Notes under the pieces: generated by a model | Seen by the model: only the letters and a program-made list of their open reading frames with translations | Databases searched by the model: none | What the model was told of the DNA's origin: nothing | Shown: piece after piece, positions 1 to 64,000 of the stretch | Position numbering within the stretch: position 1 is the stretch's first letter | Layout: each line of letters opens with the position of its first letter | Origin: Nocardioides sp. YIM 152315 | GTDB taxonomy: Bacteria; Actinomycetota; Actinomycetes; Propionibacteriales; Nocardioidaceae | Direction of reading: 5' to 3' | Assembly (NCBI RefSeq): GCF_029210375.1 | Contig: NZ_JARGER010000018.1 | Location: 124,001 to 188,000, forward strand | DNA length: 64,000 nucleotides | Translations under genes and position numbers: made by a program

Positions 1-136
1 GTTCGTCAAGTTGCTCGCCCCGGTTCTCGCGGGTGGGCTCGCCGGTGCCGTCACGATGTACGGCGTGGTCTCGTCGCAGACCTCGACCCCCGACAACAAC
101 CCGGCGAACCAGCAGATCCTCACCTACGGCGACTGA
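1..136 (+). CDS. DUF2613 family small membrane protein, 3' end
   Basis: The window opens inside this gene; only the last 44 codons are present and the start lies upstream. The readable part begins with a hydrophobic, glycine/alanine-rich segment (FVKLLAPVLAGGLAGAVTMY) that looks like a single membrane-spanning helix, followed by a short polar tail ending LTYGD. This matches the DUF2613 family of roughly 50-60 residue actinobacterial membrane proteins, whose function is unknown. Its stop codon lies inside the end of the convergent glycosyltransferase gene, giving a 17-bp tail-to-tail overlap. The family assignment is from memory of the sequence pattern. Confidence 0.75.
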   Translation, partial: FVKLLAPVLAGGLAGAVTMYGVVSSQTSTPDNNPANQQILTYGD

Positions 137-1244
137 TCCAGCTCCGCCGAGGCAGTGCTCGGCGCGACTTCTCGAGGACGTCCTCGACGACGTCGGCGGC
201 GTGTGGCCACGTGAACTCGGCCGATCGGCGACGCGCCGCCTCCCCCAGCCGTTCGCGACGTTCCCCATCGGCGACGAGCGCTCTCGCGGCCTCGACCATC
301 TGCTCGCGGTCCGCCACCAGCACCCCGGTCTGCCCGTCCACGACGGACTCACGCACCCCGCCGGCGCTGGTGTAGGCGATCGTCGGCGTACCCTGCACCG
401 CTGCCTCCATCACGGCCAGGCCCCAGCCCTCCTTGACCGACGGCAGGAGCATCAGCCAGGCGCCGGCGAGCAGCCGGTCCCGGACGTCGGCGGACACGTG
501 ACCGTGCATCGTCACCCGATCCGCGACGCGCCGCTCCTGCAGGTCTTCCTCGAGGCGGTCTCGCCACCATCCGTCCCCGATCACGTCCAGGTGCAGGTCT
601 GGAATCTCGCCAGCCAGGCGCTCCACGACCTCGAAGGCGTCCTCGACCTGCTTGTGGGGCACCAACCTGCCGAGGACGACGATTCGTGGGGCCGTGGAGC
701 GCGGCACGCCCGAGGGGGCACCGTCTACCCCGTTGCGCACGATGGTGATTCGCTCCGCGGGGACGCCGATGCGCACCAGGTCCTCCCGCGATGCCTCGGA
801 CACGGTCAGATGCGGCACGCGGCGGTAGAGACGTGGTGTCAGCCGATGCTCGATGGCCCAGCCGATCCGGCCGCGCACGCCCGGGTAGATGATCTCCCAC
901 TGCCGGTCGTGAGTGTGGTGGACAAGTGCCACGACGCCATGCCGACGAGCGAGAGGTGATCCGAACGGCAGTCCGTTGATGACGTCGACGACGACGTCGT
1001 AGCGGCGCCCGTAGGCGGCCAGCCAGGCGAGCGCTCGCGGGTAGACGGTCAGCCGGCCGCCGCGACGTACGATCCGGACTCCGGCGACGTCATCCGCTGC
1101 GGTGCTGCCCGGGTGGCGCGCGCACCGGATGGTGACGTCGTGTCCACGCCGGGCCAGGTCGCGTGCGATCTCCTCGACGAAGACCTCCGACCCACCTCCG
1201 TCGGGATGGGTGGAGTCGCGCCAGGTCAGGAACACCAGCCGCAT
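120..1244 (-). CDS. Glycosyltransferase family 4 (GT-B fold)
   Basis: A 374-residue protein predicted to transfer a sugar from a nucleotide-sugar donor, probably during assembly of a surface glycan. The N-terminal half has the GT4 acceptor-side pattern, with a GGGSEVF loop near residue 17. The C-terminal half carries the donor-binding signature with EGWGLAVMEAAVQG around residue 270, giving the E-x7-E pair of retaining GT-B enzymes. It is the last gene of a three-gene minus-strand operon; its start codon overlaps the stop of the preceding membrane-protein gene. Sugar and acceptor cannot be read from the sequence. Confidence 0.9.
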   Translation of the reverse strand: MRLVFLTWRDSTHPDGGGSEVFVEEIARDLARRGHDVTIRCARHPGSTAADDVAGVRIVRRGGRLTVYPRALAWLAAYGRRYDVVVDVINGLPFGSPLARRHGVVALVHHTHDRQWEIIYPGVRGRIGWAIEHRLTPRLYRRVPHLTVSEASREDLVRIGVPAERITIVRNGVDGAPSGVPRSTAPRIVVLGRLVPHKQVEDAFEVVERLAGEIPDLHLDVIGDGWWRDRLEEDLQERRVADRVTMHGHVSADVRDRLLAGAWLMLLPSVKEGWGLAVMEAAVQGTPTIAYTSAGGVRESVVDGQTGVLVADREQMVEAARALVADGERRERLGEAARRRSAEFTWPHAADVVEDVLEKSRRALPRRSWISRRR

Positions 1245-3265
1245 CAGCCGCCGGACCGGTCCCGAGTCGCGGCCATCAGATCACGGCACAACACCGGCGT
1301 CAGGCCTCGCAGGGTGCGTGTCGTGACCCCCGTCGCCGTGCGCGGCGCGCTGCGATCTGCCGGAACCAGCTCCGGCAGCCGGACGAAGCCCTCCTCGACC
1401 TCGCGCGACGGCAGGTACCCGACGAAGCCGCCGGGGGTCGCGCCCACCTCGGCGTAGCCCAACTCGGGATCGTTGCGCACGCCGACTCGGACGGTCCGCG
1501 GCTCGAGCAGCTCGAACCACTGCCCGGTGAAGGTCCGCTCGCTGGTCCGGATGATCACCCGGGCCTGGTCGTCGCCGATTTGGAGCTCGACAGCCCGCTT
1601 CATGTCCAGGTCGAGCTCCACGAGTGGGACCACGCCCGGCTGGGCGTCCTCGTCGACGACGACCTCGACGACGACCGCACGTTCCTGCACGGTCTGCCAT
1701 GGCTCGTAGGTGTCCCCGGTGTTGAGGTAGAGAGCGTCGCAATCGCCGCGGATCCACAGGTCGTCGGTGCTGCCGCCCGAGGGCAGTTCCTCGGAGAGGG
1801 TCGTACGGGCGGCGGTGGACGCTGGGTCCAGCCGGTGTTGCAGCTCGACGAAGCGCGCCAGCTGTGGCCCGCCGCCGGTGAGCGCCGCGTTCCAATACCC
1901 GACCAGCATGTTGGCGGCGATCGAGTACGCCGTGAGCACGGCGGCGACGCCGACGAAGACGGTGGGAGTCCACGAGCGACGACGCCCGAGCCACTGCACC
2001 GCGACGACGGTCGTCACCGTGGCGCCGAGGACGAGGGCTGGCACGAACTCGCTGGTGTAGCGATGCGCGAAGTACCCGTAGCCCATGACACCGCCGGTCG
2101 CGAGGACGCCAGCGGCCAGCGGGATCCGCAGGAGCCGCCGTGCCCGGTCGACCCCGGGACGGAAGAGCACGACGGTGCTGATCACGGTGAGCAGGAGCGC
2201 CCAGGGCATGAAACCGGTGACGCTGCCGGTGCGGTAGCTCTGGTCGATCACGGCCCCGCCGTACGCCGTCGGGGCGGCCGCGGGCTGGGTGATCCACGGG
2301 AAGTAGTCGACGAAGCGCACGCCGTCGGGTCGGAAGTAGGCCATGAACGACGACGTGAAGAACTGGGGGCCGGTCAGGGTCCCGTTGTTGGCGTCCAGCA
2401 CCTCACGGCGGTGCTCGTTGACGCTCGTCCAGACCTGATCGTCCAGCGGGAAGAGAAAGGGGTGCCGAAACTTCAGCACGTTGATCGCGATGGCTATGGC
2501 CAGCGGCACCGCTCCAGCGGCGATGGTGCCCATCGCAGCCCATCGCCGACCCGGCTGCAGCCGCCCGGTCAGCAGCCAGATGCCGGCGCCGATGGTGGCG
2601 AGCGCCATCGCCCAGCCATCGGTCGTCCGGGTGAGGAGTGTGCCGAGCACGAACGCCGCCAGCCAACAGATCGACCTCCGCGCCGGGTCGAGGAGGACCC
2701 GCACCATCCAGTACATCGAGCCGATCGCGAACGGGATCGTCCACGCATACACCTCGTGGAAGGCCCACGGCAGCGACGCGACGTAGGTGAGGCTCGTCCC
2801 GCCGGTCGCGAGAGCGAGCAGCACGCTCATCGAGACCGCTTCGACCCGGCCGAGTGGTCCCGGGGCGAGCAGATCACGGACGAGCCAGACCAGCTTCGCC
2901 GACATGACCAGCATCAGGACGAACCCGAGCAGCATGGAGAGAAGCGTCAGTCTGCCGTCGTAGTCGTCGGTCGTGGACAGCACCGGCATGCGCAGGATCG
3001 CGGGCCAGGGAGGGAAGTACAGGTAGTCGTGTCCACGCTGCACGAATGCCTCGATGCCCACGTAGCCCGTGGGCACCCACAGGTGACCGTCGAGCAGCGC
3101 TCGACCCTGGATGTCAAAGAAGTTCGAGGCGTAGCCGAGCGGGTTCGCGGTGCGCGTGAGCCTGGTCCCGTAGTCGAACAGGGTCAGCAGATACGCAGCA
3201 GCCCCCACGGCTAGGCCGGCGGCGGTCGCGATCACCCGCCGACGGGAGCCCTCTTCAGGGGTCAA
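1244..3265 (-). CDS. Polytopic membrane protein with soluble C-terminal region, GT-C-like
   Basis: A 673-residue protein with about ten hydrophobic segments in its first 450 residues and a polar, probably extracytoplasmic C-terminal region of about 200 residues. The first loop after the first membrane helix contains acidic residues (YASNFFDIQGRALLDG), as in GT-C enzymes that use polyprenyl-phosphate sugars, but I do not recognise a specific family signature. It lies between a GT2/methyltransferase gene and a GT4 gene with start/stop overlaps on both sides, so it is probably translationally coupled and works in the same glycan pathway. A transporter or scaffold role is possible. Confidence 0.75.
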   Translation of the reverse strand: MTPEEGSRRRVIATAAGLAVGAAAYLLTLFDYGTRLTRTANPLGYASNFFDIQGRALLDGHLWVPTGYVGIEAFVQRGHDYLYFPPWPAILRMPVLSTTDDYDGRLTLLSMLLGFVLMLVMSAKLVWLVRDLLAPGPLGRVEAVSMSVLLALATGGTSLTYVASLPWAFHEVYAWTIPFAIGSMYWMVRVLLDPARRSICWLAAFVLGTLLTRTTDGWAMALATIGAGIWLLTGRLQPGRRWAAMGTIAAGAVPLAIAIAINVLKFRHPFLFPLDDQVWTSVNEHRREVLDANNGTLTGPQFFTSSFMAYFRPDGVRFVDYFPWITQPAAAPTAYGGAVIDQSYRTGSVTGFMPWALLLTVISTVVLFRPGVDRARRLLRIPLAAGVLATGGVMGYGYFAHRYTSEFVPALVLGATVTTVVAVQWLGRRRSWTPTVFVGVAAVLTAYSIAANMLVGYWNAALTGGGPQLARFVELQHRLDPASTAARTTLSEELPSGGSTDDLWIRGDCDALYLNTGDTYEPWQTVQERAVVVEVVVDEDAQPGVVPLVELDLDMKRAVELQIGDDQARVIIRTSERTFTGQWFELLEPRTVRVGVRNDPELGYAEVGATPGGFVGYLPSREVEEGFVRLPELVPADRSAPRTATGVTTRTLRGLTPVLCRDLMAATRDRSGG

Positions 3266-4761
3266 GCCCGCTCCAGGCGGTAGAGGAACTGGTAGCCGAA
3301 CATGGTCGGCCAGACGCGGGTGGCGAGCCGGTCGATCGCCGCGACCCTGCGGACCACGCGAACCAGCAGGTTGTCCTGACCGGTGCGGTCGAGCACGTCG
3401 ACCGGGGATCCGACGACGCGGCGCTCGACGATGCGCATCCCGGAGCGTCGTACGAGGCGCTCGAAGCTGGCTCGGGTGAAGAAGCGCACGTGCCCGTTGT
3501 CGAGCAAGCCACGTTGGTCGTAGTCGAAGCGCCCGATCGCCACCCGGGTGCGGGGGTACCAGTGGGCGAAGTTGGGCACCGACACGATGACCTCACCGTC
3601 CTCCACCAGGCGGTCGGCTAGGTCGGCGAGGAGCGACTGTGGGTCGATGACGTGCTCGAGCACGTCGCCGGCGACGATCGTGCGGTAGTCGCGGCCGACC
3701 TCGGCGGGGAGCCCCTGGTTCAGGTCTGCCTCCACGAAGCGGTCCATCCGCTCTGACACGCCCATGTGCTTAACGAGGTCGACACCGGTGACCCGGTGTC
3801 CGAGCCGGCCGATCAGGGCGGCGAACTGGCCGTCGGAGCAGCCGACGTCGAGGACGCCGGTGGGCGGCACCTGGCCGAGCCAGTCGAGCATGACGCCGTG
3901 CGACGAGTGCTCCGACGGCTTCAGCTCATAGGCACGCTCGTCGCGACCCGCTTCGATCGGCGTCCCGAACCCGAGGCCGCGGAGACGATACTTCAGGACG
4001 TCGAGCGTGACGTCCTTTGCGTACTTCATTCCGTTCACGTAGCAGATCTCGTCGCCGTAGTAGGTGGGGATCGGCACCTCGGCGATCCGCTTTCCCTGGG
4101 CGTGCAGCCCGAGGATGATCTCGGTGTCGAAGTCGAAGCCGTCGGAGTACGACGCGAGATCGAGGTCGACGAGCGCGTCGACCCGGTAGGCACGGTAGCC
4201 GCTGTGCCACTCGGTCAGGTCGAGGCCCACCAGCCTGTTCTGGACGCCGGTGAGGATCCTGTTGCCGACGTACTTGTAGAGCGGCATGCCTCCCGCGCGG
4301 GCGCCGCCCGGCACCATCATCCGCGATCCGAACACGGCGTCCGCATCTCCCGCCGCGAGCGGGGCCACCAGATCCTCGATGTGCTCGGGGGCATACTGGC
4401 CGTCGCCGTGCAGGAGCACCACGACGTCCAGTTCCTGCTCGATCGCCCAGCCGTAGCCGTGCTTCTGATTGCCGCCATAGCCGAGGTTCTGCTCGTGCCG
4501 CACGATCGTGAGTGGGAGAGTGGAGCCGCTCTGGAACCGAAGGCCCACCTCGTAGGTCTCGTCGGAGCTGGCGTCGTCGCAGACCAGGACGTGATCGACC
4601 TTGCGTGCAAATCTGGCGGGCATGCGGGCGAGGGTTTGCACGAGCGTGCCGGCGGCGTTGTAGGCGACCACGAGGACCCCGACGCGGGGGCTGCCGGGCA
4701 CCGGGTCCTGCCGGACCTCGATCGCCTGTCGGCGGTGTTCGTCCAGGTGGTGCGTGGACAT
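3262..4761 (-). CDS. Bifunctional GT2 glycosyltransferase / SAM-dependent methyltransferase
   Basis: A 499-residue two-domain protein. Residues about 27-250 form a GT2 GT-A domain: VGVLVVAYN start, VCDDASSDET, and LHGDGQYAPEHIEDL, which resembles polyprenyl-phosphate mannosyl/glucosyl synthases. From about residue 300 a class I methyltransferase follows with motif I VLDVGCSDGQFA and a later GDVLEHV. The fusion suggests that a lipid-linked sugar is made and a methyl group added in one pathway. It is first in the minus-strand operon, and the next gene overlaps its stop by four bases. A strong purine-rich ribosome site (gagggagaggg) lies directly before the ATG. Confidence 0.9.
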   Translation of the reverse strand: MSTHHLDEHRRQAIEVRQDPVPGSPRVGVLVVAYNAAGTLVQTLARMPARFARKVDHVLVCDDASSDETYEVGLRFQSGSTLPLTIVRHEQNLGYGGNQKHGYGWAIEQELDVVVLLHGDGQYAPEHIEDLVAPLAAGDADAVFGSRMMVPGGARAGGMPLYKYVGNRILTGVQNRLVGLDLTEWHSGYRAYRVDALVDLDLASYSDGFDFDTEIILGLHAQGKRIAEVPIPTYYGDEICYVNGMKYAKDVTLDVLKYRLRGLGFGTPIEAGRDERAYELKPSEHSSHGVMLDWLGQVPPTGVLDVGCSDGQFAALIGRLGHRVTGVDLVKHMGVSERMDRFVEADLNQGLPAEVGRDYRTIVAGDVLEHVIDPQSLLADLADRLVEDGEVIVSVPNFAHWYPRTRVAIGRFDYDQRGLLDNGHVRFFTRASFERLVRRSGMRIVERRVVGSPVDVLDRTGQDNLLVRVVRRVAAIDRLATRVWPTMFGYQFLYRLERA

Positions 4762-4877
4762 CCCTCTCCCTCGGCCCTCCGCCAGCCGACGGTGCGACTG
4801 TCCCTTGAAACGAAGGTCGCGGGGATCTTAACCGGTCAGTAGCAAACGTCGTGGTTCTTCGTGGCATCATTCCGCGC

Positions 4878-5729
4878 ATGTCCGACTCGCCGCTCGTCGA
4901 CTACGAGGCCCTCGAGGCCGATCTCGACGCCGCATCCGCCGCCTATCGCGCCGCAGACCCATTCCCGCACACGGTGGTCGACAACGTCCTCACCCCGGTG
5001 GTGTTCGACAAGGCGGTCGCGGAATTCCCCGGCATCGAGGACGAGTTCTGGAAGGGCTACCTGCACGTCAACGAGACCAAGTACTCCAACACCGAGCCGG
5101 ACACCTGGGGTCCGACGCTCCACGACGTCGCCCAGGAGTTCTGCTCGCAGCGCTTCGTCTCCTATCTCGAGAAGCTCACCGGCATCGAGAACCTGATGCC
5201 TGACTGGACCATGGACGGCGGCGGTCTGCACCAGACCCTGCGCGGCGGCCACCTGAACATCCACGCCGACTTCACCACGCACCACCGTCATGAGAACTGG
5301 GCGCGGCGGGTGAACATCCTGCTCTATCTCAACCACGAGTGGCTCGACGAGTGGGGCGGCGAGCTCGAGCTCTGGGACCGGGACATGCGCGAGTGCCGTG
5401 CGACCGTCACTCCGGCGGGCAACCGCATGCTGGTCTTCAGCACTGCCTACGACACCTTTCACGGTCACCCGGACGGACTGAACTGCCCTTCGGACGTGGC
5501 CCGCCGCTCGATGGCGCTCTACTACTTCACCCAGGAGGAGCACGCCGTCCGTCGGGCCACGAACTACCAGGCCCGTCCTGACGAGAGCCGCGCACGAAAG
5601 GCGGCGATCGCGGCCGACCGTACGGCGCTCGATCTCTATGACCGTGCCAAGCGTCGACTCGGCATCTCCGATGAGCGTGCGCAGCGGCTCATGGCCAGGA
5701 TCGACCGGTTCCGGCGGCGCCACCGCTGA
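4878..5729 (+). CDS. 2-oxoglutarate/Fe(II)-dependent oxygenase
   Basis: A 283-residue protein starting at the ATG for MSDSPLVDYE; an upstream in-frame GTG at 4851 is less likely. The middle carries the prolyl-4-hydroxylase-type double-stranded beta-helix pattern: HADF for the first two iron ligands, YLNHEW then GGELELWD, a distal histidine in FHGHPDG, and an arginine in RRSMALYYF that would bind 2-oxoglutarate. Such enzymes hydroxylate proteins, small molecules or sugars; the substrate is unknown. It is divergent from the glycosyltransferase operon with a short shared spacer, so a role in modifying the same surface product is an inference. Confidence 0.88.
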   Translation: MSDSPLVDYEALEADLDAASAAYRAADPFPHTVVDNVLTPVVFDKAVAEFPGIEDEFWKGYLHVNETKYSNTEPDTWGPTLHDVAQEFCSQRFVSYLEKLTGIENLMPDWTMDGGGLHQTLRGGHLNIHADFTTHHRHENWARRVNILLYLNHEWLDEWGGELELWDRDMRECRATVTPAGNRMLVFSTAYDTFHGHPDGLNCPSDVARRSMALYYFTQEEHAVRRATNYQARPDESRARKAAIAADRTALDLYDRAKRRLGISDERAQRLMARIDRFRRRHR

Positions 5730-5739
5730 GTGACGCCGC

Positions 5740-6981
5740 TCAGGCAGGCAGATCCCGCTCAGCCTGGTTGCGGACCTGGTGGTCCTCCCGGTCGGCTGGG
5801 GTTCCCGCGGACGTGCCGCCCCCCGGCTCGTGCCACCAGCGGCGGGCTCGCCCGACGACGTACCGCGGGATGCCGCCGTCGAGCTCGCCCCAGCGCGGCG
5901 ACTGCAGCAGGCGCTGAACACGGGTCTCGACCAGCCGCTCGCTCAGCTCGGCAATCACGAACGTCGCCATCAGCGCAACGACGGTGCGCATCTCCCAGCT
6001 CCAGTCCACGGTGTGCCGGCTGACGAACCAGAAGATCGGGTAGTGCCAGAGGTAGAGGCTGAGCGAGCGCCGCCCGAGGACGGTCAACGCCGGATTGCCG
6101 AGAATGCGATCGAGCAGGCGCGGCGCGGTGGCGACGACGGCGGTCACGACGAACACCAGAAGCGTCGCGTCGAGCAGCGCCCCTGGCCAGCCCACGAAGC
6201 CGTCGCCGTCGTCGGCCAGGATCAGCACGGGCACGAGCGCGACGCTGCTCAGCACGAGCAGCGGCCGAGTGAATCGTCGCCAACCGCCCACATAGGTCAG
6301 TGCCACCGCGGCGAGGGCGCCCGTGAGCGGCGCATCCATGCGCGTAGTGGTCTGCAGCAGAGCCTGGTAGGCGCCCTCGGAGTCATAGACGTGGACGCGC
6401 CACGCGATCGAGGCGAGGAGCAGGGCGCCGAGCGTCGCGGCGAGCCATGCGCGGTGCCGTGCCATCAGGTATGCCAGCACGAGCACCAGCAGGAAGATCT
6501 GGAAGTCCACCGAGAGGTACCACAGGTGCCCTAGGTCGGGTCGGGCCGACAACGGGCTGGAGACGAGGTACCAGTTCCAGGTGTACGTCGCGATGCGCAG
6601 CGCGGACGTGCCGGTCTCGTTCTCGGGATACGACGAGGCGTCGTCGGTCGCTGTCACGATGAGCACGACGAGGAGCAGCACGAGGAGCTGGCCGCTGAGC
6701 CGCACATACCGGCGAACGGCGATCACACCGATGTGCAGCTCCGCCCCGCTGTCTTGATGACGGAGGATGGATCGGGTCGCGAGGAAGCCGCCCACGATGA
6801 AGAAGATCGACACGGCGAAGTTGCCGCTGGTGAAGAAAGGCTTGAGCCACTCGTTGGACAGCAGGTCGTCGGTCGGCCACAGCGCCCAGCCGTGGGAGAG
6901 GATGACCAGCACGATCGCGACGCCCCGGATGCCGTCGAACAGGCGGTGTCGGGACTCCGGCGTCGCCGCGGTTCTCTGCAT
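5740..6981 (-). CDS. Acyltransferase family 3 (OafA/NodX-like) membrane protein
   Basis: A 413-residue integral membrane protein from the start MQRTAATPES; a longer in-frame reading to 7407 would run through the next gene and lacks a family match. It begins with the acyltransferase-3 signature (FDGIRGVAIVLVILSHGW), with the conserved histidine near residue 30, and continues through about ten membrane helices to a basic cytoplasmic tail. Members move acetyl or other acyl groups across the membrane onto sugars, lipids or peptidoglycan. Its place among glycosyltransferase genes suggests O-acylation of the same glycan. It converges on the oxygenase gene with 10 bp between stops. Confidence 0.9.
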   Translation of the reverse strand: MQRTAATPESRHRLFDGIRGVAIVLVILSHGWALWPTDDLLSNEWLKPFFTSGNFAVSIFFIVGGFLATRSILRHQDSGAELHIGVIAVRRYVRLSGQLLVLLLVVLIVTATDDASSYPENETGTSALRIATYTWNWYLVSSPLSARPDLGHLWYLSVDFQIFLLVLVLAYLMARHRAWLAATLGALLLASIAWRVHVYDSEGAYQALLQTTTRMDAPLTGALAAVALTYVGGWRRFTRPLLVLSSVALVPVLILADDGDGFVGWPGALLDATLLVFVVTAVVATAPRLLDRILGNPALTVLGRRSLSLYLWHYPIFWFVSRHTVDWSWEMRTVVALMATFVIAELSERLVETRVQRLLQSPRWGELDGGIPRYVVGRARRWWHEPGGGTSAGTPADREDHQVRNQAERDLPA

Positions 6982-7003
6982 GCGCAAACCATAGATCTCG
7001 AGC

Positions 7004-7016
7004 GCTGCTAGTGTGC
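7004..7016 (+). promoter_or_regulatory. Candidate promoter motif upstream of first DUF3068 gene
   Basis: The 13-mer GCTGCTAGTGTGC includes a -10-like TAGTGT (7009-7014). Almost the same 13-mer, with C in place of G at one position, stands upstream of the second DUF3068 gene at 9861-9873. Both lie about 30-40 bases before the start codon, so a shared promoter element is likely. Confidence 0.45.
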
Positions 7017-7042
7017 CGTGACCTCGAACGGGAAGGCCCTTC

Positions 7043-7957
7043 TTGCGCAGAATCGTCGGCATCGTGCTCGCATTCGTCGGCGCGTTCGTCATTGCCGTGG
7101 CGGTGCTCGGGCAGACCTTCTTGCCGGACCGCCTGTTGGAGACCCCGCTCGACGCTGCCCACCACCGGACGATGGAGGGCGATGCCGAGGTGGCGGGGAG
7201 GACCGTGCCGGTGCGCGTGAGTCGGGTGGCGACGGTCGACGACGCCCGGTCCGACGGCGACGTGGCCACGTGGCGCCGTCTTACCTGCGCCGTCGTGGTC
7301 GAACCGGTCGGAACTCCCGACTGCCTGTCGTCTAAGGACTCCGACGGTCGGCTTCTCGAGGCCACCCTCGACGACATCGCGACGGATCGCCGCACCGGTG
7401 CGGCCATCGACGATCCGGAGTACGTGCCGCCCGACGCACAGCCCCGCTCGGGTCAGGTCGAGCGCTGGCCGTCCGATGCCCGCCGTGCCGACTACTCCTA
7501 TTGGTATGAGCCGGCAGGCGCCGCTATCGAGACGGCGTACGACGGCACGGAGGAGATCGGCGGAGTCTCCTGCTACCGATATGTGGCCGAGCTTGCCGGC
7601 CAGTCGTCGGCCACCGACACGGGCGAGTTCGCGGGCTACCTGTCGGGCACCGTCACGCTGTGGGTCGAGCCGTCCACAGGGACGATCGTGCGTCAGGCCG
7701 AGGACGTTCGCCGTAGTGCGGGATCGCCGGCCCGGATCACCGTCGAGAGCACGGCTGCCACCGTCCAGGCGATGGCGGACAACGCGCGCGACCTGCGCGA
7801 CCGCGTGGAGATGCTCACTGGCACGCTCCCGCTGGTCGGGTACCCCGTGGGTGTGGTCCTGCTCCTGCTTGCGGGCGTCATGGTGAAGCCGCGCCGCCCG
7901 CGGTTGCCCGGTCAGCGCCGCCGGGCCGCGGAGTCATTGCCGACATATCGTGTATGA
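7043..7957 (+). CDS. DUF3068 family envelope protein, copy 1
   Basis: A 304-residue protein read from a TTG start preceded by gggaagg. It has one N-terminal membrane helix (IVGIVLAFVGAFVIAVAVLG), a large extracytoplasmic region and a C-terminal membrane helix (LPLVGYPVGVVLLLLAGV) with a basic tail. The family hallmark after the first helix, LPDRLLETPLD, is present, as is the TLWVEPSTGTIV segment. DUF3068 proteins (sometimes called PorA-family) are actinobacterial envelope proteins without an established reaction. A paralogue lies at 9906-10814; the two flank a large membrane protein. The gene end overlaps the convergent membrane-protein gene by 24 bp. Confidence 0.85.
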   Translation: MRRIVGIVLAFVGAFVIAVAVLGQTFLPDRLLETPLDAAHHRTMEGDAEVAGRTVPVRVSRVATVDDARSDGDVATWRRLTCAVVVEPVGTPDCLSSKDSDGRLLEATLDDIATDRRTGAAIDDPEYVPPDAQPRSGQVERWPSDARRADYSYWYEPAGAAIETAYDGTEEIGGVSCYRYVAELAGQSSATDTGEFAGYLSGTVTLWVEPSTGTIVRQAEDVRRSAGSPARITVESTAATVQAMADNARDLRDRVEMLTGTLPLVGYPVGVVLLLLAGVMVKPRRPRLPGQRRRAAESLPTYRV

Positions 7958-9676
7958 ACCGGTCTGATCGAAGGTGATGCGCATCATCGCGTTCCGAGCG
8001 GAACTTGCGACGTGGACGGGTGACCCTGGCTCAACCGTCCACTCGCGGGGGACGCTCTCGGCCTCGGCGCGCACTAGTTGGGTGCGGACCTTCGTCGATG
8101 GGGAGTAGACGATGATCTCGTTCCCGTTCGGGCCGGTGTCGAGCTCGAGCGCTGGCGTACCACCGGCCGGCGCCGAGTAACGGTGGCATCCGGGCTCGGC
8201 GTGGATCGTGCCCTCGAACCCGAGCGCCAGGCGGACCGTGGACGGTGCGCCGAGCCATGCGGTCTGCGGGCCGACCGAGACCATCGACAAGCTCTCGGCG
8301 TCGATCCGCCCCTGCTCGGTGGCCTTTCCGACGACGGCCGCACGGCCCTCCGGGGTCAACAAGAGGCTCGCTCGTAGGTACGGGTTCAGGCCAGGGTCGA
8401 GTTGGTCGGTCAGCACTGCCTCGTCCGCGTCCGCCGCCGCGACGAGTCCGGCGATCCGGTCCTTCCACGGCGTGCGGAACGGGGTCTGGTCCTCGTCGTA
8501 GATCCTCATCAACGTCGCGGCGTTCAGCGTGTAGAAGATCAGCGTGATGGTGACGATGATGGCCGGGATCCACCACGCGACGACGAGCGCCCTGGCCAAC
8601 AGGGTGAGGCACAGGGCCAGGGACGGGACGAGCATGATGATGGTCAAGTAGGCGTATCGGCCCGATGTCGCCCAGTCCAGGCCGGCGCTGACCCGCGTGG
8701 TGGCGGCCAGCATCTGGAAGAGCGCACCGACGACACCCGCGGCGGCCAGGATGCGCATCGTTTCCGGGGCGCCGCGCGCCACGAGAGGCAGCACGATCAG
8801 CAGGACCAGCAGCACGCCGCCCGTCTCGGGCACGCCCGACATCGTGCCGAGGGCGTGGGAGAGCCCGGTCCAGAAGAACTCCGGGATCTTGAGGTAGTCG
8901 CCGCGGCTACTGATCGTGACTGGCATGTCGGTGCGCCCGATCAGCAACCACCATATGCCGAAGGCCAGTGCCGGCACGCTCACGAGCGCCAGGCCGGCGC
9001 GGAACGAGTGGCGCAGAGCGACGTACGTCGCGACGAGAGCCACCATCGAGACGCCGGCGCCGGAGAAGGACAATGAGACGATCAGCAGGAGCCAGGCGGC
9101 CAGCCGTGCCCTGGGTACGTCGCCTAGGACGACGTACACGAGCAGGGCGACGAGTCCGAGGAGGGTGGAGGCGAGCAGGTTCATCACCGTCGCCCACAAC
9201 AGGGCCTCGGCGCCCGCTCCCATGAACGCGACCAGCCACGCCACGACCAGGCCGACAGCCGTGCCCGCACCGGCCCGTCTGACGAGGTGGTAGGACACGA
9301 CGACGTTGCCGGCGTGTAGCGCCCAACAGACGGCCACGTACGGCAGGTAGTTCATCCCCGCAAGGGAGAAGAGGAAGCGGTAGACGAGGACGACGCCCGT
9401 GGACCAGTGGCCGTAGTGCGGGAGCCACATGCCGTCGTCGGCGCCCGAGACGGTGCCGCGGTGCAGCAGGAAGTCCCAGTCGTCGCCGCCGAAGTAGAGG
9501 TCGCGAGCGAAGTAGTAGGACATCGCCGTCGACCCGGCGATCGCCGCGCCGATGACCAGGGCCGGGACGAAGTGGCGCAGCGATCGCAGCCGAGAGAGCC
9601 GCAGTGTCGAGACCCGGTGGGAGACCTTCCGGGCCACCACCCGGACATCCGCGCTGCGCGCCACGCTCGTCGACAC
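7934..9676 (-). CDS. Large polytopic membrane protein, possible GT-C glycosyltransferase
   Basis: A 580-residue protein starting at a GTG with AAGGAG nine bases upstream; the in-frame extension to 9805 is arginine-rich and unlikely. About ten to twelve membrane helices occupy residues 30-420, with a polar C-terminal region of about 150 residues. The first large loop is rich in Asp/Trp/Tyr (YFGGDDWDFLLHRG), as in GT-C enzymes that carry a catalytic acidic pair there. No specific family is recognised. It lies tail to tail with DUF3068 copy 1 and head to head with copy 2, which suggests that the three proteins act together in the envelope. Confidence 0.75.
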   Translation of the reverse strand: MSTSVARSADVRVVARKVSHRVSTLRLSRLRSLRHFVPALVIGAAIAGSTAMSYYFARDLYFGGDDWDFLLHRGTVSGADDGMWLPHYGHWSTGVVLVYRFLFSLAGMNYLPYVAVCWALHAGNVVVSYHLVRRAGAGTAVGLVVAWLVAFMGAGAEALLWATVMNLLASTLLGLVALLVYVVLGDVPRARLAAWLLLIVSLSFSGAGVSMVALVATYVALRHSFRAGLALVSVPALAFGIWWLLIGRTDMPVTISSRGDYLKIPEFFWTGLSHALGTMSGVPETGGVLLVLLIVLPLVARGAPETMRILAAAGVVGALFQMLAATTRVSAGLDWATSGRYAYLTIIMLVPSLALCLTLLARALVVAWWIPAIIVTITLIFYTLNAATLMRIYDEDQTPFRTPWKDRIAGLVAAADADEAVLTDQLDPGLNPYLRASLLLTPEGRAAVVGKATEQGRIDAESLSMVSVGPQTAWLGAPSTVRLALGFEGTIHAEPGCHRYSAPAGGTPALELDTGPNGNEIIVYSPSTKVRTQLVRAEAESVPREWTVEPGSPVHVASSARNAMMRITFDQTGSYTICRQ

Positions 9677-9814
9677 CCGGCCGGCTCCTTGCTGCTGTCT
9701 CCCGCTCACGAACGGCCAAGTCTCGCACAGCGACGCGACCCGGCAGCGCAGGTCAAGCACGCCTTCGCCCAGGGTGTCGCGCCGCCGCTTTCGCCGACGC
9801 GGCACCCAGAAAAC

Positions 9815-9873
9815 TGTTGGGTAACAACATGTTCTAATATGGTGTGGCCTGCGTCACTCGGCTGCTACTGTGC
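9815..9873 (+). promoter_or_regulatory. Promoter/operator region of second DUF3068 gene
   Basis: An AT-rich island between divergent genes. It has an inverted repeat TGTTG-N5-CAACA (9815-9829), a perfect-looking -10 hexamer TAATAT (9835-9840), and the 13-mer GCTGCTACTGTGC (9861-9873) also found, with one change, before DUF3068 copy 1. Which -10 is used cannot be decided from sequence alone. Confidence 0.4.
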
Positions 9874-9905
9874 GCCGACCGTTCGCGTACCGGGAGGGGC
9901 ACTTC

Positions 9906-10814
9906 GTGCGTAGGATCTTGGCAGTCATCCTCATGTTCCTGGGGATGTTCCTCGTGGTCATCGGGGTCCTGGCGCAGGTCTACGCGCCCGACCGTCTCGA
10001 GAGGACGCCCCTCGATGTCCACAATGTCACGCACCTTGCCGGAACGGCGGAGCTCAGCGGTGAGAGTGTGCCGATCAGGGTCACGAGCACGACAGTCACG
10101 GACTCGGAGGCTTCCGATGACGATGTCGTCGTGTGGAAGAACTCGAGCTGTGTGGTGAAGGACCAGAACGACGTCCCCGACTGTGTCTCGAGCGACGATC
10201 CAGACGGCCGCTTGATCTCGGCCTCCGAGGACGAGTTCGCGACCCACCGAGTCACGGGGCTCGCGGTCACGGGCAGTGCCTATGTGCCAGATTCGATGCA
10301 CGAGGGGCTCATCAACAAGTGGCCGTTCAACGCCGAGAAGAAGACGTACCCGTACTGGGACGACACGACGGGCTCTGCACAGGACGCAGTCTTCGATCGG
10401 ACCGAGGACCTTGACGGCGTGGAGGTCTACGTCTACAAGATGACGATTGACGCCACGCCCGCCCCGATCACCGACGACGTCGACGGCATCTACAGCGCCA
10501 ACACCGAGTTCTGGGTCGAGCCGCGCACTGGTGACATCCTCAATCAGATCGAGGACCAGACTCGGACGACGACCGATGGTGACCCGGTCCTGAGCATCCA
10601 GGCCGAGTTCACCGACGAGCAGAAGCAGGACAGTGTCGAGAGCGCTAAGGACAATCTGGCGTCTCTCGACTTGCTCGAGAAGTGGGTTCCGATCGTCGGG
10701 TACGTTGCCGGCGGCATCTGTCTGATCGCCGGCATCCTCTTGGCGGCGGCCGGGCGTCGCCAAGAGCAGACCCCGGGTGCGCGCAAGAGCAGGGCGGAGC
10801 AGGTCTCGGTCTGA
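9906..10814 (+). CDS. DUF3068 family envelope protein, copy 2
   Basis: A 302-residue paralogue of the protein at 7043-7957, read from GTG with gggagggg just upstream. It has the same architecture: N-terminal membrane helix (ILAVILMFLGMFLVVIGVLA), the signature YAPDRLERTPLD, a long exposed domain containing TEFWVEPRTGDIL, and a C-terminal helix (WVPIVGYVAGGICLIAGILL) with a basic tail. The exposed domains are clearly diverged. Its DNA has lower GC than neighbouring housekeeping genes: lines starting 10,081 and 10,621 give 35 and 33 G+C of 60 bases. Function is unknown; an envelope or pore-like role is only suggested by the family name. Confidence 0.85.
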   Translation: MRRILAVILMFLGMFLVVIGVLAQVYAPDRLERTPLDVHNVTHLAGTAELSGESVPIRVTSTTVTDSEASDDDVVVWKNSSCVVKDQNDVPDCVSSDDPDGRLISASEDEFATHRVTGLAVTGSAYVPDSMHEGLINKWPFNAEKKTYPYWDDTTGSAQDAVFDRTEDLDGVEVYVYKMTIDATPAPITDDVDGIYSANTEFWVEPRTGDILNQIEDQTRTTTDGDPVLSIQAEFTDEQKQDSVESAKDNLASLDLLEKWVPIVGYVAGGICLIAGILLAAAGRRQEQTPGARKSRAEQVSV

Positions 10815-10844
10815 CGGGGCGTACGCGTCGAGACGGGTGGTCGA

Positions 10845-11657
10845 TCAGGCGCCCAGGCGGGCACCGAACAGCGCCGTGCCCGGGGTGAACCGCCCCCGCA
10901 CGCCGGACCAGCCGCCCCAGACGCGGTCGTGGCCTTCCGGCCACTCGGGCTCGAGGAGGTCCGTGATGACGAAGCCGGCGCCGGCGAGCAGGGAGACCCA
11001 GTCGCCAAGCGTGCGGTGATGCTCGACGTAGGACACGATCCCGGTCGCGTCGTCGACCTCGACGTACGGCGTGCGGTCCCAGTAGGACTGGCTCGCGGTG
11101 AGGCCGGGCTCGTCGGGGTCGTCGGGGAACATCCACCGTGTCGGGTGGGTGATCGAGAAGGCGAAGCGCCCTCCGGGGCGGAGCACCCGCGCGGTCTCGG
11201 TCACGGCGACGTCGATGTCACTCACGAACTGCAGCGCTCCGAACGACGAGAACACCACGTCGAACGAGTCGTCGCGGAAGGGGAGTGCCGTCGCGGTCGC
11301 CAGCACCGATGGCACGGGCATCGCGGTATCGAGATCGATGCGTCGCGAGTGCTGGAGCTGGCGGAAGGACAGGTCGAGGCCGTACGCGCGACCACCCTGC
11401 GAACGGATCCAGCGCGAGCACTGGCCGGCGCCCGACCCGACCTCGAGGACGTGGCGGCCGGCGAGATCGCCGAGGACCCCGGCCTCTGCCTCGGTCAGCC
11501 CCTCGGGGCCCCACACGAAGCCGACGTCGCCGAGGAACTCACCGTGGGTGGCCTGGTACTCGTCGGCGTACCGGTCCCAGTCGGGCCCGTTCGCCCGCCG
11601 CGACTCCTCCTCCGAGACCGGCCGGCGCTCGACCCGCACGGGGGGCTGGTTCTCCAC
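10845..11657 (-). CDS. Class I SAM-dependent methyltransferase
   Basis: A 270-residue soluble enzyme with a methyltransferase-11-type core. Motif I is VLEVGSGAGQCSRW near residues 70-80, then YGLDLS for the ribose-binding acid, and a post-motif FDVVFSSFGALQFV followed by ETARVLRPGGRFAFS. Proteins of this type methylate small molecules or lipids; the substrate cannot be read. It converges on DUF3068 copy 2 with a 30-bp gap, so it may be the last member of the envelope locus or an independent gene. The start is the ATG for MENQPPVRVE. Confidence 0.88.
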   Translation of the reverse strand: MENQPPVRVERRPVSEEESRRANGPDWDRYADEYQATHGEFLGDVGFVWGPEGLTEAEAGVLGDLAGRHVLEVGSGAGQCSRWIRSQGGRAYGLDLSFRQLQHSRRIDLDTAMPVPSVLATATALPFRDDSFDVVFSSFGALQFVSDIDVAVTETARVLRPGGRFAFSITHPTRWMFPDDPDEPGLTASQSYWDRTPYVEVDDATGIVSYVEHHRTLGDWVSLLAGAGFVITDLLEPEWPEGHDRVWGGWSGVRGRFTPGTALFGARLGA

Positions 11658-11707
11658 GCCTCGGAGCGTAGTCCCGGGTGGGTCGCGGCCTCGCGGGCGG
11701 GCGCGGG

Positions 11708-11738
11708 TTGGACGCGCGCGCGGCGCGCCGCGTAGGCT
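11708..11738 (+). promoter_or_regulatory. Candidate rpsA promoter
   Basis: TTGGAC (11708-11713) and TAGGCT (11733-11738) resemble -35 and -10 boxes but are separated by 19 bases, longer than optimal. If used, the rpsA leader would be about 135 nt. Weak support from the sequence alone. Confidence 0.3.
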
Positions 11739-11880
11739 TTAGGTTGCGCCGGAGGTCTGCCCGGGTCCCAGACGGAGCGGACGCTGTGCTCGCTATCTCT
11801 CCACCATCCGTGAGGGAGTGGTGAAACCGACCTTTCGACGTGCCCGCACGACATCATCCATCCAAGGACAACACTTCCTT

Positions 11881-13353
11881 ATGACGAGCAGCATCTCGAC
11901 CCTCCCCGACATCACCGACGCGCCGCAGGTTGCGGTCAACGACATCGGGTCGGAGGAGGACTTCCTCGCCGCGATCGACGCGACCATCAAGTACTTCAAC
12001 GACGGTGACATCGTGGATGGCACCATCGTCAAGGTCGACCGGGACGAGGTCCTGCTCGACATCGGCTACAAGACCGAGGGCGTCATCCCCTCGCGTGAGC
12101 TGTCGATCAAGCACGACGTCGACCCCAACGAGGTCGTCGAGGTCGGCGACAAGGTCGAGGCCCTGGTCCTCCAGAAGGAGGACAAGGAAGGCCGCCTGAT
12201 CCTGTCCAAGAAGCGCGCCCAGTACGAGCGCGCCTGGGGCACCATCGAGCAGGTCAAGGAGGAGGACGGCGTCGTCGAGGGCACCGTCATCGAGGTCGTC
12301 AAGGGCGGCCTGATCCTCGACATCGGCCTGCGCGGCTTCCTGCCCGCCTCCCTCGTCGAGATGCGCCGGGTCCGCGACCTGCAGCCGTACGTCGGCCAGA
12401 CGCTCGAGGCGAAGATCATCGAGCTCGACAAGAACCGCAACAACGTCGTGCTCTCGCGTCGTGCGTGGCTCGAGCAGACCCAGTCCGAGGTCCGCCACGG
12501 CTTCCTGACCCAGCTCCAGAAGGGCCAGATCCGCAAGGGCGTCGTCTCCTCGATCGTCAACTTCGGTGCGTTCGTGGACCTCGGCGGCGTCGACGGCCTC
12601 GTCCACGTCTCCGAGCTGTCCTGGAAGCACATCGACCACCCGTCCGAGGTCGTCGCCGTCGGCGACGAGGTCACCGTCGAGGTCCTCGACGTGGACATGG
12701 ACCGCGAGCGGGTCTCCCTGTCGCTGAAGGCGACGCAGGAGGACCCGTGGCAGCACTTCGCCCGCACCCACCAGATCGGTCAGATCGTGCCGGGCAAGGT
12801 CACCAAGCTGGTGCCCTTCGGCTCGTTCGTCCGCGTCGAGGAGGGCATCGAGGGCCTGGTGCACATCTCCGAGCTCGCCGAGCGCCACGTCGAGATCCCC
12901 GAGCAGGTCGTGCAGGTCAACGACGGCGTCATGGTCAAGATCATCGACATCGACCTCGAGCGTCGCCGGATCTCGCTGTCGCTCAAGCAGGCCAACGAGA
13001 CCGCGGCGGCCGCGGACGTCGAGGAGTTCGACCCGACGCTCTACGGCATGACCGCGACGTACGACGAGCAGGGCAACTACGTCTACCCGGAGGGCTTCGA
13101 CCCGGAGACCGGCGAGTGGCTCGAGGGCTACGACGAGCAGCGCGCGACCTGGGAGGACCAGTACGCCAAGGCGCACGCCCGCTGGGAGGCCCACGTCAAG
13201 CAGCAGGCCGAGGCCAAGCAGGCCGAGGTCGAGGCCGGCGAGGCCACGTCGTACTCCTCCTCCGCCGAAGCGGAGGAGACCGACGCCGGCGGCTCGCTCG
13301 CCTCCGACGAGGCGCTGCAGGCGCTCCGCGAGAAGCTGACCGGCGGCAACTGA
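11881..13353 (+). CDS. rpsA: 30S ribosomal protein S1
   Basis: A 490-residue protein from the ATG of MTSSISTLPD. It contains four S1 RNA-binding repeats: about residues 38-108 (DGTIVKVDRDEVLLDIGYK), 125-190 (EGTVIEVVKGGLILDIGLRG), 210-280 (KGVVSSIVNFGAFVDLGGVD) and 295-365 (PGKVTKLVPFGSFVRVEEGI), then an acidic, Glu/Ala-rich tail. Four repeats is the usual actinobacterial form rather than the six of proteobacteria. S1 helps bind mRNA at the 30S subunit. The leader carries an AAGGA site about 14 bases before the ATG, and a very strong hairpin follows the stop. Confidence 0.97.
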   Translation: MTSSISTLPDITDAPQVAVNDIGSEEDFLAAIDATIKYFNDGDIVDGTIVKVDRDEVLLDIGYKTEGVIPSRELSIKHDVDPNEVVEVGDKVEALVLQKEDKEGRLILSKKRAQYERAWGTIEQVKEEDGVVEGTVIEVVKGGLILDIGLRGFLPASLVEMRRVRDLQPYVGQTLEAKIIELDKNRNNVVLSRRAWLEQTQSEVRHGFLTQLQKGQIRKGVVSSIVNFGAFVDLGGVDGLVHVSELSWKHIDHPSEVVAVGDEVTVEVLDVDMDRERVSLSLKATQEDPWQHFARTHQIGQIVPGKVTKLVPFGSFVRVEEGIEGLVHISELAERHVEIPEQVVQVNDGVMVKIIDIDLERRRISLSLKQANETAAAADVEEFDPTLYGMTATYDEQGNYVYPEGFDPETGEWLEGYDEQRATWEDQYAKAHARWEAHVKQQAEAKQAEVEAGEATSYSSSAEAEETDAGGSLASDEALQALREKLTGGN

Positions 13354-13362
13354 TCTCCGCAG

Positions 13363-13417
13363 CCTGAAATAGCGCTGACCCGCCCGAAAGTTTCGGGCGG
13401 GTCAGCGCTATTTCAGG
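13363..13417. terminator. Strong bidirectional terminator after rpsA
   Basis: A perfect inverted repeat with 27-bp arms around a single central base (13390). The core is GACCCGCCCGAAA paired with TTTCGGGCGGGTC, and the outer part reads CTGAAATAGCGCT. It lies between the stops of rpsA and the convergent small membrane-protein gene, so it can end transcription from both sides. Confidence 0.85.
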
Positions 13418-13418
13418 G

Positions 13419-13577
13419 TCAGCGTGCGAGGGGGGCCAGGAAGCGGCTGTCCTCGAAGTGCGAGACCGGCGGGCGCTGCGGCCCCCGGCCGTCCCTGACG
13501 ATGAGGCGCACGGTCGCCACGCTCATCGCCAGTGCGATCAGGAGGAGGATCATCAGGAAGGTCATGGCAGTAATCAT
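13419..13577 (-). CDS. Small single-pass membrane protein (52 aa)
   Basis: A short gene encoding MITAMTFLMILLLIALAMSV at its N-terminus, an obvious membrane helix, followed by a basic stretch (VRLIVRDGRGPQRPP) and a polar C-terminus with HFEDSRFLAP. The charge pattern suggests the C-terminus is cytoplasmic. It ends right at the shared terminator with rpsA and is divergent from the GlxA-type regulator, whose candidate operators lie directly upstream. I recognise it only as a hypothetical protein type. Evidence that it is real: clean membrane-protein composition, its own ATG, and the fit between terminator and operators. Confidence 0.65.
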   Translation of the reverse strand: MITAMTFLMILLLIALAMSVATVRLIVRDGRGPQRPPVSHFEDSRFLAPLAR

Positions 13578-13592
13578 GCGCCGATCGTGATC

Positions 13593-13650
13593 CTGCCACG
13601 AGTGGCAGAAAAGCCATCATGCGTTGATTTCCTGCCACGCTTGCGGCAGG
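13593..13650. promoter_or_regulatory. Paired palindromic operators between 52-aa gene and glxA-like regulator
   Basis: Two inverted repeats share the half-site CTGCC: CTGCCAC-GA-GTGGCAG (13593-13608) and CCTGCC-N8-GGCAGG (13631-13650). They lie 15-66 bases from the two divergent start codons (13577 and 13659). Autoregulatory binding by the adjacent AraC/GlxA-type protein is the natural inference. Confidence 0.5.
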
Positions 13651-13658
13651 CTGTCCGG

Positions 13659-14603
13659 GTGCGCAAGGTGGCCGTGATCGTGCAGGAAGGAGCGGAGCCC
13701 TTCGGGCTCGGCTCGCTGGTCGAGGTGTGGGGCGAGCCCTACCACCCCGAGGACGACAACCCCGTCTTCGATTTCCAGATCTGCACGCCGCGCCCGGGCC
13801 GGCTGCGGGGTCGCTCCGACTACGACCTGTACGTCGAGCGCGGGCTCGAGGCGACCGAGGACGCCGACCTGGTCTGCCTGAGCCCGAAGTACGACTTCAC
13901 GAACCACGACCCGGTCGTCCTCGACGCGCTGCGGGCGGCCGACGCGCGCGGCGCGACGATCTACGCGCACTGCTCCGGGGTCTTCGAGCTCGGCGGCGCC
14001 GGGCTGCTCGACGGGCGCGAGTGCACCACCCACTGGCGCTACACCGACCGGCTTGCCGCGGCGTACCCGGAGGCGAAGGTGTGCCCCGACGTCCTCTACT
14101 GCCACGACGGCAACATCCTCACCGGCGCCGGAGCGGCGGCGGGGATCGACGCCTCCCTGCACCTGATGCGCGACCACTTCGGGGCGAAGACGGCGGCGAT
14201 GACCGCGCGGCGGATCGTGGTGCCGCCGCACCGCGACGGCGGCCAGGCGCAGTTCATCGCGAACGCCGTCCCCGACTGCGACGCCGAGACGCTCGGCCCG
14301 CTGCTCCAGTGGATCGTCGAGCACCTCGGGGAGGACCTCGGCGTCGACACCCTCGCGCGCCACAACCACATGTCGCCACGCACGTTCGCGCGCCGGTTCC
14401 GCGCCGAGACCGGCACCACCCCCCACGCCTGGGTGACCCGCCAGCGGGTGCAGGCGGCCGAGGAGCTGCTCGAGCGCACCGACCACTCCATCGACTGGAT
14501 CGCCGACGAGGTCGGCTTCGGCAACGCCGCCACGCTGCGCCACCACTTCGCGCGCGTGCGCGGGCTCAGCCCCCAGCAGTACCGGCGCCGGTTCGCCGGC
14601 TGA
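13659..14603 (+). CDS. GlxA family transcriptional regulator (DJ-1/PfpI domain plus AraC HTH)
   Basis: A 314-residue protein from the GTG at 13659, which begins right at the conserved KVAVIVQEGAEPFGLGSL strand; longer readings cross the operator region. Residues 1 to about 170 form a DJ-1/PfpI-like sensing domain with IYAHCSGVFELGGAGLLDGR containing the cysteine at the family nucleophile position. Residues about 215-314 form an AraC-type DNA-binding domain (LARHNHMSPRTFARRFRAET and DEVGFGNAATLRHHF). GlxA-type proteins usually regulate amine or amino-acid catabolic genes. No such target is adjacent, and the most likely local target is the divergent 52-aa membrane-protein gene. Confidence 0.9.
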   Translation: MRKVAVIVQEGAEPFGLGSLVEVWGEPYHPEDDNPVFDFQICTPRPGRLRGRSDYDLYVERGLEATEDADLVCLSPKYDFTNHDPVVLDALRAADARGATIYAHCSGVFELGGAGLLDGRECTTHWRYTDRLAAAYPEAKVCPDVLYCHDGNILTGAGAAAGIDASLHLMRDHFGAKTAAMTARRIVVPPHRDGGQAQFIANAVPDCDAETLGPLLQWIVEHLGEDLGVDTLARHNHMSPRTFARRFRAETGTTPHAWVTRQRVQAAEELLERTDHSIDWIADEVGFGNAATLRHHFARVRGLSPQQYRRRFAG

Positions 14604-14678
14604 GCCCCGGGCGGCCGGATCCGTCTGCCGGGAACTCGCCCGGCTCCGCGGACATGACGGGGTGTGCGAGGAGGAGAG

Positions 14679-15245
14679 GTGGCGACCGAGGGTGACGAGC
14701 TCGCGCTGGTGACGGCGCTGCGCGAGGACGACCCCGAGGCGCTGGCGACCCTCTTCGACAGGTACGGCGACCGCATCTACAACCACTGCTTCCGGGCCAC
14801 CGGCGACTGGGCCGACGCCGAGGACGCCACGGCGTCGGTGTTCCTGGAGGTGTGGCGGCACCGCCGTCGCGTGCAGGCGCACGACGGGTCGGCGCTGCCG
14901 TGGCTGTACGGCGTGGCGACCAACGTCTGCCGCAACCTGAACCGGTCGCGGCGCCGTCGGCTCCGCGCCGTCGCGGCGCTGCCCCGGCCGGAGGTCGCAC
15001 CCGACCACGCCGAGCAGGTGGTCGACCGGCTCGGGTCGTCCGCGCGGATGCGCGCGGTGCTCGACGCGATCCGCGAGCTGCCGCCGCGCGAGCAGGAGGT
15101 GCTCGGCCTCGTCGCGTGGTCGGGCCTGTCCTACGAGCAGGCGGCCGCCGCGCTCGACGTACCCGTCGGGACCGTGCGGTCCCGGCTCTCCCGGGCGCGC
15201 GCCCGGCTCACCACCCAGACGTCCCGAGGAGCCCGCGATGACTGA
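14679..15245 (+). CDS. ECF RNA polymerase sigma factor
   Basis: A 188-residue sigma-70 family protein lacking regions 1 and 3, as in ECF sigma factors. Region 2 spans about residues 20-90 (ATLFDRYGDRIYNHCFR, then DAEDATASVFLEVWRHR) and region 4 about 125-180 (LPPREQEVLGLVAWSGLSYE, then VPVGTVRSRLSRARARL). The GTG at 14679 is preferred because AGGAGG lies at 14669-14674. The next gene overlaps its end by 8 bp and encodes a one-helix membrane protein, the usual arrangement for a sigma factor and its membrane-bound partner. The activating signal is unknown. Confidence 0.9.
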   Translation: MATEGDELALVTALREDDPEALATLFDRYGDRIYNHCFRATGDWADAEDATASVFLEVWRHRRRVQAHDGSALPWLYGVATNVCRNLNRSRRRRLRAVAALPRPEVAPDHAEQVVDRLGSSARMRAVLDAIRELPPREQEVLGLVAWSGLSYEQAAAALDVPVGTVRSRLSRARARLTTQTSRGARDD

Positions 15246-16098
15246 CCCGACCCCGCCGCCCGACGAGCCGATGCCCGACCAGGCGCGCGCCCGGATCCGC
15301 GCCGAGCTGCTCGGCGCCGCCCAGGCCGAACGCCGGAGCGGGCCGCGCCGCTGGGCGATCCCGGTGCTGGCGGCCGCGGCGGTGCTGGTGGTCGCCGGAG
15401 CAGCCGGCTGGGCCGTGCGGGCCGGCAACGGCGATGGCGGTGGTGACAGCGGTGCGCCGGCGGGTGGCGCCACGTCGGCGTCCGAGTCGCCCGTGGAGTC
15501 GGCGGCGCCCAGCGAGACCCTCGGCGAGAGCATCGAGGCCAGCAAGGTGCCCGGCACCCAGGAGGACCACCGGGTCGACGTCAAGGAGCTCGGCTGCGCG
15601 GAGACCGTGACGAGCACGCTGCCGGGGGCCGAGCAGGTCGCGACGTTCCCGGACGTCGACGGCCACGCCACGTCGGTCTGGGTGCAGGGTGACCGGTTCA
15701 CGGTCTGCGACGTCGTCGGCGGGATGACGACCACCCATCGTCCGCTCCCGCTCGTGCCGCGGGCCTCGCGCGAGACCTTCCGGGTCAGCTCGGCCTACCT
15801 GCCGGCGCACGGCGGCGGCTTCGAGGTCACCCGGCTCGCGGCGGGCGTGGTCCCCGACGGCGCGCCGGCGTACGCCGTCTCGTACGCGTTCCCCGACGGC
15901 GCGTCCGTGGACGCCGAGCTCACGACCGGCTCGGACGGTCGGAGGTACTGGCGGGTCCTGCACAGCCACGCCGACGACGGCGGCAACGAGACGAAGGAGC
16001 CGCCGATCACGGCGACGCTGCGACTCTCGGGCACCGAGCACGTCTACACCCTGCGCTGGGGCCTGGACACCTGCGCCCAGGCCAACCACGGCTGCTGA
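15238..16098 (+). CDS. Membrane-anchored protein, possible sigma-factor partner
   Basis: A 286-residue protein with a cytoplasmic N-terminus of about 35 residues (MTDPTPPPDEPMPDQARAR), one membrane helix (WAIPVLAAAAVLVVAGAAGW, about 38-58), a low-complexity Gly/Ser/Ala linker and an exposed domain with cysteines at its C-terminus. It starts 8 bp before the stop of the ECF sigma gene, so the two are coupled. It lacks a recognisable zinc anti-sigma HxxxCxxC motif, so calling it an anti-sigma factor is an inference from position and topology only. Confidence 0.75.
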   Translation: MTDPTPPPDEPMPDQARARIRAELLGAAQAERRSGPRRWAIPVLAAAAVLVVAGAAGWAVRAGNGDGGGDSGAPAGGATSASESPVESAAPSETLGESIEASKVPGTQEDHRVDVKELGCAETVTSTLPGAEQVATFPDVDGHATSVWVQGDRFTVCDVVGGMTTTHRPLPLVPRASRETFRVSSAYLPAHGGGFEVTRLAAGVVPDGAPAYAVSYAFPDGASVDAELTTGSDGRRYWRVLHSHADDGGNETKEPPITATLRLSGTEHVYTLRWGLDTCAQANHGC

Positions 16099-16100
16099 AG

Positions 16101-16118
16101 GGTGGTGCTGGCACCACC
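16101..16118. terminator. Short perfect hairpin between sigma-partner gene and P450
   Basis: GGTGGTGC-TG-GCACCACC lies three bases after the stop of the preceding gene and about 58 bases before the P450 start. It could be a short terminator or an operator; no T-run follows, which is common in high-GC bacteria. Confidence 0.4.
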
Positions 16119-16175
16119 ACCGATTGGGGGCCTTCCCTGATGTTGCGGAGGCGGTGGCGCCGGTTGACTTGACGT

Positions 16176-17408
16176 GTGAGCACGATTGCGACCTTCGTCG
16201 GCAACCAGATCAGCGCGTGGGCGACCCGGGACGGCCTCGACCTGCGCAAGCTCCGCTTCGTCCCGGGCGTCGCCAAGTATCCACTGCAGCGCGACGGCGT
16301 CGACCCGGTGCCCCGGCTCGTCGCGGCGGAGCCGGTCACCCGGCTGGTCAGCCTGTTCGGGACGGACGTCTGGCTGGTCAGCGGGTACGACGCGGCCCGG
16401 TCGGTGCTCGCCGACGGGCAGACCTACAGCAACGACCTGCGGCCGCTGGTCTCGCGCGGCGGCCGCACCGCCGCCGAGCAGATCGGTGGGCTCGGGATGA
16501 CGGACCCGCCCGACCACACGACGCTGCGGCGACTCCTCACGCCCGAGTTCACCCGTCGCCGGCTGGCGCGCCTGCAGCCGAGCATCGAGCGCATCGTCGA
16601 GGAGCGGCTCGACGCGATGGCGCGGCAGCGCGGTCGGGTCGACCTGGTCGCGGAGTTCGCGTTCCCGGTGCCGTTCGAGGTGATCTGCGAGCTGCTCGGC
16701 CTCCCGGCCGGCGACCGGGCCGCCTTCCGCCGACTGGGCGTCGCCAGGTTCGACCTGAGCAAGGGCAGCGCGGGCTCGTTCGGGGCGGCCGCCGCGTCGC
16801 GCGGCTTCCTGATCGACGCCGTGGCCCGCCAGCGCCGTGACCCGGGCGACGGGCTGATCGGGGCGCTGCTGCGCGAGCACGGCGACGAGCTCGACGACAC
16901 GGCGCTCGGCGGCCTGGCCGACGGCGTCTTCCTGGGCGGCTACGAGACCTCCGCCAGCATGCTCGCCCTGTCGGCGCACGTGCTGATGGAGCATCCGGAC
17001 GTCCGCGCCAGGATCGTCGCCGACCCGGACGCGGTGGACGAGACGGTCGAGGAGCTGCTGCGGCACCTGACCGTCGTCCAGGTGGCGTTCCCGCGCTTCG
17101 CCCGCTTCGACCACCAGCTGTCCGGTCAGCACATCCGCCGCGGTGACGCGGTGCTCGTGTCGCTGCTGGGCGCCAACCGGGACCTTGCTCCGGACTTCGC
17201 GCCCGGACGCGACGGCGCTGGCCACCTGGCCTTCGGCCACGGCATGCACCGCTGCATCGGCGCGGAGCTCGCGCGGATGGAGCTGCGCACCGCGCTGCCG
17301 GCGCTGGCGGCGCGGTTCCCGCACCTGCGCCCGGCCACCCGGCGGCTCCGCTTCCGCAAGCTCTCGGCGGTGTACGGCGTCGACCGGCTGCCCGTGCGGC
17401 TCCGCTAA
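16176..17408 (+). CDS. Cytochrome P450
   Basis: A 410-residue soluble haem-thiolate monooxygenase of the bacterial CYP type. Visible landmarks are the C-helix DPPDHTTLRRLL near residue 109, the I-helix GGYETS near 254-259 for oxygen activation, the ExxR in EELLR near 291, and the haem-binding loop FGHGMHRCIG near 353-362 with the axial cysteine at about 360. The start is GTG. No ferredoxin or reductase gene is adjacent, so electrons must come from elsewhere. It converges on the TetR regulator with a 4-bp overlap. Substrate unknown. Confidence 0.95.
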   Translation: MSTIATFVGNQISAWATRDGLDLRKLRFVPGVAKYPLQRDGVDPVPRLVAAEPVTRLVSLFGTDVWLVSGYDAARSVLADGQTYSNDLRPLVSRGGRTAAEQIGGLGMTDPPDHTTLRRLLTPEFTRRRLARLQPSIERIVEERLDAMARQRGRVDLVAEFAFPVPFEVICELLGLPAGDRAAFRRLGVARFDLSKGSAGSFGAAAASRGFLIDAVARQRRDPGDGLIGALLREHGDELDDTALGGLADGVFLGGYETSASMLALSAHVLMEHPDVRARIVADPDAVDETVEELLRHLTVVQVAFPRFARFDHQLSGQHIRRGDAVLVSLLGANRDLAPDFAPGRDGAGHLAFGHGMHRCIGAELARMELRTALPALAARFPHLRPATRRLRFRKLSAVYGVDRLPVRLR

Positions 17409-18097
17409 CCGATCCCCAGGTCGGCGACGAGCTGGTCGACGACGTGGGCGAAGTGGGCGTCGTAGTCGAGGACGCCGCGGTACATGTGCCCGAACAGCTC
17501 GAGGCTGAGGTGGCCGAACACCGTCGACCACGCCATCAGCCACCGGACCGTGCGCTCGTCGGCGACGGGGGAGTCGAGCGCCTCGCGGACGCCGGCGAGC
17601 GCGTCGTGCTCCGCGGTCGCCACGGTGCGGGCGGGGGCGCCGAGCGGCCGGTCGGTCTCCTCGGCGGCCTGGGCCAGCCGGAGGAACGCGCCGGTCACGC
17701 GCGCCGCCGACGGGACCGTCGTCTCCGGCGCCGCGTAGCCGGGGACGGGGGAGCCGTAGAGCAGGGCGTACTCGTGCGGGTTCGCGCGCGCCCAGTCGTG
17801 GATCGCGTGGACGACGGCGCGGAAGCGGCCCGCGAGGTCGTCCCGATCCGGCACGGACCCGTCGGCCGCCTCGACCGCATCGCCCAGCTCGTCGTACGAC
17901 TCGACGATGAGCGCCGTCAGCAGGTCGTCGCGGCTGGGGAAGTAGCGGTAGACCGCCGAGGACACCATGCCGACCTCGCGGGCGATGGCGCGCAACGACA
18001 GGGCCGCCGGTCCGACCTCGGCGAGGTGTCGGCGGCCCGTCTGCTGGATGGCCCGGGTGGTCTCGATGCGGTTCTCGGCGCGGGAGCGTGGCGTCAC
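17405..18097 (-). CDS. TetR/AcrR family transcriptional regulator
   Basis: A DNA-binding repressor-type protein of 230 residues from the GTG for VTPRSRAENR; an ATG at 18115 would add six residues. The helix-turn-helix is LSLRAIAREVGMVSSAVYRYF near residues 35-55, followed by PSRDDLLTALI. The remainder is an all-helical ligand-binding domain. It is divergent from the epimerase gene, and two identical 13-bp palindromes occupy the spacer, which makes autoregulation and control of the epimerase likely. It overlaps the P450 gene tail to tail by 4 bp. Confidence 0.92.
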   Translation of the reverse strand: MTPRSRAENRIETTRAIQQTGRRHLAEVGPAALSLRAIAREVGMVSSAVYRYFPSRDDLLTALIVESYDELGDAVEAADGSVPDRDDLAGRFRAVVHAIHDWARANPHEYALLYGSPVPGYAAPETTVPSAARVTGAFLRLAQAAEETDRPLGAPARTVATAEHDALAGVREALDSPVADERTVRWLMAWSTVFGHLSLELFGHMYRGVLDYDAHFAHVVDQLVADLGIG

Positions 18098-18119
18098 GGG
18101 ACCACCATCGCACATTTCG

Positions 18120-18132
18120 AGAGCGGTGCTCT
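18120..18132. promoter_or_regulatory. TetR operator, proximal to regulator
   Basis: Perfect palindrome AGAGC-GGT-GCTCT. It lies a few bases upstream of the possible TetR start codons. An identical 13-mer occurs at 18171-18183, 51 bp away centre to centre (about five helical turns), so both could be bound on the same face of DNA. Confidence 0.7.
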
Positions 18133-18170
18133 TGCTTTCCGGTTCGGAGTGTGTCAGCCTTCGGGAACTG

Positions 18171-18183
18171 AGAGCGGTGCTCT
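18171..18183. promoter_or_regulatory. TetR operator, proximal to epimerase gene
   Basis: Second copy of AGAGC-GGT-GCTCT, 25 bases before the epimerase ATG and just upstream of its AGGAGG ribosome site. Its position suggests it blocks transcription of the epimerase gene when occupied. Confidence 0.7.
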
Positions 18184-18207
18184 CTTCTTGAGACTCCAGG
18201 AGGAACC

Positions 18208-19164
18208 ATGCCCGACCTGCACGTGATCGTCGGCGCCGGCCCGGTCGGCCGCGCCACCGCCATCCAGCTCGCCGGCGAGGGCCACGAGGTGCTGCTGGTC
18301 AGCCGCTCGGGGTCCGGCCCCGCGGTCCCGGGCGTACGCCGCGAGGCGGTCGACGCCGCGGACGCCGACCGGCTCACCGAGCTCACCACCGGCGCCACGG
18401 CGCTCTACAACTGCGTCAACCCGCCCAGCTACACCGTCTGGCCGACGTTCTGGCCTCCGGTCGCCGCGGCGTTCCTGACCGCCGCGCAGCGCACCGGCGC
18501 CACGCTCGTGACCGCCTCGTGCCTCTACGCCTACGGGCCGGTCGACGAGCCGATGGTCGAGGGGATGCCCGACGCCGCGACGACGAAGAAGGCGCGGATC
18601 CGCGCCCGGATGTGGGCCGAGGCGCGCGCCGCCCACGAGGCCGGCCGGATCGCCGCGGTCGAGGTGCGCGGCTCCGACTACATGGGGCCGTGGGTCGCTC
18701 CCGCCAGCGGCCAAGTCGCCCGCGTCACCGCCGCCGCGCTCGCGGGCAGGACCGTGCGGGTGATGGGCCGGCCCGACCGGCCGCACTCCTTCACCGACGT
18801 GCGCGACATGGGTCGCGCGCTGGCCGCGGTCGCCCAGGCGCCGCGCACCTGGGGCCGGGTCTGGCACGCCCCCACGAACGCCCCGCGCACCCAGGCCGAG
18901 GCGGTCGCCGACGTGTGTCGCGCCGCCGGCCGCGAGCCGGTCGCGGTCAAGCCGTTCCCGCGCTGGGTGCTGGGCGTCGGCGGCGCCGTCGTACCCGTGC
19001 TGCGCGAGCTGCGGGAGACCGAGTACCAGTTCACCCGGCCCTACGTGCTCGACTCGAGCGCGATCGCCCGCGAGCTCGGGCTCGAGCCGACGCCGTGGGC
19101 GGAGGTCTGCCGCGCGAGCGCGCTGGGGCAGCCCTCTACCCTGACGCCATGCGAGTCGGACTGA
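18208..19164 (+). CDS. NAD(P)-binding epimerase/dehydratase-like oxidoreductase
   Basis: A 318-residue Rossmann-fold protein. The N-terminal dinucleotide-binding motif is VIVGAGPVGRATA (residues 6-18). TASCLYAYGP near residue 110 matches the place of the short-chain dehydrogenase active-site serine/tyrosine, although the usual YxxxK pair is not obvious (YAYG only). The fold resembles extended SDR epimerases. The ATG follows AGGAGG. TetR operators in the upstream spacer imply ligand-induced expression. Its end overlaps coaE by 16 bp. The reaction is unknown. Confidence 0.85.
   Translation: MPDLHVIVGAGPVGRATAIQLAGEGHEVLLVSRSGSGPAVPGVRREAVDAADADRLTELTTGATALYNCVNPPSYTVWPTFWPPVAAAFLTAAQRTGATLVTASCLYAYGPVDEPMVEGMPDAATTKKARIRARMWAEARAAHEAGRIAAVEVRGSDYMGPWVAPASGQVARVTAAALAGRTVRVMGRPDRPHSFTDVRDMGRALAAVAQAPRTWGRVWHAPTNAPRTQAEAVADVCRAAGREPVAVKPFPRWVLGVGGAVVPVLRELRETEYQFTRPYVLDSSAIARELGLEPTPWAEVCRASALGQPSTLTPCESD
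19137..19142 (+). promoter_or_regulatory. Leaderless -10 box for coaE
   Basis: TACCCT lies six bases before the coaE ATG. With transcription starting about seven bases downstream of a -10 box, the mRNA would begin at the start codon. It lies inside the end of the upstream gene. Confidence 0.5.
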
Positions 19165-19733
19165 CCGGTGGCATCGCCTCGGGCAAGAGCACGGTCTCGG
19201 CGATCCTGACCGAGCTCGGCGCCGTGATCATCGACGGCGACCAGCTGGCCAGAGAGGTCGTCGAGCGCGGGACGCCGGGCCTCGATCAGGTCGTCGCGGC
19301 CTTCGGTCCGGAGATCCTCACGGCGCAGGGCGACCTCGACCGCCCCAGGTTGGGGCAGATCGTCTTCAACGACGAGGCGCGGCGCAAGGTCCTGGAGGGC
19401 ATCGTGCACCCGCTGGTCTTCGAGAGGTACGCCGCGCTCGAGGCCGCCGCCCCGAAGGACGCGGTCGTCGTGCACGACATCCCCCTCCTGGCCGAGTCCG
19501 GCCGCGCCGACACCTTCGACGCCGTGATCGTCGTCGAGACCCCGGCGGAGGTGCAGGTCGAGCGGATGCTCCGCGACCGCGGCTGGACCCGTGCCGACGC
19601 GGAGGCCCGGATCGCCGCCCAGGCCACCCCCGAGCAGCGCCGCGCGATCGCCACCCACCTGATCGTCAACGACGGCTCCCGCGAGGACCTGCGCACGCGG
19701 GTGGAGGAGGTCTACGCGGAGCTGGCGGGATAG
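19149..19733 (+). CDS. coaE: Dephospho-CoA kinase
   Basis: A 194-residue enzyme for the last step of coenzyme A synthesis, ATP-dependent phosphorylation of the 3'-hydroxyl of dephospho-CoA. It shows the P-loop GLTGGIASGKST (4-15), the conserved IIDGDQLAREV (about 28-38), the IVHPLV segment near 83 and the lid region DRGWTRADAEARIAAQ near 135-150. Length fits stand-alone CoaE; some actinobacteria carry a C-terminal extension that is absent here. The ATG is preceded by a TACCCT box at leaderless distance. It overlaps the end of the epimerase gene. Confidence 0.95.
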   Translation: MRVGLTGGIASGKSTVSAILTELGAVIIDGDQLAREVVERGTPGLDQVVAAFGPEILTAQGDLDRPRLGQIVFNDEARRKVLEGIVHPLVFERYAALEAAAPKDAVVVHDIPLLAESGRADTFDAVIVVETPAEVQVERMLRDRGWTRADAEARIAAQATPEQRRAIATHLIVNDGSREDLRTRVEEVYAELAG

Positions 19734-19747
19734 CTGGCCGAAATGGT

Positions 19748-19780
19748 CTCGACCCGCCCGAGCGCTTCGGGCGGGTCGAG
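19748..19780. terminator. Bidirectional terminator between coaE and sigma factor gene
   Basis: Hairpin with 14-bp perfect arms (CTCGACCCGCCCGA) and a 5-base loop GCGCT. It shares the core GACCCGCCCGA with the rpsA terminator at 13363-13417. Genes converge on it from both sides. Confidence 0.8.
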
Positions 19781-19797
19781 CGGCTGGCGGCCGGGTG

Positions 19798-20751
19798 TCA
19801 GGCTGCCAGGTCTGGGTCGCCGAGGCGGCGGAGCTTCTGGAGAGCCTCACGCTCGAGCTGGCGCACCCGCTCGGCGGAGATCCCGTGCTTCGTGCCGATG
19901 TCGGCGAGCTTGTGCTGGCGACCGTCGACGAGGCCGTAGCGGGAGCGGATGATGTCGGCCGCGCGGTCGTCGAGCTGCCCGACGAGGCGGTTGAGCCGCT
20001 CGCGGGACTCGACGTCGAGCACGGTCAGGTCGGGACCCGGCGAGGTCTCCTGGGCCATCAGGTCGCCCAGCGAGGTGTCGCCGTCCTCGTCGACCGGGGA
20101 GTCCAGCGAGACGTGCTCGCGGCCCCACGACATCAGGTCGAGGACCCGGTCGAGGTCCATGCCGAGCTCGGTGGCGATCTCCTGCGGCTCGGGGTCGCGG
20201 CCGAGCTGGCGCTCCAGGGTGCGGCGGGCGCCGCCGACCTGGTTGAGCTCCTCGACGACGTGCACGGGGAGCCGCACGACGCGCGCCTGCTGGGCGATGC
20301 CGCGGGTGATCGCCTGCCGCACCCACCAGGTCGCGTACGTCGAGAACTTGTAGCCCTTGGTGTAGTCGAACTTCTCGACCGCACGGATCAGGCCGGTGTT
20401 GCCCTCCTGGATGAGGTCCAGCATCGGCATCTGGGCGCGGCCGTACTTGCGGGCGATCGAGACCACCAGTCGCAGGTTGGCCGTGATGAACGTGTCGACC
20501 GCCTTGTGGCCCTGCTCGGCGAGCCACTCGAGCTCCTCCTGGGTCGCGGTCATCGGTGCGCCGCCCTTGCGGCGGCCGACGCGGCCCTCGGCGAGCAGGT
20601 GCTCGGCCATCAGGCCGGCTTCGATCGTCTTGGAGAGCTCCACCTCGGCGGCGGCGTCCAGCAGGGGATTGCGCGCGATCTCGTCCAGGTAGAGGCCAAC
20701 GCTGTCACGACCCTCGATCTCGCGCGTGGCCGGAGCGGTTCGGGTAGCCAT
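19798..20751 (-). CDS. Group 2 RNA polymerase sigma factor (SigB/HrdD-like)
   Basis: A 317-residue primary-like sigma factor lacking the long N-terminal region 1.1 of RpoD. Region 1.2 begins DSVGLYLDEIARNPLLDAAA; region 2 has [40 protein letters not shown] and [13 protein letters not shown]; region 3 has RLPVHVVEELNQV; region 4.2 is HGISAERVRQLEREALQKLR. The ATG has GGAGG nine bases upstream. A SigR/SigH-type promoter lies about 55-80 bases upstream, consistent with the stress-sigma to SigB cascade known in mycobacteria. The gene ends at a shared terminator with coaE. Confidence 0.93.
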   Translation of the reverse strand: MATRTAPATREIEGRDSVGLYLDEIARNPLLDAAAEVELSKTIEAGLMAEHLLAEGRVGRRKGGAPMTATQEELEWLAEQGHKAVDTFITANLRLVVSIARKYGRAQMPMLDLIQEGNTGLIRAVEKFDYTKGYKFSTYATWWVRQAITRGIAQQARVVRLPVHVVEELNQVGGARRTLERQLGRDPEPQEIATELGMDLDRVLDLMSWGREHVSLDSPVDEDGDTSLGDLMAQETSPGPDLTVLDVESRERLNRLVGQLDDRAADIIRSRYGLVDGRQHKLADIGTKHGISAERVRQLEREALQKLRRLGDPDLAA

Positions 20752-20806
20752 GGCACGCCCTCCTTCCGTTGTGGACGGCGCCGTTGCGCCCTCACACGTC
20801 TTCAAC

Positions 20807-20832
20807 AACGTCCACGGTGACCACAGGATTCC
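20807..20832 (-). promoter_or_regulatory. SigR/SigH-type promoter for the sigB-like gene
   Basis: On the minus strand GGGAAT (GGAAT at 20832-20828) is followed by exactly 18 bases and then GTT (20809-20807), itself followed by a second GTT. This matches the GGAAT-N18-GTT consensus recognised by thiol-oxidative-stress ECF sigma factors SigR (Streptomyces) and SigH (Mycobacterium). The predicted leader is about 45 nt. Confidence 0.65.
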
Positions 20833-20926
20833 CGCGGCAAACGTGGCTCCTTCACCCCTCACGACGTGCGGGAGGCTTGAAGAGTTGCGTCGACGGCGTA
20901 CTCTCAGGGACTTCTCAGGGGAGCCC

Positions 20927-23071
20927 TCAGGGCGTGACCCCGGCCAGGCCCATCCGGTCGAGGATCCAGGCGAGCGTGAACGACCGGTCGTGCCAGGACT
21001 TGTACCGTCCCGACACGCCGCCGTGGCCGGCCGCCATCTCGGTGCGCAGCAGGAAGTCCCGCCGCCCGACGGCGGTCGCACGCAGCCGCGCGACCCACTT
21101 CGCGGGCTCGACGTAGAGCACCCGGGTGTCGTTGAGGGAGGTCTCGGCGAGGATCGGCGGGTAGTCGACGGCGGCGACGTTGTCGTACGGCGCGTAGCCG
21201 GCCATGTAGTCGTAGACCGCCGGGTCGGCCTCGGGATTGCCCCACTCGTCGTACTCCGTGACGGTCAGCGGCAGCGTCGCGTCGAGCATCGTCGTGAGCG
21301 CGTCGACGAAGGGCACGGCCGCCACGATGCCCGCGAACCGCTCGGGCGCCTGGTTGGCGACGGCGCCCATCAGCAGGCCGCCCGCGCTGCCGCCCTCGGC
21401 GACCAGCGTGCCGGCGGTCGTCCACCCGGTGTCGACGAGGTGGCGGGCACAGGCGACGAAGTCGGAGAACGTGTGCTGCTTGCGGAGGAGCTTGCCGTCG
21501 TCGTACCACCGCCGGCCCATCTCGCCGCCGCCACGCACGTGCGCGATCGCGAAGGCCGCGCCGCGGTCGAGCAGCGCGAGCCGCGCGATCGAGAAGTAGG
21601 GGTCGATCGAGGTCTCGTAGGCGCCGTACCCGTAGAGCAGGGTCGGCACCGGCCGGGTGCCGCCGCCCACGTCCTCGCGCGATCCGCGCCTCGCCACGAT
21701 CGAGATCGGGACCCGCTCCCCGTCGTCGGCGGTCGCCCAGAGGCGGTGCTCCTCGTAGTCGTCGGGGTCGTAGCCGCCGAGGACGGGGGTGCGCCGCAGC
21801 AGGGTCAGCTCGCGGGTGCGGACGTCGTAGTCGTAGACCGACGAGGGCACCGCCATCGTCGTGTAGCCCAGGCGCACGACCGGCTGCCGGAAGCCGGGGT
21901 TGCCGGCCGAGCCGACGGTGTAGACCGCGTGGTCGAACTCGACGAGGTAGTCGTCGCCGAGCCCCTCGGGACCGAGCTCGAGGATGCGCAGCTGGGTGAG
22001 GCCGTCGCTGCGCTGGTGCACGACGAGGTGGCCGGCGAAGGCGTCGACGTCCTCGAGGCGGACGGCGGGGTCGTGGGGGATGAGCGGACGCCAGTCGCCG
22101 GGCGGGGTCGGCGCCACCGGGGCGGTCGACAGCTCGAAGTCCGCGCCGGTGTGGTTGTGCATGACCAGGAAGAGGTCCTCGCCGCCGATGACGGCGTGGT
22201 CGAGGGAGTACTCGAGCCCCTCGCGGCGCTCGGCGAAGACACGCCAGCCGGCGTCGGGGGAGTCGGCGTCGAGGAAGCGGTACTCGCTCGTGGTCTTCGA
22301 GCCGGCGGCGACGACCAGGAACCGGTCGCTGCGGGTGCGGCCGACGCCGACCCAGAACCGGCCGTCGGTCTCGTGGTGGACCAGCTCGTCGTCGGCCTGC
22401 GTCGTGCCGAGCCGGTGCCGCCAGATCTTGTCGGCGCGCCAGGACTCGTCGGTGGTCGTGTAGTAGAAGTTCTCGCCGGCACGGTCCCAGGTCGCGCCAC
22501 CCAGCACGCCGGTGATCTCGTCGCCGAGCAGGTCGCCGGTGGTCAGGTCCTTCACGCGGATCGTGTAGCGCTCGTCGCCCACGACGTCGGTCGAGTACGC
22601 GAGCAGGTTGCCGTCGGGGCTGACCGACGACCCGCCGAGCGAGAAGAACTCGTGGCCCTGCGCGAGCGCGTCGAGGTCGAGCACCACCTGCTCGCCGGGG
22701 AGGGCCGGTCGGTCCGGGGCGGTGTCCTCGGCCGGCCGGGGCGGGGTCCAGTCGTCGGGGTCGGTGACGGGGACGCGGCAGCTCGCGCCGTACTCGCGGC
22801 CCTCGAAGGAGCGCCCGTAGTACCAGTAGCCCCGGTTGCGGGTCGGCACCGACAGGTCGGTCTCGCGGGTGCGGGCCTTGATGCCGTCGAAGATGGCCCG
22901 GCGGAGGTCGGCGAGGTGGGAGGTCTGCTCCTGGGTGTGGGCGTTCTCGGCCTCGAGGTAGGCGACCACCTCGGGCGACTCCTTGTCGCGCAGCCACTCG
23001 TAGTCGTCGGTGCGGGTGTGGCCGTGGATCTCGGTGCTCGTGGGTCGTCGGTCGGCGACGGGCGGCTGCAT
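20927..23071 (-). CDS. ptrB: Oligopeptidase B (prolyl oligopeptidase family, S9A)
   Basis: A 714-residue serine peptidase that cleaves short peptides after basic residues. The N-terminal half is a seven-bladed beta-propeller (for example YEWLRDKESPEVVAYLEAEN near residues 23-42). The C-terminal hydrolase domain contains the nucleophile in GGSAGGLLMG (Ser about 562), preceded by YGYGAYETSIDP and AHVRGGGEMGRRWY, with the catalytic His in AGHGGVSG near the C-terminus. The ATG of MQPPVADRR is chosen because it begins six bases after a TATCGT box; a longer reading from 23101 would overlap the pxpA start. Confidence 0.93.
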   Translation of the reverse strand: MQPPVADRRPTSTEIHGHTRTDDYEWLRDKESPEVVAYLEAENAHTQEQTSHLADLRRAIFDGIKARTRETDLSVPTRNRGYWYYGRSFEGREYGASCRVPVTDPDDWTPPRPAEDTAPDRPALPGEQVVLDLDALAQGHEFFSLGGSSVSPDGNLLAYSTDVVGDERYTIRVKDLTTGDLLGDEITGVLGGATWDRAGENFYYTTTDESWRADKIWRHRLGTTQADDELVHHETDGRFWVGVGRTRSDRFLVVAAGSKTTSEYRFLDADSPDAGWRVFAERREGLEYSLDHAVIGGEDLFLVMHNHTGADFELSTAPVAPTPPGDWRPLIPHDPAVRLEDVDAFAGHLVVHQRSDGLTQLRILELGPEGLGDDYLVEFDHAVYTVGSAGNPGFRQPVVRLGYTTMAVPSSVYDYDVRTRELTLLRRTPVLGGYDPDDYEEHRLWATADDGERVPISIVARRGSREDVGGGTRPVPTLLYGYGAYETSIDPYFSIARLALLDRGAAFAIAHVRGGGEMGRRWYDDGKLLRKQHTFSDFVACARHLVDTGWTTAGTLVAEGGSAGGLLMGAVANQAPERFAGIVAAVPFVDALTTMLDATLPLTVTEYDEWGNPEADPAVYDYMAGYAPYDNVAAVDYPPILAETSLNDTRVLYVEPAKWVARLRATAVGRRDFLLRTEMAAGHGGVSGRYKSWHDRSFTLAWILDRMGLAGVTP

Positions 23072-23077
23072 GCCGCG

Positions 23078-23087
23078 ACGATAGCGT
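23078..23087. promoter_or_regulatory. Overlapping divergent leaderless -10 boxes of ptrB and pxpA
   Basis: Only 23 bp separate the two start codons. On the plus strand TAGCGT (23082-23087) lies seven bases before the pxpA ATG. On the minus strand TATCGT (23083-23078) lies six bases before the ptrB ATG. The two hexamers share two base pairs, so polymerase could not occupy both at once. Confidence 0.55.
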
Positions 23088-23094
23088 CGGGTGC

Positions 23095-23787
23095 ATGGCA
23101 CCGCGGACAGTGGATCTGAACGCCGATCTCGGGGAGGAGGTCACCGACGACGCCGCCCTGCTCGCGGTGGTGACCAGCGCCAACGTCGCGTGCGGCTACC
23201 ACGCGGGCAACGCCGCGATCATGCGTGCGGTGTGCGCGGACGCCGCCCGGCTCGGGGTGGCGGTCGGTGCGCAGGTGTCCTACGACGACCGGGAGCACTT
23301 CGGACGGGTCGCGCGTGACGTCTCCTACGACGTGCTCCGCAACCAGGTCGCCGACCAGGTCGGCACGCTGGCGGAGATCGCCGCCGCGGCGGGTACGGCG
23401 GTGCGCTACGTCAAGCCGCACGGCGCGCTCTACCACCGGGTGATCGACGACGACGAGCAGGCCGCGGCGGTGCTGGCCGGGTCGGCGGACCTGCCGGTGC
23501 TCGGCATGCCCGGGGCGTTCCTGCGGCGCGCGGTGCGCGCCGGGCGCGCCGCCTTCCGGGAGGGGTTCCCCGACCGGGGCTACACGCCCGACGGGCGCCT
23601 GGTGCTGCGCTCGGAGCCGGGGGCGCTCGTCGAGGAGGAGGACCGGATCGTCGCCCAGGCGGTGTCGTTGGCCGCCGACGTCGACTCCCTGTGCCTGCAC
23701 GGCGACAGCCCCGGTGCGGTCGACCACGCCCGCGGCGTACGGGCCGCCCTCGAGGACGCCGGGGTGGTGCTGCGCGCGTTCGTGTGA
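23095..23787 (+). CDS. pxpA: 5-oxoprolinase subunit A (LamB/YcsF family)
   Basis: A 230-residue protein of the LamB/YcsF family, which works with PxpB and PxpC to hydrolyse 5-oxoproline (pyroglutamate) to glutamate using ATP. Family signatures are VDLNADLGE at the N-terminus, SANVACGYHAGN (about 29-40), VGAQVSYDD (about 60-68) and VKPHGALYH (about 103-111). The ATG lies seven bases after a -10-like box, suggesting a leaderless mRNA; a GTG four bases upstream is out of frame. It is separated from pxpB by 362 bp, unusual for genes that are normally one operon. Confidence 0.93.
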   Translation: MAPRTVDLNADLGEEVTDDAALLAVVTSANVACGYHAGNAAIMRAVCADAARLGVAVGAQVSYDDREHFGRVARDVSYDVLRNQVADQVGTLAEIAAAAGTAVRYVKPHGALYHRVIDDDEQAAAVLAGSADLPVLGMPGAFLRRAVRAGRAAFREGFPDRGYTPDGRLVLRSEPGALVEEEDRIVAQAVSLAADVDSLCLHGDSPGAVDHARGVRAALEDAGVVLRAFV

Positions 23788-23790
23788 GCC

Positions 23791-23885
23791 GTCCACAGGT
23801 TGCTCCACAGGTCTGGACCGACGGGTGTGCACTGTGTGCTCCTGTGGTGGATGGCCGGGCAGGACCTGTGGATGGCGCTGTGGAC
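23791..23885. repeat. Long inverted repeat with CCACAGG units
   Basis: Arms at 23791-23813 and 23863-23885 are complementary at both ends (GTCCACAG and TCCACAGGTC) with a 5-base mismatched middle. An extra CCTGTGG (23841-23847) lies in the spacer. It could fold as RNA or bind a protein. It starts three bases after the pxpA stop. Confidence 0.6.
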
Positions 23886-24081
23886 TCCGCGGACCCCCTT
23901 GCCGGGTGTGACCCGGGCCACGTAGAACTCTCCTCACCAGCCGACCGGCAACGGAGGGCTGGGGATCGGACAGGCACGAAGGTCCGCACCGCGGGGCAGC
24001 CCGCAGCGTCCGCCCGGTGACGGGGCGGCGGGACCGGAGGACCTGACCGGTGGGCCGGACGTCACCTACCCGGCCGAGCGA

Positions 24082-24112
24082 GGGCCCCCGGTGCTCATAC
24101 CACCGGGGGCCC
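24082..24112 (+). terminator. Terminator upstream of pxpB
   Basis: Perfect 12-bp arms GGGCCCCCGGTG / CACCGGGGGCCC with loop CTCATAC. It would stop transcription arriving from pxpA, so pxpBC probably have their own promoter in the last 37 bases before the ATG. Confidence 0.7.
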
Positions 24113-24149
24113 ATCCGCATCTCCGCCCGGCGCGGACCACACTGATCCC

Positions 24150-24743
24150 ATGCACCTGCGACCGGTCGGCGCCACGGCGCTCCTCGTCGAGGTGGCCGGG
24201 CCGGCCCAGGCGCTCGCCCTCGCCACGTGGGCGCGCGCGGCGCGGGTCGAGGCGGTCGAGGTCGTCCCGGCGGCGGAGAGCGTGCTCTTCGACGGCGTGC
24301 CCGACGTCGAGGCACTCGGCGCGCTGCTGCGCGGGTGGACGCCGACGTCGGAGACGCCGGTCGGCGAGCTGGTCGAGGTGCCCGTCACCTACGACGGGGC
24401 GGACCTGGCCTTCGTCGCCGACGCGTGGGGCACCGACGTCGCCGGGCTGGTCGCCCGGCACACCGGGCTGGAGTTCGTCTCCGCGTTCTGCGGGTTCGCT
24501 CCGGGGTTCGCGTACCTCGACGGGCTGCCCGCCGAGCTCGCCGTGCCCCGGCTGGACTCACCGCGTCCGCGGGTGCCGGCGGGCTCGGTCGGGCTGGCCG
24601 GCCGGTGGTGCGGCACCTACCCGACGGCGTCGCCGGGCGGCTGGCGGCTGCTCGGCCGCACCGACGCACCGCTGTGGGACCCGTCCCGAGACCGGCCGGC
24701 GCTGCTGGCGCCCGGCACCCGGGTCAGGTTCGTGGCGGCATGA
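24150..24743 (+). CDS. pxpB: 5-oxoprolinase subunit B (KipI-like carboxyltransferase domain)
   Basis: A 197-residue member of the KipI/allophanate-hydrolase subunit 1 family. The signature GFAPGFAYLDGLP lies near residue 115, followed by PRLDSPRPRVPAGSVGLAG near 133-150. With PxpC it forms the ATP-using part of 5-oxoprolinase. Its TGA overlaps the pxpC ATG (ATGA), so the two are translationally coupled and likely made in equal amounts. No ribosome site is evident directly upstream. Confidence 0.92.
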   Translation: MHLRPVGATALLVEVAGPAQALALATWARAARVEAVEVVPAAESVLFDGVPDVEALGALLRGWTPTSETPVGELVEVPVTYDGADLAFVADAWGTDVAGLVARHTGLEFVSAFCGFAPGFAYLDGLPAELAVPRLDSPRPRVPAGSVGLAGRWCGTYPTASPGGWRLLGRTDAPLWDPSRDRPALLAPGTRVRFVAA

Positions 24744-25618
24744 GTCTCCACGTGCTCGCGACCGGTCCGCTCGTCACCGTCCAGGACCGGGGCCGCCTGG
24801 GGCTCGCCCATCTCGGCGTCCCGCGCGCGGGTGCGCTCGACGTGCCCGCGGCAGAGCTGGCCAACCGCCTGGTGGGCAACGCCGCCGACGCCGCGGTGCT
24901 GGAGGTGCTGCTCGGTGGGCTGTCCCTGCGGGCCGACGCGGGCTGCTGGGTGGCGGTGACCGGCGCGCCGGTGCCGCTGGACATCGCCGGCTCGGCCCGC
25001 GCGCACGCCCGGGCACACGCTCGGGCGGAGTGGCTGGCGACCGGCGAGACCCTCACGCTGGGTACGCCGACGAGCGGGCTGCGCAGCTACGTCGCCGTCA
25101 GTGGCGGCGTGGACGTCCCGCCGGTCCTCGGCTCGCGCTCGACGGACACGCTGGCGTGGGTGGGGCCGCCCCGGGTCGAGTCGGGCACGGTGCTGCCGGT
25201 CGGGCGTCCTCGCGGCGCACCGCGACCGCTGGACACTCCCCGCGCCCCGCGCCGCGGTGCGCTGCGGGTGACGGCCGGGCCGCGGGCCGACTGGTTCGAC
25301 GACGACGCGCTGGACCGGCTGTGCGCCACGCCGTACGTCGTCTCGGCGGACTCGGACCGGATCGGCCTGCGCCTCGACGGGCCGGCGCTGCCGCGGCGAC
25401 GCACCGACGAGCCGGTCAGCGAGGGGATGGTGCTCGGCGCGGTGCAGGTGCCGCCGAGCGGGGTGCCGGTCGTCTTCCTCGCCGACCACCCGCCGACCGG
25501 CGGCTACCCGGTGCTCGCCCTCGTCGACGAGGCCGACCTGTGGCAGTGCGCGCAGCTGCGGCCGGGGGAGGACCTGCGGTTCACCCGTCGTCGGGGGTCG
25601 CCGGCCGCCACGCCGTGA
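24740..25618 (+). CDS. pxpC: 5-oxoprolinase subunit C (biotin-dependent carboxyltransferase family)
   Basis: A 292-residue protein of the KipA/allophanate-hydrolase subunit 2 family. The N-terminal signature is VTVQDRGRLGLAHLGVPRAG (about 12-31), followed by VLEVLLGGLSL; later SYVAVSGGVDVPPVLGSRST (about 115-134) and ISEGM-like VSEGMVLGAVQVPPSG near 230-245. It completes the PxpABC enzyme. The start is the ATG overlapping the pxpB stop. Its 3' end overlaps the convergent dinB gene by 38 bp. Confidence 0.92.
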   Translation: MSLHVLATGPLVTVQDRGRLGLAHLGVPRAGALDVPAAELANRLVGNAADAAVLEVLLGGLSLRADAGCWVAVTGAPVPLDIAGSARAHARAHARAEWLATGETLTLGTPTSGLRSYVAVSGGVDVPPVLGSRSTDTLAWVGPPRVESGTVLPVGRPRGAPRPLDTPRAPRRGALRVTAGPRADWFDDDALDRLCATPYVVSADSDRIGLRLDGPALPRRRTDEPVSEGMVLGAVQVPPSGVPVVFLADHPPTGGYPVLALVDEADLWQCAQLRPGEDLRFTRRRGSPAATP

Positions 25619-26912
25619 GTGCGGGGTCGTCGTCGGGGTAGCTGCGCACGGGGCCGGCCGGCGACTCCGCGGTCTCGAAGCGGACCGTGACGACCCCGCG
25701 TCCCGCTCCCCACACCCAACCGCGACCCATCTCGGCGTGCACGACGTCCATCCCGGGCGACCAGGTGCGCCGCGAGTGGTGCGGCACCGCGACCTCGGGC
25801 AGCTCCTCGTCGTCCTGCTCGGTCTCGCCGAAGAGGTCCTCCTGCACCCAGTCGGCGAGCCCCGACACGCCGACACCCAGCAGCCGCACGCCGCCCGAGG
25901 TGTCGAGGTCGCCCAGCAGCGAGCGCGCCAGCCGGGCGATCGTCGCCGGCACGTCGGTGGGCGAGGGCAGGGTGGTCGACCGGCTCAGCGTCGTGAAGTC
26001 GTGCATTCGCACCTTGATGGTGACCGTCCGCCCCGACAGCCCGGCCTTGCGCAGCCGCCGGGCGACGTCGGCGGCCTGCCGGGCCAGGAGCTGCTCCATC
26101 AGGCGGCGATCGGTGAGGTCGTGGTCGTAGGTGCCCTCGACGCTGACCGACTTCGCCTCGCGCTCGGCGACCACCGGGCGATCGTCCTGGGCCCGCGCCA
26201 GCGCGAAGAGCCAGTGGCCCGAGGCGTTGCCCAGCAGCCGGACCAGCTCGTCCTCGCTCAGCGTCTCGAGCTCCGCGATCGTGTGCACGCCCACGCGGCG
26301 CAGGCGCTCGGACGTCGCCGGACCGACGCCGGGGATCACCGACACCTTCATCGGTCGCAACAGGTCGCGCTCGGTGCCCGGCGCGACCACGACGAGGCCG
26401 TCGGGCTTGTCGAGGTCGCTGGCGACCTTCGCGATGAACTTCGACGTCCCGATGCCGACCGAGGCGGTCAGCCCGCCCGTCGCCGCGACGACCCGGGCGC
26501 GCAGCTCCTCGGCGAAGGCCGTCACGCCCGCCACCGACAGCTGACCCAGCACCGGGTGTGCGTCCCGGTCGACCGCCGCGAGGTCGACGAACGCCTCGTC
26601 CAGCGACAGCGGCTCGACCAGGGGCGAGACCGACCGCAGCAGGCCCATCACCTGCTCGCTGGTCTCCCGGTAGGCGTGGAAGCGGCCACTGAGGAACGCG
26701 GCGTGCGGGCATCGCGACCGCGCCTCCCTGGTCGACATCGCCGAGCGGACGCCGTACTTCCTCGCTTCGTACGACGCGGTCGACACGACGCCCCGACCGC
26801 CGACGCCGCCCACGACGACCGGCTTGCCCCGCAACGACGGCTTGTCGCGCTGCTCGACGGCGGCGAAGAACGCGTCGAGATCGAGGTGCAGCACCGACGC
26901 AACCGCTCGCAC
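25581..26912 (-). CDS. dinB: DNA polymerase IV (Y-family translesion polymerase)
   Basis: A 443-residue Y-family polymerase. Catalytic acids are visible in HLDLDAFFAAVEQ (about 9-21) and PLSLDEAFVDL (about 101-111), with the steric/fingers segment STASYEARKYGVRSAMS between. The thumb helix-hairpin-helix is IPGVGPATSERLRRVGVHTI near 195-215, then the little-finger domain, then an actinobacteria-type extension of about 60 residues (WSPGMDVVHAEMGRGWVWG). It copies past damaged bases at a cost in fidelity. The GTG start lies six bases after a TAGGTT box (26924-26919), suggesting a leaderless mRNA. Confidence 0.95.
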   Translation of the reverse strand: MRAVASVLHLDLDAFFAAVEQRDKPSLRGKPVVVGGVGGRGVVSTASYEARKYGVRSAMSTREARSRCPHAAFLSGRFHAYRETSEQVMGLLRSVSPLVEPLSLDEAFVDLAAVDRDAHPVLGQLSVAGVTAFAEELRARVVAATGGLTASVGIGTSKFIAKVASDLDKPDGLVVVAPGTERDLLRPMKVSVIPGVGPATSERLRRVGVHTIAELETLSEDELVRLLGNASGHWLFALARAQDDRPVVAEREAKSVSVEGTYDHDLTDRRLMEQLLARQAADVARRLRKAGLSGRTVTIKVRMHDFTTLSRSTTLPSPTDVPATIARLARSLLGDLDTSGGVRLLGVGVSGLADWVQEDLFGETEQDDEELPEVAVPHHSRRTWSPGMDVVHAEMGRGWVWGAGRGVVTVRFETAESPAGPVRSYPDDDPALTAWRPATPDDG

Positions 26913-26918
26913 CCGCGC

Positions 26919-26924
26919 AACCTA
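26919..26924 (-). promoter_or_regulatory. Leaderless -10 box for dinB
   Basis: TAGGTT on the minus strand, six bases before the GTG start. No SOS box was recognised nearby. Confidence 0.45.
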
Positions 26925-27048
26925 TCGCGGGGCGCCGACGTCGGTCCGCCGGCCCGCTTTGCGCCCACACACGCGTCTCCGACCGGCTTCTCCACAGCTG
27001 CCTGCGCCAGCGGTCTCCGACGTCGGACGCAGCGGGGACCGTCGTGGC

Positions 27049-28173
27049 ATGACCGCAGACCGTGCCGCCCATCCCGACGACCAGCCCGACGACCAGCTCG
27101 ACGTCCAGCCCGACGTCCAGCCCGACGTCCAGCCCGACGACCAGCCCGACGACCGGCCGGGACCGATCCCCATGACCGCCCACAGTCCCGAGGACGTGCT
27201 GGCCGTCGTGCCAGTGGTGCTCGGGTTCGAGCCGTCCGAGTCGATGGTGATGCTCACCTTCGGCGCCGACCCACCCTTCCACGCCCGCGTCGACCTGCCG
27301 ACGCGGTTCTGTGACGTCACCGACATGGCGAGGATGCTCGCGGAGCCGGCTCGCGAGCACGGCGCTCCGCACGCGTTCCTCGTCGTCTACAGCGCGCGGG
27401 GCCCGTTCGCCGACCGGGCGCTGCGGGCCACGGCCCGGGTGCTCGCCGACGTCGGCGTCGAGGTCATGGCCGGCCTGCGCGCCGACGGGCGCCGCTGGTA
27501 CGCCGTGCCGTCCCGCTCCGACGTGTCCTACCTGGGGGTGCCCTACGACCTGTCCGCGCACCGGTTCGCCGCCCAGGCCGTCTTCGAGGGGCGGGTCCTG
27601 CACTCCTCCAGGCAGGAGCTCGCGGCGTCGATCGCCCCGGACACCGGCCGGGTCGGCCGCGTGGTCGCCGCGCTGGCCGCGCTGACGGGCGAGCCGGCGC
27701 CCGCGCTCGAGGAAGGACTCTGGGCGCGCGAGCTCGTGGTGCGTCATGTCGCACAGTCGACGTGCCTCGACGACCACGAGGTCGCCCGGCTGCTGCGCGG
27801 CATGCTCGACGTCCGGGTGCGCGACGCCGCGTGGTCGCCGCTGCACCGCGCCCGGGCCCGCGAGCACGTCGAGGTCTGGTCCGACGTCGTCCGTCGGGCG
27901 CCGGACCCGCTGGTGCCGGCGCCGGCCGCCCTGCTGGGCTTCGCCGCCTGGCAGGCCGGCCACGGCGCGCTCGCCTGGTGTGCGGTCGACCGCTGCCTCG
28001 AGGTCGATCCCGACTACTCGCTGGCCAACCTGGTCGCGGAGCTGCTCACCCGGGCCGTGCCGCCGCAGACCTGGGAGGGCGACTTCGACTGGACCATGGG
28101 CATGTCGCAGGACGTGTCCCAGGACGCGTCGCAGGACGTGTCGGAGGGCATGTCGCCGCCGGGGGAGGGGTAG
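27049..28173 (+). CDS. DUF4192 domain-containing protein
   Basis: A 374-residue protein. After a repetitive acidic N-terminus (Asp/Gln/Pro/Val, residues about 10-37) the conserved family core begins with SPEDVLAVVPVVLGFEPSES and MVMLTF, followed by an alpha/beta domain and a helical C-terminal half (GFAAWQAGHGALAWCAVDRC). DUF4192 is common in actinobacteria and has no established function. Both ends carry 12-bp DNA minisatellites: seven GACGWCCAGCCC-type units at the start and four near the stop (MSQDVSQDASQDVSEG). The ATG at 27049 is used; the repeat is then translated. Confidence 0.88.
   Translation: MTADRAAHPDDQPDDQLDVQPDVQPDVQPDDQPDDRPGPIPMTAHSPEDVLAVVPVVLGFEPSESMVMLTFGADPPFHARVDLPTRFCDVTDMARMLAEPAREHGAPHAFLVVYSARGPFADRALRATARVLADVGVEVMAGLRADGRRWYAVPSRSDVSYLGVPYDLSAHRFAAQAVFEGRVLHSSRQELAASIAPDTGRVGRVVAALAALTGEPAPALEEGLWARELVVRHVAQSTCLDDHEVARLLRGMLDVRVRDAAWSPLHRARAREHVEVWSDVVRRAPDPLVPAPAALLGFAAWQAGHGALAWCAVDRCLEVDPDYSLANLVAELLTRAVPPQTWEGDFDWTMGMSQDVSQDASQDVSEGMSPPGEG
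27076..27159. repeat. 12-bp tandem repeat, seven units, coding
   Basis: Units are GACGACCAGCCC or GACGTCCAGCCC in the order A, A, T, T, T, A, A (with small changes in units 2 and 7). They encode DDQP/DVQP tetrapeptides at the N-terminus of the DUF4192 protein. Units keep frame, so copy-number change would alter length only. Confidence 0.9.
28102..28149. repeat. 12-bp tandem repeat, four units, coding
   Basis: Units of the type RTGTCSCAGGAC encode MSQD/VSQD/ASQD/VSEG near the C-terminus of the same DUF4192 protein. Unrelated in sequence to the N-terminal minisatellite but with the same 12-bp period. Confidence 0.85.
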
Positions 28174-28182
28174 TGCTCCGCC

Positions 28183-29325
28183 ATGGGCAGGGTGCGCACG
28201 GTCGGCGTCGAGGAGGAGCTGCTGCTCTTCGACCCGGCGACGCGCGAGGTGGCCGCGGCCGCACCCGCGGTCCTCAAGGAGTTCCGCGAGCACGGGCGCG
28301 GCCGACGGCCGCCGCGCGCGGCGACCGACGAGCTCGACCAGGAGCTCTTCCGCCACCAGCTCGAGACGCGCACCGATCCCGAGACGGACCTCGACGCCGT
28401 CCTCGCCCAGCTCGTGGCGGGCCGGCGCACGGCCGGGGACGCCGCGCGGGCCGCGGACCTCCGGGTCGGCGCGTGCGGGATCGTGCCGCTGGGCGGCGAC
28501 CGCTCGGTGGTGAGCCCCAACGACCGCTACCGCGACATGGTCGACACCTACGGCGAGGTCGCCCGCACCGGGGGGACGTGCGGCATGCACGTCCACACCC
28601 AGATCGAGTCCGACGACGAGGGCGTGGCCGTGATCGACCGGATCGCGCCCTGGCTGCCGGTGCTGCTCGCGCTGAGCGCCAACTCGCCGTTCGCGGAGGG
28701 ACGCGACTCCGGCTACGCGTCCTGGCGTGCGCAGGTGTGGTCGCGGTGGCCGAGCGCCGGGCAGACCGAGGCGTTCGGCTCGGTCGAGGGCTATCGCGAG
28801 GTCAGCCGGATGCTGGTCGAGACCGGGGCGGCCCGCGACGCGGGGATGCTCTACTTCGACGCTCGGCTCTCCGAGGGGCAGCCGACCGTGGAGGTGCGCG
28901 TGTGCGACGTCTGCACCGATCCGATGCGTGCCGTCTGGATCGTGGCCCTGGTCCGGGGCCTCGTGGAGACCGCCGCCGCGGACCGCGAGGACGGCCGATC
29001 GCTGCCCCACTGGCGTCCCGAGGCGCTGCGAGCCGCGCACTGGCGCGCCGCCAGGTTCGGCATGTCCGACGCGCTCGTCGACCCGCGGACCCGGCGGCTC
29101 GCACCCGCACGCGAGGTCGTCGGGTCGCTCGTCGACCACGTGCGCCCCGCCCTGGACGCGAGCGGCGACCTCGGCCGGGTCGAGGGGATGCTCGAGCGGG
29201 GCGTCGGCGACAACGGCGCGACCCGCCAGCGAGCCGCCTACGAGCGCCACGGCGATGTGGCGGCAGTCGTCGACGACCTGATCGCCCGCACCGAGGGCTC
29301 CTGGCAGACCCCCGGGAAGCTCTAA
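28183..29325 (+). CDS. Carboxylate-amine ligase, GCS2 family (YbdK-like)
   Basis: A 380-residue member of the glutamate-cysteine ligase type 2 family. It starts with the family motif VGVEEELLLFDP (residues 7-18), has ELDQELFRHQLETRTDPETD near 48-67, CGMHVHTQIE near 139-148 and YFDARLSEGQPTVEVRVCDV near 223-242. Such enzymes join a carboxylate to an amine with ATP; YbdK has weak gamma-glutamylcysteine activity. Actinobacteria use mycothiol rather than glutathione, so the true product is uncertain. A second GCS2-type gene follows after 9 bp. Confidence 0.9.
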   Translation: MGRVRTVGVEEELLLFDPATREVAAAAPAVLKEFREHGRGRRPPRAATDELDQELFRHQLETRTDPETDLDAVLAQLVAGRRTAGDAARAADLRVGACGIVPLGGDRSVVSPNDRYRDMVDTYGEVARTGGTCGMHVHTQIESDDEGVAVIDRIAPWLPVLLALSANSPFAEGRDSGYASWRAQVWSRWPSAGQTEAFGSVEGYREVSRMLVETGAARDAGMLYFDARLSEGQPTVEVRVCDVCTDPMRAVWIVALVRGLVETAAADREDGRSLPHWRPEALRAAHWRAARFGMSDALVDPRTRRLAPAREVVGSLVDHVRPALDASGDLGRVEGMLERGVGDNGATRQRAAYERHGDVAAVVDDLIARTEGSWQTPGKL

Positions 29326-29328
29326 GGT
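29323..29328 (+). promoter_or_regulatory. Leaderless -10 box for the second GCS2-family gene
   Basis: TAAGGT, formed partly from the TAA stop codon of the preceding gene, lies six bases before the next ATG. It would allow independent leaderless transcription. Confidence 0.4.
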
Positions 29329-29334
29329 CTGGTC

Positions 29335-30798
29335 ATGGGCGAAGAGGTGGAAGCTCAGGAGTTCTCCCGCGCCGACCGGACCCGCCACCGGGAGAAGGTG
29401 CGCCGCAACCTCGACGTCTTCGCCCGGATGCTGCGCGAGGCGCGCTTCGACACCGACGACCCGATGACCGGCCTGGAGGTCGAGCTCAACCTGGTCGACG
29501 AGGCCGGAGACCCGGCGCTCCGGAACGCCGAGGCCCTGGCGGCGATCGCCGACGAGGACTTCCAGACCGAGCTGGGCCAGTTCAACATCGAGATCAACGT
29601 GCCGCCGGCGAAGCTGCGCGAGGGCGGGCTGACGACGTTCGAGGGCAGCCTGCGGCGCAGCCTCAACGACGCCGAGTCGAAGTCCGCGGCCGTCGGCGCC
29701 CACATGGTGATGATCGGGATCCTGCCGACGCTCGCCGAGGGACACATGAGCGTCGACAGCCTCAGCGCGAACCCCCGCTACATGCTGCTCAGCGAGCAGA
29801 TCCTCAACGCCCGCGGCGAGGACATCACGATCACGATCGACGGCTCCGAACGCCTGCGCACGACGGCCGACTCGATCGTGCCCGAGGCCGCGTGCACGAG
29901 CACCCAGTTCCACGTGCAGACCTCGCCCGACCAGTTCGCGGCGTACTGGAACGCCTCCCAGGCGATCGCAGCGGTGCAGGTCGCACTGGCGGCGAACTCG
30001 CCCTACCTGCTCGGTCGGGAGCTGTGGCGCGAGACCCGGATCCCGCTCTTCGAGCAGGCCACCGACACGCGCAGCGAGGAGCTGAAGGCCCAGGGCGTGC
30101 GGCCGCGCGTGTGGTTCGGCGAGCGGTGGATCACGACGGTCTTCGACCTGTTCGAGGAGAACGTGCGCTACTTCCCGGCGCTGCTGCCGGTCGACGACGA
30201 GGAGGACCCGCTCGCGGTGCTCGAGGGTGGGGGCACCCCGAAGCTCGCCGAGCTGCGGCTGCACAACGGCACCATCTATCGCTGGAACCGCCCGGTCTAC
30301 GACGTCGCCGACGGGGTGCCCCACCTGCGGGTGGAGAACCGGCTGCTCGCCGCGGGGCCGACGGTCGCCGACACGATGGCCAACGCGGCGTTCTACTTCG
30401 GTCTGGTGCGGGCCCTGGCCGAGAGCGAGCGCCCGCTGTGGTCGCAGATGTCGTTCAGCGCGGCGGAGGAGAACTTCCACGTCGCGGCCCGGCAGGGCAT
30501 CGACGCCCAGGTCTACTGGCCCGGTGTGGGTCAGGTGCGGGCGACCGAGCTGGTGCTGCGCCGGCTGCTGCCCCTGGCGCGGGAGGGGCTCGCCTCGTGG
30601 GGTGCGTCGACCGCCGAGAGCGACCGCCTGCTCGGGATCATCGAGGAGCGCTGCCTGCGCGGCACCAACGGCGCGGAGTGGCTCGTCGGCCGGGTGCGGG
30701 CCGAGGGGGAGCGGGACCGCTACGACGCGCTGCGCGCGGCCCTGCTCGAGTACCGGGAGCGCATGCACACCAACGACCCGGTCCACACCTGGGACTGA
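29335..30798 (+). CDS. Glutamate-cysteine ligase family protein (GCS2-type)
   Basis: A 487-residue enzyme distinct from its upstream neighbour. It has the family glutamate pattern MTGLEVELNLVDEAGDPALR (about 43-62), LGQFNIEINVPP (about 82-93), ACTSTQFHVQTSPDQFAAYW (about 186-205) and ELRLHNGTIYRWNRPVYDV near 303-321. It resembles a broadly conserved actinobacterial group annotated as glutamate-cysteine ligase with no proven substrate. Two GCS2 genes in tandem suggest two related ligation steps or subunits. None of the ergothioneine genes egtB-E is nearby. Confidence 0.88.
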   Translation: MGEEVEAQEFSRADRTRHREKVRRNLDVFARMLREARFDTDDPMTGLEVELNLVDEAGDPALRNAEALAAIADEDFQTELGQFNIEINVPPAKLREGGLTTFEGSLRRSLNDAESKSAAVGAHMVMIGILPTLAEGHMSVDSLSANPRYMLLSEQILNARGEDITITIDGSERLRTTADSIVPEAACTSTQFHVQTSPDQFAAYWNASQAIAAVQVALAANSPYLLGRELWRETRIPLFEQATDTRSEELKAQGVRPRVWFGERWITTVFDLFEENVRYFPALLPVDDEEDPLAVLEGGGTPKLAELRLHNGTIYRWNRPVYDVADGVPHLRVENRLLAAGPTVADTMANAAFYFGLVRALAESERPLWSQMSFSAAEENFHVAARQGIDAQVYWPGVGQVRATELVLRRLLPLAREGLASWGASTAESDRLLGIIEERCLRGTNGAEWLVGRVRAEGERDRYDALRAALLEYRERMHTNDPVHTWD

Positions 30799-30805
30799 CC
30801 GGCCC

Positions 30806-31261
30806 TCAGCGCTGCCGCAGCCGCTTCCACTCACGGCGTACGCCGGAGCGCGGGTCCAGCCAGCCGTGCCGGTTCACCACGACGAGGGTGAGGTCGACCC
30901 CGGCCTCGCCGGTGGCCGCGCGGGCCGCGGCGAGCCACGCGAGGTCGACGTCCTCGACCTCCAACGGCCCGGGCCGGGTCAGCCAGAGCATCGGGACGGC
31001 GCCCGTGACGGGCGCGTGCCTGCGGGCCGTGCGCAGCATCGCGGCGACGACGTCGCAGCGCAGCGTGTGGTCGAGCACGTCTCCGGCCTCGACGGCGAAC
31101 ACCTCCTCCCGCGCGCCCGGCCAGCCCACGTGCAGCAGGGGCGGGTGCACGCGCCGCTTCTCGCGCTGCGCGTGGTCGAGCACGGCCCGGCGCAGCACCG
31201 TGGTCAACGGCGGACCCACCGGCTCACGGATGCCGTCGGTGCTGCTCGCGCGGACGCTCAT
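30806..31261 (-). CDS. Conserved hypothetical protein (151 aa)
   Basis: Read from the ATG of MSVRASSTDG; an in-frame GTG/ATG extension to 31333 would enter the upstream region and looks less like the rest. The sequence is soluble, basic at its C-terminus (RREWKRLRQR) and contains VHPPLLHVGWPGAREEVFAV and GAVPMLWLTRPGPLEVEDVD. No domain is recognised. It converges on the GCS2-type gene with 7 bp between stops and is divergent from the universal stress protein gene. Function unknown. Confidence 0.75.
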   Translation of the reverse strand: MSVRASSTDGIREPVGPPLTTVLRRAVLDHAQREKRRVHPPLLHVGWPGAREEVFAVEAGDVLDHTLRCDVVAAMLRTARRHAPVTGAVPMLWLTRPGPLEVEDVDLAWLAAARAATGEAGVDLTLVVVNRHGWLDPRSGVRREWKRLRQR

Positions 31262-31419
31262 GCGGGGTCTCCCGTCGTCGGTGTCCAGCCTCACCCGCGA
31301 CGTCGTCGTCACGCAGGCGTCGTCCACAGGCATGCGTGCCCGACTCCGGATCGGCTACGGTGCCCGTGGGCCACCGGCCCGAACTCGGCGGGACCCGATA
31401 TCTGAGCTGTGGAGGATCG

Positions 31420-31821
31420 ATGGGCAAGGTCGTCGTGGGCTACGTGCCCAAGCCGGAGGGTGAGGCCGCGCTCCGCACGGCCGTGGCGGAGGCCCGGCTC
31501 CGCGGCGCCAGCCTGGTCGTCGTGAACTCCCACCGCGGCGGCGCCGACTTCGACGCCGACGCCTCCACCCAGGTCGACCGCGAGATGAGCGCCGTCCGCA
31601 AGACGCTCGACGGGTCGGGGGTCGAGTACGAGATCCGCCAGCTGGTCCGCGGGTTCGAGCCGGCCGAGGACCTGATCAGCATCGCCGAGGCCAGCCGGGC
31701 CGAGCTGATCGTGATCGGGCTGCGGCGCCGTTCGCCGGTCGGCAAGCTGATCCTCGGCAGCAACGCCCAACGCGTCCTCCTCGACGCCCACTGCCCCGTG
31801 CTCGCCGTGAAGGCCGACTGA
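31420..31821 (+). CDS. Universal stress protein (UspA family)
   Basis: A 133-residue single-domain Usp protein preceded by GGAGGA. It starts with the first beta strand MGKVVVGYVPKPEGEAALRT, where the usual aspartate of the D-x-S motif is absent, and ends with LIVIGLRRRSPVGKLILGSNAQRVL (G-2x-G-9x-G-S/T type ATP-binding loop: GLRRRSPVGKLILGSNAQ). Usp proteins accumulate during stress or growth arrest. A short 7-bp gap links it to the downstream glycosylase gene, so the two may be co-transcribed. Confidence 0.9.
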   Translation: MGKVVVGYVPKPEGEAALRTAVAEARLRGASLVVVNSHRGGADFDADASTQVDREMSAVRKTLDGSGVEYEIRQLVRGFEPAEDLISIAEASRAELIVIGLRRRSPVGKLILGSNAQRVLLDAHCPVLAVKAD

Positions 31822-31828
31822 CGCTCGC

Positions 31829-32404
31829 ATGGCCACGATCCACATCACCGGCGACGAGCACGCCGACCAGGTCCTGACCGACGACCCGTTCGCGCTGCTG
31901 GTCGGCATGATGCTCGACCAGCAGTACCCGATGGAGCACGCGTTCCGGGGGCCCGCGAAGGTGCTCGACCGTCTCGGCACCCTCTCGCCCGCGCAGATCG
32001 CGAGCGCCGACCCCGAGCAGTTCGCGGCGCTGTGCACGACGCCGCCGGCGATCCACCGCTTCCCCGGCTCGATGGCCGCGCGCCTGCAGACCCTCGCCGC
32101 CCTGGTCGAGGAGAGGTACGACGGGCACGCCGAGCGGATCTGGACCGAGGCGGCCGACGGCAGGGACCTGCTGAAGCGGATGATGGAGCTGCCGGGCTTC
32201 GGCAAGCAGAAGGCACAGATCTTCGTGGCGCTGCTGGCCAAGCAGCTCGACGTGCGGCCCGCGGGCTGGGAGGCAGCGGTCGGCGCGTACGCCGAGGAGG
32301 GCTACCGCTCCGTCGCCGACGTCGTCGACCCGGTCAGCCTGCAGAAGGTGCGCGACTACAAGAAGCAGAAGAAGGCCGCGGCGAAGGCGGCCGCGGCCAC
32401 GTGA
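31829..32404 (+). CDS. HhH-GPD base-excision DNA repair protein
   Basis: A 191-residue protein with a helix-hairpin-helix DNA glycosylase fold. ALLVGMMLDQQYPMEHAFRG (about 23-42) is the typical N-terminal helix, and the hairpin LMELPGFGKQKAQIFVALLA-type segment near residue 120 is followed by a conserved aspartate (KQLDVRPAGW). No iron-sulfur cluster cysteines are present. The C-terminus is Lys/Ala-rich. Damaged base specificity is unknown. It lies 7 bp after the universal stress protein gene. Confidence 0.88.
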   Translation: MATIHITGDEHADQVLTDDPFALLVGMMLDQQYPMEHAFRGPAKVLDRLGTLSPAQIASADPEQFAALCTTPPAIHRFPGSMAARLQTLAALVEERYDGHAERIWTEAADGRDLLKRMMELPGFGKQKAQIFVALLAKQLDVRPAGWEAAVGAYAEEGYRSVADVVDPVSLQKVRDYKKQKKAAAKAAAAT

Positions 32405-32437
32405 GGGACGGCGTCGTCACCGGGCCCGGGATGCGTC

Positions 32438-32644
32438 TCATGCTCCGAGCTCGACCTGGCGCTTGAGCAGCTCTGCCGCGTTGCGCAGCGAGACGATGTC
32501 GCCGACGAGCCGGTGCATCTCGGCGCGGCACTCCCGCATGAGCGGGTTCCCCGGCCCCTCCGCGGAGCGCAGGTGGTCCTGCAGCGCCGACGCGTGCTGC
32601 AGGGCCGTCGCGGCCGATCGGTCGACGAGCTCGACAACGTCCAT
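32438..32644 (-). CDS. Conserved small helical protein (68 aa)
   Basis: A small soluble protein starting MDVVELVDRSAATALQHASA, almost entirely alpha-helical by composition with heptad-like spacing (LMRECRAEMHRLVGDIVSLR), which suggests a coiled coil or dimer. No family is recognised. The ATG has a purine-rich gggggt upstream. It converges on the glycosylase gene with a 33-bp gap. Its codon pattern is typical of the window, so I regard it as a real gene of unknown function. Confidence 0.65.
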   Translation of the reverse strand: MDVVELVDRSAATALQHASALQDHLRSAEGPGNPLMRECRAEMHRLVGDIVSLRNAAELLKRQVELGA

Positions 32645-32934
32645 GCTCTACCCCCAGTAGGCCCATCCCGGCGCACGCGCCGGACTCCCCCCGGTCCACC
32701 TGCCCGATCAGGCCTCCCAGAAATCCATTGAGACACTACTTGCGTGCAGGTGCGGGCGAATGGCCCCGAGGGACGGCCGATTTACCCGACTTGGGGGACG
32801 GTCGCGACCTTCCGGCGGCCGACGAAATATGGTCGGGTGTTGTCGGATTCAGGGATGCCTCCCCGGTCCGCACACCGGCGGCGTGGCTCGACCGCCGGAT
32901 CCCCCCGACACACCGAGCCGCGAAGGAGTGCCGA
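32645..32934. other. Divergent 290-bp intergenic region
   Basis: Lies between two small genes transcribed away from each other. It has less G+C than the surroundings in places (for example GACGAAATATGGTCG around 32820). No RNA gene or further coding gene is recognised. An AAGGAG ribosome site for the next gene lies at 32923-32928. Confidence 0.5.
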
Positions 32935-33144
32935 GTGCACATGGTCAACGTCCTCACCGTCTCGTCGGGCCTGCCCATGGCGCTCAAGGACGCGCTGCTG
33001 ACTCGCGCGGAGGCGGTCCTCAACGACCACGGCGCGTCGCGGATCTGGATCGACCCGGCGCAGCCGGGGACGACCGTGCTGGCCGAGTTCCCGGCCGCGC
33101 CGGCGTCGGTGGTGGGTGACCTCGTCGGCGGCGTCCCGGCCTGA
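32935..33144 (+). CDS. Small hypothetical protein (69 aa)
   Basis: Read from GTG at 32935, six bases after AAGGAG; an ATG two codons later is also possible. The product (MVNVLTVSSGLPMALKDALL after the first two residues) has an alternating beta/alpha pattern and no membrane segment. A 13-bp tandem repeat starts inside its stop codon. It lies 172 bp upstream of rpoD in the same direction, so it may share transcription with rpoD. Function unknown. Confidence 0.6.
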   Translation: MHMVNVLTVSSGLPMALKDALLTRAEAVLNDHGASRIWIDPAQPGTTVLAEFPAAPASVVGDLVGGVPA

Positions 33145-33194
33145 CGTTCCGGCCAGACGTTCCGGCCAGACGTTTTGGCCAGACGTTTTGGCCA
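33143..33194. repeat. 13-bp tandem repeat, four units, upstream of rpoD
   Basis: Four head-to-tail units of GACGTTYYGGCCA: two with CC and two with TT in the variable position, followed by a partial fifth (GACGG). The array starts in the stop codon of the preceding small gene and ends about 120 bases before the rpoD start. Each unit contains TGGCCA- or CGGCCA-type palindromic sequence. Confidence 0.9.
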
Positions 33195-33316
33195 GACGGG
33201 TGGGGATTGCCGGATCCGCTGGGGGCGCGTGGCAGAATGGTCGACGCGGCTCTTGACGACACCGGGATGGGCCGCGCCCATGATCTGGTCGGAACGTCGT
33301 TTCACGAGAGGTGTTC

Positions 33317-34782
<1,466 letters not shown>

Positions 34783-34783
<1 letters not shown>

Positions 34784-35358
34784 TGCTGCGGGCCCGCGCC
34801 ACGCTCGCGTCCGCCGTGGCGGGCGGGCTCGTCGCTGGGCTCCTGGGTGGAGGCCTGCTCGTCGCCGGTCTGGTGGCGCCGGCAGGCGCGGCGGAGGCGA
34901 CCTACGACGATCCCGCCGACGCGACGGCGTCGCTGACCGACATCCGCCGCGTCGACATCGCGCACACGACCACGAAGCTGCGGGTGGTCGTCGGGTTCAC
35001 CGACCTGCGCCGCCGCTCCGAGGCCGGACCGTCGGGCCTGACGATCCTGATCGACACCGACAAGGAGCGGCGCGGCGCCGAGCTCGGGCTCAGCACGGGC
35101 CTCCAGAAGGGCACCGACTACCAGCTGATGCGGATCCGCCGCGGTCGTCCGGTCGGCGAGCCGCTGACCTGCCCGCACCGGGTGCGCCTGGGGTTCGCGG
35201 GCGACCGGTTGACCTTCGACGTCTCCCGCACGTGCCTGGAGGAGCCGGCGCGGGTGCGGCTCCGGGTGAAGATGCGCGACGAGTTCGACTCCTCCCACCC
35301 GGTCGTCGACTGGCTCCGCAGGCCAAACTCCTGGACCCGGTGGGTCCTCAGCTCCTGA
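34783..35358 (+). CDS. Secreted hypothetical protein
   Basis: A 191-residue protein with a clear Sec signal peptide (basic start MLRARAT, hydrophobic core AVAGGLVAGLLGGGLLVAGL, cleavage after APAGA-A near residue 37). The mature part is a beta-rich domain with YDDPADATASLTDIRRVDIA and LTILIDTDKERRGAELGLST, and two cysteines that could form a disulfide. No family is recognised. Its ATG overlaps the rpoD stop codon, so it should be expressed with the principal sigma factor. It converges with the oxidoreductase gene (11-bp overlap). Confidence 0.8.
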
Positions 35359-36748
35359 CCCGGTCGAGGTCGGCGAGCGCGCGGAGCGCCGCCCGGTGGC
35401 CGCACATGCCGTGGACGCCCGGGCCCGGAGCGGTGGACGACGAGCACAGGTAGACGCCCGGCACGCCGGTGGCGTACGGCGCCCGTCGTACCAGCTGGGG
35501 CACCGACACCATCCCCGAGGCGATGTCGCCCTGGACGTAGTTGGGGTTGTAGGCCGCGAACCCGACCGGATCGGTGACGTGCTGCCCGACGATGCGCTCG
35601 CGCAACCCCGGTGCGTACCGCTCCACGTGCTCGAGCACGACGGAGGTCGCGTCCCCGGCGAAGCCGAGCGGCACGTGGGCGTAGACCCACACGGGGTGCA
35701 CGTCGCCGGCCGAGCGGGAGGGGTCGGCGAGGTACTGCTGGCCGACCAGCACGAACGGCCGCTCCGGCAGCTCACCGCCCGCCACCCGAGCCTCGGCGTC
35801 GGCGATCACCTCGAACGTCCCGCCGACGTGGACGGTGCCCGCGCGCCGGCACGCCTCGGCCGTCCACGGCACGCCGCCGCGCACGGCCAGGTCGAGCTTG
35901 TGGGCCGCCATGCCGTAGCGCCACCGCGGCCGCGGCCGGCGGGCGATGTCGGCGAATCCGGTCGGCGAGGTGTCGAAGAGCGCCACTCGGGCGTCGGGCA
36001 GGTCGTCGAGCGAGCGGACGCGCACTCCGGTGCGGATCTCGCCGCCGAGGGAGCGCAGCAGGCCCGCGAGCGCGTCGGTGATCGCGCGCGAGCCGCCCTC
36101 GGCGACCGGCCAGCCGTGCCGGTGCCCGGCGGCGATCAGCGCGGCCCCGATCGCCGAGGTGGTCGGTCGGTCCAGCGGACGACAGATGTGCGCCGCGCAG
36201 CCGGCGAGGAGTGCCCGGGCGGCGTCGGTGCGGAACGCGCGCGCCAGCACCGAGGCGGGCAGTGCGGCGCGGAGCCCGAAGCGGGCGAGCGGCACCGGTC
36301 GCCGCGGCACGTGCACGACCGGCCCGAACACGTCGGGTGCGACGTCGTCGAAGCTCCGGGCGAGCGGACCGAACACGGACCGCCAGCGGCGACCGTCGGC
36401 ACCGAGGCCTCGGGCGGTCTCGTCGAGGTCGCGCACCAGCACCGCCGCCGTACCGTCGTCGAGCGGGTGCGCGAGGTCGACCTCGGGCCAGCGCCAGACC
36501 AGGCCGTGGTCGGCCAGCGGGAGCGAGCGGAGGTACGGCGAGCCGACGCCGAGCGGGTGGATGGCCGAGCAGACGTCGTGGCGGACCCCGGGGACGGTCA
36601 GCTCCGCGGAGCGGGTGCCACCGCCGATCTCGTCGTGCGCCTCGAGCACGACGACCGTCAGCCCGTGCTGGGCGAGCGTGACCGCCGCGGCGAGGCCGTT
36701 GGGCCCCGAGCCGACGACGACGGCATCCGGGGTCGGGGCGGTCGTCAT
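35348..36748 (-). CDS. FAD-dependent oxidoreductase, phytoene-desaturase-like
   Basis: A 466-residue flavoprotein of the NAD(P)/FAD amine-oxidase/phytoene dehydrogenase type. The FAD-binding motif is AVVVGSGPNGLAAAVTLAQH (residues 9-28) with the following acid in VVVLEAHDEIGGGTRS. The C-terminal FAD-contact segment is GVYLCSSSTAPGPGVHGMCG. These enzymes (PYROXD2-like group) act on carotenoid or related substrates, but no other carotenoid gene is present here. It lies 31 bp upstream of the EamA gene's end on the same strand, giving a loose minus-strand cluster. Confidence 0.9.
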   Translation of the reverse strand: MTTAPTPDAVVVGSGPNGLAAAVTLAQHGLTVVVLEAHDEIGGGTRSAELTVPGVRHDVCSAIHPLGVGSPYLRSLPLADHGLVWRWPEVDLAHPLDDGTAAVLVRDLDETARGLGADGRRWRSVFGPLARSFDDVAPDVFGPVVHVPRRPVPLARFGLRAALPASVLARAFRTDAARALLAGCAAHICRPLDRPTTSAIGAALIAAGHRHGWPVAEGGSRAITDALAGLLRSLGGEIRTGVRVRSLDDLPDARVALFDTSPTGFADIARRPRPRWRYGMAAHKLDLAVRGGVPWTAEACRRAGTVHVGGTFEVIADAEARVAGGELPERPFVLVGQQYLADPSRSAGDVHPVWVYAHVPLGFAGDATSVVLEHVERYAPGLRERIVGQHVTDPVGFAAYNPNYVQGDIASGMVSVPQLVRRAPYATGVPGVYLCSSSTAPGPGVHGMCGHRAALRALADLDRVRS

Positions 36749-36779
36749 GTCACCACGGTTCCCCGAGGCGCCCGGAGCA

Positions 36780-37616
36780 TCAGCCCGCCGCGACCAGGAC
36801 GACGGCGCCGGCGCACAGCGCGAGCCCGACGGCCTGGGCGCGGTGCACCGGCTCGCGGAGCACGGTCGCGGCGAGCAGCACCGTGAAGCCGGGGTACAGC
36901 GAGGTGATGACCGCGGCCACGGTCAGGAAGCCCTGGTGGGTGGCGACCTGGAAGAGCCCGGTCGCGAGCGACCCCAGGGCGCCGCTGATGACCCCGCCGA
37001 GCGCGTAGCGGTTGCGCGGCACCCAGTCCTGCCGGAGCGCGACCGCGACCAGGATGATCGCGCCGCCGGCGACCAGCTGGTTGAGGGCCAGCGGCAGCCA
37101 GCCGGCCTCCTCGGGGATCTGGGCGAGCGCGGCGAAGAGCGATCCGAAGCCGGCGCCCGCGAGCACGCCGTCGACCAGTCCCGAGCCGGGGCCGATCGGG
37201 GGGCCGTCGTCGGCCGGCTCGCGCGAGACCAGCCAGATGGCCGGCAGGGCGGCGAGCACGCCGAGCCAGACCAGGGCGCCGGGCCGCTCGCCGGTCGCCA
37301 CGCCGACGACGACCGGCACCAGCACCGCGCCGAGCCCCGACACCGGCGCCACGACGCCCATCCGCCCCGAGGAGAGCCCGCGGTAGAGGAACGCGGTGCC
37401 GAAGCCGTTGCCGATGCCGGCCACGACCGCCCAGCCCAGGTCGCCCGCGGTGGGGGAGCCCCCGTCGACGAGGGCGACCAGCAGCACCAACACGGTCCCG
37501 GCCAGCTGCGCGAGCAGGGAGACGGCCCACGGGCCGCCGCGCTTGGAGAAGATGCCGCCGTTGAAGTCGCCGAGCCCGTACGACGCGGCGGCGAGCAGCG
37601 AGACGAGGATCGTCAT
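36780..37616 (-). CDS. EamA/DMT superfamily transporter
   Basis: A 278-residue polytopic membrane protein with ten predicted helices in two EamA repeats. The first starts MTILVSLLAAASYGLGDFNG and the second begins around residue 145 (LVDGVLAGAGFGSLFAALAQ). GRMGVVAPVSGLGAVLVPVV is typical of the helix 3/4 region. DMT proteins export or exchange small metabolites; the substrate is unknown. Its ATG overlaps the stop of the upstream DUF456 gene by four bases (37613-37616). Confidence 0.9.
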   Translation of the reverse strand: MTILVSLLAAASYGLGDFNGGIFSKRGGPWAVSLLAQLAGTVLVLLVALVDGGSPTAGDLGWAVVAGIGNGFGTAFLYRGLSSGRMGVVAPVSGLGAVLVPVVVGVATGERPGALVWLGVLAALPAIWLVSREPADDGPPIGPGSGLVDGVLAGAGFGSLFAALAQIPEEAGWLPLALNQLVAGGAIILVAVALRQDWVPRNRYALGGVISGALGSLATGLFQVATHQGFLTVAAVITSLYPGFTVLLAATVLREPVHRAQAVGLALCAGAVVLVAAG

Positions 37617-38098
37617 GTCGCGACGACGCCGCCGATCCAGACCAGGGTGGCCGCCGACGCGGCCACGAGCTCGATCACGATGGAGAGGCCCACCGCCTTG
37701 AGGGAGTGCACCGTCGACGGCCACGCCTCCCGGCGGCCGACCCGGGCCAGCTCGGCGAGGTAGACGCCGAGCACGAAGCCGACGAAGAGCCCGACCACCG
37801 GGACGACGAAGAAGCCGACCACGCCGAGCAGCACACCGACCCACTGGGTGGTGGCCGGGATGCCCGCGACCTGAAGCCGGCGACCCGGCACGACGTACTT
37901 GACCACGGCGCCGACCACCACGAGCCCGGTCGCCACGGCGAAGACGGTCCACGCCGTGACCCCGCCCTCGGCCCAGGCCCAGACGAGCACGCCCGCCACG
38001 ACCAGCACCGAGCCGGGCAGGATCGGGACGATGATGCCCACCAGCCCGACCGCCACGAGCACGGCGGCGAGCAGGGTGGTCGCGGTCACAGGGAGCAA
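37613..38098 (-). CDS. DUF456 family membrane protein
   Basis: A 161-residue membrane protein with about four helices, starting LLAAVLVAVGLVGIIVPILP and containing the family's glycine-rich VGVLLGVVGFFVVPVVGLFV segment. DUF456 has no established function; the glycine zipper pattern suggests packed helices that could bend or permeabilise membranes. It is translationally coupled to the EamA transporter gene. A strong hairpin stands just upstream at 38127-38163 and isolates it from the DUF7455 gene. Confidence 0.88.
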   Translation of the reverse strand: MLPVTATTLLAAVLVAVGLVGIIVPILPGSVLVVAGVLVWAWAEGGVTAWTVFAVATGLVVVGAVVKYVVPGRRLQVAGIPATTQWVGVLLGVVGFFVVPVVGLFVGFVLGVYLAELARVGRREAWPSTVHSLKAVGLSIVIELVAASAATLVWIGGVVAT

Positions 38099-38126
38099 TC
38101 TCCCACAGTTCGCCGACAGCGAAATG

Positions 38127-38163
38127 CACCGCGGCCCCGGACACGTGGTCCGGGGCCGCGGTG
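38127..38163. terminator. Terminator after DUF7455 gene
   Basis: Perfect 16-bp arms (CACCGCGGCCCCGGAC) with loop ACGTG. It lies downstream of the minus-strand DUF7455 gene and just upstream of DUF456, so the latter must have its own promoter inside or after it. Confidence 0.8.
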
Positions 38164-38185
38164 GTGTGGTCTGGGTCGGTCGGGG

Positions 38186-38419
38186 TCAGCGCTCGTCGTC
38201 GGCGGCGCTGGCCGGGGTGTTGGACAGCTTGTGGGTCTCGTCGACGACGTTGGCGGCGATCTCCTTCAGCTTGTCACCGTGCTCGCGGGCGTGGTGGGCG
38301 CAGAAGAGCAGCTCACCGCCCGACTGGAGCTCCACGCGAAGGTAGGCCTGGGCTCCGCAACGGTCGCAACGGTCCGCTGCGCTCAGCGCCGCGGTGCTGG
38401 GGGCAACTGCAGTGGTCAC
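38186..38419 (-). CDS. DUF7455 family zinc-ribbon small protein
   Basis: A 77-residue protein from the GTG of VTTAVAPSTA. It contains CDRCGAQAYLRVEL and LFCAHHAREH: a C-x2-C and C-x2-H pair that would hold one zinc ion. The N-terminal 12 residues are flexible and the C-terminus is acidic. This family of short actinobacterial proteins is often found near rpoD and topoisomerase genes; no function is established. The 374-bp region upstream separates it from the divergent parE. Confidence 0.85.
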   Translation of the reverse strand: MTTAVAPSTAALSAADRCDRCGAQAYLRVELQSGGELLFCAHHAREHGDKLKEIAANVVDETHKLSNTPASAADDER

Positions 38420-38793
38420 ATCGGCCTCATTTCTCGTACTGCCTCGGTGTCTGCCACAACGTAGCCATCGACTCCAAGATTCCCGTCCTGGTGCTGATGA
38501 GCGGTGGTGCGGAACACGTCGATCCAATCACGTTCCACCTTCCCTCATCGGCACATTTCCATGCCTTGAAAGGGTGTCGGTGCACAAAATCGGTCTCTGG
38601 TCCAGAGGTGTGGTCGAGTCTGACGCGCCGGACCCGGATCCCGTTGCGGAACCGGCCCGACGACTGCCGATCGTGTCCACATCGTGACGTGGGTCCCCCG
38701 CGGTGGCGCCCGGGGAAGCGCCCTCCACGCTAGACCGCCGGGTCGGCAGGCGTGCCTGCACCGGCGGCCGGCGTGTCGCGGGTAGATTCGGGG
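38420..38793. other. 374-bp divergent intergenic region, DUF7455/parE
   Basis: No coding gene is recognised. The DUF7455-proximal half is less G+C-rich (CATTTCCATGCCTTGAAAGG around 38555) and could hold its promoter or a small RNA; the parE-proximal 150 bases are very G+C-rich. The only specific signal is the TAGATT box at 38783-38788 before parE. Confidence 0.5.
38783..38788 (+). promoter_or_regulatory. Leaderless -10 box for parE
   Basis: TAGATT lies five bases before the parE ATG. The same hexamer lies six bases before the GTG of the acetyltransferase gene at 46836. Confidence 0.55.
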
Positions 38794-40914
38794 ATGACGC
38801 ACGACCGGATCCGCCGTACCTCTCGCAGGAGCCCCACGATCGCCGACAACACCTACAACGCCGCACACCTCCTCGTCCTCGAGGGCCTCGAGGCGGTGCG
38901 CAAGCGCCCGGGCATGTACATCGGGTCCACCGACACGCGGGGTCTCATGCACTGCCTGTGGGAGATCATCGACAACGGCGTCGACGAGGCGCTGGCCGGA
39001 GCGGCCCACCGGGTCGAGGTGACCCTGCACCCCGACGGCTCCGCGGAGGTCCACGACGACGGCCGCGGCATCCCGACCGACAAGGAGCCCAAGACCGGGC
39101 TTCCCGGCGTCGAGGTCGTGGCGACCAAGCTCCACGCGGGCGGCAAGTTCGGGGGCGGCTCGTACGTCGCGACCGGCGGCCTGCACGGTGTGGGCCTCTC
39201 GGTCGTCAACGCGCTGTCGGCCCGCATGGACATCGACGTGCAGCGGTCGCCGTCCGAGCAGGGACTGTCGTTCCGCCACGGCACGCCCGGGGTGTTCGCC
39301 GCCGAGGGCCCGGACGCGGCGTTCGAGCCGAAGTCGGGTCTCACCCGCAAGGGGAGGCGGGTCGCGAAGGGCAGGAGCGGCACCCGGATCCGCTTCTGGC
39401 CCGACCGCCGGATCTTCACCAGGGACGCCGAGTTCGTCTACGACGAGCTGATCGGGCGCGCACGACAGACGTCGTTCATCGTCCCGGGCCTCGAGCTGGT
39501 GATCCGCGACCTGCGCGGCACGGGACCGGACGGGGGCCCGCGGGAGGAGAAGTTCCGCCACGACGGCGGCATCGCGGAGTTCGCGGACTTCCTGGCCCCC
39601 GACGAGCCCGTCACCGACATCGTCCGGCTGCAGGGGTCCGACACCTTCATCGAGACCGTGCCGCTGCTCGACGACAAGGGGCACATGACGCCGCAGGACG
39701 TCGAGCGCGAGCTCCACGTCGACATCGCGGTGCGCTGGGGCACCGGCTACGAGACCGTGCTCCGGTCGTTCGTCAACGTCATCGCCACCCCCAAGGGCGG
39801 CACCCACGTGAGCGGCTTCGAGAGCGCCATCACCAAGACCTTCAACGACGCGATGAAGGCCACGAAGGTCCTCAAGGTCAACGACGACGACGTGATCAAG
39901 GACGACGTGCTCGAGGGCATCACCGGCGTCGTGACAGTGCGGCTCGCGGAGCCGCAGTTCGAGGGGCAGACCAAGGAGATCCTCGGCACACCCGCCGCCC
40001 GCACCGTCGTACGCCGCGTCGTGTCGGCCGAGCTGAAGAGGTTCCTGACCTCGACCAAGCGAGCCGAGAAGGCCCAGGCCAAGCTGGTCATGGAGAAGGT
40101 CGCCGGCGCGGCCAAGACCCGCGTCGCGGCGCGGCAGCACAAGGAGACCCAGCGCCGCAAGAACGCACTGGAGTCGTCCGCGCTGCCCTCCAAGCTCGCC
40201 GACTGCCGGGCCGCCGACAACGACCGCACCGAGCTGTTCATCGTCGAGGGCGACTCGGCGCTCGGCACCGCGAAGCTCGCGCGCAACTCGGAGTTCCAGG
40301 CGCTGCTGCCGATCCGCGGCAAGATCCTCAACGTCCAGAAGGCGTCGGTCGGCGACATGCTCAAGAACACCGAGTGTGCCTCGATCATCCAGGTCGTCGG
40401 CGCGGGCTCCGGGCGGACGTTCGAGCTCGACGCCCGCCGCTACGGCCGGATCATCTTCATGGCCGACGCCGACTCCGACGGCGCGCACATCCGCTGCCTG
40501 CTCGCGACGCTCTTCTTCAAGTACATGCCGGACCTGATCGCCGACGGGCGCGTCTACTCGGCCGTTCCGCCCCTGCACCGCATCGAGCTCGCCAACCCGA
40601 AGAAGGGGATGGACAAGTACGTCTACACGTACTCCGACGACGAGCTGCAGCGGAAGCTGGCCGACCTGAAGAGGAAGAACGTCAGGTGGAAGGACCCGGT
40701 CCAGCGCTACAAGGGCCTCGGCGAGATGGACGCCGACCAGCTGGCCGAGACGACGATGGACCCGCGGCGGCGTACGCTGCGTCGCCTGACCATCGACGAC
40801 GCCGAGAGCGCAACCGGGATCTTCGAGCTGCTGATGGGCTCGGACGTCGCGCCGCGCAAGGAGTTCATCGTCCAGGGCGCCTACGAGGTCGACATGGAGA
40901 CGCTGGACGCGTGA
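38794..40914 (+). CDS. parE: DNA topoisomerase IV subunit B
   Basis: A 706-residue GHKL ATPase subunit of a type IIA topoisomerase. The ATP-binding motifs are EIIDNGVDEA, DDGRGIPTD and ATGGLHGVGLSVVNALS. The transducer contains the conserved VNVIATPKGGTH. The TOPRIM domain has EGDSALGTAKLARN and MADADSDGAHIRCL, where acids bind magnesium, and LLPIRGKILNV. Assigned as ParE, not GyrB, because it is unlinked to dnaA/recF and pairs with the ParC-type gene 3.3 kb away. It separates linked daughter chromosomes. The preceding ATG-proximal TAGATT suggests a leaderless mRNA. Confidence 0.93.
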   Translation: MTHDRIRRTSRRSPTIADNTYNAAHLLVLEGLEAVRKRPGMYIGSTDTRGLMHCLWEIIDNGVDEALAGAAHRVEVTLHPDGSAEVHDDGRGIPTDKEPKTGLPGVEVVATKLHAGGKFGGGSYVATGGLHGVGLSVVNALSARMDIDVQRSPSEQGLSFRHGTPGVFAAEGPDAAFEPKSGLTRKGRRVAKGRSGTRIRFWPDRRIFTRDAEFVYDELIGRARQTSFIVPGLELVIRDLRGTGPDGGPREEKFRHDGGIAEFADFLAPDEPVTDIVRLQGSDTFIETVPLLDDKGHMTPQDVERELHVDIAVRWGTGYETVLRSFVNVIATPKGGTHVSGFESAITKTFNDAMKATKVLKVNDDDVIKDDVLEGITGVVTVRLAEPQFEGQTKEILGTPAARTVVRRVVSAELKRFLTSTKRAEKAQAKLVMEKVAGAAKTRVAARQHKETQRRKNALESSALPSKLADCRAADNDRTELFIVEGDSALGTAKLARNSEFQALLPIRGKILNVQKASVGDMLKNTECASIIQVVGAGSGRTFELDARRYGRIIFMADADSDGAHIRCLLATLFFKYMPDLIADGRVYSAVPPLHRIELANPKKGMDKYVYTYSDDELQRKLADLKRKNVRWKDPVQRYKGLGEMDADQLAETTMDPRRRTLRRLTIDDAESATGIFELLMGSDVAPRKEFIVQGAYEVDMETLDA

Positions 40915-41163
40915 TCAGGCGCTGCTGAGGCGGTGCTTGTCCTCCTGGTTCCGCAGCACGAGCCTCGAGGCGAAGATGTAGAGCGGCTCCCGATCGCCCC
41001 AGGCGGGCACGAGCCCGACGAAGTCGTAGCTCTGGTTGGTGGTGAGCTCGATCATCGTGGCCTCGATGTAGTGGTGCTCCGGCGCACGCCCCGACCGGCC
41101 CTGGTAGTGGCTGCGCCCGACCGCGATCATGTCCGAGTGCGTCAGCACGTTGTAGTCCGCCAT
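40915..41163 (-). CDS. Conserved hypothetical protein (82 aa)
   Basis: Starts MADYNVLTHSDMIAVGRSHY at an ATG with a good ribosome site (GAAGGAGGG) upstream. It is a soluble protein with mixed beta/alpha pattern (ATMIELTTNQSYDFVGLVPA, PLYIFASRLVLRNQ). No domain is recognised. Its stop abuts the parE stop tail to tail with no spacer. It lies on the minus strand downstream of the carbonic anhydrase gene. Function unknown. Confidence 0.7.
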   Translation of the reverse strand: MADYNVLTHSDMIAVGRSHYQGRSGRAPEHHYIEATMIELTTNQSYDFVGLVPAWGDREPLYIFASRLVLRNQEDKHRLSSA

Positions 41164-41244
41164 GCAGCGCGTCCCTCCTTCGTCCGGGAGACCCATCGGC
41201 AGCCGCGGCGGGAGTCTGAACCATCCAGGCCCGGAACGGGTCGG

Positions 41245-41736
41245 TCAGGCCAACCGGTCGAGCAGGCCCGTGTCGACGTCGTAGAGGAACCCGCCCACCT
41301 CGACGGTGTCGGGGACGAGCGGGTGCGAGACGACCTTGTGCACGTCGTCCTCGAGGGCGGCCAGCTGGTCGGGCACCATGCTGAAGGGCTGCCAGGAGAC
41401 GTCCTGGCCCGCCGCGGCGCCGATCCTCTCGCGCACCTGGTCGAGGGTGGACGACGCCATCGCGCACCGGGTGTGGGGGATGACCAGGACCCGGTCGACG
41501 TTGAGCAGGTGGACGCCGAGCACCAGCGCCTCGAGCGCCTGCGGCGTCACCCGCCCGCCCGGGTTGCGGAAGATCTTCGCGTCGCCGGGCTGCAGCCCGA
41601 TCATGCCGAGCGGATCGATCCGGGAGTCCATGCAGGTCACGATGGCGACGCCCGCGCGCGCCACCCCGTCGAAGCCGCCGTAGGCGAAGTCGGTCGCGAA
41701 CTCACGGTTGGCTGCCAGCAGGTCGTCGAAGCTCAC
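41245..41736 (-). CDS. Beta-class carbonic anhydrase
   Basis: A 163-residue enzyme that interconverts CO2 and bicarbonate. Zinc-site residues are visible as Cys in TCMDSRIDP (about residue 35, with the catalytic Asp-Arg pair) and His and Cys in PHTRCAM (about 87-91). It is short, as in the clade of small actinobacterial beta enzymes. It starts at GTG, seven bases after TACCGT on the minus strand (41749-41744), giving a leaderless arrangement. The MFS exporter gene ends only 22 bp upstream on the same strand. Confidence 0.93.
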   Translation of the reverse strand: MSFDDLLAANREFATDFAYGGFDGVARAGVAIVTCMDSRIDPLGMIGLQPGDAKIFRNPGGRVTPQALEALVLGVHLLNVDRVLVIPHTRCAMASSTLDQVRERIGAAAGQDVSWQPFSMVPDQLAALEDDVHKVVSHPLVPDTVEVGGFLYDVDTGLLDRLA

Positions 41737-41743
41737 GTCGGTG

Positions 41744-41749
41744 ACGGTA
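41744..41749 (-). promoter_or_regulatory. Leaderless -10 box for carbonic anhydrase
   Basis: TACCGT on the minus strand, seven bases before the GTG start. Confidence 0.45.
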
Positions 41750-41757
41750 GCGGACGC

Positions 41758-43512
41758 TCAGCCGGCCGACCGCAGCAGGTCGCCGGTCGAGATCGCCCGG
41801 GTCGGCGCGCTGCGGAAGAGCACCAGCGCGAGCGCGCCCGCGACCACGGCACAGATCGCCGCGCCGGTGAAGACCGTCTGCTCCTGCGCGATGCCGGCGA
41901 GCTTGAGCAGCCGGGTGAACTCCGCGCAGCGGCTGCCTCCGTCGCACACGTCGCGGACCGACGGCACGTCCGCCTGCTCGGCGTAGTAGCGACGCAGCCC
42001 GATCGTGGTGAGCGCGGAGATGCCCACGAGCATCCCGACCATCCGCGAGACCACGACGAAGGCGCTCGCCAGCCCGTGCACCTCGTGGTCGGTGCTCGCC
42101 AGCACGGCCGCGTTGACGGGCGCGAGCGCGAGCCCGAAACCGAGCCCGGCGAGCACGAGAGGCAGCGTCGCGACCGGGCTCTCCAGGGACTCCAGGTCCC
42201 AGGTCGCCATCCAGAGGAAGCCCGCCGCCGCCAGCGCCATGCCGGCGGCCGTCACGACGCCGGCGGGCAGCCGGTGGGTGAGGTAGCCGCCGAGCACCGC
42301 GCCGACCGGCAGCGCCACCAGGAAGCGGACCAGCACGAGTGCCGCCATCAGCTGCGAGCCGGGGTAGACCGTGGTGCGTGCGAAGAGCGGGATGTCGATC
42401 AGTGCCGCGATCAGGGCCGCGCCGACGAAGAAGCTGACGAGCATCGCGCCCCAGGCGGGGGTACGCCGCATCGCGCCGGCCGGCACGAGCGGGCGCTCGA
42501 CGCGGCGCACGTGCACGACGAAGCCGACCGCGGCGAGCGCGGACGCGAGGAGGTACCAGACGCCCTGGTCGGAGAAGACCTGCACCTTCGGGTCGGCGGT
42601 CGCGAAGGCCAGCACGATCCCGGCCAGGGCCATCGCGAGCAGCAGGGCGCCGAGCGCGTCGGCCTCGCGCACGGTGGCGATCCACCCGCGGATGTCGAGC
42701 AGGGGCCGCCGCGCGGTGCAGCAGCGCACGACGAGCAGCACGAGCGCGACGATCGCGACGGTGCCGAGCGGGGTGAGCCAGCGGCCGTCGCCGGCGTACG
42801 GGATGAACAGCTGCCCGTAGGTGAGGTCGCGCATGAGCTGGCTGGGCTGGACGAAGACGAGCGCCCCGGCGACCAGCGTGACCAGGGCGAGGGCGAGGCC
42901 GATCCAGTCGAACCGCACGGTGGCTGAGGAAGGCGCGCCAGCGCCTGTCTCGAAACCACCCAATCGCCTGACGGCGACGGCGAGGGCGAGGCCGACGACC
43001 AGGTTGATCAGGAAGATCACCCGCCAGTCGGCGACGGCCAGCACCAGGGCGCCGAAGAGCGGGCCGAGGACGCTGCCGATCTCCTGCACGGCCGAGACCA
43101 GCCCGAGGGGTACGCCGCGGCGCTCGGCGGGGTAGAGGTCGGCGACCAGCGCGAGGGTGGCGGGCACCAGGCCGCCGCCGCCGACGCCCTGGAGGAAGCG
43201 GCCGGTCACCATCGTCGGCATGTCGTAGGCCAGCGTGGTGAGCAGCGAGCCGAGCGCGAAGACGACCAGGGCCGCGACCAGCACCGGCACCCGCCCCCGG
43301 AGGTCGGCGACGTGGCCGATCAGCGGCAGCATCGCGACGTACCCGAGCAGGAAGCCGGAGACGATCGGCGCCGCCCGCTGCAGCTGCTCGACCGGGATGC
43401 CGGCGCTGGCCATCATGTCCGGCAGGGCCAGCACGACCACGTAGGTGTCGGCGGCGGCGAACGCCACCGCGATCGCGGCCAGGCCCAGCAGGACCCGCGG
43501 CGACCTGGTCAC
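41758..43512 (-). CDS. MFS transporter (DHA2-like drug/metabolite exporter)
   Basis: A 584-residue polytopic protein with about 14 helices. MFS landmarks are GHVADLRGRVPVLV (motif A, loop 2-3) and GRFLQGVGGGGLVPATLALV (motif C-like). It starts at GTG overlapping the stop of the upstream lipoprotein gene by four bases, so the two form a coupled pair. In the loop after the sixth helix (residues about 184-199) lies GGFETGAGAPSSATV, encoded by a 42-bp palindromic repeat that is also present at 52414. Substrate unknown. Proton-driven export is inferred from family. Confidence 0.9.
   Translation of the reverse strand: MTRSPRVLLGLAAIAVAFAAADTYVVVLALPDMMASAGIPVEQLQRAAPIVSGFLLGYVAMLPLIGHVADLRGRVPVLVAALVVFALGSLLTTLAYDMPTMVTGRFLQGVGGGGLVPATLALVADLYPAERRGVPLGLVSAVQEIGSVLGPLFGALVLAVADWRVIFLINLVVGLALAVAVRRLGGFETGAGAPSSATVRFDWIGLALALVTLVAGALVFVQPSQLMRDLTYGQLFIPYAGDGRWLTPLGTVAIVALVLLVVRCCTARRPLLDIRGWIATVREADALGALLLAMALAGIVLAFATADPKVQVFSDQGVWYLLASALAAVGFVVHVRRVERPLVPAGAMRRTPAWGAMLVSFFVGAALIAALIDIPLFARTTVYPGSQLMAALVLVRFLVALPVGAVLGGYLTHRLPAGVVTAAGMALAAAGFLWMATWDLESLESPVATLPLVLAGLGFGLALAPVNAAVLASTDHEVHGLASAFVVVSRMVGMLVGISALTTIGLRRYYAEQADVPSVRDVCDGGSRCAEFTRLLKLAGIAQEQTVFTGAAICAVVAGALALVLFRSAPTRAISTGDLLRSAG
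42919..42960. repeat. 42-bp palindromic dispersed repeat, coding copy
   Basis: Arms GGTGG/CCACC at the ends and AGGCGC-GCCA-GCGCCT at the centre, with CTGAG and CTCGAA between. It matches the copy at 52414-52455 at 40 of 42 positions. Here it lies in frame in the MFS gene on the minus strand, encoding GGFETGAGAPSSAT within a cytoplasmic loop. Confidence 0.85.
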
Positions 43513-44207
43513 GGCGCCGTGATGTCCTGCTCGGTGCCGTAGTCGTCGAAGGTCACCGTGTAGGTCATCGAGTCGGCGTCCTCGTAGAAGACGCCGGTCA
43601 GGTCGGCGCTGCGCAGCTCGCCGTCGTCGGTGATCGTGTACGTCGCGTCGAAGTCGCCCGTGGCCGTCGGGATGACGTTCTTTACGACATCGGCGGAGAC
43701 CGTGCCGGTGTACTCGGTGAGGACCTCCTTGTTGTCCTCGCCGCCGCGGACGCTCTCGCCGGCCTCGAGGTCCTCGGTCGCGTCGAGCAGCGAGGAGAAG
43801 CCCGCGTCCGGGCTCATCAGCTGCGCAGGGTCGGGCGCGCCGTACTCCGCCGGGTCGATGTCCTGCCACCCGGTCGTGAGCGGCAACTGGACGTGCACCT
43901 TGCCGTCGACCGCGACGACCGGCACCTCGAAGGCCTGCCCGGACAGCACGACGGTGATCGTGCCGTCGAAGGCCGGTGCGTGGGTGCCGACGCCCTCGGC
44001 CTTCTCGACGCCGGTGACCCCGTCGGGGAGGTCGTCGGTGCTGAGCGTCAGGGCGACGCCGCTGGTGTCGTCGAGGGTCTGCTTGGCGGCCGCGAGCGCC
44101 TCCTCGGGCGACCGGTCGGCCTCGCCCCCGTCGTCGCCACCGCAGGCGGACAGCGACAGCGCGAGGAGACCGGCAACGAGAGCCGCGGGCAGGAGGGTGG
44201 TACGCAC
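43509..44207 (-). CDS. LppX/LprG-like lipoprotein
   Basis: A 232-residue exported lipoprotein. The N-terminus has a basic start (VRTT), a hydrophobic stretch (LLPAALVAGLLALSLSACGG) and a lipobox LSAC, so the mature protein starts at Cys about 22. The following domain (AAKQTLDDTSGVALTLSTDD, then TYTITDDGELRSADL) matches the LppX_LprAFG fold, which holds lipids in a pocket. In mycobacteria LprG is encoded with an MFS protein and moves triacylglycerol-type lipids; the coupled MFS gene downstream here has the same arrangement, which supports a joint role in lipid export. Confidence 0.88.
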   Translation of the reverse strand: MRTTLLPAALVAGLLALSLSACGGDDGGEADRSPEEALAAAKQTLDDTSGVALTLSTDDLPDGVTGVEKAEGVGTHAPAFDGTITVVLSGQAFEVPVVAVDGKVHVQLPLTTGWQDIDPAEYGAPDPAQLMSPDAGFSSLLDATEDLEAGESVRGGEDNKEVLTEYTGTVSADVVKNVIPTATGDFDATYTITDDGELRSADLTGVFYEDADSMTYTVTFDDYGTEQDITAP

Positions 44208-44211
44208 GCGG

Positions 44212-46695
44212 TCAGCCTTCCACACGGACCCGCGACGCGACCGGCGCGGCACAGGCCACGAGCGGCTGACTGGCCGGCGTGCCGGACCCGTCTCGCTTGC
44301 CCGTCGCGGCCGGCAGGTCGACCGGCGCGCCACTGGCCGCCGCGGCCCGGGCCGGCGCCGTGCCGACCCACGCGAAGACCAGGGTGTCCTCGCCCTTGAG
44401 GAAGCGATGGCAGCGGACGCCGCCGGTGGCACGTCCCTTGGCGGGGTACTCCGAGAACGGCGCCACCTTCAGCGCTCCGGGCTCGGTGCCGGGCAGCGCG
44501 GTCGAAGAGCCGGACGACGTGACGACGACCGAGCCGTCCGGGGCGTCGGGGTCGACGGCGCCGAACCACACCACCCGCTGACCGGCCGCCAGCCGGATGC
44601 CGGCGATGCCGCCGCCGGAGCGACCCTGCGGCCGCACCGAGTCGGCGCCGAAGTGGAGCAGCTGCGCGTCGGAGGAGACGAAGCAGAGCGTCTCGGAGCC
44701 CGTGACCAGCTCGACGGCCCCGACGACCTCGTCGCCCTCGGCGAGCCGGATCACCTCCCACTCCTCCCTGCCCAGCACCTCGGGGTTGACCCGCTTGACC
44801 GTGCCCTGGCGGGTGCCGAGCGCGAGCCCCGGGCCGTCGGTGCCCAGCGTGCACAGCGCGAGCAGCCGCTCTCCGGTCTCGAGGCCGAGGATCTCGCTCA
44901 CCGGCAGGCCGCCCGCGAGGTGGGGGTCGTTGGCGGTGTCGGGCAGCTGCGGGAGCTCCAGCACCCCGATCTTCACCAGCCGGCCGGCGCTGGTCAGACC
45001 GCCGACCTCACCGCGCGCGGTCGCGCGGACGGCCGAGACGACCACGTCGTGGTTGGCGCGTCCGCCGCCGTGGCCGGGCTGCTCGGCGTTCGCCGTGCGG
45101 GCCAGCAGGCCGGACGACGACAGGTAGACGAAGCACGGGTCGTCGGCGACCTCGAGTGGTACGGCCGCCGCGCTGACCGTCGTACCGGCGGACTCGAGCA
45201 GCACCGTGCGCCGCGGCGTGCCGTAGGTCTTCGCGACCTCGGCCAGCTCGTCGGAGACGACCTTCCAGCGGAGCCTCTCGTCCTCGATGATCGCGTCGAG
45301 CTCCTCGATCGTGCGGCGCAGCTCGTCCTGCTCCTTCTCCAGCTCGATGCGGGAGAACTTCGTGAGCCGGCGCAGCGGCATGTCGAGGATGTAGTCGGCC
45401 TGGATGTCCGAGAGGTCGAAGACCGAGATCAGCCGCTCCTTGGCGGCCGCGGCGTTGTCGCTGGACCGGATCAACTGGATGACCTCGTCGATGTCGAGGA
45501 TCGCGACCAGCAGGCCCTCGACCAGGTGCAGCCGGTCGGCGGCCTTGCGGCGACGGAAGACCGAGCGGCGCCGGACCACCTCGAAGCGGTGGTCGAGGAA
45601 GACCTGGAGCATCTCCTTGAGCGGCATCGTGCGCGGCTGGCCGTCGACCAGCGCGACCGCGTTGATGCCGAAGGAGTCCTCCATGGGCGTGAGCTTGTAG
45701 AGCTGCTCGAGCAAGGCCTCGGGCACGAACCCGTTCTTGACCTCGATCACCAGGCGCAGCCCGTTGTCGCGATCGGTGAGGTCCTTGATGTCGGAGATCC
45801 CCTGGAGCTTCTTGCCCTGCACCAGCGTCTTGATGCGCTCGACGACCTTCTCGGTGCCGACGCCGTAGGGCAGCTCGGTCACCACGATGCCCTTGCGGCG
45901 GTTGGTGACGCTCTCGACGCGAGCCGTCGCGCGCATCCGGAACGTGCCGCGGCCGGTCTCGTAGGCGTCGCGGATGCCGTCGAGGCCGATGATCTTGCCG
46001 CCGGTCGGCAGGTCGGGCCCGGGGATGAAGCGCATCAGGTCGTCGACGTCGGACCGGGGGTGCTTGATCAGGTGCCGCAGCGCCTGGACGACCTCGACGA
46101 GGTTGTGCGGGGCGCAGTTGGTCGCCATGCCGACCGCGATGCCCGTCGTACCGTTGACGACCAGGTGGGGGATCGCGGCCGGCAGCACGCCCGGCTCGTA
46201 CTCGCGGCTGTCGTAGTTGGGCTTGAAGTCGACGGTGTCCTCGTCGATCGAGGCCGTCATCGCGACCGCGGGCGGCGCCATCCGGCACTCGGTGTAGCGC
46301 ATCGCCGCCGGAGAATCGTCGGGAGATCCGAAGTTCCCATGGCCGTCGACGGTCGGCAGCCGCATCGCCCAGGGCTGCGTCATCCTCACCAGCGCGTCGT
46401 AGATGGCGCCGTCGCCGTGCGGGTGCAGCCGGCCCATCACCTCGCCGACGACGCGTGCGCTCTTGACGTGCCCCCGGTCGGGGCGCAGGCCCATGTCGTT
46501 CATCGTGTAGAGGATCCGGCGCTGCACCGGCTTCAGCCCGTCGCGCGCGTCGGGCAGCGCGCGGGAGTAGATGACGGAGTAGGCGTACTCGAGGAACGAG
46601 GTCTCCATCTCCTGCTTGATGTCGGTGTCGAGGATGTGCTCCTCGAAGTCGTCGGGGAGATCGCTCTTCGTCGTACGCCGGGCCATGGGCGCCAT
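44212..46695 (-). CDS. parC: DNA topoisomerase IV subunit A
   Basis: An 827-residue DNA-breakage/reunion subunit. The winged-helix region has [20 protein letters not shown] and [15 protein letters not shown], and the active-site tyrosine lies in [12 protein letters not shown] (about 135). The tower/coiled coil ends with [16 protein letters not shown]. The C-terminal propeller lacks the GyrA box QRRGGRG; the nearest segment is [14 protein letters not shown], which supports ParC rather than GyrA. The quinolone-contact position equivalent to E. coli GyrA Ser83 is glycine. It starts divergently from the acetyltransferase gene. Confidence 0.93.
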
Positions 46696-46823
46696 TCTTC
46701 ACGGTGCCTCCGACGATTCCGCGGAGGCTGCCCGATCTGGCCGGAGTGGCGACCGGCACCCGCGGCCGGCGTCCCGATCCGCCACCGGGGCCGGACCCGC
46801 GCTCCCCGGTCCGCGGCGGCCGG

Positions 46824-46829
46824 TAGATT
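46824..46829 (+). promoter_or_regulatory. Leaderless -10 box for GNAT/acyl-CoA synthetase gene
   Basis: TAGATT lies six bases before the GTG at 46836. Confidence 0.55.
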
Positions 46830-46835
46830 TCTCGT

Positions 46836-49532
46836 GTGACCCAGCAGGACGTGCCCGCCGCCCCGGCCCACTGGGAGGCCGACGTCCTCTTGCGCGACGG
46901 CCGGACGGCCCACATCCGGCCGATCCGGCCCGACGACCGCGAGGTGTTCGTCGAGTTCTACGCGCGGGTGTCGGACCAGTCGAAGTACTACCGCTTCTTC
47001 TCGCCGATGCCCCGGCTCTCCGAGCGCGACGTCGACCGCTTCATCCACGTCGACCACGTCGAGAGGGTGGCGTTCGTGCTCACGCTCCAGGGCGGGATCA
47101 TCGCGGTCGGCCGCTACGACGTGATCAAGCCGGGGGAGGCCGAGGTCGCCTTCCTGGTCGAGGACCGGCACCAGGGCCGCGGCATCGGCCAGCTGCTGCT
47201 CGAGCACCTCGCGCAGGCGGGCCGCGAGCGCGGGGTCGAGCGCTTCGTCGCCGAGGTCCTGCCCGACAACACGCGGATGATCCAGACCTTCCGCGACGCG
47301 GGCTACCGGGTGGCCAGCGAGTACGAGGAGGGCGTGCTCCAGCTCGAGTTCTCGATCGATCCCACCGACACCGCGATCGGGCTGATGTCGGCGCGTGAGC
47401 ACCGGGCCGAGGCGGCCTCGATCGAGCGGTTCTTCAACCCGCGCTCGGTCGCGGTCATCGGCGCCAGCCGCCGTCAGGAGACCATCGGCCAGGCGCTGGT
47501 GCGCAACCTCGTGACCGGCGACTTCACCGGCCGCGTCTACGCCGTGAACCCGACGTCCAACGCCGTGTCGGGGCTCCCGACGTACAAGTCCGTCACCGAC
47601 ATCCCCGACGACGTCGACGTGGCGGTCGTCGCGGTGCCGGCCGAGTCGGTGCAGGACGTCGTCCTCGACTGCGCGGCCAAGGGCGTCCACGGCCTGGTGG
47701 TCGTGTCGGCCGGCTTCGCGGAGACCGGCGACGACGGTCGCGTCCGGCAGCGCAAGCTGGTCGGGCTCTCGCGGTCCTACGGGCTGCGCCTGATCGGCCC
47801 CAACTGCCTGGGCATCATCAACACCGACGGCCGGGTGTCGCTCAACGCCTCGCTGTCGCCGCTGATGCCGCCGCGCGGCCGCGCCGGCTTCTTCTGCCAG
47901 TCCGGTGCGCTCGGCACCGCGATCCTCGAGAAGGTCTACAACCGCGGACTCGGCCTCTCGACGTTCGTGAGCGCCGGCAACCGCGCCGACGTCTCCGGCA
48001 ACGACCTCCTGCAGTACTGGGAGGAGGACGACTCCACCGAGGTCGTGCTGCTCTACCTCGAGTCGATCGGCAACCCGCGCAAGTTCTCCCGGATCGCGCG
48101 GCGGGTCTCGCTGCGCAAGCCGATCATCGCGGTCCGCTCGGGTCGCACGACCCAGGGCGTGCCGATGGGCCACGCCGTACGCCGCATCGCGGCACCGCCG
48201 GCCGCGGTCGACGCGATGTTCCGGCAGGCCGGCGTGATCCAGGTCGACACGCTCGACGAGATGTTCGACGTCGCCCAGCTGGTCGCCCACCAGCCGCTGC
48301 CGCGCGGCCGTCGGGTCGCGATCGTCGGCAACTCCGACGCGCTCGGCCTGCTCGCCGCCGACGCCGCCGCGGCCGTCGGCCTCGTCGTGAACAAGTCGAC
48401 GGCCCTGGGCGCGGAGGCGAGCGGGGAGGACTTCGAGGACGCCCTCGACGACGCCATCGACGACCCCGAGATCGACTCGGTGATCGCCGTCTACGTGCCG
48501 CCGATCAACGTCTCGGGCGAGGACGTCGCCAACGTGCTCGCCGCGGTGGGCGAGCAGTCGGACAAGCCCCTGGTCTCCTCCTTCCTCGGGGCCGAGGGCG
48601 TGCCAGAGCTGCTGCGCGTCCCCGACGTCGCCGGCTCGACGGCCGGGCGCGGCTCGGTGCCGTCGTACCCCGGCGTGGAGGCCGCGGTCCGCGCGCTCGC
48701 CCACGTGGTGGAGTACGCCGTGTGGCTGCGCACGCCCGAGGGCGAGGCCGTCGGCCGCGAAAAGGTCGACGAGGCCGCCGCCAAGCGGCTGGTGACCCGG
48801 ATCCTCGCCGAGCACCCGCAGGGCACCGAGCTCGGGCTCGCGGACCTCACCGAGCTGCTGGCCGCCTACGACATCGAGCTGTGGCAGACCCGGGCGGTCG
48901 ACTCCCGCGACGAGGCGGTCCGCGCCGGGGAGGACCTCGAGTGGGACGTCGTGCTCAAGGCGACCGCCGAGCACCTGCGCGAGCGTCCGGACCAGGCCCA
49001 CGTGTGGCGCAACATCGACGACGCCGAGGAGATGGCCGACGCCTGGGACACGCTCGGCAGCGTGATCTCCGAGCCGGAGCGGGCGGGATTCGTGGTGCAG
49101 AAGAACTCGCGGCCCGGCGTCCCCGTCGCGATCCGCAGCATCGAGGACCCGCTCTTCGGCCCCGTGGTGTCGTTCGGGATCGCCGGACCGCTCACCGAGC
49201 TGCTGGCCGACCGCTCCTACCGGATCCCGCCGCTGGGCGCCCGGGACGCGGCGGCGATGGTCCGCGAGATCAAGTCGTCGCCGATGCTCTTCGGCTACCG
49301 GGGCAGCGAGGTCGTCGACGTGGCGGAGATCGAGCGGCTGATCCAGCGGCTCGCCCAGCTGCAGAACGACCTGCCCCAGGTGAGCGCGCTGGAGTTGTCG
49401 CTGGTGCTCGCCGGCGCCGACGGGGCGACGGTCCTGACCGCGTCGGCACGCGTCGAGCCGGTCGTCGACCCCCGCTCGGACTGGTTCGTGCGGCGGCTCT
49501 CCCAGCCGGCTGGGGACACTCTGCCGTCGTGA
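46836..49532 (+). CDS. GNAT acetyltransferase fused to ADP-forming acyl-CoA synthetase-like domains (Pat-type)
   Basis: An 898-residue fusion. Residues about 17-170 are a GNAT domain with the acetyl-CoA loop DRHQGRGIGQLLLEHLAQ. Residues about 195-330 are a CoA-binding domain (FNPRSVAVIGASRRQETIGQ), then succinyl-CoA-ligase-like domains (GPNCLGIINTDGRVSLNAS; FFCQSGALGTAILE) and an ATP-grasp C-terminal part. This is the Pat layout of protein lysine acetyltransferases, with GNAT first as in actinobacterial types. The loop that should hold the phosphohistidine (SHTGALAG in active ligases) reads GHAVRRIAAPP and seems to lack it, so the ligase part is probably regulatory. Confidence 0.9.
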   Translation: MTQQDVPAAPAHWEADVLLRDGRTAHIRPIRPDDREVFVEFYARVSDQSKYYRFFSPMPRLSERDVDRFIHVDHVERVAFVLTLQGGIIAVGRYDVIKPGEAEVAFLVEDRHQGRGIGQLLLEHLAQAGRERGVERFVAEVLPDNTRMIQTFRDAGYRVASEYEEGVLQLEFSIDPTDTAIGLMSAREHRAEAASIERFFNPRSVAVIGASRRQETIGQALVRNLVTGDFTGRVYAVNPTSNAVSGLPTYKSVTDIPDDVDVAVVAVPAESVQDVVLDCAAKGVHGLVVVSAGFAETGDDGRVRQRKLVGLSRSYGLRLIGPNCLGIINTDGRVSLNASLSPLMPPRGRAGFFCQSGALGTAILEKVYNRGLGLSTFVSAGNRADVSGNDLLQYWEEDDSTEVVLLYLESIGNPRKFSRIARRVSLRKPIIAVRSGRTTQGVPMGHAVRRIAAPPAAVDAMFRQAGVIQVDTLDEMFDVAQLVAHQPLPRGRRVAIVGNSDALGLLAADAAAAVGLVVNKSTALGAEASGEDFEDALDDAIDDPEIDSVIAVYVPPINVSGEDVANVLAAVGEQSDKPLVSSFLGAEGVPELLRVPDVAGSTAGRGSVPSYPGVEAAVRALAHVVEYAVWLRTPEGEAVGREKVDEAAAKRLVTRILAEHPQGTELGLADLTELLAAYDIELWQTRAVDSRDEAVRAGEDLEWDVVLKATAEHLRERPDQAHVWRNIDDAEEMADAWDTLGSVISEPERAGFVVQKNSRPGVPVAIRSIEDPLFGPVVSFGIAGPLTELLADRSYRIPPLGARDAAAMVREIKSSPMLFGYRGSEVVDVAEIERLIQRLAQLQNDLPQVSALELSLVLAGADGATVLTASARVEPVVDPRSDWFVRRLSQPAGDTLPS

Positions 49533-49558
49533 TCTCGGCTGCGTGACAGACTGCACGT

Positions 49559-50146
49559 ATGCGCAGCACCAGGACCGAAGGTCGCGACCGCTCCGTCGAG
49601 CTGAGGGACGCCATCGACCGCACGGGCTACTACCCCGACGTGGTCACCGAGGGAGTGGAGAGCGCCGTCGCCGGTGAGGAGATCGTCTCCTTCTACGTCC
49701 ACCACGAGCCGACGTTCGACCGCGACGAGGTGCGCCGGCACCTCTCCGTCGTCGTGCTCACGCCGAGCCGGCTGATCCTGGCGCACACCGACGAGCACGA
49801 GGGCGACGACCTGCTCCCGGAGCCCTACACCTCCACCTCCACCGAGGCGATCCGGCTGACCTCGGTCCGGTCCGTCGTCGTCACCCGGATGGTCGCCAAC
49901 CCGACCGCCGGCCCCCGGCCGCCGGCCGAGGCCGTGATGACCATCGGGTGGGGTGGCGTCAGCCGGGTCGACCTCGAGCCCGCCGGATGCAGCGACCCGC
50001 AGTGCGACGCCGACCACGGCTACACCGGCGTGCTCGCCTCCGACGACTTCTCGCTGCGCGTCTCGGCCGCGGCCGACGGCACCGGCGCCGTGGACGGGCT
50101 GCTCGCCTTCGCGGAGTCGCTCTCAGCGCGCACCCACGCCCGCTAG
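49559..50146 (+). CDS. DUF5998 family protein
   Basis: A 195-residue soluble protein conserved in actinobacteria, with no established function. Distinct segments are LRDAIDRTGYYPDVVTEGVE near the N-terminus, SFYVHHEPTFDRDEVRRHLS, and a cysteine pair in GCSDPQCDADHGYTG near residue 145, which could bind metal. It lies 26 bp after the acetyltransferase fusion gene and 10 bp before the phosphodiesterase gene in the same direction, so the three probably form one transcription unit. Confidence 0.85.
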   Translation: MRSTRTEGRDRSVELRDAIDRTGYYPDVVTEGVESAVAGEEIVSFYVHHEPTFDRDEVRRHLSVVVLTPSRLILAHTDEHEGDDLLPEPYTSTSTEAIRLTSVRSVVVTRMVANPTAGPRPPAEAVMTIGWGGVSRVDLEPAGCSDPQCDADHGYTGVLASDDFSLRVSAAADGTGAVDGLLAFAESLSARTHAR

Positions 50147-50149
50147 CCT
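50144..50149 (+). promoter_or_regulatory. Leaderless -10 box for phosphodiesterase gene
   Basis: TAGCCT, whose TAG is the stop codon of the DUF5998 gene, lies seven bases before the GTG start at 50157. Confidence 0.4.
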
Positions 50150-50156
50150 CTCGCGT

Positions 50157-51269
50157 GTGGGGGAGTTCCTCGAGCCGGCGTACGGCGAGCGCTCGCTGGG
50201 CGACGTCGTCCCCGCGGTCGCGGGTGCGCTCGGCCTGTTCATGCCCGACGCGCCGACCCGCCTGGTGCTGCCCGAGGCCGCGGCGTACGTCGTCTTCCTC
50301 GTCGACGGCCTCGGCTCCCGGCTGCTGCAGCGCTACGCGCACGCCGCCCCGTTCCTCGCCGGACTGACCGACACCCCGGCGACCGCCGGCGTGCCGTCGA
50401 CGACCGCGACGAGCCTGACCTCGCTCGGCACCGGCCTCACCCCCGGAGCGCACGGGCTGGTCGGGTTCACCTCCCGGGTGCCCGGCACCGACCGGCTGCT
50501 CAACGCGCTGCTGTGGGACAAGGACGTCGACCCGGTCGAGTGGCAGCCGCACGACACGGCGTTCGCGCGGCTGCGCGGCCTCGGCGCGGCCGTCACGGTC
50601 GTCAACAAGCGCGAGTTCCGCGGTAGCGGGCTCACCGTCGCCGCTCACCGCGGGGCGGAGTACGTCGGCGCCGACCGGGTCGGCGAGCGGATCGCGGCCG
50701 CGGTCGCGGCCTCGGCGGAGCGCTCGTCGCTCACCTACCTCTATGACGGCGACCTCGACTGGACCGGGCACCGGTACGGCGTCGCCTCGAGCCCGTGGCT
50801 CCAGCAGCTGTCGATGGTCGACGCGGAGGCCGAGCAGCTGCGCGAGGCGCTACCGGGCGACGTACGCCTGCTCGTGATCGCCGACCACGGGATGATCGAC
50901 TCCGCGCCCGGGAGCCGCGTCGACGTCGACGACCGCACCGAGCTGCGCGACGGCGTGGCGCTCCTCGGCGGCGAGGCGCGCTTCCGCCACCTCTACTGCC
51001 ACCGGGGCGCGGTCGGCGACGTCGTCGCGACCTGGCGGGAGGTGCTCGCCGAGCGTGCGACCGTGCTCGCGCGCGGGGACGCCATCGCCCGCGGCTGGTT
51101 CGGGCCGGTGCTGCCGGGCGTGCTGCCACGGCTCGGCGACGTCGTGGTGGCCTGCCACGGCGACACGGCGATCCTGTCGACCACGGACTTCCCCTACGAG
51201 GCGACGCTCGTGGGCCTGCACGGGTCGCTGACGCCCGACGAGATGCTGATCCCGCTCCTCGTCAGCTGA
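50157..51269 (+). CDS. Alkaline-phosphatase-superfamily phosphodiesterase/pyrophosphatase
   Basis: A 370-residue enzyme of the type I phosphodiesterase/nucleotide pyrophosphatase group. Metal-site and catalytic residues are visible in [14 protein letters not shown] (first Asp), [20 protein letters not shown] (nucleophilic Thr), [15 protein letters not shown] (Asp/His ligands) and VIADHGMID (Asp-His). No signal peptide is seen, so it appears cytoplasmic. It is often encoded next to DUF5998 in actinobacteria. Substrate unknown. It starts at GTG, leaderless-like. Its end overlaps a small minus-strand gene by 8 bp. Confidence 0.88.
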
Positions 51270-51450
51270 CGTCGCGGTCGCCGACGTGCTCCAGCACGGC
51301 GGCGGCGCTGCTGGTGAGCCGCTCCATCTCGGTGCCTCCGTCGCAGGTCAGCAGCGCGACGATGATCTCGTCGTCGGCGCGGTGCAGGACGCGCCACGCG
51401 CCGCCGGCGTTCTCCCACCGGAGCAGCCGCGCCAGGTCGGGATCGTCCAT
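51262..51450 (-). CDS. Small hypothetical protein (62 aa)
   Basis: Encodes a protein starting [20 protein letters not shown] and continuing [20 protein letters not shown]. It has a balanced, folded-protein composition with one cysteine and no membrane helix. The stop codon lies inside the 3' end of the phosphodiesterase gene. No family is recognised; it is a plausible real gene because the codon use and amino-acid mix look normal while the opposite strand is only the spacer before the cold-shock gene. Confidence 0.6.
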
Positions 51451-51670
51451 GCGCCCGATCGTAGGCGGCAGGCCGCGAAGATGCCGGTGCCGGCCGACGC
51501 CGGTGATAGCGTCATCGCTGCTGGAGGGAGCCCCTGCTCCTGGCCGCCTCGTCTTGGCGGCACATCTCTTGTCGTTCTTGGTCTTCGCGTCAGCTGGGCA
51601 CCAACTTCACTGGATGCCTCCGGTTGGCAGCGGGCACGGTGTCCGCGCCGCAGAGATCGAGGATCAGATC

Positions 51671-51874
51671 ATGGCTACTGGGACCGTCAAGTGGTTCAAC
51701 TCCGAGAAGGGCTTCGGCTTCATCTCCCAGGACGAGGGTGGCGCCGACGTGTTCGTGCACTTCTCCGCGATCCAGGGACAGGGCTACAAGAGCCTGGACG
51801 AGAACCAGAAGGTCGAGTTCGACGTGACGCAGGGCCCGAAGGGCCCGCAGGCGGAGAGCGTTCGCGCCATCTGA
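51671..51874 (+). CDS. Cold shock protein (CspA family)
   Basis: A 67-residue single-stranded nucleic-acid-binding OB-fold protein. The two RNP motifs are KGFGFI and VFVHFS, and the family start [20 protein letters not shown] is intact. Cold-shock proteins melt RNA structure and often act as general RNA chaperones. The 220-bp spacer before it has no gene; a TAGCGT box at 51507-51512 would give a leader of about 155 nt, typical for cold-shock genes. A strong terminator follows directly. Confidence 0.96.
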
Positions 51875-51897
51875 GCGACGTCACCACGGCATGCTCG

Positions 51898-51933
51898 ACG
51901 GTGCCCCGGCCGATCCCTCGGCCGGGGCACCGT
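51898..51933 (+). terminator. Terminator after cold-shock gene
   Basis: Perfect 16-bp arms (ACGGTGCCCCGGCCGA) with loop TCCC, 24 bases after the stop. Confidence 0.85.
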
Positions 51934-52035
51934 TGCACGCGGCGGGCGACAACCGAGGCGCTGACCGGCTACTGTCGATGCCTGCGAGTGACGCCAGCGC
52001 ATCCGGCGCCGGTCACGCGCAGGGTCGGAGACGAG

Positions 52036-52296
52036 ATGCCCGAACCGCCGAGCAGCACGAGGGGGAGCGAGCTCCGGCTGCTCGAGCAGTGCACGCACGA
52101 CCTCAATCTCGCGCGGAGCAGGCTCAGCGCCGGCCGTCATGCACGGGTGTCGCGCTGGGAGGAGCAGCAGCTGCGCGCCGACCTCGTCACCGCGCTGGAG
52201 AAGTACGCCGACGCGCTCGCCGCCGGCGGGCTGCCGTTGCCCTACCGGATCCGCGACGAGCTCGCGCTCTACCGCCGGATCGGCGAGCGCGGCTGA
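52036..52296 (+). CDS. Small hypothetical protein (86 aa)
   Basis: Read from the ATG of MPEPPSSTRG with a short GGAG-type site upstream. The rest is strongly helical (LRLLEQCTHDLNLARSRLSA, ADLVTALEKYADALAAGGLP) and ends with IRDELALYRRIGERG. It resembles a two-helix hairpin with no known family. It lies alone between the cold-shock terminator and the palindromic repeat at 52414. Function unknown. Confidence 0.65.
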   Translation: MPEPPSSTRGSELRLLEQCTHDLNLARSRLSAGRHARVSRWEEQQLRADLVTALEKYADALAAGGLPLPYRIRDELALYRRIGERG

Positions 52297-52413
52297 AGGT
52301 CACGGGGCGTTGGTGTCGGGAACCGGCGGCACGCCGGGCTTGCGCGCCGACAGGCAGCAACGACGGGGACGCGGACCTTGGGGTTCAGGTCCGCTGCCGG
52401 CTTGCGGGCTCAC

Positions 52414-52455
52414 GGTGGTTGAGGAAGGCGCGCTAGCGCCTGTCTCGAAACCACC
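52414..52455. repeat. 42-bp palindromic dispersed repeat, intergenic copy
   Basis: Arms GGTGG/CCACC and centre AGGCGC-GCTA-GCGCCT. It matches the coding copy at 42919-42960 except at two positions. It lies 118 bp after the stop of the 86-aa gene and 85 bp before the truncated HNH gene. Confidence 0.85.
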
Positions 52456-52539
52456 GACCCCGATGCCGGCTCGGGATGCCAGTTCTGATCGAAGATCGGC
52501 ACCCCACAGAACGACGCCAGCGCGGCGGACCGGGCGGTC

Positions 52540-53481
52540 GTGGACGCCGAGCTCTGCGCCCCCGACCACGACGACGTCTACCCGTTCGAGGGGTGGGGCG
52601 ACCGACGCCTGGCCGCGCAGGCCCAGCGGCTGGTCGCCACCATCGACGCCGCCGCGGTGGTCAACCGCCGCGCCCGGGCCGAGGGCGACCGCCACGTCAC
52701 CCTCCGTCCCGCCCCGGACACCATGGCCCGGCTCTCGGTGCTGCTGCCCGCCGCCCAGGGCGTCGCGGTCTACGCCACCCTGACCCGGGCCGCCGATCAG
52801 GCCCGTGCCGCCGCAGACCCCCGCTCCCGCGGCCAGGTGATGGCCGACACCCTCCTCGCCCGCGTCGCCGGCCAGACCACCGCCGAGCCGGTCCCGGTCC
52901 CGGTCCCGGTCGCGGTCGCGGTCAACCTCATCGTCTCCGACCAGACCCTCCTCGCCGGCGGCCACGAGCCCGCCTGGCTCCACGGCTACGGACCCATCCC
53001 CGCAGAGGCCGCCCGCGACCTCACCGCCCGCGCCGTGGCCGAGGCCACCGCGACCCTGCGCCGCCTCTATGCCCGCCCCGACACCGGGACACTGGTCGCG
53101 ATGGACTCCCACGCGCGGGCGTTCCCGAAGAACCTGGCCCTGTTCCTCGACCTGCGCGACCGCACCTGTCGCAACCCCTGGTGCGACGCCCCCATCCGCC
53201 ACCACGACCACATCGAGGACCACGCGACAGGTGGACCCACGTCCGCGGCCAACGGCCAGGGCCTCTGCGAGCAGTGCAACCACCTCAAGCAGGCCCCCGG
53301 CTGGCGATCCCGCCCCACCACCGGTCCACCCGGCCAGCCTCACGTCGTCGAAACCCGGCTCCCGACCGGACACGTGATCAGGGCCACCGCACCACGCGCG
53401 CCCGCCCCCGCCCGGGCCGTGCCCCTCAGCCACGGAGAGCTCTACCTCGTCGACTTCATCCTCGACTACACCGCCGCCTGA
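52540..53481 (+). pseudogene. DUF222/HNH endonuclease, 5'-truncated
   Basis: The readable protein has 313 residues from GTG, whereas full members are commonly 400-500. It begins in the middle of the DUF222 region (VDAELCAPDHDDVYPFEGWG) and in-frame reading upstream ends at a stop at 52486, so the first 150 or so residues are missing. The HNH domain is intact: CRNPWCDAPIRHHDHIEDHA and LCEQCNHLKQAPGW hold the zinc cysteines and catalytic histidine. A VPVPVPVPVAVAV run from 6-bp repeats lies near residue 117. It may be inactive, or a short active form. Confidence 0.75.
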
Positions 53482-53548
53482 GCACGCCTGCGCCCGTCGA
53501 CGACCACCCACGCCGACCACCACGACGCGCGACGCCGGGCACGACCGC

Positions 53549-54754
53549 TCAGTGCAGCGACATCACCGGCTCGCCGTTCTGCAGCCCGGTGCCGGCGATG
53601 GTGCAGGTGCCACCGCGGGGGTCGCCGTCGTTCCACGCCTGCCGGACGCAGGACCGGGTGGCGAGCTGACCCCAGTAGTTGGGGTGGATCGACTCCTGGA
53701 TGTAGTAGGGGCTGTCGGCGCAGCACGTGCTGATCGTCCGGATCTGGTTGACCCACTCGGTCTGGTCGACGGCGCCGGGCGAGGTCCAGTCCTCGATGCC
53801 GCGCTCCTCGTAGAGGCCGACGGAGCTCTCGCACAGCCGCCGGCCGTCGAACGCCGAGGCGAGGTCCAGCGTGCGGGTGTTGGTCAGTCCGCTGTCGATG
53901 ACCGCACCGAGGACGGCGCCGTTGATGGTCGGCAGTGCGGTGTCGTTGGCCCAGTCCGCGTCGGCGTTCCAGAAGCCGCAGCCGCCGGTGAACTGCCGCG
54001 AGTAGCCGCTCTGGGAGTAGCGGAACCCGTCGCCGCGCGGGATCGGGCTCGGGTAGCTCTGCACGAGCAGCGTCCACTGAGCGTCGGCGTAGCCGGCGTC
54101 GCGCATCGCGGTCGCGACGTTCTGCAGCGCGCCGGCGATGCGGGCGCGCACGGCGGCGACGTTCGCGGGCGCGAACCGCGCCGTGACCGAGACGTCGTCG
54201 TGGCAGAAGTTCTTCGCCCAGGTCGGAGACGTCAGGAAGTCGACGACGCACGACTGGACGGTGTCGGCGAACCCGAAGTCGTTGCCCCCGATGCTGACGA
54301 CCACCATCCCGACGTTGTGTCCGCCGGCGAACCGCTGCAGCATCGCCGCCTGCCCCAGGTGGCCCGCGCCGTCGTCGTGGAAGTCGAGGCCGGGCTTGAA
54401 GTGGTCGCCGCTCGTGGTAGCGGTCTGCGCGCCCGAGCACGCCAGGTTGAGCCCGCTCACGCCACCCCCGATGTAGGCCTCGGCGGAGCGGCTCCGGTGG
54501 CAGCGCTCGATCGCCTCGTGGTCGCCGGCGTCGTGGTACGCCGAGGGGCCGAGCGCGTCTGCCCGGGCGCTGTCGTCGTTGCTGCTGCCGGCCCAGCGCC
54601 CGGCCTCGCCGCTGATGTAGGAGTCGCCGAGCGTCACGACCCACGGCGTCCCCGAACCCGGCCCGTCCGCCTGCGCCGGCGGCGGCAGCGCCACCAGCAG
54701 TCCGGCCGCGGCGGCGACGGCGGTCAGGGCACCCGAGAGACGTGATCGCAGCAC
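53549..54754 (-). CDS. Secreted SGNH/GDSL-type hydrolase
   Basis: A 401-residue exported esterase/lipase-like protein. The signal peptide (MLRSRLSGALTAVAAAAGLL, cleavage near PPAQA-DG about residue 30) is followed by block I GDSYISGEAG with the nucleophilic serine, block III VVSIGGNDFGF, and block V SIHPNYWGQ with the catalytic histidine. Several cysteines suggest disulfides in the mature protein. Substrate may be acylated sugars, lipids or plant/host esters; unknown. It starts at GTG, six bases after TAGCGT on the minus strand (54766-54761). Confidence 0.9.
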   Translation of the reverse strand: MLRSRLSGALTAVAAAAGLLVALPPPAQADGPGSGTPWVVTLGDSYISGEAGRWAGSSNDDSARADALGPSAYHDAGDHEAIERCHRSRSAEAYIGGGVSGLNLACSGAQTATTSGDHFKPGLDFHDDGAGHLGQAAMLQRFAGGHNVGMVVVSIGGNDFGFADTVQSCVVDFLTSPTWAKNFCHDDVSVTARFAPANVAAVRARIAGALQNVATAMRDAGYADAQWTLLVQSYPSPIPRGDGFRYSQSGYSRQFTGGCGFWNADADWANDTALPTINGAVLGAVIDSGLTNTRTLDLASAFDGRRLCESSVGLYEERGIEDWTSPGAVDQTEWVNQIRTISTCCADSPYYIQESIHPNYWGQLATRSCVRQAWNDGDPRGGTCTIAGTGLQNGEPVMSLH

Positions 54755-54760
54755 GCCTCG

Positions 54761-54766
54761 ACGCTA
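54761..54766 (-). promoter_or_regulatory. Leaderless -10 box for SGNH hydrolase
   Basis: TAGCGT on the minus strand, six bases before the GTG start. Confidence 0.45.
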
Positions 54767-54813
54767 GGCAGCGCGGCCGCTGGTGGGTAGCGGGGAAACC
54801 CTCGCCGTCGCGA

Positions 54814-55467
54814 TCAGCCGAAGGGGAGGGGCTCCGGCGCCAGCGAGACGGCCTTGGCGCGCGCGGCGGTGAGCCGGCGGCGGTGGTGCTGGCGGCACAG
54901 CACCTCGTAGGCCACGTCGGCGGGCGGCTGGTCGACCTTGTCGACGTCGCCGACGACGATGACCTCGCCCTCGACGACCATCGCGCCGTTCTCGGTGCGG
55001 GCGTTGTGGGTGGCCCGTTTGCCGCACCAGCACAGCGCCTCGACCTGGAGGACGTTCATCCGGTCGGCCAGCTCGACGAGTCGCGCGCTGCCCTCGAAGA
55101 GCTGCGTGCGGAAGTCGGTGAGGATGCCGAACGCGAACACGTCGATCTGGAGCTCGTCGACGATCTTCGCGAGCTGGTCGATCTGGTCGCGGGTGTAGAA
55201 CTGCGCCTCGTCGCAGATCAGGTAGTCGACCCGGCCGCCCTGGGTGAGCGTGCTGACGACGTAGCGCCAGAAGTCGAAGGCCGCGTCGACCTCGAGCGCC
55301 TCGTGGGTCAGACCGAGCCGGCTCGAGAGGGTGGCCTCGCCGGCGCGGTCGTGGGTGGTGAACAGCTTCCCGACCCGCCCGCGCGCCGCATGGTTGTGGT
55401 TGGTCTGGAGCGCCAGCGTGCTCTTGCCCGAGTCCATGGTGCCGGTGAAGAAGTGCAGTTCAGCCAC
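54814..55467 (-). CDS. tdk: Thymidine kinase
   Basis: A 217-residue enzyme that phosphorylates thymidine to dTMP. Landmarks are the P-loop FFTGTMDSGKSTLALQ (about 6-21), the Walker-B-like LICDEAQFYTRDQI (about 84-97, with the catalytic Glu), and the zinc/lasso segment CWCGKRATHNAR followed by CRQHHRRR. GTG at 55467 is preferred with AGAGGA upstream; an ATG 18 bases earlier in frame is possible. It is divergent from the rhodanese gene with only 16 bp between the start codons. It provides nucleotide salvage. Confidence 0.94.
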   Translation of the reverse strand: MAELHFFTGTMDSGKSTLALQTNHNHAARGRVGKLFTTHDRAGEATLSSRLGLTHEALEVDAAFDFWRYVVSTLTQGGRVDYLICDEAQFYTRDQIDQLAKIVDELQIDVFAFGILTDFRTQLFEGSARLVELADRMNVLQVEALCWCGKRATHNARTENGAMVVEGEVIVVGDVDKVDQPPADVAYEVLCRQHHRRRLTAARAKAVSLAPEPLPFG

Positions 55468-55471
55468 GGGG

Positions 55472-55477
55472 CAGAAT
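55472..55477 (+). promoter_or_regulatory. Leaderless -10 box for rhodanese gene
   Basis: CAGAAT lies six bases before the ATG at 55484, in the 16-bp gap between the divergent tdk and rhodanese start codons. The tdk promoter must overlap it or lie in the rhodanese gene. Confidence 0.45.
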
Positions 55478-55483
55478 CCTCTC

Positions 55484-56287
55484 ATGACCTCGCCGCTGAT
55501 CTCCGTCACCGAGCTCCACGAGAGACTCCCCGAGGTGACCGTGCTCGACGTGCGCTACCGGACGGGCGGGCCGGGGGGTCGCGCCGAGCACGAGAAGGGG
55601 CACGTCCCGGGCGCGGCGTACGTCGACCTGGACGCCGATCTCGCCGCACCGCCCGGCGCCGGGGGCCGCCACCCGCTGCCGGCGACGGCGGACTTCGAGG
55701 CGGCGATGCGCCGGGCCGGGGTCCGCGACGACCGGGCCGTCGTCGTGTACGACGACTGGAGCGGGCTGGCCGCGGGCCGGGCGTGGTGGCTGCTGCGCTA
55801 CCACGGTCACCGCGACGTGCGGGTGCTCGACGGCGCATGGCCGGCGTGGGTCGAGGCGGGCGGGCAGGTGCACTCCGGTGCGCTGCTGCCGGGCCGGGGT
55901 GACTTCACCGCGCGGCCCGGCCACTTGCCCGTCGTCGAGGCCGACGACGTGCTCGGCGTACCGGTGCTCGTGGACGCTCGCGCCCCCGAGCGCTACCGCG
56001 GCCGGACGGAGCCGATCGACCCCGTGGCCGGCCACATCCCGGGTGCGGTCAACGTGCCGACCACGACCAACCTGCGCGCCGACGGGCGGTTCCGCAGCGC
56101 CGAGGAGCTCCGGGCGCTGTACGCCGCCGCCGGGGTGGCGGGCGACGAGGCGGTGGCGGTCTACTGCGGGTCGGGCGTCACCGCCGTGCACGACATCCTC
56201 GCGCTCGAGGTGGCCGGGATCGCGGCCGCGCTCTACCCGGACAGCTGGTCGGGGTGGATCACCGACCCGGACCGGCCGATCGCCTAG
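55484..56287 (+). CDS. Sulfurtransferase (tandem rhodanese domains)
   Basis: A 267-residue protein of two rhodanese domains, as in thiosulfate or 3-mercaptopyruvate sulfurtransferases. The N-terminal inactive domain starts ISVTELHERLPEVTVLDVRY; the C-terminal domain contains VLVDARAPERYRGRTEPIDP and the catalytic loop VYCGSGVTAVHD with the persulfide-forming cysteine near residue 226. The CGSGVTA loop is typical of the mercaptopyruvate/thiosulfate group. Its end overlaps the convergent sepH gene by 4 bp. Confidence 0.9.
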   Translation: MTSPLISVTELHERLPEVTVLDVRYRTGGPGGRAEHEKGHVPGAAYVDLDADLAAPPGAGGRHPLPATADFEAAMRRAGVRDDRAVVVYDDWSGLAAGRAWWLLRYHGHRDVRVLDGAWPAWVEAGGQVHSGALLPGRGDFTARPGHLPVVEADDVLGVPVLVDARAPERYRGRTEPIDPVAGHIPGAVNVPTTTNLRADGRFRSAEELRALYAAAGVAGDEAVAVYCGSGVTAVHDILALEVAGIAAALYPDSWSGWITDPDRPIA

Positions 56288-57228
56288 CCGTCCGAGCCGC
56301 CCGAGCCGCCGAACATGATCTCGTCCCAGCTGGGGACCGAGGCGCGGCCGCGGCTCTTCTTGACCGGGCGCCGGGCCGGCGGCTCCTCGGGCCGGGGCTC
56401 GGCGGCGGCCGCCTCGGCCGCCTCCTCGCGCAGCTCGGCCTCCTCCTCGACGACCTCCGGGTCGGTCGGCGGCGTGTCGTCGAGGAACGCCTCGACCGGC
56501 TGCTCGGCGACCAGGTCGAGCGCGTCGTCCCCGAGCTGGTCCCCGAGCGGCAGCTGGTCCTCGAGCGGGAGCTGGTCCTCGACCGCGGTGAGCCGGCGCT
56601 CGCGCGCGGCCTGCAGGTCGTCGGGACGAGCGGGCGCCGCGGGGGTGATCGCCTCGCCGACCAGCCAACGGGCGTCCTCGTTGTCGAGGGTGACGTAGTT
56701 GCCCGGGACGTCGTAAGTGAAGGACGCCGCGCCGGAGCGCTCGGCGCTCGCGTAGTCCCCGGTCAGCGTCCAGCGGCCGTCCTCGCGACGCCACGCGTCC
56801 CACGACACGTTCTCGGGGGCGACGTTGAGGCCGCGCAGGTGGGCGGCGACGGCGTCGCCGAGGGTGCGGGCCCCGGCCGGGGCGGCGCCGTCGCTGCGGC
56901 GTACCGACGACCGCTGGGCGCGCTGCGCGACGTGCTCGCGCTCGGCGAGCACGGGGGCCGCGAACGCCATGATCTTCTCCACCGAGGTCTGCGCGGCCTG
57001 GGCGACGGCCTCCGGGGTCTCGCCGGCACGGATCCGGGCCTGGATGTCTCGAGGCCGGAGCATGCTCTCCATCGTCTTCTCCATTCCTCGGGCCGGGGGT
57101 GCGGGGGTCGGCACCACCGCCGCGCGCAGTCGGTCGTCGACCGCGAGCACGTGCTCGGCGCCCTCCTCGTCGACCAGGCGCAGCCGGTCGCCGTCCTCGC
57201 TCAGGCCGGCGAACCGGAGGAAGGACAT
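56284..57228 (-). CDS. sepH: Septation protein SepH
   Basis: A 314-residue actinobacterial cell-division protein. The N-terminal domain (MSFLRFAGLSEDGDRLRLVD, then LRPRDIQARIRAGETPEAVA with a helix-turn-helix-like segment) matches the DUF3071 region that binds and stabilises FtsZ. The C-terminal half is acidic and low-complexity (EEEAELREEAAEAAAAEPRP), and the extreme C-terminus SVPSWDEIMFGGSG is the conserved tail. The ATG at 57228 is preferred because GGGAG lies just upstream; an in-frame ATG at 57312 would add 28 poorly conserved residues. Confidence 0.88.
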   Translation of the reverse strand: MSFLRFAGLSEDGDRLRLVDEEGAEHVLAVDDRLRAAVVPTPAPPARGMEKTMESMLRPRDIQARIRAGETPEAVAQAAQTSVEKIMAFAAPVLAEREHVAQRAQRSSVRRSDGAAPAGARTLGDAVAAHLRGLNVAPENVSWDAWRREDGRWTLTGDYASAERSGAASFTYDVPGNYVTLDNEDARWLVGEAITPAAPARPDDLQAARERRLTAVEDQLPLEDQLPLGDQLGDDALDLVAEQPVEAFLDDTPPTDPEVVEEEAELREEAAEAAAAEPRPEEPPARRPVKKSRGRASVPSWDEIMFGGSGGSDG

Positions 57229-57421
57229 GACGGGGGCTCCCGTCCCCGGGGCCGGCGCTGCGTCGTGCCCGGGGACGGGATCGTGCGTCTGGTGCTGGAT
57301 GGGTGCAGTCATCGGTGGCGCCGAGCCTACGCCAGCCGCGGGCGCGAGTCGGGGACCACGACGGGCGCGCCTCCCCGTCACTCGCCGTCACTCCCGTCAC
57401 ACCGGCACCGGCCCGAGGGAC

Positions 57422-57427
57422 TACCGT
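57422..57427 (+). promoter_or_regulatory. Leaderless -10 box for TRIC-family channel gene
   Basis: TACCGT lies six bases before the GTG at 57434. Confidence 0.45.
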
Positions 57428-57433
57428 CCGGTC

Positions 57434-58069
57434 GTGGCCACCACCGATCCCTCGACCACCCAGATCGTGCTCGATCTCCTGGGCATCTTCGTGTTCGCGA
57501 TCTCCGGCGCGCTCGTCGCCGTGCGCAAGGGACTCGACGTCTTCGGCGTGCTCGTGCTGGCGGGCACGACCGGCCTCGGCGGCGGGTTCATCCGCGACGT
57601 GCTCATCGACGCGACGCCGCCGGCGGCGCTTCAGGACTGGCGCTACCTGGTGGTTCCGGTCGCCGCGGGCGTGCTGGCCTTCGTCTACCACCCGGCGATC
57701 GGCCGCATGGAGCGATCGATCAACGTCCTGGACGCCTTCGGGCTCGGCCTGTTCTGCGTGACGGGCGCGCTCAAGGCGCTCGACTTCGGCCTCGGGGTCG
57801 CGCCCGCCGCGCTGATGGGGATGGTCACGGGCATCGGCGGCGGGATGCTGCGCGACCTGCTGGCCTCACGTGTGCCGGCGGTCTTCCGGGGTGAGCTCTA
57901 CGCGACGCCGGCGCTGGCCGGCGCCATCGTCGTCGTCGCACTCGCGCACACCGAGCTGAGCTATTGGGTGGTGGCGCTGCTCGGCGGCGGCCTGTGCACC
58001 ACCTGGCGGCTGCTGGCGCTCTGGAGGCACTGGCAGGCGCCGGTCCCGACCGGTCCCGCCTCCGTCTAG
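57434..58069 (+). CDS. TRIC-family trimeric intracellular cation channel homologue
   Basis: A 211-residue membrane protein with seven helices in two repeats, as in the bacterial TRIC (YadS/UPF0126) family. GTTGLGGGFIRDVLIDATPP in the first repeat and GMVTGIGGGMLRDLLASRVP in the second carry the glycine-rich kinks and the conserved arginine-aspartate (RD) pairs. Bacterial members conduct potassium or other cations; physiological role uncertain. It starts at GTG and overlaps the convergent oxidase gene by 4 bp. Confidence 0.9.
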   Translation: MATTDPSTTQIVLDLLGIFVFAISGALVAVRKGLDVFGVLVLAGTTGLGGGFIRDVLIDATPPAALQDWRYLVVPVAAGVLAFVYHPAIGRMERSINVLDAFGLGLFCVTGALKALDFGLGVAPAALMGMVTGIGGGMLRDLLASRVPAVFRGELYATPALAGAIVVVALAHTELSYWVVALLGGGLCTTWRLLALWRHWQAPVPTGPASV

Positions 58070-59379
58070 TCCCCGAGCACGCGCCGGAGGTAGGCGTTGG
58101 TGAAGACCCGGTCGGGGTCGAGCCGGTCGCGCAGGGCGACGAACTCCTCGAAGCGGGGGTACGCCGGCGCGAGGTCGCCCGCCGTGCGGGTGTGCACCTT
58201 GCCCCAGTGGGGGCGGCCGTCGTGGGCCCGCATGATCGGCTCGAGCAGCGCGAAGTACTCCAGGTGGTCGGCGTCGCGATGGGTGTGGAAGGCGAGGTAC
58301 GTCGACGCGCGACCGGTGGAGGTCGACAGCGGGACGTCGTCGGCGGGCGTCACCCGGATCTCGACGGGGAAGGTGATGTTCAGGTGCGACGCCTCGATCG
58401 CCGCTCGCGCCTCGGTGAGCGCGGCGAGTCCGGCCTCGCGCGGCACGGCGTACTCCATCTCCCGGAAGACGACGGTCCGGGGCGAGACGAAGACCCTGTG
58501 CGCGAGGTCGCTGTAGGAACGGGCCGAGAGCAGCCGGCTCGACAGCTGGTTGAACCTCCGGATGGTGCCGGGGAAGCGGTTCGTGACGTGGTTGGCGGCG
58601 CCGAAGACCGTGTTGGAGAGGAACTCGTCGTCCCACCAGCCGCGCAGTCGCGACAGCGGCTCGGCCTCCTCGACGGACACGTCGAGCCGGTCGTTGGTCT
58701 TCACCATCAACCGGTCGGTGTGCGGGAACCAGTAGGTGTCGACGTGGTGGTGGCGCGCCACCCGCTCGTCGAAGCCCCCGAGGGCCTCGTCCCACCCCAT
58801 CGGGGTCTCGTTCGCCTCGAGCACGAAGGCCGGCTCGACGCGGAAGGTGATCGTGGTGAGCACGCCGAGGGCGCCGAGGCCGACCCGCCCGAGGTCGAGG
58901 ACGTCGGGGTTCTCCTCGGCGTTCGCCCGCAGGACCTCTCCCGTGCCGGTGACGAGCTCGAAGCCCGCGACCTGGGCGGAGAGCGAGGCCCAGGTGCCGC
59001 CGGTGCCGTGGGTGCCGGTCGAGGTGGCGCCGGCGAGGGTCTGCTCGTCGATGTCGCCCATGTTGTGGAGGCTGAGCCCGAGGGTCTCGAGCCCGGCGTT
59101 GAGGTCCCCGAGCCGGGTACCGGCCAGGGCGGTCACCGTCATCGCCTCGCGGTCGACCGAGACGATGCCGGTCATCCTGCCGGGCCGCAGCATGGTGTGC
59201 TCCGGCGCGGAGATCGAGGTGAAGCTGTGCCCGGTGCCGACCATCTTCAGCGTGGTGCCGTCCGACCGGGCGCGCGCGACCGCGGCGACGACGGCGGCGG
59301 TGTCCGCCGGCTCCTCCACGCGCGTCGGACGCGCCGACTCCAGGCCGGACCAGTTGCGCCACGCGCTCCGCTCGATCAC
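58066..59379 (-). CDS. D-arabinono-1,4-lactone oxidase-type FAD oxidase
   Basis: A 437-residue vanillyl-alcohol-oxidase-family flavoenzyme. FAD-binding segments are KMVGTGHSFTSIS (about 45-57) and NMGDIDEQTLAGATSTGTHG (about 105-124). The C-terminal ALO domain shows the substrate-side PHWGKVHT and the final LDPDRVFTNAYLRRVLG. Such enzymes oxidise aldonolactones to ascorbate-type products. A covalent flavin histidine is not obvious. The start is the GTG of [10 protein letters not shown]. It overlaps the start of the upstream MFS gene's end by four bases, so the two are coupled. Confidence 0.9.
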   Translation of the reverse strand: MIERSAWRNWSGLESARPTRVEEPADTAAVVAAVARARSDGTTLKMVGTGHSFTSISAPEHTMLRPGRMTGIVSVDREAMTVTALAGTRLGDLNAGLETLGLSLHNMGDIDEQTLAGATSTGTHGTGGTWASLSAQVAGFELVTGTGEVLRANAEENPDVLDLGRVGLGALGVLTTITFRVEPAFVLEANETPMGWDEALGGFDERVARHHHVDTYWFPHTDRLMVKTNDRLDVSVEEAEPLSRLRGWWDDEFLSNTVFGAANHVTNRFPGTIRRFNQLSSRLLSARSYSDLAHRVFVSPRTVVFREMEYAVPREAGLAALTEARAAIEASHLNITFPVEIRVTPADDVPLSTSTGRASTYLAFHTHRDADHLEYFALLEPIMRAHDGRPHWGKVHTRTAGDLAPAYPRFEEFVALRDRLDPDRVFTNAYLRRVLGD

Positions 59380-60581
59380 GGCGCGATGGTAGACCCGGCG
59401 CCGACCTTCGGTGCGCGGGGGAGCGCCTGCGCGGCGAGGGCGGCGACGAGGCCGGCGGCCGCCGAGACGAGGTACGCCGCCGACGCGCCCTGGTGGTCCA
59501 CGACGAGACCGCTGAGCGTCGCGCCGGGTGCGACGCCGGCGACCAGTCCGGTCTGCATGATCGCCATGCCCTCGGTCAGCCGCCCGGGCGGGACCACGGA
59601 CTCGGTCAGCGACATCGAGGCGATCATCGTGGGCGCGATCGCGAAGCCGGCGACGAACAGCACCGCGCCCATCACCGGCAGCGAGCCGACGAACGAGAGC
59701 GGCAGCATCGCGCAGGCCATCGCGAGCGAGCCCCACCGGACCCGGGTCGCCGGGCCGCGGCGCCAGTGGATCGCGCCGGTGATCACGCCCGCGGAGAGGC
59801 TGCCGGCCGCCCACAGCGCGAGCAGCGCGCCCGAGACCGCCTTGTGGCCCTCCTCCTCGGCGAAGGCCACCGTCGTGACCTCGGCGCCACCGAAGAGGAC
59901 GCCGAGCGCCGCGCACACGACGGCCAGCGGGACGACCGCACGCCACGGCATCGACGCTCGCGGCCCGGACGCGTCGTCGCGCGGGTGCGCCGGCGGCGCG
60001 GTCCCGGTCTGGGCCGTGAACGCCAGCGTGCCGAGCACGCAGGCGACGACGGCGATCGCGAGACCGGCGGCCGGGTGCCACGCCGTGGCGAGCACCGCGA
60101 CCAGGATCGGGCCGAGGATGAAGACCGCCTCGTCGAGCACGGCCTCGAGCGCGAACGCCGTCTGCACGTCGGCCGGGCGCTCCAGCACGTGCGACCACCG
60201 GGCGCGCACCGCCGAGCCGACCTGGGGCAGGAGCGCCCCGCCGACCGCCGCGCAGGCGTACGTCGTCGCGATCGGCCAGTCGGCCTGCACCGACACGACG
60301 AGCAGCGCGACCGCGACACCGAATCCGAGGCCGGCGACGGTCAGCACCCTGCCCTGACCCAGCCGGTCGAGCAGCCGGCCCTGGAGGATCGCGAAGCCCG
60401 CGTTGGCGATCATGTACGCCGCCGAGATCGCGCCCGCGACGCCGTACCGTCCGGTCGCCGCCGAGACCAGCAGCACGATGCCGAGCCCGACCATGGAGAT
60501 GGGCAGGCGCGCGACCAGGGCGGCCAGCGACATCTGGAGGGCCCCGGGCTCCGCGAGGATCCGGCGGTACGACGTGAGCAT
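59376..60581 (-). CDS. MFS transporter
   Basis: A 401-residue protein with 12 predicted helices. It starts at the ATG of [10 protein letters not shown]; an in-frame ATG at 60620 would extend into the hemH promoter. The segment [20 protein letters not shown] is the loop 2-3 motif A variant. Twelve-helix MFS proteins of this size move small solutes; no substrate can be read. Its stop overlaps the start of the lactone oxidase gene by four bases (GTGA), suggesting that transport and oxidation of a sugar-like compound are linked. Confidence 0.88.
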
Positions 60582-60638
60582 CAGCCGCGAACCTATCGGC
60601 GGTCTGCGGCCGCCCACCAATCATCATCACCGCCTTCC

Positions 60639-60644
60639 TAGGAT
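60639..60644 (+). promoter_or_regulatory. Leaderless -10 box for ferrochelatase gene
   Basis: TAGGAT lies seven bases before the ATG at 60652. Confidence 0.5.
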
Positions 60645-60651
60645 TGGTGCC

Positions 60652-61755
60652 ATGAGGCCTGACCCGAGCCCGTACGACGCGGTCCTGCTGGTGTCGTTCG
60701 GAGGTCCCGAGAAGCCCGCGGACGTCGTGCCGTTCCTCGAGAACGTCACGCGCGGCCGCGGCGTCCCCCGGGAGCGGCTCGAGGAGGTCGGACAGCACTA
60801 CTACGGCTTCGGTGGGAGGTCGCCGATCAACGACCTCAACCGGGCCTTCCTCGACGCCCTGCGCGAGGACCTCTCCGGTGCCGGCATCGACCTCCCGGTC
60901 TACTGGGGCAACCGCAACTGGGACCCCTACCTGACCGACACGGTCCGGCAGATGGCGGCCGACGGGGTGACGCGCGCCGCGTGCTTCGTGACGAGCGCGT
61001 ACTCGTCGTACTCCTCCTGCCGGCAGTACCGCGAGAACCTCTTCGACGCGCTGGCCGGGGCCGGGCAGGGAGGGGTGGAGGGAGCGCCGGTGCTCGACAA
61101 GCTGCGGGTCTACTTCAACCACCCCGGCTTCGTCGAGCCCGCCGTGGACGCGACGCTCGCCGCCCTCGCAGAGCTGCCCGAGGACGTCCGGGAGAGCGCG
61201 CACCTGGCGTTCGTGACCCACTCGATCCCGGACGCCATGAACGACGGGAGCGGCCCGGATGGCGAGGCGTACGTCGACCAGCACCAGAGCGTGGTCTCGG
61301 AGGTCGTGGAGCGGGTGCGGCAGGAGACCGGGCGACGGCACTCACACGCGCTCGTCTACTGCTCCCGCTCGGGCGCGCCGCAGGTCCCGTGGCTCGAGCC
61401 CGACGTCAACGACCACCTCGAGCAGCTGCACGCCGACGGGGTGCCCGCCGTGGTGATGGTGCCGATCGGCTTCGTCTCCGACCACATGGAGGTCGTCTAC
61501 GACCTCGACACCGAGGCGCTCGCGACGGCCGAGAAGCTCGGCCTGCGCGCGGTCCGCGCGGCGACGGCGGGGATCGACCCGCGGTTCGTGGCGACGGTGC
61601 GCGACCTGCTGCTGGAGCGGGCCGCCGTCGAGCGCGGCGAGGAGGTCGTGCGCGCGAGCGTCGGGTCCTACCCCGCGTGCTGGGACCGGTGCCCGGTCGG
61701 CTGCTGCCCCAACCCGCGCGGCGACCGGCCGGCACTGGCGGGCGCGGACTCGTGA
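60652..61755 (+). CDS. hemH: Ferrochelatase (coproporphyrin ferrochelatase type)
   Basis: A 367-residue chelatase that inserts iron into the porphyrin; actinobacteria use the coproporphyrin-dependent route, so CpfC may be the better name. [20 protein letters not shown] begins the fold, [11 protein letters not shown] follows, and the metal-site histidine lies in [12 protein letters not shown]. The cysteine in YSSCRQY plus the C-terminal cluster [13 protein letters not shown] fit the four ligands of the [2Fe-2S] cluster known in mycobacterial enzyme. It is coupled to the phosphatase gene by a GTGA overlap. Confidence 0.94.
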
Positions 61756-62570
61756 GCACCTCCCCGGGGGCGTTGGCGGGGCTGGCGCTGTCGGCCGCCC
61801 GCGAAGCTGCGGGCCTGGTCCGCGAGCGGGCCCGGGGCAACGTCACCGTCGCGGCGGTGAAGTCCAGCGACGTCGACGTCGTGACCGAGGCCGACCGGGA
61901 CAGCGAGGCGTTGATCCGGGCGCGCCTGACGGCCGCCCGGCCCGACGACGCCTTCCTCGGCGAGGAGGGTGACGACGTCGCCGGCACGAGCGGGGTGCGG
62001 TGGATCGTCGACCCGATCGACGGGACCGTGAACTTCCTCTACGGCATCCCGCAGTACGCCGTGTCGGTCGCGGCCGAGCACGCGGGCGAGGTGGTCGCCG
62101 GCGTGGTGATCGACGTCCAGGGACGCACCGAGTACGTCGGCCACGCCGCCGACGACACCCGCCCGGCCTCGGTGACCCGCGACGGCGCGCCGATCGCGGT
62201 GCGCGGGCCGGCACCCCTGGCCGAGCGGCTGGTGGCCACCGGCTTCTCCTACGACCGGCGGGTGCGGGTGATCCAGGCCGAGGCGGTGACCCGGCTGCTG
62301 CCGCATGTGCGCGACGTACGCCGCCTCGGATCGTGCGCGCTGGACCTCTGCCTGGTAGCGGACGGCCGGCTCGACGGCTACGTCGAGGAGGGCGTCAACT
62401 ACTGGGACCACGCGGCCGCCGGGCTGATCGCCCGCCTGGCGGGAGCCCGGACGAAGGTCACCCGCGGAGCCGGTGGTCTCGACCTGCTGGTGTGCGCGCC
62501 GGACCACGGATTCGAGGAGTTCCTGGAGGCGGTGCGGACCGCCGGATTCTCACCCGTTTCAGGGGAATAG
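61752..62570 (+). CDS. Inositol monophosphatase family phosphatase
   Basis: A 272-residue Mg-dependent phosphatase. Metal-binding motifs are FLGEEGDDV (about 65-73, the GEE site) and [15 protein letters not shown] (about 85-99, DPIDGT). The C-terminal [17 protein letters not shown] contains the third metal Asp in the WD motif. Substrates of the family include inositol phosphate, fructose bisphosphate, histidinol phosphate and PAP; inositol is used for mycothiol in actinobacteria. The GTG overlaps the hemH stop by four bases. Exact substrate uncertain. Confidence 0.92.
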
Positions 62571-62731
62571 CGGCTGGACACCTGATGTTCACCTGCACCG
62601 GCGGTGTTCGGGTGTGCCTTTTGGTCCCTTCATGGTGCACAATCTGGCGCCGACCCCGACGGGCCGACGACGAGACGAGACGAAGATTCACGAGGCGCGG
62701 GCCCAGCGCGCCTCTGAGAGTGGAGTGATCA

Positions 62732-63022
62732 ATGGCGACCGACTACGACGCACCGCGCAAGACCGAAGAGGACCAGTCCGAAGAGAGCATCGAGGAGCTC
62801 AAGGCCCGTCGCCACGACAAGAACTCGGGGAAGGTCGACGAGGACGAGACCGAGGCGGCAGAGTCCTTCGAGCTCCCCGGCGCCGACCTCTCCCACGAGG
62901 AGCTGGCCGTCGAGGTGAAGCCGAAGCAGGAGGACGAGTTCACCTGCATGAGCTGCTTCCTGGTCCACCACCGCAGCCAGCTGGCTGACACGAAGAGGAT
63001 GATCTGCAAGGACTGTGCCTGA
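62732..63022 (+). CDS. DUF4193 family protein
   Basis: A 96-residue small acidic protein of the actinobacterial DUF4193 family. The N-terminal two-thirds is Glu/Asp-rich (EEDQSEESIEELKARRHDKN), and the C-terminus has a zinc-ribbon pattern CMSCFLVHHRSQL and ICKDCA (two C-x2-C pairs). It is usually encoded beside DUF3093 and dut, as here. A GGAG site lies six bases before the ATG. No function is established; the acidic region and zinc knuckle suggest interaction with RNA polymerase or nucleic acid, but this is speculation. Confidence 0.9.
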   Translation: MATDYDAPRKTEEDQSEESIEELKARRHDKNSGKVDEDETEAAESFELPGADLSHEELAVEVKPKQEDEFTCMSCFLVHHRSQLADTKRMICKDCA

Positions 63023-63040
63023 GCACGCTCCGCAGACGAC

Positions 63041-63073
63041 GAAGGGCCGCAACCCGGGGGGTTGCGGCCCTTC
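63041..63073. terminator. Terminator between DUF4193 and DUF4235 genes
   Basis: Perfect 15-bp arms GAAGGGCCGCAACCC / GGGTTGCGGCCCTTC with loop GGG. Genes converge on it. Confidence 0.88.
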
Positions 63074-63109
63074 TGCATGTCACAGGTGTCCCAGGCGCCC
63101 CAGGACAGC

Positions 63110-63406
63110 TCAGGCGTGCTGCGCGTCCTTCTGGAGCTCCGGCGGCAGGTGCCCGGTCGAGCGGGCGTAGTACGACGCGGCGCGACGCTGGGCCAGCATC
63201 TTGGCCAGCCCGACCGCGACGCCGCTCGCGACGGCCCAGCTGACCGCCTCCCAGATCTCGACGTCGGGGTCGGCGGGATTCTCCGGCGGCTTCTTGCCGG
63301 TCGCCAGGGTCCACGACTTGTCGAGGGTCTTCTTCGCCACCGCCGCCGCGGTCAGCGCGGAGGCCAGCGAGAAGGCCGTCCAGATCTTCGATCCACCTTC
63401 AGCCAT
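63110..63406 (-). CDS. DUF4235 family membrane protein
   Basis: A 98-residue protein from the ATG of MAEGGSKIWT. It has two hydrophobic segments (SLASALTAAAVAKKTLDKSW and VSWAVASGVAVGLAKMLAQR) connected by a polar loop with KKPPENPADPDV, and a C-terminal RRAASYYARSTGHLPPEL. DUF4235 proteins are small actinobacterial membrane proteins of unknown role. It converges on the DUF4193 gene across a shared terminator and is followed upstream by DUF3093. Confidence 0.88.
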   Translation of the reverse strand: MAEGGSKIWTAFSLASALTAAAVAKKTLDKSWTLATGKKPPENPADPDVEIWEAVSWAVASGVAVGLAKMLAQRRAASYYARSTGHLPPELQKDAQHA

Positions 63407-63444
63407 GGCCGAACAGTACCCAGCGCCCCGCGAGACCAGCGCGG

Positions 63445-63912
63445 TCAGGGGCGAACCGACTGCCCCAGCTCCGTCAGCGCCTTCGCGAGCTCCTCGGGCC
63501 GCCGGGTGGAGACCAGCCAGTAAGGCGCCGGGTCGGCCGGGTCGGTGATCTCGACCCGCACGGCGCGCTTGAGGTAGGGCCGGAGCACCAGGTGGGCACG
63601 GGCGTCGGCGTGGACGCCGGCGACCCGCCGCGTCTGGTCGGCGTCGAGGGCGGTCGCCGCGCCGACGTACGTCGCCTCGATGTGGGCCCGACCGGCGCGG
63701 AACACCTCGCCGTCGACGCAGACGCGGGTGTTGCCGTAGGACCACAGCCCCGCGAAGAGGGCCGCGAGCGCGACCGCCGTGACCACCCAGGCGACCGGTC
63801 CCGGGACCGCCACGACGACGGCCAGCCAGAGGGTCGCGACGAGCATCGTGCCCTGGACCCACCAGCGCAGCGGAACGCCGAGGCGCTCGGCGTAGGCGGG
63901 CTTCGCGGTCAC
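63445..63912 (-). CDS. DUF3093 family membrane protein
   Basis: A 155-residue protein with two helices near the N-terminus (VQGTMLVATLWLAVVVAVPG and VAWVVTAVALAALFAGLW), then a cytoplasmic beta-rich domain. Y-A-E-R-L-G-V-P at the start is the family mark (AYAERLGVPLRWWVQG). Function unknown; it is a constant neighbour of dut in actinobacteria. The start is GTG. It is divergent from the dut start with 52 bp between them. Confidence 0.9.
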   Translation of the reverse strand: MTAKPAYAERLGVPLRWWVQGTMLVATLWLAVVVAVPGPVAWVVTAVALAALFAGLWSYGNTRVCVDGEVFRAGRAHIEATYVGAATALDADQTRRVAGVHADARAHLVLRPYLKRAVRVEITDPADPAPYWLVSTRRPEELAKALTELGQSVRP

Positions 63913-63950
63913 GGCTGAATCCTGTCATTGGTCAGCGCCGGGACTGGCGG

Positions 63951-63956
63951 TAGGGT
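63951..63956 (+). promoter_or_regulatory. Candidate -10 box for the last gene
   Basis: TAGGGT lies eight bases before GTG at 63965, slightly longer than the other leaderless cases in this window. Confidence 0.35.
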
Positions 63957-63964
63957 CCGGCGAC

Positions 63965-64000
63965 GTGATCGACAGCCCGCTCGAGGTGCTGGTGCAGCGC
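63965..64000 (+). CDS. dut: Start of probable dUTP diphosphatase gene (partial)
   Basis: Only 12 codons are in the window (VIDSPLEVLVQR). A short N-terminus running into V-L-V-Q-R fits the first strand of dUTPase, and the gene order DUF4193, DUF3093, dut is conserved in actinobacteria. The call rests mostly on this synteny. Confidence 0.5.
   Translation, partial: MIDSPLEVLVQR

Follow-up and report, generated by a model that had tools for sequence, protein, structure and literature searches.

How does a palindrome come to lie in frame inside a transporter gene, and does it belong to that gene alone or to something larger? The question is raised by a 42-bp element in an MFS transporter gene of Nocardioides sp. 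YIM 152315, situated in a window of 64,000 nucleotides (the whole stretch of DNA that was analyzed). The features of the window on which the following analysis builds are these:

41758..43512, minus strand: MFS transporter gene; the loop that joins helix 163-185 to helix 203-220 contains the element
42918, plus strand: C directly 5' of the element; genome-wide, 107 of 109 clean flanks have a C at this position
42919..42960, plus strand: palindromic element of class A (AGGCGC-N4-GCGCCT centre), antisense to the MFS gene, in frame, encoding GGFETGAGAPSSAT
52414..52455, plus strand: second class A copy, intergenic, with a C before it at 52413
52540..53481, plus strand: DUF222 gene that follows the second copy at a distance of about 85 bp, with a PF02720 match at G000:C10:176594-177160

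The 42-mer reads GGTGGCTGAGGAAGGCGCGCCAGCGCCTGTCTCGAAACCACC and lies exactly at 42919-42960, where a preliminary description had placed it. Read on the minus strand, it encodes GGFETGAGAPSSAT as residues 185-198 of the MFS protein. The earlier assignment to residues of about 184-199 was right with regard to the frame, but the last V counted as part of the insert is the first codon past the element. The gene product resembles DHA2 exporters, with a score under the cut-off of the DHA2 model. A position between two helices, also part of the preliminary description, is borne out by the best of five AlphaFold2 models (alignment input of 22 orthologues), in which helices 163-185 and 203-220 flank the element. 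The mean pLDDT of this model was 83.7, with 81.7, 73.6, 53.2, and 50.4 for the remaining four. Residues 187-198 stayed below a pLDDT of 50 in the best model, and the inserted peptide is predicted to be disordered.

The closest named orthologue of the MFS protein is found in Nocardioides soli (L031, 90% identity), and its gene has the same insert. The dN/dS between both genes was 0.177 over 584 codons (0.19 upstream and 0.165 downstream of the insert), and since the insert is common to both, purifying selection therefore persisted while it was carried. Within the element itself, the two genes differ by one synonymous and two other changes, a very small number. The intergenic copy at 52414 is indeed near-identical to the one in the gene, as had been reported, with two mismatches, C/T at 42924 and 42939 in the numbering of the window. 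As DNA, this class A copy folds better than 200 of 200 shuffles on one strand and 199 of 200 on the other.

The source genome (G000) is a 4.82 Mb draft in 50 contigs with a completeness of 99.83%. Allowing at most 3 mismatches, the 42-mer was found at 55 places in this genome, while the backwards pattern was found at 0. The two-arm pattern GGTGGTYGAG-N10-30-TCGAAACCACC occurred at 66 places, again with 0 in the backwards control. A covariance model, R1, gave 133 matches at E <= 0.1, of which 125 reached E <= 0.001. With these counts against zero in the backwards controls, the element is not a product of chance, and with 133 matches it is not just a pair of copies left by a duplication. The finding is real and far wider than one gene. 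As the R1 search scored 150 of 14000 first-look candidates, 133 is probably a lower bound; a few of these matches are partial or overlap one another. Copies or clusters of the element also stand at the ends of several draft contigs (e.g., C38:11, C25:52, C31:21, C11:31, and C42:34), so the copy number may be underestimated for this reason as well.

The family is built on constant outer arms around a central hairpin that varies by class, namely AGGCGC/GCGCCT in class A, GGTTGC/GCAACC in class B, and GGGAC/GTCCC in class C. Covariation was evaluated with 20 hand-picked class representatives, of which 17 kinds came from the source genome and 3 from relatives. These sequences showed 27 double-change cells compared to a shuffled mean of 7.8, and a covariation score of 0.235 compared to 0.080, with 0 of 500 shuffles scoring as high. 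The number of pairs changed on both sides was 6, which 38 of 500 shuffles reached. No Rfam match was obtained for seven element loci.

Neighboring copies in the source genome are arranged at defined distances. All 15 minus-plus neighbors are spaced 5-14 nt apart. Of the 11 plus-minus neighbors, two overlap as nested or compound copies and the other 9 have 17-19 nt between them; a further 11 neighbors share the same orientation. Four of the nine plus-minus spacers start with GAGACC. In a relative, G063, the plus-minus spacer was exactly 48 nt long in 11 of the 16 pairs counted, four of which belong to a single tandem array; the count covers 62 of 215 pattern places, up to position 1651459, with two isolated places left out. 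Compound copies, in which a short B-type core devoid of outer arms sits inside an A-type element, were observed at G000:C19:56039-56120 (82 nt), C43:38927, and C5:73076, and a further nested copy at C10:68258.

Gene contexts and flanks were determined for 122 of the 133 matches in 80 regions (the 11 matches in C42, the start of C43, C48, and C49 were left out), and the gene calls rest on a codon-usage model for which the window served as training sequence. A called gene spans 21 of the 122 matches, compared to a fraction of 0.821 for random 42-mers from the same regions. The other 101 are located between unidirectional (58), convergent (17), or divergent genes (9) or at the end of a region or contig (17), and 13 of them overlap a gene end. 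With 21 copies in frame, the proposal that the element can be tolerated as a peptide insertion is strengthened. That the frame is open in all 21 is a consequence of the method, as gene calling would not extend through a copy that disrupts its gene. L122 and L133 have a negative coding score to one side of the copy, close to the start or end of the gene.

The carriers include several enzymes of core metabolism, with short gene names resting on Pfam and PDB matches (19 carriers in Pfam, plus the MFS gene). Among them are the dihydroorotase PyrC, the small chain of carbamoyl-phosphate synthase CarA with the element in its C-terminal tail, a biotin carboxylase, CobN, a Mg-chelatase/VWA protein, a SpoU methylase, a class II tRNA synthetase, two dehydrogenase E2 subunits with elements in linkers, a restriction subunit (EcoEI_R_C), and MiaB, named by its best PDB match. 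FbiC, a fused CofG/CofH-type protein, carries an in-frame inverted dimer of two elements. The solved homologues of PyrC (3mpg) and CobN (7c6o) are each approximately 10 residues shorter at the insert. For CarA and MiaB the structure alignments stop just short of the insert, and for biotin carboxylase the alignment continues across the insert region with low similarity. Two carriers show additional peculiarities. At L099 (771-2738), an Amino_oxidase and a DUF1365 domain share one frame, and the element that separates them may have fused two genes. At L097 (1322-2542), VVEEGAGTPSP repeats precede the intact copy in the E2 linker, as if elements had accumulated.

The reading frames used by these copies are unequal. 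Twelve of 21 are read in the GGFETG frame and six in the VVEEG frame; one uses the third frame and two are degenerate. The third frame is open in every class, yet only 1 of 19 copies uses it (P = 0.005 under equal use). Copies share descent and are not fully independent, so that frame and flank statistics are inflated, but the bias suggests, in an indirect way, selection on the peptide and hence that in-gene copies are translated.

With regards to the relatives, the same loops were compared in three sets of genes. The MFS set comprised 23 Actinomycetota orthologues (L031-L053, with the distant hits L054 and L055 left out), of which four have an R1 element in the linker at E <= 0.01 (L031, L032, L036, and L037). 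The element of L031 is of class A and in the orientation of the window, while those of L032 and L037 are of another class and that of L036 is of class B, in the opposite orientation and another frame. By eye, half an element was seen in L033, decayed copies in L039 and L042, and an unrelated palindrome in L038; no element was recognized in the remaining 15, some of which have a shorter linker. Alignment of the orthologues, which had been suggested as a check on whether relatives lack the peptide, leaves only N. soli out of 23 with the same one, as the rest have other classes, an unrelated palindrome, or nothing recognized. In the MFS tree, the window gene and L031 form a supported pair (100/99), and L032 and L033 stand beside that pair with different linkers (fork of four, 88/82). 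The palindrome of L038, GTTGACCCGCCCGAAA..TTTCGGGC at 3550-3582 in the MFS linker, recurs elsewhere in another Nocardioides (L144, 4915-4947) and may be a further repeat family.

For PyrC and CarA, the source genome was compared with 19 relatives from the upper part of the PyrC list (142 of 147 genomes match). These were hand-picked, short contigs being avoided and G319 and G354 being taken out of rank for a longer PyrC, and the resulting counts are examples, not rates. The PyrC loop holds an element in the source genome and another one in G156 (R1 match L141:3055); by eye, other elements were seen in G335, G319, and G354, and none was recognized in 15. In the CarA tail, elements were found in the source genome (dimer), G156, and G416 (dimer); G388 and G369 have elements recognized by eye, and CarA of G403 is cut short. 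The four genomes nearest by PyrC match (G388, G326, G303, and G305) have no element of the source class in either gene. The source genome also has two genes of 1869 and 480 codons between pyrC and carA (L136, 4519-11723), for which no tblastn match at E <= 1e-20 was obtained in the corresponding regions of the 19 relatives.

The FbiC set comprised 30 loci, one from the source genome and the 29 best from others; of 98 genomes searched, 73 had matches. All nine model hits at E <= 0.1, from 8 genomes, fall inside the CofG-CofH linker, while weaker hits outside of it (L213, E 0.21; L203, E 0.45; L192:4073, E 0.78) look like chance. By eye, an unrelated TAGTCCC..GGGACTA palindrome was seen in the linker of L193, L196, and L198, and a third kind in L195. 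In the former three, TAGTCCC(A/T)GACG and its inverted copy stand in frame and represent a second, unrelated palindromic family, of which a single arm was also observed in the source genome (L076, 549-560). The calls made by eye, that is L033, L039, L042, and L038 for MFS, G335, G319, and G354 for PyrC, G388 and G369 for CarA, and the unrelated palindromes in FbiC, are weaker than the model matches. Folding energy, compared with that of other segments of the gene, could not tell filled linkers from empty ones in this GC-rich DNA; several empty linkers were as good or better, and the linker of the window itself reached a z of -0.33. As folding energy does not discriminate, occupation was judged by model matches and by eye. 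The loops are filled differently among species, so the landing places are shared and the elements are not.

Instead of repeated insertion, this pattern could also result from one ancient insertion per gene, e.g., into the MFS linker of a common ancestor, that was later inverted or overwritten by gene conversion from other copies. L032 and L033, which stand beside the window gene and likewise have an element or half element in the linker, fit such a course, and the near-palindromic nature of the arms would permit inversion in place. However, frame and position vary among lineages, unrelated palindromes are found in these linkers too (L038 for MFS; L193, L195, L196, and L198 for FbiC), and the nearest four genomes by PyrC are devoid of source-class elements in PyrC and CarA. 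We therefore regard an ancient insertion as unlikely, although it is the best of the alternatives, and favor repeated insertion of a mobile element. From the dispersed near-identical copies and the lineage-specific insertions in PyrC and CarA, we infer that the element moves, and the earlier suggestion of a mobile or spreading palindrome gains support from the 133 dispersed matches and the same insertions.

The flanks of the copies give hints on how this movement may proceed. In the source genome, position -1 holds C in 107 of 109 clean flanks (background 0.39), position -2 holds A or T in 67 of 109 (background 0.28), and position +1 holds G in 62 of 103. A C at -1 was also found in 19 of 20 distinct full copies starting with GGTGG in relatives. 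No target duplication with k = 2-10 rose above shuffles in 102 copies. Regarding the enzyme, the Y1 transposase model PF01797 matched in 0 of 41 genomes, the source and copy-rich ones among them, and the RAYT model NF047646 in 0 of 18, with positive controls matched in both searches. A transposase gene lost in a contig gap is conceivable in one draft, but hardly in all. RAYT cleaves between C and T, and between C and C for a GTGG variant of the Marinomonas tetranucleotide (PMC8266576). Taken together, the hairpin, the inverted pairs with fixed spacers, the upstream C, and the missing duplication mean that the anatomy works like REP/REPIN single-strand mobility; membership in RAYT-REPIN systems is not claimed because the known enzyme is absent from the search results.

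The 42-mer is likely one copy of a REP/REPIN-like non-autonomous element that spread in Nocardioides and whose in-gene copies are kept at tolerant sites as peptide. The element would spread through Nocardioides genomes and land in or near genes, and copies inside genes would survive where length and frame keep the protein open. Tolerated sites would be a permissive loop, an inter-domain linker, or a C-terminal tail, where the peptide joins the protein; such peptides would be translated and roughly neutral. The strict C, the missing duplication, and the dimers are consistent with movement as single-stranded hairpin DNA joined after C, and the enzyme would act in trans and be something other than a recognizable Y1/RAYT transposase.

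A MITE of the DDE type with decayed or very short target duplications would share with this element the short inverted-repeat ends, the high copy number, and the lack of an enzyme of its own. Many of the 102 copies are near-identical and so probably recent, and still no duplication of 2-10 bp stood out from shuffles. An offset scan (run without a shuffle control) found at most 5 copies sharing a 4-mer, and the strict C on one side likewise speaks against a MITE, which we consider improbable.

How far the REP/REPIN-like element reaches was assessed with a loose superfamily pattern, GGTYGAG-N10-36-TCGARACC, in a scan of 296 genomes of the class. It occurred at 20-619 places in the 14 other Nocardioides of the sample, where the backwards control gave 0-2, and was strong in some other genera (e.g., G204, 410; G237, 235; G026, 145; G178, 136). 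Low counts mean little because many other genomes have up to about 25 places, with up to 7 in the control. As possible carriers, phages gave no element match and viral contigs no match with the two-arm pattern; a Thioclava plasmid gave one match of 31 bases at 93.5% identity, which may be chance. A broader reading is held here tentatively: permissive loops and inter-domain linkers in ordinary Nocardioides enzymes may be repeatedly rewritten by several unrelated palindromic families, with a widespread actinobacterial superfamily being spread by a non-Y1 single-strand integrase that would join the hairpin after C and leave no duplication.

The same distribution also bears on a selected host element, e.g., a terminator, an mRNA stabilizer, or a nucleoid site, in place of a selfish repeat. 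The covarying hairpin and the 101 of 122 matches outside called genes, with 58 between unidirectional and 17 between convergent genes, would suit such a function. However, in-frame copies in core genes at sites that differ among species do not, and neither do 20-619 pattern places among 14 other Nocardioides, which leaves a host function quite improbable.

The neighborhood of the second copy suggested a mobilizer as well. The product of the gene at 52540-53481, whose PF02720 match spans profile positions 118-306 only, is presumably 13E12-like. In the source genome, 4 of 6 DUF222 matches are preceded by an element at a distance of about 140-260 bp (52540-53481 in the window, G000:C38:355843, C19:13648, and C31:369266); the fifth (C38:138231) is preceded by copies at 1.7 kb, and the sixth (C29:66755) has none among the matches listed. 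Such proximity is what DUF222/HNH (13E12) genes spreading the adjoining element would produce. This candidate was dropped, as gene number does not track copy number: pattern places and DUF222 matches amount to 410 and 1 in G204, 41 and 0 in G117, and 4 and 20 in G118, and a full element stands within 1.5 kb at just 4 of 30 DUF222 loci of relatives. The 41 places in G117 point against DUF222 being necessary, and a role in spreading the element is very improbable. Just as far-fetched is an insert bypassed or removed after transcription, leaving a protein devoid of the peptide, as coding-DNA palindromes are bypassed in Magnusiomyces yeast mitochondria (PMC6649704), since 18 of 21 in-gene copies use two frames with the third open in every class, which suggests that the frame matters.

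With the REP/REPIN-like reading retained, the family can be set beside known systems, as these are described in the publications cited. Rickettsia palindromic elements (RPE) are likewise palindromic repeats in frame in conserved genes and also intergenic (PMC2229807, PMC6649704), and 21 of 122 matches show this in-frame insertion in conserved genes for the Nocardioides element. RPE are described as being 105-146 bp long and Rickettsia-specific (PMC2229807), with RPE-4 and RPE-6 counted among short CGTC REPs (PMC3733652). In contrast, the element described here is mostly 39-42 bp long, its hairpins are exchangeable, the base upstream is strictly C, and its hosts are free-living Actinomycetota. 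With REPs of the GTAG/CGTC families it has in common the size class, hairpin, high copy number, dimers, and some copies in ORFs (PMC3733652), and as a short dispersed palindrome it is mostly extragenic (133 matches; 101 of 122 outside called genes). Unlike REPs, it has no unpaired GTAG/CGTC tag; the folded ends are paired, and a single C is strictly conserved outside. An internal GTAG was observed in some copies of other genomes. The main text of PMC3733652 makes no mention of Nocardioides or Actinobacteria.

REPINs share the inverted pairs with a defined spacer and the genome-wide populations, and RAYT cuts after C (PMC8266576); for the Nocardioides element, 9 of 11 pairs in the source genome are spaced 17-19 nt and 11 of the 16 counted in G063 exactly 48 nt. 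The difference lies in the cognate RAYT/Y1 enzyme (PF01797, 0 of 41; NF047646, 0 of 18), and from MITEs the element is set apart by the absence of target-site duplications (102 copies, k = 2-10). The family is best seen as an actinobacterial, RAYT-less counterpart of the coding palindromes of Rickettsia.

A prior description of this palindrome family in Nocardioides was not found among the literature matches listed, in a search with subscription journals outside its scope. The papers listed for the element strings each contained one short string and treated unrelated subjects; RAYT combined with Actinobacteria and palindromic gave no match, and REP combined with Nocardioides gave one unrelated paper. 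Coding palindromes have been described chiefly for Rickettsia and, in the form of intragenic REPs, for some other bacteria; here they lie in core biosynthetic enzymes of a free-living actinobacterium. The copy-rich genomes that gave no Y1/RAYT match in our searches raise the question of what moves these elements. As different families occupy orthologous loops, the origin of a loop from mobile DNA can be traced across the genus. If loops are indeed rewritten by mobile hairpins, free-living bacteria would have in them a permanent supply of new protein sequence.
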